Positions 1 to 35,917 of a stretch of DNA of 35,917 bases are shown piece by piece. The DNA lies in the NCBI RefSeq assembly GCF_013426975.1, contig NZ_JACCPY010000038.1:1-35917 (forward strand). The letters are read 5' to 3'. This DNA comes from Sphaerotilus sulfidivorans (GTDB lineage Bacteria > Pseudomonadota > Gammaproteobacteria > Burkholderiales > Burkholderiaceae_C). Below the pieces are notes generated by a model. That model was not told where the DNA came from and made no database searches. It saw only the letters and a list, made by a program, of their open reading frames with translations. The translations under genes and the position numbers were made by a program. Position 1 is the first letter of the stretch. The number at the start of each line of letters is the position of its first letter.

Positions 1-622
1 TGCCCTTGCTGTCACGGTTGAGCGGGTTGATCTCGACCAGCGAGGCATCCGTCTCCATGTAGCAGCGGTACAGGTTCTTGAACAGCGACACGGCCTGGTC
101 CACGGTGTGGCCTTCCATGCCGATGGCACGCGCGATCTTGGCCGCCTGCTCGTCGGTCAGACCGGCCAGCGGGTCGATCATCTCGGTGATGATCTTCTCG
201 GGCGTCGAGTGCGCGACCTCCTCGATGTCCATGCCGCCTTCCGACGAGGCGATGAAGGCCACGCTCTGCGTGCCGCGGTCGGTGACCAGCGAGACGTAGA
301 ACTCCTTGCCGATGTCGGCGCCGTCCTCGATGTACAGGCGGCGGACCTTCTGGCCTTCCGCGCCGGTCTGGTGCGTGACCAACTGCATGCCCAGGATGTC
401 GGTGGCGCGGGCGCGCACGTCGTCCAGCGACTTCGCGACCTTCACGCCGCCGCCCTTGCCGCGGCCGCCTGCATGGATCTGCGCCTTCACGACCCAGACC
501 GGGCCGCCCAGCTTCTCGGCGGCTTCCACCGCCTCCTGGACCGTGAATGCCGGGTAGCCGCGCGGCACCGGAACGTCGAACTGGCGCAGGATTTCCTTGC
601 CTTGGTATTCGTGGATCTTCAT
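1..622 (-). CDS. sucC: Succinyl-CoA synthetase (ADP-forming) beta subunit, partial (N-terminal 207 residues)
   Basis: The beta subunit of succinyl-CoA synthetase makes ATP and succinate from succinyl-CoA in the TCA cycle and pairs with SucD in the cytoplasm. The translation from the ATG at 622 begins [15 protein letters not shown], the family's characteristic start, and continues into the ATP-grasp region with a glycine-rich GGRGKGGG stretch near residue 55 and an EINPLN motif near residue 200. The window edge cuts the gene, so only about half of the usual ~388 residues is visible. The order recA-recX-sucC on one strand is typical of Burkholderiales. The 162-base gap to recX probably holds its promoter; a TACAGT box on the minus strand near 714-719 is a weak candidate. 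The Shine-Dalgarno sequence is poor. Confidence 0.96.
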
Positions 623-784
623 CGCTTGAGCTCTGTTCTGAAGGGATTCAGGAATGAATGCGTCCTGGCGCGCTGCGGCGGCGCCCTGGTCGGCGGCTTT
701 GCCGAGGCGCGCGAACTGTAGCATGTTGCGCCGCATCAACAGGATGCGTGCTTCCCACAGTGTTTGGACGTCGTATGACTGGGG

Positions 785-1270
785 TCAGTCTGGCCGATCC
801 TGCGCTTCAGTGTCGTCGATCTCGGCATGTGCCGCGGCCTGCAGCACCTGGCGGACGATGGTGGACGAGAAGCCGCGAGCGAGCAGAAAGCGCGTCTGGC
901 GCGCACGCTCGTTCAGGTCGGACGGCGCGCTGGCGTAGCGGCGTGACCAGACCGCGCGTGCCCGACTCAGCTCGCTGTCCTTCAGGGCGTCGAGCGCTTC
1001 CTGGTGATCGGCCGGATCGACGCCGCTGGCGTTCAGCTCCTGGCGGATGCGGCTGCTGCCGTGGCGGGCTGCACGCCGGTGCAGCAGCGATTCGACGAAG
1101 CGCTGCTCGCTGAGAAAGCCCAGCGCGGTCAGCTCGTCCAGCAGCGCCTCGACCTGCTCGGCGCTTTCGGCATGCGGTGCCAGCTTGCGCGCAAGTTCGC
1201 TGCGCGAGTGTTCGCGCAGGCTCAGGAAGCGCAGCGCGCGTCCTTTCAGACTGAGGCTGGGCGCTGGCAT
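785..1270 (-). CDS. recX: Recombination regulatory protein RecX
   Basis: RecX binds RecA filaments and limits their extension, damping recombination and the SOS response. The 161-residue product matches the family in length and in its all-helical three-repeat character. It opens with [20 protein letters not shown] and carries the [18 protein letters not shown] segment near residues 44-62 and [21 protein letters not shown] near the C-terminus. It starts 14 bases after the recA stop on the same strand, so it is very likely co-transcribed with recA from the LexA-controlled promoter. I see nothing unusual in it. Confidence 0.95.
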
Positions 1271-1284
1271 GGACGCCCGCTGGC

Positions 1285-2340
1285 TCAGGCACCCTCGGTG
1301 CCGGCCAGCGGCGGCAGCAGGCTGATGCCGAGCGATTCGCGGATGCGGTTCTCGATCTCGTGGGCCAGATCCGGGTTCTCGCGCAGGAACTCGCGGCTGT
1401 TGTCCTTGCCCTGGCCGATCTTCTCGCCCTTGTAGGCGTACCAGGCCCCCGACTTGTCGACCAGCTTGGCGTTGACGCCCAGATCGAGAATCTCGCCTTC
1501 GCGGCTGATGCCCTCGCCGTAGAGAATGTCGAAGTCGGCGGTCTTGAACGGCGGGCTGACCTTGTTCTTGACCACCTTGACCCGGGTCTCGTTGCCGATC
1601 ACCTCGTCGCCCTTCTTGATGCTTCCCACGCGGCGGATGTCGAGACGCACCGAGGCATAGAACTTCAGCGCGTTGCCGCCGGTGGTGGTCTCCGGGCTGC
1701 CGAACATCACGCCGATCTTCATGCGGATCTGGTTGATGAAGATGACGGTGCAGTTGGTCTTCTTGATGGTGGCGGTGAGCTTGCGCAGCGCCTGGCTCAT
1801 CAGACGGGCCTGCAGGCCGGGCAGGGCATCGCCCATCTCGCCCTCGAGCTCGGCCTTCGGGGTCAGCGCCGCGACCGAGTCGACGACGATCAGGTCGACC
1901 GCGCCGGAGCGCACCAGCGCATCGACGATCTCCAGCGCCTGCTCGCCGGTGTCGGGCTGGCTGATCAGCAGCTCCTGCAGGTTCACGCCGAGCTTCTGCG
2001 CGTACTGCGCATCGAGCGCATGCTCGGCGTCGATGAAGGCGCAGGTGCCGGCGAGCTTCTGCATCTCGGCGATGACCTGCAGCGTCAGCGTGGTCTTGCC
2101 CGAGGACTCGGGGCCGTAGATCTCGATGACCCGGCCGCGCGGCAGGCCGCCCACGCCCAGCGCGATGTCCAGGCCCAGCGAGCCGGTCGAGACGACCTGG
2201 ATGTCCTCGATCACCTCGCCCTCGCCGAGGCGCATGATCGATCCCTTGCCGAACTGCTTGTCGATCTGCGCCAGCGCGGCCTGCAGGGCCTTGGCCTTCT
2301 CGGTGTTCAGCGAGGCGGGGGCGGACTTGGATGCATCCAT
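1285..2340 (-). CDS. recA: Recombinase RecA
   Basis: RecA is the DNA-dependent ATPase that pairs homologous strands and triggers LexA self-cleavage. The 351-residue product has the Walker A motif GPESSGKTT at about residues 76-84, the [13 protein letters not shown] Walker B region, and the [16 protein letters not shown] and [21 protein letters not shown] loops. It contains no intein. I place the start at 2340, not at the in-frame ATG at 2367. An AGGAGAA ribosome site (2346-2352) lies 5 bases before 2340, and the upstream ATG sits inside the predicted -10 box, so it should not be in the mRNA. recX follows after 14 bases. Confidence 0.98.
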
Positions 2341-2365
2341 CGGGGTTCTCCTGGGTGTGGCGGCC

Positions 2366-2395
2366 ATTATCTCAGAGACTGTCTATTTGTACAGT
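2366..2395 (-). promoter_or_regulatory. recA promoter with overlapping LexA (SOS) box
   Basis: The sequence CTGTCTATTTGTACAG at 2379-2394 fits the LexA consensus CTGT-N8-ACAG exactly, with a flanking A and T extending the dyad. On the minus strand a -10-like GATAAT (2371-2366) lies 17 bases from CTGTAC (2394-2389), which serves as the -35 and is half of the LexA site. LexA bound here would block RNA polymerase. The deduced transcript starts near 2359 and has a leader of about 18 bases. Confidence 0.88.
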
Positions 2396-2541
2396 GGTGA
2401 TGTGATGGATCGGCCGGCGGATCCGCAGGCCTGTGGCCTGAGGTGCACAGGCGGTCCGGACGGCAGGTCATCCGATGACTTCGCCCCGGTCATGCTGTCC
2501 GGCTGTTGCCTGACGAGACGCAAGGCGCGGGTGGCCATCAT

Positions 2542-2583
2542 CGCATCTGTCCCGATGCGGTACGGTGCGGGGCTTTCTACAAT
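2542..2583 (+). promoter_or_regulatory. Candidate promoter of the two-component operon, with an inverted repeat
   Basis: A good -10 box, TACAAT, lies at 2578-2583, but no good -35 box precedes it. Instead a perfect 6-bp inverted repeat, CGCATC-N6-GATGCG (2542-2559), covers the place where the -35 would be. This looks like an activator- or repressor-dependent promoter. That reading is inference from position only. Confidence 0.4.
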
Positions 2584-2598
2584 CGGACCCAGAAGCAG

Positions 2599-2628
2599 GG
2601 ATCCCTCAGGATCCGGCAGGATACAGAG
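2599..2628 (+). repeat. Three tandem 10-bp GGATNN repeats in the leader of the response-regulator gene
   Basis: GGATCCCTCA (2599-2608), GGATCCGGCA (2609-2618) and GGATACAGAG (2619-2628) follow one another with exact 10-bp phasing, just before the ribosome site and the start codon at 2638. OmpR-family regulators commonly bind direct repeats spaced by about one helical turn, so autoregulation is possible. The third unit also forms part of the AGAGGAGA ribosome site. Confidence 0.5.
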
Positions 2629-2637
2629 GAGACTGAC

Positions 2638-3309
2638 ATGCGCATTCTGATCGCCGAAGATGACCAGGTCCTGGCCGACGGACTGCTGCGCAGCCTGCGC
2701 AGCGCCGGCTATGCCGTCGACCATGTGGCCAGCGGATCGGAAGCCGATGCCGCGCTGGCGGCCCACGAGTTCGATCTGCTGATCCTCGATCTGGGTCTGC
2801 CCAAGATGCATGGCCTGGAGGTGCTGAAGAAGCTGCGCGGGCGCGGCTCGGCGGTGCCGGTGCTGATCCTGACCGCGGCCGACTCGATCGAGCAGCGCGT
2901 CAAGGGCCTGGACCTGGGCGCCGACGACTACATGGCCAAGCCCTTCTCGCTGCAGGAGCTGGAGGCCCGGGTGCGCGCGCTCACCCGCCGCGGCCTGGGC
3001 TCGGCCAGCAGCCTGATCAAGCACGGGCCGCTGACCTTCGACGCCACCGGTCGCGTCGCCTACATCAACGAGCAGATGGTCGACCTGTCGGCGCGCGAGC
3101 TCAGCCTGCTGGAGGTGCTGCTGCAGCGCGCCGGCCGCCTGGTGAGCAAGGACCAGCTGGTCGAGCGGCTGTGCGAGTGGGGCGAGGAGGTCAGCAACAA
3201 CGCCATCGAGGTCTACATCCACCGGCTGCGCAAGAAGATCGAGCAGGGCCCGATCCGCATCGCCACCGTGCGCGGTCTGGGCTACTGTCTTGAGAAGATC
3301 GCGGCCTGA
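2638..3309 (+). CDS. OmpR-family response regulator, TctD-like
   Basis: This 223-residue DNA-binding response regulator has an N-terminal receiver domain (about residues 1-115) and a C-terminal winged-helix domain (about 125-220). The receiver shows the acidic pocket E7-D8-D9, phospho-acceptor D51 in LILDLGLP, T79 and K101 in AKPFS. The winged helix ends with the usual EVYIHRLRKKIE and VRGLGYCL motifs. Start 2638 has an AGAGGAGA ribosome site. It is followed by, and overlaps, a sensor kinase whose N-terminal domain is of the TctE kind, which is why I compare it with TctD, the regulator of tricarboxylate uptake. PmrA/QseB-type regulators look similar, so the target genes are not known. It is transcribed divergently from recA. 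Confidence 0.9.
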   Translation: MRILIAEDDQVLADGLLRSLRSAGYAVDHVASGSEADAALAAHEFDLLILDLGLPKMHGLEVLKKLRGRGSAVPVLILTAADSIEQRVKGLDLGADDYMAKPFSLQELEARVRALTRRGLGSASSLIKHGPLTFDATGRVAYINEQMVDLSARELSLLEVLLQRAGRLVSKDQLVERLCEWGEEVSNNAIEVYIHRLRKKIEQGPIRIATVRGLGYCLEKIAA

Positions 3310-4894
3310 GGCCCTGCCGGTTCCGGAACCGGCCTCGGCGCCGGCTGCGCCGGTCGGGCTGCTTGCGCGCCGGCGCGAGCAGCGCTCGCTGTTCGGCGAG
3401 ATCCTCGACTGGATGCTCGCGCCGCTGCTGCTGCTGTGGCCGATGAGCCTGGCGCTGACCTGGCTGGCCGCGCAGGGCATCGCCAGCCTGCCCTATGACC
3501 GGGCGCTGATCGAGTCGGTGCGCTCGCTGGGCCAGCGCGTCGAGGTGCGCGGCGACGACATCCTGTTCGACCTGTCGCGCGAGACGGCGCGCATGCTGCG
3601 CGCCGACGAGGTCGACAATGTCTATTACCTGGTGCGCGGCGCGCGGGGCGAGATCGTCAGCGGCGACCGCGACCTGCCGCTGCCGCCCGCCGACGAGCCG
3701 CGCACGCCCGGCCAGGTCAAGGTGCGCGACGACGAGATCCACGGCGACAGCGTGCGTGTGGCCTACCAGTGGATCGTGCCGGGATCGGACGCGCGCGCGG
3801 TGCTGGTGCAGGTGGCCGAGACGCAGGCCAAGCGCTCGCGGCTGGCCACCGAGATCATCAAGGGCGTGATCCTGCCGCAGTTCGTCATCCTGCCGGTGGC
3901 GGTGCTGCTGGTGTGGATGGCGCTGGTGCGCGGTCTGGCGCCGCTGACCGCGCTGCAGCAGCGCATCCGCGAGCGCGCCAGCGACGATGTCTCGCCGATC
4001 GACGTGCATGAGGTGCCCGAGGAGGTCTCGCCGCTGGTGCAGGCGATCAACGACCTGCTCGAGCGCCAGCAGTCCTCGCTGGCGACGCAGAAGCGCTTCC
4101 TGGCGGATGCGGCGCACCAGCTCAAGACGCCGCTGGCGGGCCTGCGCATGCAGGCCGAGCTGGCTGCGCGCGAGATCGACGCCGGCCACGGCGATCCGCA
4201 GCTGCTGCGTGCCTCGCTGCAGCAGATGGCGCGGGCCTCGCAGCGCGCGGCGCACATGGTCAACCAGCTGCTGTCGATGGCGCGGGCCGATGCACGTGCC
4301 GGCATCGAGGCCCGTGACCGCATCGACCTGGAGGCCCTGGCCACCGATGTGGTGCGCGACTTCGTGCCGCGTTCGCTCGATGCCGGCATCGATCTGGGCT
4401 ACGAGGGCGCCGACTCCCAACTGCCCGATGCCTTGCAGCGCCCCGGCCAGGCCGAGGTGCTCGGCCACGCCCTGCTGCTGCGCGAGCTGATCTCCAATCT
4501 GGTCGACAACGCGCTGCACTACACCCCGCGCGGTGGTGCCGTCACGGTGCGGGTGGTGCCCGATCCGTTTGCGCAGACGGTGGTGCTGCAGGTCGAGGAC
4601 TCGGGGCCGGGCATTCCGGCGGCCGAGCGCGAGCTGGTCTTCCAGCCCTTCTACCGCGCGCTGGGCACCACGGTCGACGGCTCCGGCCTGGGGCTGGCGA
4701 TCGTCGCGGAGATCGCCCACCAGCATGGCAGCACGGTGCAGCTCGATGATGCCCGCGAGTCCAGCCAGGTGCCGGCCGGCGAGGGGCCGGGGGCGCGCTT
4801 CACCATCCGCCTGCGCCAGGCGCCGGTGCCGGAGGCGGTGTCGCTGGAGGGGCCAGCGGCCGAGCTGGCTCGCTCCGACGAGATTCCGGTCTGA
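3290..4894 (+). CDS. Sensor histidine kinase, TctE-like (2CSK_N type)
   Basis: This membrane sensor kinase is the likely partner of the preceding regulator. Numbered from the TTG at 3290, a first membrane helix lies at about 41-62, a periplasmic 2CSK_N-like domain (PYDRALIESVRSLGQRV) at about 68-185 and a second helix at about 190-213. The phospho-acceptor is H276 in DAAHQLKTPLAGL, the N box contains N407, the G1 box is DSGPGIP and the G2 box is GSGLGLA (about 464-470). The start is uncertain. TTG at 3290 overlaps the regulator gene by 20 bases and has no clear ribosome site. The next in-frame ATG lies in the first membrane helix and would remove the conserved SLFGEILDWMLAPLL segment. TctE-like kinases sense citrate-type acids; the ligand here is unknown. 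Confidence 0.88.
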   Translation: MRRSRPEALPVPEPASAPAAPVGLLARRREQRSLFGEILDWMLAPLLLLWPMSLALTWLAAQGIASLPYDRALIESVRSLGQRVEVRGDDILFDLSRETARMLRADEVDNVYYLVRGARGEIVSGDRDLPLPPADEPRTPGQVKVRDDEIHGDSVRVAYQWIVPGSDARAVLVQVAETQAKRSRLATEIIKGVILPQFVILPVAVLLVWMALVRGLAPLTALQQRIRERASDDVSPIDVHEVPEEVSPLVQAINDLLERQQSSLATQKRFLADAAHQLKTPLAGLRMQAELAAREIDAGHGDPQLLRASLQQMARASQRAAHMVNQLLSMARADARAGIEARDRIDLEALATDVVRDFVPRSLDAGIDLGYEGADSQLPDALQRPGQAEVLGHALLLRELISNLVDNALHYTPRGGAVTVRVVPDPFAQTVVLQVEDSGPGIPAAERELVFQPFYRALGTTVDGSGLGLAIVAEIAHQHGSTVQLDDARESSQVPAGEGPGARFTIRLRQAPVPEAVSLEGPAAELARSDEIPV

Positions 4895-4926
4895 GCTGCG
4901 CCGCCCGCCCGCCCGGCCGCTCTGCC

Positions 4927-6093
4927 TCAGCTCTGCATCAGCCGGCGCGATCGGGCGATGGACATCAGGATGCCCAGCGACAGCCCGAGCGTGACCAGCG
5001 CGGTGCCGCCGTAGCTCATGAAGGGCAGCGGCACGCCCACCACCGGCAGGATGCCGCTGACCATGCCCATGTTGACGAAGGCATAGACGAAGAAGCTCAT
5101 CGTGATCGAGCCGGCCAGCAGTCGAGAGAAGGTGGTCGGCGCCTCGTGCGCGATCACCAGGCCGCGGAAGATCAGGAAGGTGTAGGCCGCCAGCAGCGCG
5201 CAGCCGCCGGCAAAGCCGAATTCCTCGGAGAAGGCCGCGAAGATGAAGTCGGAGGTGCGCTCCGGGATGAACTCCAGATGGGTCTGGGTGCCCTGCATGA
5301 AGCCCTTGCCGGTCAGGCCGCCCGAGCCGATGGCGATCATGCCCTGGATGATGTGGAAGCCCTTGCCCAGCGGATCGCGGTTCGGGTCGAGCAGGGTGCA
5401 GACACGGCCTTTCTGGTAGCCATGAAGCACATGCCAGTCCACCCCGGGCTGGCAGATGGTCGGCTCGGCCAGGATCAGCGCGATGATGCCGATGCTGCCC
5501 AGCGCGATGGCTGGCAGGATCAGCTTCCACGACAGCCCGGCGAAGAAGATGACGAAGAAGCCGGCGAAGAAGATCAGCAGACCGGTGCCCAGGTCGGGCT
5601 GCTTGGCCACCAGCAGGAAGGGCACCAGCACCAGCACGAAGGCCTTGGCGATGTCGCCGGTCTGGCCACGGCCTTCGCGGCGCTGGAACCACCAGGCGGC
5701 CATCAGCGGCGTGGCGATCTTCAGGATCTCGCTGGGCTGGATGACGATGCCGACATTGAGCCAGCGCCGTGCGCCCTTGTTCGTCGGGTCGATGCCGAAG
5801 GCGGCGGTGAGCAGCAGCAGAATGACCCCCAGCGTGTACAGCGGCACCGCCAGCGACATCAGCCGCTGCTGCGGTGCCTGGGCCACCAAGAAGAAGACCA
5901 CGCCGGCCAGCACCATGTTGCGCACCTGCAGTCCGAAGCGCGCGCCGTTGTCGTAGCCGGCCGAGTACATCGCGGTCAGGCCGATGGTGGCGATGATCAG
6001 GATGGCCAGCAGCAGCGGCAGATCGAAGCCGTGGAACAGCGGCTGCACCCGCTGCCACAGGGTCGGGCGGTCGAACGGGGTGTTGATGATCAT
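4927..6093 (-). CDS. rodA: Rod-shape peptidoglycan polymerase RodA (SEDS family)
   Basis: RodA is a multi-spanning glycosyltransferase that polymerises lipid II into glycan strands for cell elongation, working with PBP2. The 388-residue product has about ten hydrophobic segments and the SEDS signatures RRWLNVG followed by QPSEILKI, KQPDLGTGLLIF, HTDFIFA-like TSDFIFAAFSEEFG, and the C-terminal MGMVSGILPVVGVPLPFMSYGG. Its ATG at 6093 overlaps the mrdA stop codon by four bases (ATGA), which fits translational coupling. FtsW, the division paralogue, is encoded at 26361-27611. The 3' end faces the sensor-kinase gene across 32 bases in which I see no clear terminator. Confidence 0.96.
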   Translation of the reverse strand: MIINTPFDRPTLWQRVQPLFHGFDLPLLLAILIIATIGLTAMYSAGYDNGARFGLQVRNMVLAGVVFFLVAQAPQQRLMSLAVPLYTLGVILLLLTAAFGIDPTNKGARRWLNVGIVIQPSEILKIATPLMAAWWFQRREGRGQTGDIAKAFVLVLVPFLLVAKQPDLGTGLLIFFAGFFVIFFAGLSWKLILPAIALGSIGIIALILAEPTICQPGVDWHVLHGYQKGRVCTLLDPNRDPLGKGFHIIQGMIAIGSGGLTGKGFMQGTQTHLEFIPERTSDFIFAAFSEEFGFAGGCALLAAYTFLIFRGLVIAHEAPTTFSRLLAGSITMSFFVYAFVNMGMVSGILPVVGVPLPFMSYGGTALVTLGLSLGILMSIARSRRLMQS

Positions 6094-8258
6094 GGCGCGG
6101 AGTCCTTCGGCGAGGAGGCCGGTGTGCTTGGCGCCGGCGGCGCGGGCGATGCATCGCGTCGGGGCACCCACCAGCGCTGCAGCGCACGCGCCTGGGGTGG
6201 CTCGCCCGGCGGGGTCGGGTCGATCTGGCGCGGTGTGCTGGCGTTGGCCGCGGCGCCGGTGGAGGAGGCCGCCGTCGCGGGCAGGTCGCTTTCCATGCCG
6301 CCGGTGCGCGCCGGCGGTAGTGGCACGTCGGCCACCGCGATGAAGGGGCCGATCGGCGCTGCGCCCTGGCCCTTCTGGACCAGCGCGATGTCCTCGGGCG
6401 AGGGATAGCGGCCGGCGATCACATAGTCGAGCACGCGGCGTGCGATCGGCGCGGCCGCCTCGGCGCCGAAGCCGGCGTTCTCCACGACGATCGCCAGCGC
6501 GATGCGCGGCTCGTCCAGCGGCGCGAAGGCGGTGTAGAGCGAGTGGTCGCGCTTGTACTCGGCCAGCCGGGAGGCGTTGTACTTCTCGTTCTGGCGGATG
6601 GTGACCGCCTGCGCGGTGCCGGTCTTGCCGCCGCTGGCGTAGGGCGCGCCGGCGAAGACCCGGGTGGCAGTCCCCGACTGTGTCACGCCGAACATCGCGT
6701 TCTTGATGACCTCGACATCGGGCTCGCGCAGCTTCATGTCGAGCACCAGCTGCGAGGACAGGATGCGTGTCTCGCGGCTCACCGCATCCTCGATGCCGCG
6801 CACCACGCGCGGCGCGTAGCGCTTGCCGCCGGCCACCAGCGTGGCCTGCGCGCTGGCGAGCTGCAGCATGGTGAAGTTGTTGTAGCCCTGGCCGATGCCC
6901 AGCGAGATGGTCTCGCCGGCGTACCAGCGCTTCTGCTCCGGGCGCCTGTACTTGTTGCGCTTCCACTCGGTCGAGGGCAGGTCGCCGGTGGCCTCGCCCT
7001 CCAGGTCGATGCCGGTCCTCTCGCCGAAGCCGTAGGGCGCCATCTGGTCGTGGATCATGTCCACGCCCATCTCGCTGGCGAGCATGTAGTAGTAGACATT
7101 GCTCGACTGCACGATCGAGCGGGCCATGTCGACCGAGCCCAGGCCGTGATCGCCGTGGCTGCGGAAGCGGTGGTTGCCGAACATGAACGAGCCGTTGTCG
7201 AAGATGGCCTGGCCGGCGGTGCGCTTGCCGGTGATCAGCGCGGCCATCGCCATGAAGGGCTTGTAGGTCGAGCCCGGCGGGTAGGTGCCGCGCAGCGCGC
7301 GGTTGAGCAGCGGCTTGTCGAGCGACTCGTTGAGTTCCTTCCAGGAGTCCTGGTCGATGCCGCCGACGAACAGATTGGGGTCGAAGCCGGGCTGGCTGAC
7401 GAAGGCCAGCACCTCGCCGTTGCGCGGGTCGATCGCCACCAGCGCGCCGCGGCGCCTGCCGAACAGCTCCTCGACCAGCGACTGCAGCTTGATGTCGATC
7501 GACAGCCGCACGGTGTTGCCCGGCGTGGCCGGCTCGGAGCGCAGCAGCCGCACCGGATGCCCGCCGGCCGAGGTCTCGACCTCCTCGAAGCCGGTGATGC
7601 CGTGCAGCTCGCGCTCGTAGCTCTGCTCGATGCCGAGCTTGCCGATCACCTCGGTGCCGCGGTAGTTGGCCTGGTCCTCGTCGGACCACTCGGCCATCAT
7701 GTCCTTCTCGCGCTGGTTGATGCGGCCGATGTAGCCGATCAGATGGCCCGCCGTCTCGCCGAAGGGATAGTTGCGGAACAGCCGCGCCTTGATCTCGACG
7801 CCGGGAAAGCGGTAGCGCTGCGCGGTGAAGCGCGCGACCTCCTCGTCGGTGAGCTTGGTGCGGATCGGCAGCGACTCGAAGCGCTTGGACTCGACCATCA
7901 CCCGCTTGAAGCGGCGGCGGTCGCGCGGCGCGATCTCCACCACCTCCGAGAGCTGGTCGATCACGGTGTCCAGATCGTCGACCAGCTGCGAGCGGGTGAT
8001 CTCCAGCGTGTAGGCCGAGTAGTTGTCGGCCAGCACCACGCCGTTGCGATCGACGATCAGGCCGCGGTTGGGCACGATCGGCACGATCGAGATGCGGTTC
8101 TTCTCGGCCCGGGTCGAGAGCTCCTCGTGCTTGACCACCTGCAGCACCAGCAGCCGCGCCACGATCAGGCCGAAGCAGATCAGCACCAGCAGCGCAGCCG
8201 CCAGCAGGCGGGTGCGGAACCGGTCGAGCTCCTGTTCGACGTTGCGCAGTTCGGTCAT
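6090..8258 (-). CDS. mrdA: Penicillin-binding protein 2, elongation transpeptidase
   Basis: PBP2 cross-links peptidoglycan during elongation in complex with RodA and MreC/D. A cytoplasmic N-terminus and one membrane anchor (about 17-40) lead into the dimerisation/pedestal domain (PNRGLIVDRNG at about 63-73) and the transpeptidase domain. Catalytic motifs are S330-T-Y-K333, S385-S-N387 and K545-T-G547. At 722 residues it is longer than the usual 620-660. The extra length is a proline/alanine/threonine-rich C-terminal tail from about residue 640 that looks disordered. It lies between mreD and rodA, as in most Proteobacteria. Confidence 0.97.
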   Translation of the reverse strand: MTELRNVEQELDRFRTRLLAAALLVLICFGLIVARLLVLQVVKHEELSTRAEKNRISIVPIVPNRGLIVDRNGVVLADNYSAYTLEITRSQLVDDLDTVIDQLSEVVEIAPRDRRRFKRVMVESKRFESLPIRTKLTDEEVARFTAQRYRFPGVEIKARLFRNYPFGETAGHLIGYIGRINQREKDMMAEWSDEDQANYRGTEVIGKLGIEQSYERELHGITGFEEVETSAGGHPVRLLRSEPATPGNTVRLSIDIKLQSLVEELFGRRRGALVAIDPRNGEVLAFVSQPGFDPNLFVGGIDQDSWKELNESLDKPLLNRALRGTYPPGSTYKPFMAMAALITGKRTAGQAIFDNGSFMFGNHRFRSHGDHGLGSVDMARSIVQSSNVYYYMLASEMGVDMIHDQMAPYGFGERTGIDLEGEATGDLPSTEWKRNKYRRPEQKRWYAGETISLGIGQGYNNFTMLQLASAQATLVAGGKRYAPRVVRGIEDAVSRETRILSSQLVLDMKLREPDVEVIKNAMFGVTQSGTATRVFAGAPYASGGKTGTAQAVTIRQNEKYNASRLAEYKRDHSLYTAFAPLDEPRIALAIVVENAGFGAEAAAPIARRVLDYVIAGRYPSPEDIALVQKGQGAAPIGPFIAVADVPLPPARTGGMESDLPATAASSTGAAANASTPRQIDPTPPGEPPQARALQRWWVPRRDASPAPPAPSTPASSPKDSAP

Positions 8259-8298
8259 CGTGACGGCGGGGCGGCGCGGCGGCGGATCACGGCCCGCC

Positions 8299-8817
8299 TC
8301 ACAGCGGCCGGTTCTCGTCCGGGTCGGGGGCGCGGCGCTGCGGCACCAGCAGCAGCCAGCTCGCCAGCGGCCACAGCAGCGCCTCGAACAGCGGCGCCAG
8401 CAGCATCGGCCAGCCGGGGAACTCGGCGCCGGTGGCCAGGCGCAGCAGCAGCGAGGTCACATGGGCGGCCACGAACAGCGGCAGCACATGCACCGCCTGC
8501 GCGCCCGGCGTGAACCACAGGATGCGGCGATGGATGGTGATCGCGAAATAGCTCAGCAGCGTGTAGGCGAGCGCATGCTGACCCAGCAGCGCGCTGTCGT
8601 GCACATCCATCAGCAGGCCGAACATGAAGGCCGCGCCGACACCGACGCGGCGCGGCTGGTGCACGTTCCAGAACACCAGCGCGAGCGCCATCAGGTCCGG
8701 CATCGCCGGCTGGCGGCCCAGCGGGATCAGGTTGAGCAGCAGCGCCCCGACCAGCGTGGTCCACATGAACCATGGGTTGACCGGCAGCAGCAGCTGGTCC
8801 GACGAGCGGGGCATCAT
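8299..8817 (-). CDS. mreD: Rod-shape-determining membrane protein MreD
   Basis: MreD is a small integral membrane protein of the elongation complex that links MreC to the PBP2-RodA synthase. The 172-residue product has about five hydrophobic segments and the family segment FGLLMDVHDSALLGQHALAYTLLSYFA at about residues 66-92. A GAGGAGA ribosome site lies 7 bases before the ATG at 8817; a second ATG follows immediately at 8814. It sits 11 bases after mreC and 40 bases before mrdA. Confidence 0.95.
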   Translation of the reverse strand: MMPRSSDQLLLPVNPWFMWTTLVGALLLNLIPLGRQPAMPDLMALALVFWNVHQPRRVGVGAAFMFGLLMDVHDSALLGQHALAYTLLSYFAITIHRRILWFTPGAQAVHVLPLFVAAHVTSLLLRLATGAEFPGWPMLLAPLFEALLWPLASWLLLVPQRRAPDPDENRPL

Positions 8818-8828
8818 CGGCGATCTCC

Positions 8829-9824
8829 TCAGGGCGAGCGGCGCGGCGCAGGGGCAGATGCGGCGGAGGCTGCTGCCGAGGCGGCGGCCGCGCTGGCGGC
8901 GCCGGTGCGCTCGCGGGCTTCCTTGCCGTGCGCCGGCAGCGAAGGCTCGTCGGCGCCCGGACGGGCCGGCTGGTGCAGTCCGATCGGCTCGAGCACCAGC
9001 ACATGACGCACATGGTCGGGCGAGGCCATCGGCTGCAGCATGATCTTGGCGAAGTCGGACTGGGTGCGCCGGTCGAGCCGGCTGACCTTGGCCACCGCCA
9101 GTCCGGGCGGGTAGACACCGTCCAGGCCGGAGGTCTGCAGCAGGTCGCCGACCTGCACGTCGGCGTTGGCGGCGACGAAGCGCAGTTCCATGCTGTCGCT
9201 CGACGGCGAGCCGAAGACCACGCCGCGCTGGCCGGTGCGCAGGTTGTGCACCGGGATGGCCGCATCCTCGTCGATCGCCAGCGTGATCTCGGCGGTCATC
9301 GGATAGACCCGGGTGACCTGACCGAGCACGCCGTCCTCGTTGACCACCGGCGAGCCCGGCAGGATGCCGTGACTGCTGCCGCGATCGACGATGATCTTGC
9401 GGGTGTAGGGATCGGGCGCGTCGTAGAGCACCTCGGCGGCGCGCGCGCGCAGCGACAGCCGCTCGCGCAGCTCCAGCAGGGCGCGCAGCCGGGCGTTCTC
9501 CTGCTGCAGCTGGCCGGCCTGCAGTGAGCGCTCCGACTGGCGGGTCAGTTCGGCGCGGGCCTGATCGGCGCGGGCCTGGGCCTGGGCGATGCCGTCCACA
9601 TACAGGCCGGCCGACAGCGCGCCGCGCACCGGCGCAAGCAGCACCCGCTCGATCGGATGCAGGATGACGGCCGCAATCGTACGCAGCGGACCGGTCAGGC
9701 CGAGCCGGGTGTCGGCTGCCATCAGGAACACCGACAGCGACGCGAACACGATCAGCCGCGTCAGGGCCGAGGGGCCCTGGCGGAAGAACGGTGGCGGCGT
9801 GCGGTCGAGGGTGCCCAGCGGCAT
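8829..9824 (-). CDS. mreC: Rod-shape-determining protein MreC
   Basis: MreC is a bitopic membrane protein whose periplasmic part activates PBP2. The 331-residue product has a short cytoplasmic N-terminus, one membrane helix at about 22-42, an alpha-helical coiled-coil region at about 65-105 (QARADQARAELTRQ onward) and a beta-rich periplasmic domain (DRGSSHGILPGSPVVNEDGVLGQV at about 157-180). The last 50 residues are alanine/proline-rich and of low complexity. Forty-five bases separate it from mreB upstream and 11 from mreD downstream, consistent with one operon. Confidence 0.96.
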   Translation of the reverse strand: MPLGTLDRTPPPFFRQGPSALTRLIVFASLSVFLMAADTRLGLTGPLRTIAAVILHPIERVLLAPVRGALSAGLYVDGIAQAQARADQARAELTRQSERSLQAGQLQQENARLRALLELRERLSLRARAAEVLYDAPDPYTRKIIVDRGSSHGILPGSPVVNEDGVLGQVTRVYPMTAEITLAIDEDAAIPVHNLRTGQRGVVFGSPSSDSMELRFVAANADVQVGDLLQTSGLDGVYPPGLAVAKVSRLDRRTQSDFAKIMLQPMASPDHVRHVLVLEPIGLHQPARPGADEPSLPAHGKEARERTGAASAAAASAAASAASAPAPRRSP

Positions 9825-9869
9825 GTCGGGAAACGGTCGGCGCGGCCGGCAGCGTCGGCGCGCGGCCGC

Positions 9870-11138
<1,269 letters not shown>

Positions 11139-11173
11139 TCATATTGCTAAAACCACCAAATCCGTCACGAAAA

Positions 11174-11473
11174 ATGGCACTCACGCCTCAGGATGTGAGC
11201 CGCATCGCAAATCTTGCGCGGCTTGAACTCAGCCCGGCCGAGCAGGCGAGCCTGCTGGGCGAGCTCAACGGCTTCTTCGCGATCGTCGAGCAGATGCGGG
11301 CGGTCGACACCACCGGCGTGGCGCCGCTGTACACGCCCCTGTCGGCCATCCAGGAGGTGGCGCTGCGCCTGCGCGAGGACGCGGTGACCGAGCCGGACAG
11401 CCGCGAGGCCAACCAGAAGAGCGCGCCGGCGGTCGAGGCCGGCCTGTTCCTGGTGCCTCGGGTGATCGAATGA
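11174..11473 (+). CDS. gatC: Asp-tRNA(Asn)/Glu-tRNA(Gln) amidotransferase subunit C
   Basis: GatC is the small subunit that stabilises the GatCAB amidotransferase. The complex converts Glu-tRNA(Gln) or Asp-tRNA(Asn) to the correctly amidated tRNA. The 99-residue product has the family start [20 protein letters not shown] and the [15 protein letters not shown] segment at about residues 46-60. Start 11174 is set by this conserved N-terminus; the reading frame extends further upstream but without similarity. Its stop overlaps a possible gatA start (ATGA). It is divergent from mreB, a conserved arrangement in Burkholderiales. Confidence 0.94.
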
Positions 11474-11493
11474 ACGACAGGGGAAGGATCACG

Positions 11494-12990
11494 ATGACCC
11501 AGCTGCATGAACTCGGCGTGGCCGAGCTGTCGCGCCTGCTCGACGAGAAGCAGGTCTCCAGCGTCGAGCTGACGAAGCACCTGCTGGCCCGCACGGCCGC
11601 GCACGCCTCGCTCGGCGCCTTCCTGGCGGTCGACGAGGAGGCGGCGCTGGCGCAGGCCGGTGCGGCCGACCTCTGGCGCGCCCGCGGCATCGACGGCCCG
11701 GCGCATCCGCTGCTGGGTGTGCCGATCGCGCACAAGGACATCTTCGTCACCCGCGACCTGCCCAGCACCGCCGGCTCGAGGATGCTCGAGGGCTACCGCA
11801 GCCCCTTCGACGCCACCGTGGTCAGCCGGCTGGCCGCGGCCGGCGCGGTGACGCTGGGCAAGCTCAACTGCGACGAGTTCGCGATGGGCGGCTCCAACGA
11901 GAACTCGGCCTACTTTCCGGCGCGCAATCCGTGGGATGCGTCGCGCATCGCCGGCGGCTCGTCGGGCGGCAGCGCGGTGGCGGTGGCCGCGCGCCTGGTG
12001 CCGGCCGCGACCGGCACCGACACTGGCGGCTCGGTGCGCCAGCCTGCCAGCCTGACCGGCGTGACCGGCATCAAGCCGACCTACGGCCGCTGCTCGCGCT
12101 ACGGCATGATCGCGTTCGCGTCCAGCCTGGACCAGGCCGGCCCGATGGCACGCTCGGCGCTGGACTGCGCGCACCTGCTGCAGGCGATGAGCGGCTTCGA
12201 CCCGCTGGATGCCACCAGCGCCGAGCAGCCGGTGCCGGACTTCGTCGCCGCCACGACCGCGCTGCGCGAGGGCGCCACGCCGGACCAGCCGCTCAAGGGG
12301 CTGCGCATCGGCCTGCCGAAGGAATTCTTCGGCGAGGGCGTCTCGGCCGATGTGCTGACGGCGGTGCGTGCCGCGCTGGCCGAGCTGGAGCGCCTGGGCG
12401 CCACGCTGGTCGAGGTCAGCCTGCCGCGCACCGAACTGTCGATTCCGGTCTACTACATCATCGCCCCGGCCGAGGCCAGCTCGAACCTGAGCCGCTTCGA
12501 CGGCGTGCGCTACGGCCACCGCGCGGCCGAGTACAAGGACCTGAACGACATGTACCGCAAGAGCCGCAGCGAAGGCTTCGGCCCCGAGGTCAAGCGCCGG
12601 ATCATGATCGGCACCTATGTGCTCTCGCACGGCTACTACGACGCCTACTACCTGCAGGCGCAGAAGCTGCGCCGCATGATCGCCGACGACTTCCAGGCCG
12701 CGTTCAAGGACTGCGACCTGATCGCCGGCCCGGTGGCGCCGACGGTGGCGCGACCGATCGGCAGCCAGACCGACCCGGTGGCCGAATACCTGGCCGACAT
12801 CTTCACGCTGCCGGCCTCGCTGGCAGGGCTGCCCGGCCTCAGCGTGCCGGCGGGCTTCGGCGCTGGCGGCCTGCCGGTGGGCCTGCAGCTGGTCGGCAAC
12901 TACTGGCAGGAAGGCGCGCTGCTGCATGCCGGTCATGCGCTGCAGCAGGCCACCGACTGGCACCTGAAGGCGCCTGCCGGGCTGGCGTGA
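11494..12990 (+). CDS. gatA: Asp-tRNA(Asn)/Glu-tRNA(Gln) amidotransferase subunit A
   Basis: GatA is the glutaminase subunit of GatCAB; it releases ammonia from glutamine for transfer by GatB. The 498-residue amidase-signature protein has the Ser-cisSer-Lys triad K81 (IAHKD), S156 (GGSSGGS) and S180 (TDTGGS). I chose ATG 11494 because a GGGGAAGG ribosome site precedes it and MTQLHELGV is the usual family start. An in-frame ATG at 11470, overlapping gatC by four bases, would add eight residues. Normally gatB follows; here the next gene is unrelated, so gatB must be elsewhere or lost. Confidence 0.96.
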
Positions 12991-13019
12991 CATCCGACCT
13001 GCGCGTGCCCGACCTGCTC

Positions 13020-13053
13020 GGGTTCGTGTGGGTTCGTGCGGGTTATTGCGGAT
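13020..13053 (+). repeat. 10-bp phased GGGT repeat between gatA and the Bug-type gene
   Basis: GGGTTCGTGT (13020-13029), GGGTTCGTGC (13030-13039) and GGGTTATTGC (13040-13049) are tandem, and a degenerate fourth unit begins GGAT (13050-13053). The exact 10-bp period puts each GGGT on the same face of the helix, as in a multimer-binding operator. It lies 75-108 bases before the next start codon. The regulator is unknown; the (T/C)GGGT-N5 spacing resembles a MraZ box. Confidence 0.5.
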
Positions 13054-13127
13054 CAAGTTTCCTGCAGATCTGGCGATGGCGTTTGATGGCCCCATTCCTC
13101 GGGGCGTCAATGCCGTCAAAAGGTCTC

Positions 13128-14114
13128 ATGATGTTGCGCAGATCATTTCTCGGTGCCGTGGGCGCCCTGGGCACCTCGGTCGTTTCTGCACCGGCCTGGT
13201 CCCAGGCCTCCTCAGGGCCGGTCAGAGACCTGAAGCTGGTCTACGGCTTCACCACCGGGGGGACGGTCGAGGCGGTGCTGCAGCGCATCGCACCCGGCTT
13301 GCAGGGCACGTATGCCCAGACCATCAAGCTCGACAGCCGTCCGGGGGCAGCCGGTCTGACCGCGGCCCGGCAGGTGTCCTCCGCACCGGGCGACGGCTCG
13401 GTGCTGCTGACCACGCCGACCTCCTCGATCACCCTGGTGCCGCAGATCGCCCGAGGCGATGCCTTGCGGCAGCAGGACTTCAAGCCGGTCATCACCATCG
13501 GCAGCGCGCCGATCTGCTTTGTCGTCGGTCCGGCGGTGCCGGCCGAGGTCCGCACGCTGCGCGACTACCTGCGCTGGGTCGAGCTCAATCCTGACCGCTC
13601 CGGCTTCGGTTCGCCGGGTGTCGGCACCGGCTCGCACCTGATCGGCGCGGCGCTGGGGCGGCTGGCGCAGGCCGACCTGCGCCATGTCGCCTATCGCGGC
13701 GCTGGCCCGGCGGCCGAAGACCTGATGTCGGGCCAGCTGCCGGCGATGTCGATGCTGCTCGGCAACTATCTGCCGCGGGCGGCCACCGGCAAGCTGCGCG
13801 TGCTCGCCATCACCGGCGCCACACGCTCGCGTTACGTGCCGGAGGTGCCGACCTATGCCGAGCTCGGTTTCGGTCTGCTGACCGAGCTCGAGAACTACGC
13901 GATGCTGATGCCCGCCAGCGCCAGCACGGCGCAGGCCGAGCAGCTGGCCGACCTGCTGCGCACGCATCTGGCACGGCCGGAGACGGTCAAGGCGCTGGCC
14001 GAGATCGGCGTCGATCCGGTACTGGATACGCCGGAAGACCTGAGTGCCTCGCTGTCACGCGAGTTCGGCGTATGGCGCGAGGTGGTGGAGAAGGTGGGGC
14101 TGAAGCGGGCCTGA
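13128..14114 (+). CDS. Bug/TctC-family periplasmic solute-binding protein
   Basis: Members of this family are periplasmic binding proteins for carboxylates and related small acids, often feeding tripartite tricarboxylate transporters. In Burkholderiales many are orphans without transporter genes. The 328-residue product starts MMLRRSFLGAVGALG and has a signal peptide ending near AWSQA (about residue 27); the RRSFLG motif suggests possible Tat export. Family marks include VRDLKLVYGFTTGGTVE, GFGSPGVGTGSHL and VAYRGAGPAAEDLMSGQL. The ATG at 13128, or the adjacent one at 13131, has an AAAGG site upstream. No TctA/TctB membrane genes are nearby. A TctDE-like pair lies 8 kb away but is separated by the mre operon, so a link is speculative. 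Confidence 0.9.
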   Translation: MMLRRSFLGAVGALGTSVVSAPAWSQASSGPVRDLKLVYGFTTGGTVEAVLQRIAPGLQGTYAQTIKLDSRPGAAGLTAARQVSSAPGDGSVLLTTPTSSITLVPQIARGDALRQQDFKPVITIGSAPICFVVGPAVPAEVRTLRDYLRWVELNPDRSGFGSPGVGTGSHLIGAALGRLAQADLRHVAYRGAGPAAEDLMSGQLPAMSMLLGNYLPRAATGKLRVLAITGATRSRYVPEVPTYAELGFGLLTELENYAMLMPASASTAQAEQLADLLRTHLARPETVKALAEIGVDPVLDTPEDLSASLSREFGVWREVVEKVGLKRA

Positions 14115-14205
14115 GCGTCTCCGGCGCAGGCGGAAACGTCGGCAGGTCGGCATCCGGTCGGTGGCCGGTATCATCGCGCCCCTTCCGCCCGTCCGCCTGC
14201 CGCCC

Positions 14206-15516
14206 ATGACTGCCTCCCCAATTCCCGATTTCTGCGCCATCGACTTCGGCACCTCCAATTCCGCGATTGCGGTGCCTGATGCCCGCGGCGCGATGCGGCT
14301 GGTGCCGCTGGAGGACGGCGCGGTCACGATGCCGACCGCCACCTTCTATCTGGCCGAGGGGCCGGGCCTGCAGGATCTGCCGCGGCTGCATGGCCGCGCT
14401 GCGCTGGCGGCCTATGTCGAGGGCAGCGAGGGCCGGCTGATGCGCTCGATGAAGAGCGCGCTGGGCACCGGACTGATGACGCAGCAGACCGACATCGGCG
14501 CCGGTCGGGCGATCGGCTTCGCCGAGGTGATCTCGGGCTATCTGCGCCACCTGCGCCGCGCCGCCGAGCTGCACACCGGGGTGGCGCCGCGCCGCGCGGT
14601 CATCGGCCGGCCGGTGCATTTTGTCGACGAGGACGCGCAGCGCGACGCGTTGGCCCAGGCCACGCTCGAGCAGGCCGCGCGCGAGGCCGGCTTCGAGGAG
14701 GTCGCCTTCCAGTTCGAGCCGCTGGCGGCGGCCTTCGACCACGAGTCGCGCATCGATGCCGAGCAGCGCGTGCTGATCGCCGACATCGGCGGCGGCACCT
14801 CCGACTTCTCGATCGTGCGCGTCGGCCCGCAGCGGCGCGACCGCATCGACCGCGCCGACGACGTGCTGGCCCACCACGGCCTGCATGTGGCCGGCACCGA
14901 CTTCGACCGCCGCGTCGAGCTGGCGGCGGTCATGCCGGCGCTGGGCTTCGGCGCGCTCGGGCCCTCGATCGGCGGCCAGCCGCCGCGCGAGGTGCCCAGC
15001 CGGGTCTATTTCGATCTGGCCACCTGGCATCTGATCAACACCGTCTACCGCCCGGCGCGCCTGCAGGAGCTGCGCATGATGCGCGGCGACTATGCCGATC
15101 CGGTCCAGCATGCCCGGCTGATGAAGGTGGTGGGCGACCAGCTCGGCCACGACCTGCTCGGCCGTGCCGAGCGCGCCAAGATCGACACCGCCGCCGGCGA
15201 GGCCGCGCGCATCGACCTGGCCTGGGTCGAGCGTGGCCTGGCGGTCGAGGTGACGGCGCAGCAGGCGCGCGAGGCGCTCGAGGAGGACATCGGCCGCATC
15301 GTCGAGGCTGCCCGCGAGACGGTGCGTCGCGCGGGCCTCTCGGCCGATGGCATCGACGCGGTCTATTTCACCGGCGGCTCGACCGGGCTGAAGGCGCTGA
15401 CCGAGCGTCTGGCCGCGGCTTTCCCGCAGGCGCAGGCGCTGCACGGCGACCGCCTGGCCAGCGTGGCCAGCGGCCTGGGCCTGGACGCCGGCCGGCGCTT
15501 CCGCCAGCCGGGCTGA
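14206..15516 (+). CDS. Short Hsp70-family protein, YegD-like
   Basis: This is an actin/Hsp70-fold ATPase of about 436 residues. It has phosphate-1 AIDFGTSNSA (about 11-20), phosphate-2 IADIGGGTSDFSIV in the middle, and the adenosine motif YFTGGSTGLKAL near the C-terminus. The reading stops at the end of the nucleotide-binding domain. The substrate-binding domain of DnaK is absent, as is usual for the YegD group, whose cellular role is poorly known. Start: the ATG at 14206 fits the conserved PDFCAIDFGTSNS opening; a GTG at 14161 would add 15 unrelated residues. It lies 91 bases after the Bug-type gene on the same strand and converges with the next gene across 23 bases. Confidence 0.85.
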   Translation: MTASPIPDFCAIDFGTSNSAIAVPDARGAMRLVPLEDGAVTMPTATFYLAEGPGLQDLPRLHGRAALAAYVEGSEGRLMRSMKSALGTGLMTQQTDIGAGRAIGFAEVISGYLRHLRRAAELHTGVAPRRAVIGRPVHFVDEDAQRDALAQATLEQAAREAGFEEVAFQFEPLAAAFDHESRIDAEQRVLIADIGGGTSDFSIVRVGPQRRDRIDRADDVLAHHGLHVAGTDFDRRVELAAVMPALGFGALGPSIGGQPPREVPSRVYFDLATWHLINTVYRPARLQELRMMRGDYADPVQHARLMKVVGDQLGHDLLGRAERAKIDTAAGEAARIDLAWVERGLAVEVTAQQAREALEEDIGRIVEAARETVRRAGLSADGIDAVYFTGGSTGLKALTERLAAAFPQAQALHGDRLASVASGLGLDAGRRFRQPG

Positions 15517-15539
15517 GCCGGCCTGCGCTCACCGCATGC

Positions 15540-16883
15540 TCATTGCTGGCGCTGGGCGCGGCGCAGTTCCTCGGCCGCCTCCCGGGCGGCGGGCGACATC
15601 ATGTTCTCGTGAATGCGGCGGTCCGGGCGCGGTGCGGCCTCCCGGACCGGTGCGGGTGCCGGCGGCTGGATCGGCTGCGGCATCGGCTGCGGTGCCGGGC
15701 GAACGATGATCGGCGTCGGTGCCGGCATGACCGGGGCCACGGGCGCGGCCGGCACGATGCGCACGACCGGCGGGGCCGGGGCGGGCCGGACCGGCGTGTC
15801 GGGATGGATCGGCCGAGCGGGCCGGGTCTCGATGATGACCGGAGCCGGCTGCACGATGACGCGCGGCGGCGGCGCCTCCCAGACGGGCGCGACCGGCTCG
15901 ACATGGCGCAGCGCCGGCCCCGGCAGCCAGGCCCAGTGGCTGTCCCAGCGCACCCAGCGGCCGTGGCGGAAGGTCGCCACGCCCCAGGGCGCGCTGTCGA
16001 TCCAGAGCCAGCCGTCGGCGCCGCGGCGCCAGCGGCCCTGGCGGTAGGGCGCCCAGCCGAGACTCGCGCGTGGCACCCAGACCCAGCCCCAGTCCGAGGC
16101 ATGTTCCCAGCGGCCATGGCGATCCAGGGTGTCGGCGCCGTCGAGGTCGTCCGGGAGTTCCACCGGGGCCCGGGGGCGCAGGCTGGTGCGAGGCGCGTCG
16201 TGGTCCGGGTCGTTCCAGCGCTCCTGCGAATCGTCCATCGCCCAGCGGGCGAACCGGTCGGCCTCCGGCAGGCGGGTCTGCCAGCCGCGCCGGCCATCGG
16301 GCTCGGCGCGGCGGCCCGGCTGCAGCAGCAGCGAGTCGTCGGCGCTCTCGAGGTGCATCGGGCTGCGCCAGGCGGTGGCCGCCGCCCCGTCGAGCCATCG
16401 GGCCGATTCCGGTGCGTCGATGCGGAACAGGCCCGGGCCCTGCGGCCGATGCATCGCTGCGGCGGTCTCGATGCGCCAGCGCAGCGGATCGTCGTCGCCC
16501 TCCAGCAGCAGCGCCAGGCTGCCTTGCTCCAGGCGCAGCTCGATGCGACCGGCGCTGAGCCGGCGCACGCTCAGCACGCTGTTCTCGTCCAGGCGCAGGC
16601 GGTCGCTGCCGAAGGCGATCTCGGTGCGCGACCCGGCGGCGCTGCGCAGGCGATCGCCCTCGCGCACCGGCGAGCGGCGCTCGGCGCGCAGCTCGTCCGT
16701 GCCGAGATCGCCGTCAGCGCCGCGCTGCAGCCGCAGCGTGCCGTCCACCCGCAGCACCCGGGCGACCGGGCTGTCGGCGTCGCCGCGGCCGGCCATGGCG
16801 GGCGGCGCCAGCAGCAGGGCCGCCCCGAGGACCAGGGCGGCAGGCACCGACCGGTGCAGGATTCGATCCATCGCGTTCTCCAT
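15540..16883 (-). CDS. Exported FecR-like/DUF6600-like protein
   Basis: A predicted secreted or periplasmic protein of 447 residues with no assigned function. In order it has a signal peptide ending in PPAMA-G (about 1-32), a FecR-like beta-rich region (about 35-155, VARVLRVDGTLRLQRG and VREGDRLRSAAGSRTEIAFG), a tryptophan-rich segment with WEHASDWGWVWVPR and GWAPYRQGRW units (about 256-335), and a long Pro/Ala/Val-rich tail (about 328-420). The tryptophan units match what I know of DUF6600 proteins. Two starts are equally credible: ATG 16883 (AGGAC site) and ATG 16871 (GGAGAA site), 12 bases apart. It is alone on its strand, with the dcw cluster divergent upstream. Confidence 0.82.
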   Translation of the reverse strand: MENAMDRILHRSVPAALVLGAALLLAPPAMAGRGDADSPVARVLRVDGTLRLQRGADGDLGTDELRAERRSPVREGDRLRSAAGSRTEIAFGSDRLRLDENSVLSVRRLSAGRIELRLEQGSLALLLEGDDDPLRWRIETAAAMHRPQGPGLFRIDAPESARWLDGAAATAWRSPMHLESADDSLLLQPGRRAEPDGRRGWQTRLPEADRFARWAMDDSQERWNDPDHDAPRTSLRPRAPVELPDDLDGADTLDRHGRWEHASDWGWVWVPRASLGWAPYRQGRWRRGADGWLWIDSAPWGVATFRHGRWVRWDSHWAWLPGPALRHVEPVAPVWEAPPPRVIVQPAPVIIETRPARPIHPDTPVRPAPAPPVVRIVPAAPVAPVMPAPTPIIVRPAPQPMPQPIQPPAPAPVREAAPRPDRRIHENMMSPAAREAAEELRRAQRQQ

Positions 16884-17209
16884 CGAAGTCCTGTCACCAA
16901 CGGTCGGTCGGGCCGATCCGATGACCCGCGCCTCGCGCGCCCGCCCCGCGCAGTCGGCGCAAGGGCCTGGAACATGAGCCCGTTTCATGTGCCGATAAGA
17001 AAGTCTTTCCTGCCGCTTCTTGTGACCGTGTCTGGGCATATTTCACATTTTTCGGAGGCTGGCTCAGGCACTGATCTTGTGCCCTGCGCCGGGACATATT
17101 CCTAAGTGCTTCATCCACATGGTTTTTTTCAGTGCTGGCCCGATTCGTCGTCCAAAGGGTCATGGTCGCCTAAGTATTTGATTTCATTGGTGATTCACGC
17201 GTGGCTTCC
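16884..17209. other. Intergenic stretch without a recognisable gene
   Basis: These 326 bases separate the divergent FecR-like gene and dcw promoter and become clearly richer in A and T after about 16990. They contain a perfect inverted repeat, ACATGA-N7-TCATGT (16972-16990), which could be an operator for the minus-strand gene. Reading frames here resemble no family I know, and I find no RNA gene or terminator. Confidence 0.6.
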
Positions 17210-17239
17210 TTGACCCTCGCGCAATTTGTCCGCTACAGT
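17210..17239 (+). promoter_or_regulatory. Predicted promoter of the dcw cluster
   Basis: TTGACC (17210-17215) and TACAGT (17234-17239) form a sigma-70-type pair with an 18-base spacer. It is the best promoter upstream of rsmH and is immediately followed by the phased TGGGN-type repeats, the layout seen in front of mraZ-headed dcw clusters. Confidence 0.65.
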
Positions 17240-17273
17240 GGGCGACCGTGTCGTTTTGTGGGTTTTTGTGGTC
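17239..17273 (+). promoter_or_regulatory. MraZ-box-like operator: four 5-base units in 10-bp phase
   Basis: TGGGC (17239), TGTCG (17249), TGGGT (17259) and TGGTC (17269) each start exactly 10 bases apart; two are intact TGGGN units and two are degenerate. MraZ binds direct TGGGN repeats with 5-base spacers upstream of its own dcw operon in Escherichia coli. Position just downstream of the promoter and just before the mraZ remnant supports the assignment. Confidence 0.6.
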
Positions 17274-17279
17274 GACTTT

Positions 17280-17459
17280 CACTTCCAGAGGACTTCGGCG
17301 TCTGCGCCGGATGTCGCAGGGCGCCTGAGCGTTCCTGCGCGTTCTCGCGGCGGCCTGCCTGCCGGAAGCCCGATGCCGTTCATGCCGACCCGCCCTTCCG
17401 GGCATGACCTGCCGCTGCCGCCGTTGACGCTGTCGCGCCTGCAGGGCTCCCGCCTCTGA
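17280..17459 (+). pseudogene. mraZ: Degenerate remnant of mraZ
   Basis: In the frame ending at TGA 17457-17459, the codons from 17283 read FQRTSASAPDVAGRLSVPAR followed by SRGGL. Without gaps this matches the N-terminal pattern of beta-proteobacterial MraZ (FQG-SA-LDAKGR-LSVPAR-R-L), about 15 of 25 positions as I recall the family. A further ungapped stretch reaches a TR doublet where MraZ has T-K/R-H-P. The codon where ATG/GTG should stand is CAC (17280-17282), lysine of the DAKGR motif is lost, and the frame ends after about 60 codons instead of about 142. The second AbrB-like half is missing. MraZ represses the dcw operon in other bacteria; this copy cannot make it. Confidence 0.62.
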
Positions 17460-17471
17460 CCTCTCCCCCCC

Positions 17472-18464
17472 ATGGCCGTTCCTGCCGAAGCACCCATCCG
17501 GCAGCACATCACCGTGCTGCTCCACGAGGCGGTCGACGCGCTGCTGCATCGCCCCGACGGCACCTACATCGACGGCACCTTCGGCCGCGGTGGCCACTCG
17601 CGCCTGATCCTGTCGCGCCTGGCGCCGGGCGGGCGGCTGATGGCGATCGACCGCGACCCCGAGGCCGTCGCGCATGCCCGCGAGGGCGACACCCGCATCG
17701 ACGACACGCGCTTCTCGATCGACCACACCCGCTTCGCCGACTATCCCGAGGTGATGGCCGCGCACGGCGTGGCGCAGGTCGACGGCATCCTGCTCGACAT
17801 CGGCGTGTCCTCGCCGCAGATCGACGATCCGGCGCGGGGCTTCAGCTTCCGCCACGACGGGCCGCTCGACATGCGCATGGATCCGACGCGCGGCCAGAGC
17901 GCGGCCGAGTTCCTGGCCACCGCGCCCTTCGAGCGCATCGCCGAGGTGATCCGCGTCTACGGCGAGGAGCGCTTCGCCGGCCCGCTGGCGCGTGCGATCG
18001 TGGCGCGGCGCGAGGCCGGCCAGCCGCTGGCGCGCACCTCCGAGCTGGCCGCGCTGGCCGCCACCGTGGTGCGCACCCGCGAGCGCGGCCAGGACCCGGC
18101 CACCCGCACCTTCCAGGCGCTGCGCATCCTGGTCAACGGCGAGCTCGACGAGCTCGAGCAGGCGCTGGAGGCCTCGCTGGCGGCGCTGGCGCCGGGCGGG
18201 AGGCTGGCCATCATCAGCTTCCACTCGCTGGAAGACCGCATCGTCAAGAACTTCATCCAGCGCCATGCCCGCGAGGAGTTCGACCGGCGCGTGCCCTTCG
18301 CCACGCCGAAGCCGGCGCTGCTCGAGGAGGTCGCGCGCATCAAGCCCTCGGAGGCCGAGGTCGAGGCCAACGCACGCTCGCGCTCGGCGATCCTGCGGGT
18401 GGCGGCGCGCACCGATGCGGCGCTGCCGGCGGCGCCTGCGCCCTTCTCCCGGAGGCGGGCATGA
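17472..18464 (+). CDS. rsmH: 16S rRNA (cytosine-1402-N4)-methyltransferase RsmH
   Basis: RsmH methylates N4 of C1402 in the ribosomal P site using S-adenosylmethionine. The 330-residue product has [13 protein letters not shown] at about 12-24, the SAM-binding [14 protein letters not shown] at about 34-47, and the family signatures [18 protein letters not shown] and [14 protein letters not shown]. Start 17472 places HxxVLLHEAV at the usual distance from the N-terminus, although only CT-rich DNA and no Shine-Dalgarno sequence precedes it. It is the first intact gene of the dcw cluster; mraZ, its usual upstream neighbour, is decayed. Confidence 0.97.
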
Positions 18465-18751
18465 CCCGGCTGAACATCGTGCTGCTGCTGGCGGTCGTGG
18501 CCAGCGCGCTGTATCTGGTGCATGTGTCCTATGACTCGCGCCGCCAGTTCGTGCAGCTCGAGCGCGAGCGCAACGAGGCGCGCCGCCTCGAGCAGGAGGC
18601 CGAGCGGCTGCGCCTGCAGCTGCGCACCGAGGCCACCCATGTGCGCGTCGATCTGGCCGCGCGCGAGCGGCTGCACATGAGCGTGGCCACGCCGGCGGTG
18701 ACCCAGTATCTGGATGCGGTCCCGGCGCCTGCCCAGGAGGTCCGGCCGTGA
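18461..18751 (+). CDS. ftsL: Cell division protein FtsL
   Basis: FtsL is a small bitopic divisome protein that forms a complex with FtsB and FtsQ and activates FtsWI. The 96-residue product has a short cytoplasmic tail, one membrane helix (about 4-22) and a periplasmic leucine-zipper-like coiled coil (about 27-58, rich in E, R and L), ending in a conserved [12 protein letters not shown] region. Its ATG overlaps the rsmH stop by four bases and its own stop overlaps the ftsI start. Sequence identity in this family is low; position and topology carry the call. Confidence 0.92.
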
Positions 18752-20568
18752 GCGCCGGCTGGCTGGATCGGGCCCGCTCCCGGCTGGCGGCCCGGCTGGC
18801 GCCGGCGGCAGGCCAGAAGGGCGCGCCCGCCGGGGCGCGCTACGCCTCCAGCCCGCTGCTGACGGCCAAGACGCCGATCTGGCGCTCCCGGCTGGCGCTG
18901 GTGGTGGTCGGCCTGAGCTTCGCGCTGCTGCTGGGGCGCGCGATGTATGTGCAGGCGATCGACAAGGAGTTCTTCCAGGCCCAGGGCGAGATGCGCTACC
19001 AGCGCACCTTCGAGCTGCAGGCCAGCCGCGGCCGCATCACCGACCGCAACGGCGAGGTGCTGGCCGCCAGCGTGCCCGCGCCCTCGGTCTGGATGATCCC
19101 GAAGGATTTCCAGGCCACGCCGGAGCAGGTGGCCGAACTGACCCGCCTGCTGGGCATCACCCCGGTCGACCTGGCCGCGAAGGTGCGCGAGGGCGGCAAC
19201 TTCGTCTGGCTGCGCCGCCTGATCGACGAGACCACCGCCGCGCGCATCCGCGAGCTCAAGATCAAGGGCATCACCATCGAGCGCGAATACCGGCGCGAAT
19301 ACCCGGAGGGCGAGGCCGCGGCCCATGTGGTCGGCTTCACCAACCTGCAGGAAAAGGGCCAGGAAGGCGTCGAGCTGGCCTTCCAGAAGCAGCTCCAGGG
19401 CCACAACGGCAGCCGCAGCGTGGTGCGCGACCGCCTCGGCCGTGTGGTCGAGGACATCGGCGAGATCGTCGAGCCGGAGGACGGCAAGGACATCGCGCTG
19501 TCGATCGACAGCAAGGTGCAGTTCGTCGCCTACCAGCGCCTGCGCGAGGCGGTGGCGCAGCACGAGGCGCAGGCCGGCAGCGTGGTGGTGCTGGACGTGC
19601 GCACCGGCGAGGTGCTGGCGCTGGCCAACTATCCCTCCTACACGCCCGGCGACCGGCGCACCCGCACCGGCGCGAACCTGCGCAACCGTGCGCTGACCGA
19701 CACCTTCGAGCCGGGCTCGACGATGAAGCCCTTCATCGCCGCGCAGTCGATCCAGGCCGGCCGGGTGCGGCCGGAAACGGTGATCCAGACCGCACCGGGC
19801 AGCATCACCATCACCGGCTCGACGATCCGCGACTCGCATCCGCTCGGCGTGATGACGGTCGAGCAGATCATCCAGAAGTCCAGCAACGTCGGCACCGTCA
19901 AGATGGCGATGCAGATGCAGCCGCGCGAGATGTGGGAGCTGTACCGCTCGCTGGGCTTCGGCCAGAAGCCCGAGATGGAGTTTCCCGGTCTGGCCTCGGG
20001 CCGGCTGCGGCCCTACAAGAGCTGGCGCCCGATCGAGCAGGCGACGATGAGCTATGGCTACGGCCTGTCGGCCTCGCTGTTCCAGCTCGCCCAGGCCTAC
20101 ACCGTCTTCGCCCGCGACGGGCAGCTGGTGCCGGTCACGCTGCAGCGGCAGGACCGGCCGGTCGAGGGGCAGCAGGTCTTCCGGCCGGAGGTGGCCCGCG
20201 CGGTGCGCAAGATGCTCGGCATGGCCGCCGGCGAGGGCGGCACTGCGCCGAAGGCCCAGGCCCTGGGCTATTCGGTCGGCGGCAAGACCGGCACCGCGCG
20301 CAAGCAGGAGGGCAAGGGCTATGCCGGCAACAAGTACCGTTCCTGGTTCGTCGGCATGGCGCCGCTGGACCAGCCTCGGGTGGTCGTCGCGGTCATGATC
20401 GACGAGCCGGGCAAGGGCCAGTACTACGGCGGTCTGGTCGCGGCGCCGGTCTTCAGCCAGGTGGTGCAGCAGACGCTGCGGGTGCTGAGCGTGCCGCCCG
20501 ACCGCGAGGTGACGCCGCAGATCATCGCCCGGACGCAGGCGGCCCGGGCCGAGGAGGAATCGTTCTGA
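18748..20568 (+). CDS. ftsI: Penicillin-binding protein 3, division transpeptidase FtsI
   Basis: FtsI cross-links septal peptidoglycan in complex with FtsW. The 606-residue product starts at GTG 18748, overlapping ftsL by four bases. It has a basic cytoplasmic tail of about 47 residues, one membrane helix (about 48-66), a pedestal domain starting with SRGRITDRNGEVLA, and a transpeptidase domain with S324-T-M-K327, S378-S-N380 and K513-T-G515. MSYGYGLSASLFQLAQAYT is typical of the family. The final TGA shares its A with the murE ATG. Confidence 0.97.
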   Translation: MSAGWLDRARSRLAARLAPAAGQKGAPAGARYASSPLLTAKTPIWRSRLALVVVGLSFALLLGRAMYVQAIDKEFFQAQGEMRYQRTFELQASRGRITDRNGEVLAASVPAPSVWMIPKDFQATPEQVAELTRLLGITPVDLAAKVREGGNFVWLRRLIDETTAARIRELKIKGITIEREYRREYPEGEAAAHVVGFTNLQEKGQEGVELAFQKQLQGHNGSRSVVRDRLGRVVEDIGEIVEPEDGKDIALSIDSKVQFVAYQRLREAVAQHEAQAGSVVVLDVRTGEVLALANYPSYTPGDRRTRTGANLRNRALTDTFEPGSTMKPFIAAQSIQAGRVRPETVIQTAPGSITITGSTIRDSHPLGVMTVEQIIQKSSNVGTVKMAMQMQPREMWELYRSLGFGQKPEMEFPGLASGRLRPYKSWRPIEQATMSYGYGLSASLFQLAQAYTVFARDGQLVPVTLQRQDRPVEGQQVFRPEVARAVRKMLGMAAGEGGTAPKAQALGYSVGGKTGTARKQEGKGYAGNKYRSWFVGMAPLDQPRVVVAVMIDEPGKGQYYGGLVAAPVFSQVVQQTLRVLSVPPDREVTPQIIARTQAARAEEESF

Positions 20569-22124
20569 TGGGATCGACGCAACCGACCCGTGTGACCCTG
20601 TTCCGGGATGTCGACGAGACGCTGGCCTGGCTGCGCCGTGTCGCGCCGCAGGCGGTGCTGCGCACCGACAGCCGCCAGGTGCTGTCGGGCGATGTCTTCA
20701 TCGCCTGGCCGGGGCTGGCGCAGGATGGCCGCCGTCATGTGCCCGCCGCGCTGGCTGCCGGCGCGGCCGCCTGTCTGGTCGAGGCCGACGGCATCGAGGC
20801 CTTCGACTTCGGCGCGGATGCGCGCATCGCCGCGCTGCCGGCGCTGAAGGCCAGCACCGCGCCGCTGGCCGCGGCCTGGCACGGGCATCCGAGCCGTCTG
20901 CTCGATGTGGTGGCCACCACCGGCACCAATGGCAAGACCTCCACCGCCTGGTGGCTGGCGCAGGCGCTCAGTCTGGCCGGTCGGCGCTGCGGCGTCGTCG
21001 GCACGCTGGGCGTGGGCGAGCCGCCCAGCCGCGTCGCGCCCGAGGCCCGGGTGATCTCGACCGGCCTGACCACGCCCGATCCGGTCACGCTGCAGCGCGC
21101 GCTGCGCGACTTCGCCGCCCGGGGCTTCGCGGCCTGCGCGATGGAGGCCTCGTCGATCGGCGTGACCGAGCACCGGCTCGACGCGATGAAGATCGATGTC
21201 GCGCTGTTCACCAACTTCACGCCCGATCACCTCGACTACCACGGCAGCATGGCCGCCTACTGGCAGGCCAAGCGGGCGCTGTTCGACTGGCCGGGCCTGC
21301 GCGCGGCGGTCATCAACATCGACGATCCGCAGGGCGCCATCCTGGCCGACGAGCTGCAGGCCGAGGGCCGGCTCGAGGTCTGGACCTGCTCGACCCGGCC
21401 TTCGGCCCGGCCGGCACGGCTGCAGGCCGGCGACCTGCGCTACGACGGCGCCGGCCTGTGCCTGCTGCTGACCGAAGAGGCGGGCGCGCCGGTGGCGGTG
21501 CGCACCGGGCTGATCGGCGACTACAACGCCGCCAATGTCGTCGGCGTGATCGGCGTGCTGCGTGCGCTGGGCCTGCCGCTGGCGCAGGTGGCGGCGCTGG
21601 CGGCCGACTTCACCCCGGTGCCGGGGCGGATGCAGCGGGTCGAGCCACCGGCCGGTGCCACGGACCTGCCGCAGGTGGTGGTCGACTACGCGCACACGCC
21701 GGATGCGCTGGAGAAGGCGCTGCAGGCGCTGCGCCCGTTTGCGCAGGCGCGCGGCGGCCGGCTGTGGTGCGTCTTCGGCTGCGGCGGCAACCGCGATGCC
21801 ACCAAGCGGCCGGTCATGGGCCGCATCGCCCAGGCGCTGGCCGACGAGGTGGTGCTCACCAGCGACAATCCGCGCCATGAGTCGCCCGCGGCGATCCTGC
21901 GCGACATCCAGGCCGGCTGCACGCCCGCGCCCACGCTGGCCTGCCTCGAGGACCGGGCCGCGGCGATCGCCACCGTGCTGCATGACGCCGACGCGGCCGA
22001 TGTGGTGCTGATCGCCGGCAAGGGCCATGAGGACTATCAGGAGACGGCGGGCGTCCGGCATCATTTTTCAGATCTGGAGCAGGCCGAGGCCGCGCTACAA
22101 CGACGCACCTCCACCGCGGCCTGA
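20568..22124 (+). CDS. murE: UDP-MurNAc-L-Ala-D-Glu:meso-diaminopimelate ligase MurE
   Basis: MurE adds the third stem-peptide residue in the cytoplasm using ATP. The 518-residue product has the P-loop TGTNGKTS (about 118-125), K235 in YWQAKRALF as the likely carbamylated lysine, and DNPR (433-436), the motif that selects meso-diaminopimelate over lysine. This fits a Gram-negative cell wall. The ATG at 20568 overlaps the ftsI stop by one base, and a GAGGAGGAAT ribosome site lies about 10 bases upstream. The frame is open further upstream, but that part only mirrors ftsI. Confidence 0.97.
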   Translation: MGSTQPTRVTLFRDVDETLAWLRRVAPQAVLRTDSRQVLSGDVFIAWPGLAQDGRRHVPAALAAGAAACLVEADGIEAFDFGADARIAALPALKASTAPLAAAWHGHPSRLLDVVATTGTNGKTSTAWWLAQALSLAGRRCGVVGTLGVGEPPSRVAPEARVISTGLTTPDPVTLQRALRDFAARGFAACAMEASSIGVTEHRLDAMKIDVALFTNFTPDHLDYHGSMAAYWQAKRALFDWPGLRAAVINIDDPQGAILADELQAEGRLEVWTCSTRPSARPARLQAGDLRYDGAGLCLLLTEEAGAPVAVRTGLIGDYNAANVVGVIGVLRALGLPLAQVAALAADFTPVPGRMQRVEPPAGATDLPQVVVDYAHTPDALEKALQALRPFAQARGGRLWCVFGCGGNRDATKRPVMGRIAQALADEVVLTSDNPRHESPAAILRDIQAGCTPAPTLACLEDRAAAIATVLHDADAADVVLIAGKGHEDYQETAGVRHHFSDLEQAEAALQRRTSTAA

Positions 22125-22141
22125 CCGCCTTTCCCCTCACG

Positions 22142-23602
22142 ATGACTTCCGACGACTTCATGACCCTGGGCGAGGCGCACGCGCTGCTGGCCGCGCGCCT
22201 GCCGTCCGTGCGCCTGATCGGCGATCCGGGCCGGGCCTTCGCCCGGGTCCACACCGACACCCGCACGCTGCGCGAGGGCGACCTGTTCGTCGCGCTGCGC
22301 GGCGAGCGCTTCGACGCCAACGACTTCCTGGCGCAGGCCCGCGAGGCGGGCGCCTGCGCGGCGCTGGCCGAGCGCGGCCTGGCCGAGGCCGGTCTGCCGG
22401 GGCTGGAGGTGCCCGACGCGCTGGCGGCGCTGCAGGCGCTGGCCGAGGGCTGGCGCGCCACGCTGGACCTGCCGGTGATCGGCGTGACCGGCAGCAACGG
22501 CAAGACGACGGTCACGCAGATGATCGCGTCGATCCTGCGCGCGGCCGCGGGCGACGCGGCGCATGCCACCGCCGGCAACCTCAACAACCACATCGGCGTG
22601 CCGCTGACGGTGCTGGGGCTGCGCCGCCACCACCGGCTGGCGGTGATCGAGCTGGGCATGAACCACCCCGGCGAGATCGCCGAGCTGGCGCGCATCGCGC
22701 AGCCGACGGTGGTGCTGGTCAACAACGCCCAGCGCGAGCACCAGGAATTCATGAAGACGGTCGAGGCGGTCGCGCGCGAGAACGGCGCGGCGATCGCCGC
22801 GCTGCCGGCCGGCGGCACCGCGGTCTTTCCCGAGGGCGACGCCTATGCCGCGCTGTGGCGCGGACTGGCCGGCGCGCGCCCGGTGCGCACCTTCGCGCTG
22901 GACGATCCGGCGGCCGACCTGCGCGCCCAAGCCGTCTGGGCGGGCGACCACTGGACGGCCACGCTGCACACGCCCGCGGGCGATGCGACGCTGGCGCTGC
23001 AGGTGGCCGGGCGCCACAACCTGCTCAATGCGCTGGCCGCGGCCGGCTGCGCGCTGGCTGCCGGCGTGCCGCTGGCGGCGGTGCGCGACGGTCTGGCGGC
23101 CTTCCGGCCGGTGCGCGGCCGCTCGGCGGTCGAGCAGCGCGCCTGGCGCGGCCACACGATCACGCTGATCGACGACAGCTACAACGCCAATCCCGACTCG
23201 GTGCGCGCGGCCATCGACGTGCTGGCGGCGCTGCCCGGCCCGCGCTGGCTGGTGCTGGGCGACATGGGCGAGGTCGGCGACGACGGCCCGGCCTTCCATG
23301 CCGAGGTCGGCGCCCATGCCGCGGCCAGCGGCATCGAGCTGTTCTGGAGCGCAGGCATACTCGCGGCCCACGCCGCGCAGGCCGCGACGTCGGCCGGCGC
23401 CGGCACCGCGGTGCGCCACGAGGCCGACGCCGCGGCGCTGGTCGCGGCGATGCGCTCGGACGCGGGTCGGGCGGCGCTGGGCGAGGTGCGCTCGGTGCTC
23501 GTCAAGGGCTCGCGCTTCATGAAGATGGAACAGGTGGTCGCGGCGATCCGCGAAGAGGGCGACCTCGGATCGGCCGCGCCAGGAGAACGACATGCTCATT
23601 AG
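22142..23602 (+). CDS. murF: UDP-MurNAc-tripeptide:D-Ala-D-Ala ligase MurF
   Basis: MurF completes the UDP-MurNAc-pentapeptide by adding D-Ala-D-Ala made by Ddl. The 486-residue product shows the three Mur-ligase domains: an N-terminal substrate domain with [20 protein letters not shown] (about 39-58), the ATPase core with P-loop [10 protein letters not shown] (about 114-123) and [11 protein letters not shown], and a C-terminal domain with [17 protein letters not shown]. It starts 17 bases after murE and overlaps mraY by 11 bases. Confidence 0.97.
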
Positions 23603-24773
23603 CCTCGCACAGTGGTTGCAAGGCCTGTATCCGGACACGCTGGGCTTCCTGCGCGTGTTCCAGTACATCACCTTCCGTGCGGTGATGGCCGCGATGACCG
23701 CGCTGCTGCTCGGTCTGGCCTTCGGCCCGTGGGTCATCCGGCGCCTGACCGAGCTGAAGATCGGCCAGCCGGTGCGCGAATACGGCGTTCAGGCGCACCT
23801 GGTCAAGCGCGGCACGCCGACGATGGGCGGCGTGCTGGTGCTGCTGTCGATTGCGGTCTCGACGCTGCTGTGGTTCGACTGGAGCAACCGCTTCGTCTGG
23901 ATCGTGATGGTGGTGACCTTCGGCTACGGCGCGATCGGCTGGGTCGACGACTGGCGCAAGGTCGTCCAGAAGAATCCCGAGGGCATGCCCTCGGGCGAGA
24001 AGTACCTGTGGCAGTCGCTGATCGGCATCCTGGCGGCGCTCTACCTGGCCTTCAGCGTCTCGGAGACCTCCAACCTGCGCGTGCTCGAGCTGTTCTTCGA
24101 CTGGGTGATGTCGGGCTTCTCGAACAGCCTGCCGCCGAAGGCCGACCTGATCGTGCCCTTCTTCAAGTCGGTCAGCTATCCGCTGGGCGTGTTCGGCTTC
24201 ATCATCATGACCTACCTGGTCATCGTGGGTTTCAGCAACGCGGTCAACCTGACCGACGGGCTGGACGGCCTGGCGATCATGCCGGTGGTGCTGGTGGGCG
24301 CGTCGCTGGGCCTGTTCGCCTATGCGACCGGCAACGCGGTCTATTCGAAGTACCTGTTCCTGCCGCACATTCCCGGCGCGGGCGAGCTGGCGATCTTCTG
24401 CGCCGCGATGGCCGGCGCGGGCCTGGCCTTCCTGTGGTTCAACGCGCATCCGGCGCAGGTCTTCATGGGCGATGTCGGCGCGCTGGCGCTGGGCGGCGCG
24501 CTGGGCACCATCGCGGTGATCGTGCGCCAGGAGATCGTGCTGGCGATCATGGGCGGCATCTTCGTCGTCGAGGCGCTGTCGGTCATGGTCCAGGTCGGCT
24601 GGTTCAAGTACACCAAGAAGAAGTACGGCCAGGGCCGGCGCATCCTGCTGATGGCGCCGCTGCACCACCACTTCGAGAAGAAGGGCTGGGTCGAGACGCA
24701 GGTGGTGATCCGCTTCTGGATCATCACGATGCTGCTGTGCCTGGTCGGTCTGTCGACGATGAAGCTGCGCTGA
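23592..24773 (+). CDS. mraY: Phospho-MurNAc-pentapeptide transferase MraY
   Basis: MraY is the integral membrane enzyme that transfers phospho-MurNAc-pentapeptide to undecaprenyl phosphate, making lipid I. The 393-residue product has about ten hydrophobic helices and the family signatures KRGTPTMGG, the aspartate-rich [18 protein letters not shown] and [25 protein letters not shown] ribosome site lies within the end of murF, just before ATG 23592. The length is slightly above the E. coli enzyme, with a longer loop around residues 120-190 as in other beta-proteobacteria. Confidence 0.97.
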
Positions 24774-24774
24774 C

Positions 24775-26364
24775 ATGGAAGCACTCAAGGACACCGCCCT
24801 GCTGATCCTGGGCCTGGGCGATTCGGGCCTGGCGATGGCGCGCTGGGCGCGGCGCTGCGGCGCCGCACGCATCGTCGTGGCGGACACCCGCGCCGCGCCG
24901 CCGCAGGCCGGCGCGCTCGAGCGCGAGGTGCCCGGCGCCGAGCTGCGCTGCGGCGCGCCCGATCCGGCGCTGCTCGACGGCGTGAAGGCGGTCTTCAAGA
25001 GCCCCGGTCTGGCGCCGAACGACCCGGTGCTGCGCCCGCTGCTCGACGAGGCCGCCCGGCGCGGCCTGCCGGTGGGCGGCGAGCTCACGCTGTTCGCCTG
25101 GGCGCTGCGCGACCTGCAGCGCGCACAGGGCTACGCGCCCAGGGTGCTGGCGATCACCGGGACCAACGGCAAGACGACCACCACCTCGCTGACCGCGCAG
25201 CTGTGCGAGCGCGCCGGCCTGCGCGTCGGCCTGGCCGGCAACATCGGCCCGACGCTGCTGGGCACGCTGGGCGAGGCGCTGGACCGCCACGCCGCCGCGC
25301 CCGACGAGGCGGCCGCAGGCCTGCCCGAGGTTTGGGTGCTCGAGCTCTCGAGCTTCCAGCTCGACGGCGTGACCGACTTCGAGCCGACCGCCGCCACCGT
25401 GCTCAACATCACCCAGGACCACCTCGACTGGCACGGCTCGATGGCCGCCTATGCCGAGGCGAAGGCGCGCATCTTCGGCCGCCGTGGCGTGAGGGTGCTG
25501 AACCGCGACGACGCGATGGTCGAGGCGATGGCGCCGGCCGAGGCCGCCGCGGCCCGTCCCGCTCGCGGCCGGGCGCCGTCCTCGCCGGAGGAGGCCGTGC
25601 CCGAGGTGGTGCGCTTCGGGCTGGACGCGCCGCGCCGCCCGGGCGACTGGGGCCTGGTGGTCGAGAACGGCATGGCCTGGCTGGTGCGCGCACAGGCGGC
25701 CGAGGACGAGCTGCCGCGCGGTCGCCGTGGCGGTGCAGGTGCCGGCGCGGTGCCGGTGCTGCTGCAGCGCCTGATGCCGGCCGACGCGCTGCGCATCCGC
25801 GGCCGCCACAACGCCGCCAACGCGCTGGCCGCGCTCGCGCTGGCCAGCGCCGCCGGCGTGCCGCTGGCGCCGATGCTGCACGGCCTGCGCGAGTACCGCG
25901 GCGAGCCGCACCGGGTCGAGTTCATCCGCACGATCGACGGCATCGATGCCTACGACGACAGCAAGGGCACCAATGTCGGCGCCACCGTCGCGGCGCTGAC
26001 CGGCCTGGGCGCCGACCGGCTGCCCGGACGGCTGGCGCTGATCCTGGGTGGCGACGGCAAGGGCCAGGACTTCGGGCCGCTGGCCGCGCCGGTGGCCGCA
26101 CACGCACGCTCGGTCGCGCTGATCGGCCGCGACGCCGGCGCGATCGCCGCGGCGATCGCCGATGTGGCGCTGCCTGTCGAGCGCTTCGACACGCTGGAGG
26201 CGGCGGTGCGCTGGAGCTTCGCGCAGGCGCGCTCGGGCGATGCGGTGCTGCTGAGCCCGGCCTGCGCCAGCCTCGACATGTTCCGCAACTACGCCCACCG
26301 CGCCGAGGTCTTCGTCGCCGAGGTCGAGGCGATCGCGCAGGAGCGCGGGGAGTTCGGGTCGTGA
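24775..26364 (+). CDS. murD: UDP-MurNAc-L-alanine:D-glutamate ligase MurD
   Basis: MurD adds D-glutamate to UDP-MurNAc-L-Ala. The 529-residue product has an N-terminal Rossmann domain ([15 protein letters not shown]), the P-loop [12 protein letters not shown] (about 127-138), LELSSFQLD and [16 protein letters not shown] in the ATPase core, and [12 protein letters not shown] plus [17 protein letters not shown] in the C-terminal domain. It is longer than the usual 440-500 because of two low-complexity Ala/Arg/Pro/Gly-rich inserts at about 251-275 and 305-326. It starts one base after the mraY stop, and its own stop overlaps the GTG of ftsW. Confidence 0.96.
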
Positions 26365-27611
26365 GCGCCGCACCGGGAGGATTCGGCGGCCTGTGGCAGC
26401 GCCTGCGCGGCCGCACCGCAGCCGGCGAGGTGCCGGTGCGCAGCTGGAACAGCCTGTCCTCGGGCATGCCACCGCGCTGGGTCGGCTTCGACGAGACGCT
26501 GGCCTGGGTGATCGCCGGGCTGATCTCGCTCGGGCTGGTGATGGTCTATTCGGCCTCGATCCAGCTGCCCGACAGCCCGAAGTACAGCAACTATGTCCCG
26601 ACCCATTTCATGTCGCGCCATGTGCTGTCGGTGGGGCTGGCGGTGATCGCCGCCTGCGTGACGCTGGCCATCCCGATGCGGACCTGGGAGAAGATGGCGC
26701 CGTGGCTGTTCGTGCTGGCGCTGCTGCTGCTGATCCTGGTGCTGATTCCCGGCATCGGCAAGGTGGTCAACCGCTCGCGGCGCTGGATTCCGCTGGGCGT
26801 CATGAACTTCCAGCCCAGCGAGCTGGCCAAGCTGGCGATGGCCATGTATGCCGCCAGCTACATGATGCGCAAGATGGACGTGAAGGAGAGCTTCACCCGC
26901 GCGGTGCTGCCGATGGCCATCGCGCTGGGCGTGGTGGGCCTGCTGCTGCTGGCCGAGCCCGACATGGGTGCCTTCATGGTGATCGCGATCATCTCGATGG
27001 GCATCCTGTTCCTGGGCGGCGTCAACGGCCGGGTGTTCGCGATCATGATCGGCGTGCTGATCTCGGCCCTGGTGCTGGTGATCACCGTCTCGCCCGAGAA
27101 GCGCGGGCGCATCTTCGCCTTCCTCGATCCCTGGGCCAAGGACAATGCCGACAACAAGGCCTATCAGCTGACGCACTCGCTGATCGCCTTCGGCCGCGGC
27201 GAGTACTTCGGCCAGGGCCTGGGCCAGTCGCTCGAGAAGCTGCACTACCTGCCCGAGGCGCACACCGACTTCCTGCTGGCCATCATCGGCGAGGAGCTCG
27301 GTCTGGTCGGCGTGGGCATCGTCATCGTCGCCTTCTTCTGGATGGTGCGGCGCATCTTCGTGATCGGCCGCCAGGCGGTGGCGCTCGACCGGGTGTTCTC
27401 GGGCCTGACCGCCCAGGGCATCGGCCTGTGGATGGGCGGGCAGACCTTCATCAACATGGGCGTCAACCTGGGCGTGCTGCCCACCAAGGGCCTGACGCTG
27501 CCGCTGATGAGCTACGGCGGATCGGCGATCATCATGACCTGCGTGGCCCTGGCGGTGGTGCTGCGCATCGACATGGAAAACCGCCAGATCCTGAGAGGAG
27601 GGCGCCCATGA
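26361..27611 (+). CDS. ftsW: Division-specific peptidoglycan polymerase FtsW (SEDS family)
   Basis: FtsW polymerises lipid II at the septum together with FtsI. The 416-residue product starts at GTG 26361, inside the murD stop (GTGA). A cytoplasmic N-terminal extension of about 48 residues leads to ten or so membrane helices. Signatures are [52 protein letters not shown] and [23 protein letters not shown]. Being next to murG in the dcw cluster identifies it as FtsW and not RodA. The end overlaps murG by four bases. Confidence 0.96.
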
Positions 27612-28735
27612 GCGCGTCGGCACAGCGTCATCTGGTCATCATGGCTGCCGGCACCGGCGGCCACATCATGCCGGGCCTGGCGGTGGCGCGCGAGATGATG
27701 CGCCGCGGCTGGACCGTCAGCTGGCTGGGCACGCCGAAGGGCATGGAGAACCGCCTGGTGCCGCCGACCGGCATCCCGATGGACACCATCGGCTTCGCCG
27801 GCCTGCGCGGCAAGGGCGCGCTCGGGCTGCTGCGCGGCGGGCTGCAGCTCGCGCGCGCGCTGGCGCAGTGCCTGGGCATCCTGCGCCGTCGCTCGACGAC
27901 GGCGGTGCTGGGCATGGGCGGCTATGTCTGCTTTCCCGGCGGCCTGATCGCCCGGCTGCTGGGGCGGCCGCTGATGCTGGTCAATGCGGATGCGGGTCTG
28001 CTGCTGTCGAACCGCTCGCTGCTGCGCTTCGCCGACCGGGTGGCCTTCGGCTTCGACGGCGAGGCCGCACGTGGCGTGGCCCAGGGCATCGTCACCGGCA
28101 ATCCGGTGCGTGCCGAGATCGAGGCGATCGCACCGCCCGAGCAGCGCTTTGCCGGCCGCGCCGGCCCGTTGCGGGTGCTGGTGGTCGGCGGCAGCCTGGG
28201 CGCGCAGGTGCTCAACGAGACGCTGCCGCGCGCGCTGGCACGGCTGCTGCCGGCCGAACGCCCGGTCGTCACCCACCAGACCGGCGTGGCCCATCTCGAG
28301 ACGGTGCGCGCGGCCTATGCGCAGGCCGGGCTCGACCCGTCGGCGGCCGGGCTGGAGGTGCTGCCCTTCATCGAGGACATGCCGCGCCGCCTGGCCGAGT
28401 GCGACCTGATCGTCTGCCGCGCCGGCGCGGTGACGGTCAGCGAGCTGTGCGCCGCCGGCGTGCCCAGCGTGCTGGTGCCGCTGATCGTCAGCACCACCGC
28501 CCACCAGCGCGACAATGCGATCTGGATGGACCGGCAGAAGGCGGCCATTCATCTGCCGCAGGCCGAGCTCTCGCCCGAATCGCTGGCCGAGCTGCTGCGC
28601 CGGCTCGACCGCACCCGGCTGCTGCAGATGGCGCAGCGCGCACGCACGCTGGCGCAGCCGCGTGCGGCTCAGCGTGTCGCCGACGAGATCGAGCACCTCA
28701 CGAATCCCCTGATGACGACCCTCAAGCAAGCATGA
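27608..28735 (+). CDS. murG: Lipid II synthase MurG (GlcNAc transferase), divergent motif variant
   Basis: MurG transfers GlcNAc from UDP-GlcNAc to lipid I on the inner membrane face. The 375-residue GT-B protein has the N-terminal loop [15 protein letters not shown] (about 13-27), [32 protein letters not shown] and the donor-site [11 protein letters not shown] with E279. Two motifs differ from most MurG: HEQN is replaced by VNAD (about 125-128), and the DDHQ loop reads TTAHQ (296-300). I recall similar sequences in Leptothrix-like relatives, so this is probably a lineage variant and not damage. A GAGAGGAGG ribosome site precedes ATG 27608. Confidence 0.94.
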
Positions 28736-30153
28736 AGCACGCCGTCAAGCACATCCACTTCGTCGGTGTCGGCGGCGCCGGCATGAGCGGCATCGCCGAG
28801 ATCCTGCACAACCTCGGCTACACCGTCTCCGGCTCCGACCAGGCCGACGGCGCGGTGACCCGCCGGCTGGCCGAGCTGGGCATCCGCATCCACATCGGCC
28901 ATGACGCTGCGCACATCGAGGGCGCCGAGGCGGTGGTCACCTCGACCGCGGTGAAAGGCGACAACCCCGAGGTGATCGCCGCGCGCTCGCGCCGCATCCC
29001 GATCGTGCCGCGCGCGGTGATGCTGGCCGAGCTGATGCGCCTGAAGAAGGGCATCGCGATCGCCGGCACGCATGGCAAGACGACCACCACCTCGCTGGTG
29101 ACCAGCGTGCTGGCCGAGGCTGGCGTCGATCCCACCTTCGTCATCGGCGGCAAGCTCAACTCGGCGGGCGCCAACTCGGCGCTGGGCTCGGGCGAGTACA
29201 TCGTCGTCGAGGCCGACGAGTCCGACGCCTCCTTCCTGAACCTGCTGCCGGTGCTGTCGGTCGTCACCAACATCGACGCCGACCACATGGACACCTACGG
29301 CCACGACTTCGCGCGGCTGAAGGCGGCCTTCGTCGATTTCCTGCACAAGATGCCGTTCTACGGCTCGGCGGTGCTGTGCACCGACGATCCCGGCGTGCGC
29401 TCGATCCTGCCGATGATCTCGCGCCCGGTCATCAGCTACGGCCTGGGCGAGGACGTGCAGGTGCGCGCAGTCGACGTGCAGGCACTGCCCGGCGGCCAGA
29501 TGCGCTTCACCTGCCAGCGCCGCAACGGCGTGACGCTGCCCGACCTGCAGATCACGCTGAACCTGCCCGGCGAGCACAATGTGCGCAACGCGCTGGCGGC
29601 CATCGCCATCGCCACCGAGCTGGAGCTGCCGGACGCGCCGATCGTCGCCGCGCTGGCGAAGTTCGGCGGCGTGGGCCGGCGCTTCCAGCGCTGGGGCGAC
29701 CACCCGGCGCGCGACGGCGGCCAGTTCACGCTGATCGACGACTACGGCCACCACCCGGTCGAGATGGCCGCGGTGATCGCCGCCGCGCGCGGCGCCTTTC
29801 CCGGCCAGCGCCTGGTGCTGGCCTTCCAGCCGCACCGCTACACCCGCACCCGCGACTGCTTCGAGGACTTCGTCAAGGTGCTGGGCAGCGCCGACGCGGT
29901 GCTGCTGACCGAGGTCTACGCCGCCGGCGAGGCGCCGATCGTCGCCGCCGACGGCCGTGCCATGACCCGCGCGCTGCGGGTGGCCGGCCGGGTCGACCCG
30001 GTCTTCGTCGACGACATCGCCGAGCTGCCGCAGGTGATCCTGGAGCAGGCGCGCGCGGGCGACGTCGTCATCGCGATGGGCGCGGGCTCCATCGGCGGCG
30101 TGCCCGCCAAGGTGATCGAGCGGCTGAACGATCTGCTGAAGGAGCGTGCGTGA
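28732..30153 (+). CDS. murC: UDP-MurNAc:L-alanine ligase MurC
   Basis: MurC adds the first amino acid, L-alanine, to UDP-MurNAc. The 473-residue product has the N-terminal [17 protein letters not shown] loop, the P-loop [11 protein letters not shown] (about 111-121), [34 protein letters not shown] and the C-terminal [10 protein letters not shown] and FQPHRYTRT motifs. All family landmarks are present. Its ATG overlaps the murG stop by four bases, and its last base is shared with the ddlB ATG. Confidence 0.97.
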
Positions 30154-31157
30154 TGAGTGCCCAGAGTTCCCAGGAGCCCGCAGTGAATGTCGATCCCCGC
30201 GCGCTGGGCAAGGTGGCGGTGCTGATGGGCGGCACCTCCGCCGAGCGCGAGATCTCGCTGATGAGCGGCTCGGGCGTGCTGGCGGCGCTGCGCTCGCGCG
30301 GCGTCGACGCGCATGCCTTCGATCCGGCCGAGCGCGACCTGCACGAGCTGCGCGAGCAGGGTTTCGACCGCGCCTTCATCGCGCTGCACGGCCGCCACGG
30401 CGAGGACGGCTGCGTGCAGGGCGCACTCGAGATGATGGGCATCGCCTACACCGGCTCCGGCGTGATGGCCTCGGCGATCGCGATGGACAAGGTGATGACC
30501 AAGCGCGTCTGGATCGCCGAAGGGCTGCCGACGCCGGCGCATGTGCGCCTGGCGCCCGAGGAGCAGTCGCCCGAGGCCGTCGCCGCGCTGCCGGCGCGCC
30601 TGGGTCTGCCGCTGATCGTCAAGCCGCCGCGCGAGGGCTCGTCGATCGGCGTGACCAAGGTGCTTGAGGCGGCGCAGGTCGCCGCGGCGGTCCAGGAGTC
30701 GCTGCGCCATGATCCGGACGTGCTGGCCGAGGCCTTCATCGCCGGCGACGAGATCACCTGCCCGGTGCTGGGTGAGGGCGAGAGCGCGCATGCGCTGCCG
30801 GTCATCCGCATCGTGCCGCCCGAGGCCGGCTACGACTACCAGAACAAGTACTTCACCGACGAGGTGCGCTACCTCTGCCCGAGCGGCCTGCCCGAGCATG
30901 AGGAGCGCGAGATCCAGCGAATCGTCGTGGCCGCCTACAAGGCGCTGGGTTGCCGCGGCTGGGGCCGCGCCGACCTGATGATCCGCGCCAGCGACCGCCA
31001 GGCCTTCCTGCTCGAGATGAACACCTCGCCGGGCATGACCGGCCACTCGCTGGTGCCGATGTCGGCCCGCGCGGCCGGCGTCAGCTACGAGGACCTGTGC
31101 CTGCGGCTGCTGGCGGCCGCGCGCCTGGATGCGGTCCCGGCCGCGCCCCGCGAGTGA
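30153..31157 (+). CDS. ddlB: D-alanine:D-alanine ligase DdlB
   Basis: Ddl joins two D-alanines with ATP to supply MurF. The 334-residue ATP-grasp protein has [17 protein letters not shown] (about 23-39), [18 protein letters not shown], the ATP-binding [14 protein letters not shown], and the metal-binding [18 protein letters not shown] near the C-terminus. The ATG at 30153 shares one base with the murC stop; a GTG just upstream is a less likely start. Its TGA overlaps a possible GTG start of ftsQ. Confidence 0.97.
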
Positions 31158-31177
31158 AGGCGAACGCAGGCGCTGGC

Positions 31178-31990
31178 ATGACGACGCGCGACCGCTCCGC
31201 CCCGTCCGATCCGGTCACGCTGCCGCTCGACGTGCAGCTGATGCGCTCGGGCTCGTCGGTGCTGGTCTGGCTGCTGGTGCTGGGGCTGCTGCTGGTCGGC
31301 GGACACTGGCTGGTCCATTCGCCCTGGTTCGCGCTCCGGCAGGTCCATGTCGAGGGCGAGGTCGAGCACAGCACCACCGACTCGATCCGGCGCCATGCGC
31401 TGCCCCGGCTGGAAGGCAACTACCTGACGCTGGATCTGGTCGAGGCGCGAGCCGCCTTCGAGGCGATCCCGTGGGTGCGGCGCGCCGAGGTGCGCCGCGT
31501 CTGGCCGCATGACCTGATCGTGCGCCTGGAGGAGCACCAGCCGGTCGCCTACTGGGAGCGCGAGGCGCGCGAGCCCTTGCTGGTCAACAGCTTCGGCGAG
31601 GTCTTCGAGGTCAACCTCGGCGATGTCGAGGACGAGACGCTGCCGACGCTGCGCGGGCCGCGCGACACCTCCGCTCAGGTCCTGGCGATGTGGAAGCGGC
31701 TGGTGCCGGTCTTCGCCTCGATGCGCAGCCGGGTGGACCGGCTGGAGCTGTCGGACCGCGGATCGTGGCGTGCCCATCTCGACCGGGGCGCGGTCATCGA
31801 GCTGGGGCGGGGGGATGCCGACGAGATCGTCGATCGCACCCGGCGCTTCGTGGCCAGCGTCGGCCAGGTGTCGCGCCGCTTCGAGAACCGCGCCATCGAG
31901 TATGCCGATCTGCGGCATGTCGAGGGCTATGCGCTGAAGCTGGCCGGCATGGGCACCACCGCCCATCCGGTGCCGGCCAGGAAGCACTGA
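31178..31990 (+). CDS. ftsQ: Cell division protein FtsQ
   Basis: FtsQ is a bitopic protein that brings FtsB and FtsL into the divisome. The 270-residue form has a cytoplasmic tail, one membrane helix (VWLLVLGLLLVGGHWLV, about 31-47), a POTRA domain starting WFALRQVHVEG and including PWVRRAEVRRVWPHDLIVRLEEHQPVA, and a C-terminal beta domain with YADLRHVEGYALKL. The start is ambiguous. ATG 31178 has a modest AGG site; GTG 31154 overlaps the ddlB stop by four bases and adds eight residues, matching the overlap style of this operon. Confidence 0.93.
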   Translation: MTTRDRSAPSDPVTLPLDVQLMRSGSSVLVWLLVLGLLLVGGHWLVHSPWFALRQVHVEGEVEHSTTDSIRRHALPRLEGNYLTLDLVEARAAFEAIPWVRRAEVRRVWPHDLIVRLEEHQPVAYWEREAREPLLVNSFGEVFEVNLGDVEDETLPTLRGPRDTSAQVLAMWKRLVPVFASMRSRVDRLELSDRGSWRAHLDRGAVIELGRGDADEIVDRTRRFVASVGQVSRRFENRAIEYADLRHVEGYALKLAGMGTTAHPVPARKH

Positions 31991-32015
31991 GCACGCTCGC
32001 GAGAAAGACGCAGCC

Positions 32016-33257
32016 ATGTCCAAGGAATACAACGAACTCGTCGTCGCGCTCGACATCGGGACCGCCAAGGTGATGGCGGTGGTGGCCGAGCTGCTGCCGG
32101 ACGGCGAGCTGCGTCTGGCCGGGCTGGGCGTGGCGCCCTCGCTCGGACTCAAGCGCGGCAGCGTCGTCAACATCGACGCGACGATGCACTCGATTCAGCA
32201 GGCGCTGAAAGAAGCCGAGATGATGGCCGACTGCAAGATCGGCCGGGTCCATGTCGGCATTTCCGGCAGCCATGTGCGCGGGCGCAACTCCACCGGCATG
32301 GTCATCGTGCGCGACCAGGAGGTCACGCCCTTCGACGTGTCGCGGGTGGTGGAGACCGCCAAGGCGATCAACATTCCCAACGACCAGCGCCTGCTGCTGG
32401 TCGAGCCGCAGGAATTCGTCATCGACGGCCAGGAGGTGCGCGAGCCGGTCGGCATGAGCGGCGCGCGGCTCGAGGTCAGGGTGCATATCGTGACCGGCTC
32501 GCACAGCGCGGCCGAGAACATCGTCAAGTGCGTGCGGCGCTGCGGGCTGGAGGTCGAGCAGCTGGTGCTCAACCCGAGCGCCTCCAGCCTGTCGGTGCTG
32601 ACGCCAGATGAAAAAGCGCTCGGCGTGGCGCTGGTCGACATCGGTGCCGGCACCACCGATGTGGCGATTTTCACGGATGGCGCGATCCGTCATACTGCCG
32701 TGATTCCGATTGCGGGGGATCTGATCACCAGCGACATCGCGATGGCGCTGCGCACGCCGACGAAGGATGCCGAGGAGATCAAGATCGAGTACGGGGTGGC
32801 CAAGCAGCTGCTGGCCGATCCGGCCGAGCAGCTCGAGGTGCCCGGACTTGGTGACCGGGTTCCGAAGATCTTGAGCCGCCAGGCCCTGGCGGGCGTGATC
32901 GAACCCCGAGTAGAAGAGATATTTGCGCTTGTCCAGCAGGTGATCCGGGAAAGTGGCCATGAGGAACTTCTCTCATCGGGCATTGTCCTGACCGGGGGAT
33001 CGGCTGTGATGCCGGGTATGGTCGAACTGGCCGAGGACATCTTCCTCAAGCCGGTGCGCAAGGGGGTTCCGACCTATGGCGGGGCCCTCTACGACATGGT
33101 GGCGAGCCCCCGCTCGGCGACCGCGATGGGTCTGCTGGAGGAGGCGCGCCTGGCAAGAGTGCGCGGCATGCGATCGGCGCCGAGCGGTGCAGCATCCCCG
33201 GGAGTGGCCCAGGGACTGTTCGTCCGGGCCAGGGATTGGTTCCTGAAAAGTTTCTGA
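32016..33257 (+). CDS. ftsA: Cell division protein FtsA
   Basis: FtsA is the actin-like protein that tethers FtsZ to the membrane and recruits later divisome proteins. The 413-residue product has phosphate-1 VVALDIGTAKVMAVVAE, the FtsA-specific 1C domain (about 85-165), phosphate-2 LVDIGAGTTDVAIF, and the adenosine motif VLTGGSAVMPGM. The C-terminal GLFVRARDWFLKSF is the amphipathic membrane-targeting helix. A short A/T-richer patch near 32890-32930 uses codons unusual for this DNA (GTA, GAA, ATA) and may contain a promoter for ftsZ. Confidence 0.97.
   Translation: MSKEYNELVVALDIGTAKVMAVVAELLPDGELRLAGLGVAPSLGLKRGSVVNIDATMHSIQQALKEAEMMADCKIGRVHVGISGSHVRGRNSTGMVIVRDQEVTPFDVSRVVETAKAINIPNDQRLLLVEPQEFVIDGQEVREPVGMSGARLEVRVHIVTGSHSAAENIVKCVRRCGLEVEQLVLNPSASSLSVLTPDEKALGVALVDIGAGTTDVAIFTDGAIRHTAVIPIAGDLITSDIAMALRTPTKDAEEIKIEYGVAKQLLADPAEQLEVPGLGDRVPKILSRQALAGVIEPRVEEIFALVQQVIRESGHEELLSSGIVLTGGSAVMPGMVELAEDIFLKPVRKGVPTYGGALYDMVASPRSATAMGLLEEARLARVRGMRSAPSGAASPGVAQGLFVRARDWFLKSF
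32895..32923 (+). promoter_or_regulatory. Candidate internal promoter for ftsZ within ftsA
   Basis: GTGATC (32895-32900) and GATATT (32918-32923) are 17 bases apart and fall in a pocket of rare A/T-rich codons, including an ATA isoleucine codon. In E. coli several ftsZ promoters lie inside ftsA. The matches to consensus are only partial (3/6 and 4/6), so this is tentative. Confidence 0.25.
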
Positions 33258-33289
33258 TGTAATTCAGACGCAGACACAAGGAGAGCGGC

Positions 33290-34510
33290 ATGGGTATCGA
33301 GATGATCGAAGAGTTCAATCAGGGCACGCAGATCAAGGTGATCGGCGTGGGTGGCGGCGGCGGCAATGCGGTCGACCACATGATCAACCGCGGCGTGCAG
33401 GGCGTGGAGTTCATCTGCGCCAACACCGACGCACAGGCACTGAACCGTTCCAAGGCGCACACGTTGCTGCAGCTCGGCCATACCGGCCTGGGCGCGGGCT
33501 CGCGTCCGGAGGCCGGCAAGGCCTCGGCCGAAGAGGCGGTCGACCGCATCAAGGCGGCGCTGGAAGGCGCCCACATGGTCTTCATCACCGCCGGCATGGG
33601 CGGTGGCACCGGTACCGGTGCGGCTCCGGTCATCGCTCGCCTGGCCAAGGACATGGGCATCCTGACCGTCGGCGTGGTCACCAAGCCCTTCGAGTTCGAG
33701 GGCCCGCGCCGCATGAAGCAGGCCGACACCGGGCTCAACGAGCTCGAGGCCAATGTCGACTCGCTGATCGTCGTGCTCAACGAGAAGCTGCTCGAGGTCC
33801 TCGGTGACGACATCACCCAGGAAGAGGCCTTTGCCGAAGCCAACGACGTGCTGCGCAATGCCGTCGGCGGCATCAGCGACATCATCCACATTCCCGGCCT
33901 GGTCAACGTCGACTTCGAGGACGTCAAGACCGTCATGAGCGAGCCGGGCAAGGCGATGATGGGCACCGCCACCTCCAGCGGCCCGGATCGCGCCAAGAAG
34001 GCGGCCGAGGCTGCGGTGGCCTGCCCGCTGCTCGAGGGCGTCGACCTGTCCGGCGCGCGCGGCGTGCTGGTGCTGATCGCCGCGAGCAAGCAGAACTTCA
34101 AGCTGTCCGAGAGCCGCAACGCGATGCAGACGATCCGTCGCTACGCTGCGGAAGAGGCCCACGTGATCTACGGTACCGCCTACGACGAGAGCCTGGGCGA
34201 CGCGCTGCGGGTGACCGTCATCGCGACCGGCCTGTCTTCTGGCGCCAAGGTCCAGCCGGTGGCGCCGCAGCAGCGTGTGGTCCAGGTGGTGCCGCCCGCA
34301 GTAGGGCAACGCACCGGCACCGACAACATCCCGGTCCTGACGCATCCGCTGGTCGACCAGCAGCGCGGCGGCGGCGCCTCGGTCGGCTCGTCCTCGCCGA
34401 GCGTGTGGCGTCCCAACCGCACCCAGGCGGCCGCCCGGGTCGACGCGATGGCCTCGAAGGGCATGGACGAGATCGAGATCCCGGCCTTCCTGCGCAAGCA
34501 GGCGGACTGA
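33290..34510 (+). CDS. ftsZ: Cell division GTPase FtsZ
   Basis: FtsZ is the tubulin homologue that forms the Z-ring. The 406-residue product has the nucleotide-binding VIGVGGGGGNAVDHMI (about 17-32), the tubulin signature GGGTGTG (about 104-110), the T7-loop region NVDFEDVKTVMSEPGKAMMG, a variable linker of about 60 residues, and the conserved C-terminal peptide IEIPAFLRKQAD that binds FtsA and other partners. An AAGGAGAGCGGC ribosome site precedes ATG 33290, stronger than those of most genes in this cluster. It is the last gene of the dcw transcript; a terminator follows after 54 bases. Confidence 0.98.
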   Translation: MGIEMIEEFNQGTQIKVIGVGGGGGNAVDHMINRGVQGVEFICANTDAQALNRSKAHTLLQLGHTGLGAGSRPEAGKASAEEAVDRIKAALEGAHMVFITAGMGGGTGTGAAPVIARLAKDMGILTVGVVTKPFEFEGPRRMKQADTGLNELEANVDSLIVVLNEKLLEVLGDDITQEEAFAEANDVLRNAVGGISDIIHIPGLVNVDFEDVKTVMSEPGKAMMGTATSSGPDRAKKAAEAAVACPLLEGVDLSGARGVLVLIAASKQNFKLSESRNAMQTIRRYAAEEAHVIYGTAYDESLGDALRVTVIATGLSSGAKVQPVAPQQRVVQVVPPAVGQRTGTDNIPVLTHPLVDQQRGGGASVGSSSPSVWRPNRTQAAARVDAMASKGMDEIEIPAFLRKQAD

Positions 34511-34564
34511 CGCCCGCGCTCCCCCCGCCTTTCTCCCGTTCCCTGTCCTTGCTGCTTCCTGTTT

Positions 34565-34590
34565 GCCCGGTGTCCTCGCGGACACCGGGC
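34565..34590 (+). terminator. Intrinsic terminator after ftsZ
   Basis: GCCCGGTGTCC (34565-34575) pairs perfectly with GGACACCGGGC (34580-34590) around the 4-base loop TCGC. This 11-bp GC-rich stem is followed by the T-rich CTTGTCGTTTG. It is the clearest terminator in the window and separates the dcw transcript from lpxC. Confidence 0.88.
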
Positions 34591-34629
34591 CTTGTCGTTT
34601 GCGCAACGTTCGCGCGACGTCATGCTGCC

Positions 34630-34641
34630 TAGAATGCGGTC
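34630..34641 (+). promoter_or_regulatory. lpxC promoter -10 box, probably giving a leaderless mRNA
   Basis: TAGAAT at 34630-34635 is a good extended -10 element, only six bases before the lpxC ATG at 34642. Transcription should therefore begin at or next to the start codon. No Shine-Dalgarno sequence is present. The -35 region (around 34607-34612) is poor. Confidence 0.55.
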
Positions 34642-35577
34642 ATGCTGCTCCAACGCACCCTCAAGTCGCTGACCCGCGCCGTCGGTGTCGGCCTGCACAG
34701 CGGCCAGAAGGTCGAGCTCGTGCTGCGCCCGGCCGCGCCGGACACCGGCCTGGTCTTTCATCGCATCGACCTGCCCACGCCGGTCGACATTCCGGTCACG
34801 CCGCAGTCGGTCTGCGACACCCGCATGGCGACGACGATCTCGCCCGGCGGCGATCCCGGCGCGCCGAAGGTGCAGACCATCGAGCATCTGCTGTCGGCGG
34901 TCGCCGGTCTCGGCATCGACAACCTGCACATCGACATCACCGCCGACGAGGTGCCGATCCTCGACGGCTCCTCGGCCAGCTTCGTCTTCCTGCTGCAGAG
35001 CGCCGGCATCGCGCTGCAGCAGGCGCCCAAGCGCTTCATCCGGGTGCGCAAGCCGGTGGAGATCCGCGAAGGCGAGGGCCGCACGCTGAAGTGGGCCCGG
35101 CTCGCGCCCTATCACGGCTATCGGCTCGGCTTCGAGATCGAGTTCGGCCATCCGGCGGTCGACGCCACCGGGCAGCGTGTCGTCTTCGACTTCGCCTCGG
35201 GCCGCTACAAGCAGGACATCGCGCGCGCGCGCACCTTCGGCTTCACGAAGGATGTCGAGATGATGCGCTCGCGCGGCCTCAGCCTGGGCGGCAGCATGGA
35301 CAACGCGATCGTCGTCGACGACTACCGCGTGCTCAATGCCGAGGGGCTCCGCTACGACGACGAGTTCGTCAAGCACAAGATCCTCGACGCGATCGGCGAC
35401 CTGCATGTCTGCGGCCGGCCGCTGCTGGCCGACTACACCGCCTACAAGAGCGGTCATGCGCTCAACAACCGGCTGCTGCGCGCGCTCCTGGCCGACGAGT
35501 CGGCCTGGGAGATCGTGACCTTCCAGGACGAGCGTCTGGCGCCGCGTGGCCTGGCCGATCTGGCTTCGGCCTGGTGA
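34642..35577 (+). CDS. lpxC: UDP-3-O-acyl-N-acetylglucosamine deacetylase LpxC
   Basis: LpxC is the zinc-dependent deacetylase that commits UDP-acyl-GlcNAc to lipid A synthesis. The 311-residue product starts [21 protein letters not shown]. Zinc ligands are H82 (TIEHLLSAV), H245 and D249 ([15 protein letters not shown]), with H272 (KSGHALNN) as the catalytic base region; the [14 protein letters not shown] motif is intact. Start 34642 is the only start compatible with the conserved N-terminus. It follows ftsZ in the usual order but has its own promoter after the ftsZ terminator. Confidence 0.97.
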
Positions 35578-35581
35578 TCCT

Positions 35582-35767
35582 GTGCTGGTCTTCCGCACCC
35601 TGGTCTTCCTGTTGATGGTGGCCGGACTGCTGAGCTTCGCGGTCTACCTGGCCACCGGCGAGGCGCGCTGGCGACGCCTGGGCCTGCTGGTCGTGCGCTG
35701 GACGGTCATCGCCGCCCTCGGATTCTTCGCGGTGCTGCTGCTGGAGCGGCTCGCGCTGGTGCTTTAG
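35582..35767 (+). CDS. Small two-helix membrane protein, unknown function
   Basis: This 61-residue protein starts at GTG 35582, five bases after lpxC, and starts MLVFRTLVFLLMVAG. It has two hydrophobic helices (about 5-22 and 38-58) joined by a short basic loop (GEARWRRLG). Similar short membrane proteins occur downstream of lpxC in related genera, as I recall. A longer frame from 35546 would overlap lpxC by 32 bases and is less likely. Its TAG stop lies exactly at the edge of the following insertion sequence, so its original end may have been changed. Confidence 0.65.
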   Translation: MLVFRTLVFLLMVAGLLSFAVYLATGEARWRRLGLLVVRWTVIAALGFFAVLLLERLALVL

Positions 35768-35917
35768 AGCGGCTAACAAAACACAGTCGTCGCCATCGCT
35801 GTCTGAATCGTTGAAGGCTGATGAAAGACAAGGAAGTCAGCGCTGCGCTGTGGGAGAAGTTGGAGCCGTTGCTGCCTGAGGCGCCGCCGCGCTCGGCCCA
35901 GGGCGGCAGGCCGCGGG
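35767..35917 (+). mobile_element. Left end of an IS5-family insertion sequence, truncated by the window
   Basis: A transposase start typical of the IS5 group is preceded by about 54 bases of non-coding DNA beginning GAGCGGCTAACAAAAC. This looks like a terminal inverted repeat abutting the TA of the preceding gene; TA or short T/A-rich targets are common for part of this family. The right end, the second inverted repeat and the target duplication lie outside the window, so the exact boundary (35766-35768) is an estimate. Confidence 0.6.
35821..35917 (+). CDS. IS5-family transposase, partial N-terminus
   Basis: The translation begins MKDKEVSAALWEKLEPLLPE and continues through APPRSAQGGRPR. This is the N-terminal DUF4096-type domain of IS5-group transposases, which has the W-x-x-L-x-P-L-L-P and GGRPR pattern. 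An AAGG ribosome-site-like element lies a few bases before ATG 35821. Only 32 residues are visible; the DDE catalytic residues would lie beyond the window, and I cannot tell whether the copy is intact or uses a frameshift. Confidence 0.8.
   Translation, partial: MKDKEVSAALWEKLEPLLPEAPPRSAQGGRPR

Follow-up and report, generated by a model that had tools for sequence, protein, structure and literature searches.

The locus at the head of the dcw cluster of Sphaerotilus sulfidivorans raises the question of what has become of mraZ, the gene of a nearly universal bacterial cell-division regulator and, in most bacteria, the first gene of the division cluster, and whether its remains still serve a purpose. 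The stretch analysed here, hereafter the window, comprises 35,917 nucleotides of contig NZ_JACCPY010000038.1 (assembly GCF_013426975.1), and all features described lie on its forward strand. The first intact gene of the cluster is rsmH (17472..18464), an open reading frame with relatives in all 13 genomes of the genus sample, the window's own included. The rest of the dcw cluster follows at 18461..35577 as open frames in one orientation, which we take to be ftsL to lpxC. We put a probability of roughly 55% on the reading that MraZ function is gone at this locus and that a stub of the gene remains as a leader whose translation feeds rsmH.

The mraZ remnant occupies 17268..17459. It forms a frame of 63 codons plus stop that runs from a GTG at 17268 to a TGA at 17459 and ends 12 nt before the rsmH ATG at 17472; an alternative in-frame start is the TTG at 17256. 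Alignment to congeners places this TGA at the normal mraZ stop, showing that the loss was internal and in frame, with the middle deleted and both the GTG start and the TGA stop retained. An earlier note on this DNA had described a frame of about 60 codons; that frame is real, but the note had misread the ends, taking the start codon to be replaced by CAC when the frame in fact starts four codons upstream of that triplet. CAT or CAC was found at the position equivalent to 17280 in 11 of the 13 genomes, including the window and all eight genomes with a whole mraZ, and is deleted in the other two (G004 and G005). In those eight congeners the GTG start lies in the same place as in the window and the frame continues Phe-His-Phe-Gln, so that CAC at 17280 encodes the histidine usual for the genus and is no destroyed start; a lost start codon was rejected, as CAT/CAC at that spot is common to congeners. 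In one genome, G009, an in-frame TAG just upstream makes the mraZ GTG the first possible start.

Pfam and NCBIfam profile scans of the three frames of the stub region returned 0 families, and the cut-off for MraZ (TIGR00242 / PF02381) was not reached, an outcome that the earlier note had set against an mraZ origin. The homology is nevertheless settled, since relatives have mraZ at the same position. The sequence found there in close relatives that keep the gene is homologous, not unrelated; the stub aligns to whole and half mraZ genes lying between the same promoter and rsmH, and its alignment score against any of seven congeners was reached by 0 of 5000 shuffles. The stub descends from the mraZ at the head of the dcw cluster. 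The notion that it is not mraZ at all and merely an open frame arisen by chance, which the empty profile scans might favor, is already refuted by these congeners and retains practically no credibility. A profile search of the window's genome gave no match over the cut-off for a second mraZ, in line with the loss that had been claimed, and the same search gave none elsewhere in G010, G004 and G005; relocation of mraZ was rejected for all four genomes on these grounds.

A whole mraZ of 146 codons is present in eight of the 13 genomes (G001, G002, G003, G007, G008, G009, G011 and G012). In G006 the gene has 105 codons, with the DAKGR motif intact and without 41 codons containing the second conserved motif. 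The sister genome G010 carries the same stub as the window, 60 codons long, the difference being one 9-nt indel. All that is left in G004 and G005 is the promoter, a portion of the operator and some six codons of the C-terminus, with no stop. Thus mraZ is lost or shortened in five of the 13 genomes, cases that are related rather than independent, and two of these calls are to be taken with caution owing to incomplete assemblies (G006, 68%; G005, 83%). The whole copies in the genus, the intermediate in G006 and the stub shared with G010 bear out the earlier note on two points, namely that a decayed fragment of mraZ stands at the front of a dcw cluster that is complete in all other respects, and that the loss is recent enough to have left a scar. 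A contig artefact was rejected for the stub, which in G010 lies inside a 133-kb contig, and for the deletion in G004 and G005, both of which carry it inside contigs (23 and 42 kb).

A tree built from rsmH and ftsI gave the topology (((window,G010)100,G006)100,G001)100 and grouped G004 and G005 with G008 (the nucleotide tree joins G004 to G005 at 74%, the protein tree G004 to G008 at 62%). This places the window, G010 and G006 apart from G004 and G005, indicating at least two separate losses of mraZ. The pairing of the window with G010 is clear, the FtsI identity to the window being 97% for G010 as compared with 83% and 80% for others. Among the window, G001 and G006, dS was 0.08-0.09 for rsmH versus 0.26-0.31 for ftsI, and identity along the dcw cluster was mosaic when the window was set against G001 and G006. 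From these sequence comparisons, rsmH may have recombined between lineages, and the rsmH+ftsI tree could be affected.

We considered whether the stub could be a working mini-MraZ, a small protein that consists of part of the first domain and is able, even now, to bind the retained operator or some other partner. The whole operator (see below) and the retained GRLSVPAR are compatible with such a protein, as is the retention of 17 of 22 residues invariant in eight intact MraZ sequences in alignment columns 1-30. However, only 3 of 10 such residues survive in columns 31-52 and 3 of 50 in the later columns, and no profile matches. The DAKGR core reads DVAGR, the lysine being gone as the earlier note had reported, and with the second half deleted the stub does not possess the two AbrB-like halves of MraZ. 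The substitution pattern also speaks against a functional protein. Between the window and G010, 52 codons of the stub carried 11 nonsynonymous and 5 synonymous substitutions (dS 0.122, dN 0.106, omega 0.87), as compared with ftsI (dS 0.122, omega 0.12) and rsmH (dS 0.111, omega 0.23). The N:S ratio of the stub differed from that of ftsI (p = 0.003) and of rsmH (p = 0.048) and did not differ from neutrality (p = 0.79), as is seen in a neutral pseudogene with an unconstrained amino-acid sequence. On the stem branch, 28 of 156 sites changed, with 7, 14 and 7 changes at the successive codon positions. A mini-MraZ therefore appears quite improbable.

The region upstream of the stub has fared differently from the stub protein. 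The presumed -35 box TTGACC (17210..17215) and, 18 bp after it, the presumed -10 box TACAGT (17234..17239) match the consensus and are found in all 13 genus loci. The presumed MraZ operator (17238..17277) has the layout of an MraZ-type operator, with four GTG repeats that begin exactly every 10 bp (17238, 17248, 17258 and 17268), and the first of them overlaps the -10 box. The fourth repeat (17268-17270) is at the same time the mraZ start codon, likewise in 10 other genus loci, so that operator and start are unable to vary independently. The exact operator pattern occurs once per genome in 11 of the 13 genomes, and a reversed control gave 0. In G004 it has 2 mismatches with the fourth repeat gone, and in G005 the pattern is absent with the third and fourth repeats gone, so that erosion of the operator goes with near-complete deletion of the gene and is not seen in the window. 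Positions 17201-17300, which include promoter, operator and start, are identical in the window and G010, and the 37 positions 17234-17270 are identical in the window and G001, a genome with a whole mraZ, as against 2 differences in G006 and 6 in G008. The chance of these identities at neutral rates is about 1e-5 (17201-17300) and 2e-5 (17234-17270), figures to be read with the caveat that promoters are constrained in any case.

Binding of MraZ at the window operator may be inferred by analogy. The site proposed for MraZ in B. cenocepacia lies below the -10 box in a fragment bound by MraZ and comprises four repeats of 7 nt separated by 3-nt spacers (PMC7761207). The window operator resembles this MraZ-controlled dcw promoter in its GTG-core repeats, its 10-bp steps and its place downstream of the -10 box; it differs in that the regulator gene is a stub and the fourth repeat of the presumed operator is the start codon. 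All 13 genus loci also share a conserved element, AAGTNNTTGATTTCATTGG (17172..17190), ahead of the dcw promoter. The distance from the start of AAGTNNTTGATTTCATTGG to the -35 box is 38 bp in 11 of the 13, 39 bp in G001 and 49 bp in G004, where the shift of +11 is about one helical turn. A scan of 52 loci, with the promoter wrongly assigned in G030 and G085, located the element 37-39 bp before the -35 box in other genera as well (G025, G019, G017 and G188, with a looser match in the last two), and it is retained in mraZ-less genomes.

At rsmH, a Shine-Dalgarno sequence was absent in all 10 usable genus members, a count that leaves out G008, G003 and G006, where the automatic rsmH start is wrong (an upstream in-frame ATG). 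The outgroups G025, G019 and G017 gave dG values of -5.2 to -5.6 at rsmH. Within the window, ftsL and ftsI have strong Shine-Dalgarno sequences, and murF and murD likewise have none, indicating that the absence is not special to rsmH. The lack of a Shine-Dalgarno sequence at rsmH, together with the short stop-to-start distance and the in-frame deletions, suggests that ribosomes still traverse the stub.

We propose that MraZ function was lost on the common branch of the window's species and G010, where an in-frame deletion took away the second half, including the second conserved motif, and the DAKGR core was lost from the first half that remained. The ladder from the whole gene through 105 to 63/60 codons supports this loss, the tree nodes there standing at 100%, as do the homology and position of the stub and the neutral-looking drift of its amino-acid sequence behind an unchanged promoter and operator. 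The dcw operon would then run without MraZ control. The stub would still be translated because passing ribosomes keep transcription of the GC-rich leader from terminating early and, on leaving the stub, hand over to rsmH, whose start without a Shine-Dalgarno sequence lies just past the stub stop; the stub peptide would be a by-product. Bacterial operons are known to contain short coupled leader frames, with a stop within a few bases of a next start that has no Shine-Dalgarno sequence. The stub is like these in being short and in ending near such a start, and unlike them in that the leader is a former regulator gene and the coupling is a presumed one. We also suggest, tentatively and with more doubt than belief, that the regulator gene has given up its protein while its reading frame is under selection for being translated, since translation of the stub would protect the leader and supply rsmH with ribosomes. 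On this view the orphan operator would be retained to serve the promoter or a new reader, and a lost mraZ must either stay open or shrink to a very short leader.

The alternative that survives best is a plain pseudogene, its frame unselected and open since the DNA is GC-rich and the loss fairly recent, and its promoter and operator kept only as the promoter of an essential cluster. The neutral-looking omega of the stub agrees with it, and ordinary decay is exemplified by G651, a genome of another family with a weak match, whose mraZ is a pseudogene broken, as judged by eye, by stops and frame changes; the frame therefore need not stay open, which counts against the leader reading. In a neutral simulation, the frame stayed open in both tips in only 14% of runs at a stem length of 0.15, 8% at 0.25, 5% at 0.35 and 3% at 0.5, before any indel penalty. 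These low frequencies favor the leader reading, though retention in 3-14% of runs is also compatible with a pseudogene. Against it are the in-frame indels in the window/G010 stub, in G006 and in the family member G218: if the two indels fell in frame by luck, the simulated chance drops to about a ninth, ~0.3-1.6%, in a post hoc simulation whose rates were assumed and whose ancestor was a stand-in.

A frame bridging to rsmH was found in seven of nine leaders in the family in which mraZ is missing or shortened (the window, G010, G074, G188, G373, G351 and G218); the other two, G004 and G005, have 70-nt leaders and manage without one, which also weighs against the leader reading. Shuffled leaders, moreover, often bridge by chance: the frequency was 0.66 for G074, 0.64 for G188, 0.41 for G351 and 0.31 for G373, and fell below 0.3 only for the window (0.096), G010 (0.094) and G218 (0.022). 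The value for the window is one that a pseudogene could show, and we give the pseudogene a substantial chance, short of even. The evidence for selection on the stub frame is suggestive and short of proof, and tips the balance slightly in its favor. Under the leader reading, this may be a case of a dead gene's reading frame kept for the sake of its neighbours.

Loss of mraZ is in itself already known from the multicellular, longitudinally dividing (MuLDi) Neisseriaceae; in N. elongata, deleting mraZ reduced the transcripts of five dcw genes downstream of it and caused no significant morphological defect (PMC9395523). Like the window, the MuLDi Neisseriaceae are a betaproteobacterial lineage without mraZ in which dcw genes are present. 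In MuLDi the loss coincides with a change of division mode and other gene losses (PMC9395523), whereas in the window's genus whole and lost mraZ coexist in a graded series and the operator is kept. A literature search of titles found none on mraZ loss in Sphaerotilus, Leptothrix or Burkholderiales. Members of the Sphaerotilus-Leptothrix group are described as growing as chains of cells in sheaths (PMC13386937), and if the whole-mraZ congeners belong to this group, loss of mraZ would be unnecessary for the sheathed-chain habit. A genus whose members carry a whole, a half, a stub or an almost deleted mraZ under one and the same promoter amounts to a natural experiment: close relatives that have MraZ and those that do not can be compared for dcw expression and cell length.

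The frequency of mraZ loss was surveyed in 398 genomes of the family, at least 95% complete and scored by a TIGR00242 match, of which 393 had a match; the five without were the window, G074, G188, G351 and G373, a far lower share than the five of 13 with a lost or shortened gene in the window's genus. Across the order, 292 of 299 had an mraZ match, and the seven without include the window. Two of these misses are cut contigs and not losses, as G539 starts in an apparent mraZ end and G543 inside rsmH, and in G447, G485, G492 and G552 no mraZ was recognisable by eye in the ~420 bases before rsmH. We also observed in G218 (L179), an unrelated member of the family, an mraZ upstream of rsmH that is likewise shortened in frame; much like G006, it retains DAKGR, the C-terminal tail and the four GTG repeats and has lost the second motif. 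In G373 (L178), a frame with the MraZ traces VFQG and GAKGRL lies just upstream of rsmH, its stop overlapping the rsmH start codon. One further family member, G029 (one contig, 94% complete), matched neither mraZ nor rsmH, and G017 carries, besides its dcw copy, a second, distant RsmH-like match with 40% identity (G017:C13:79530-80450).
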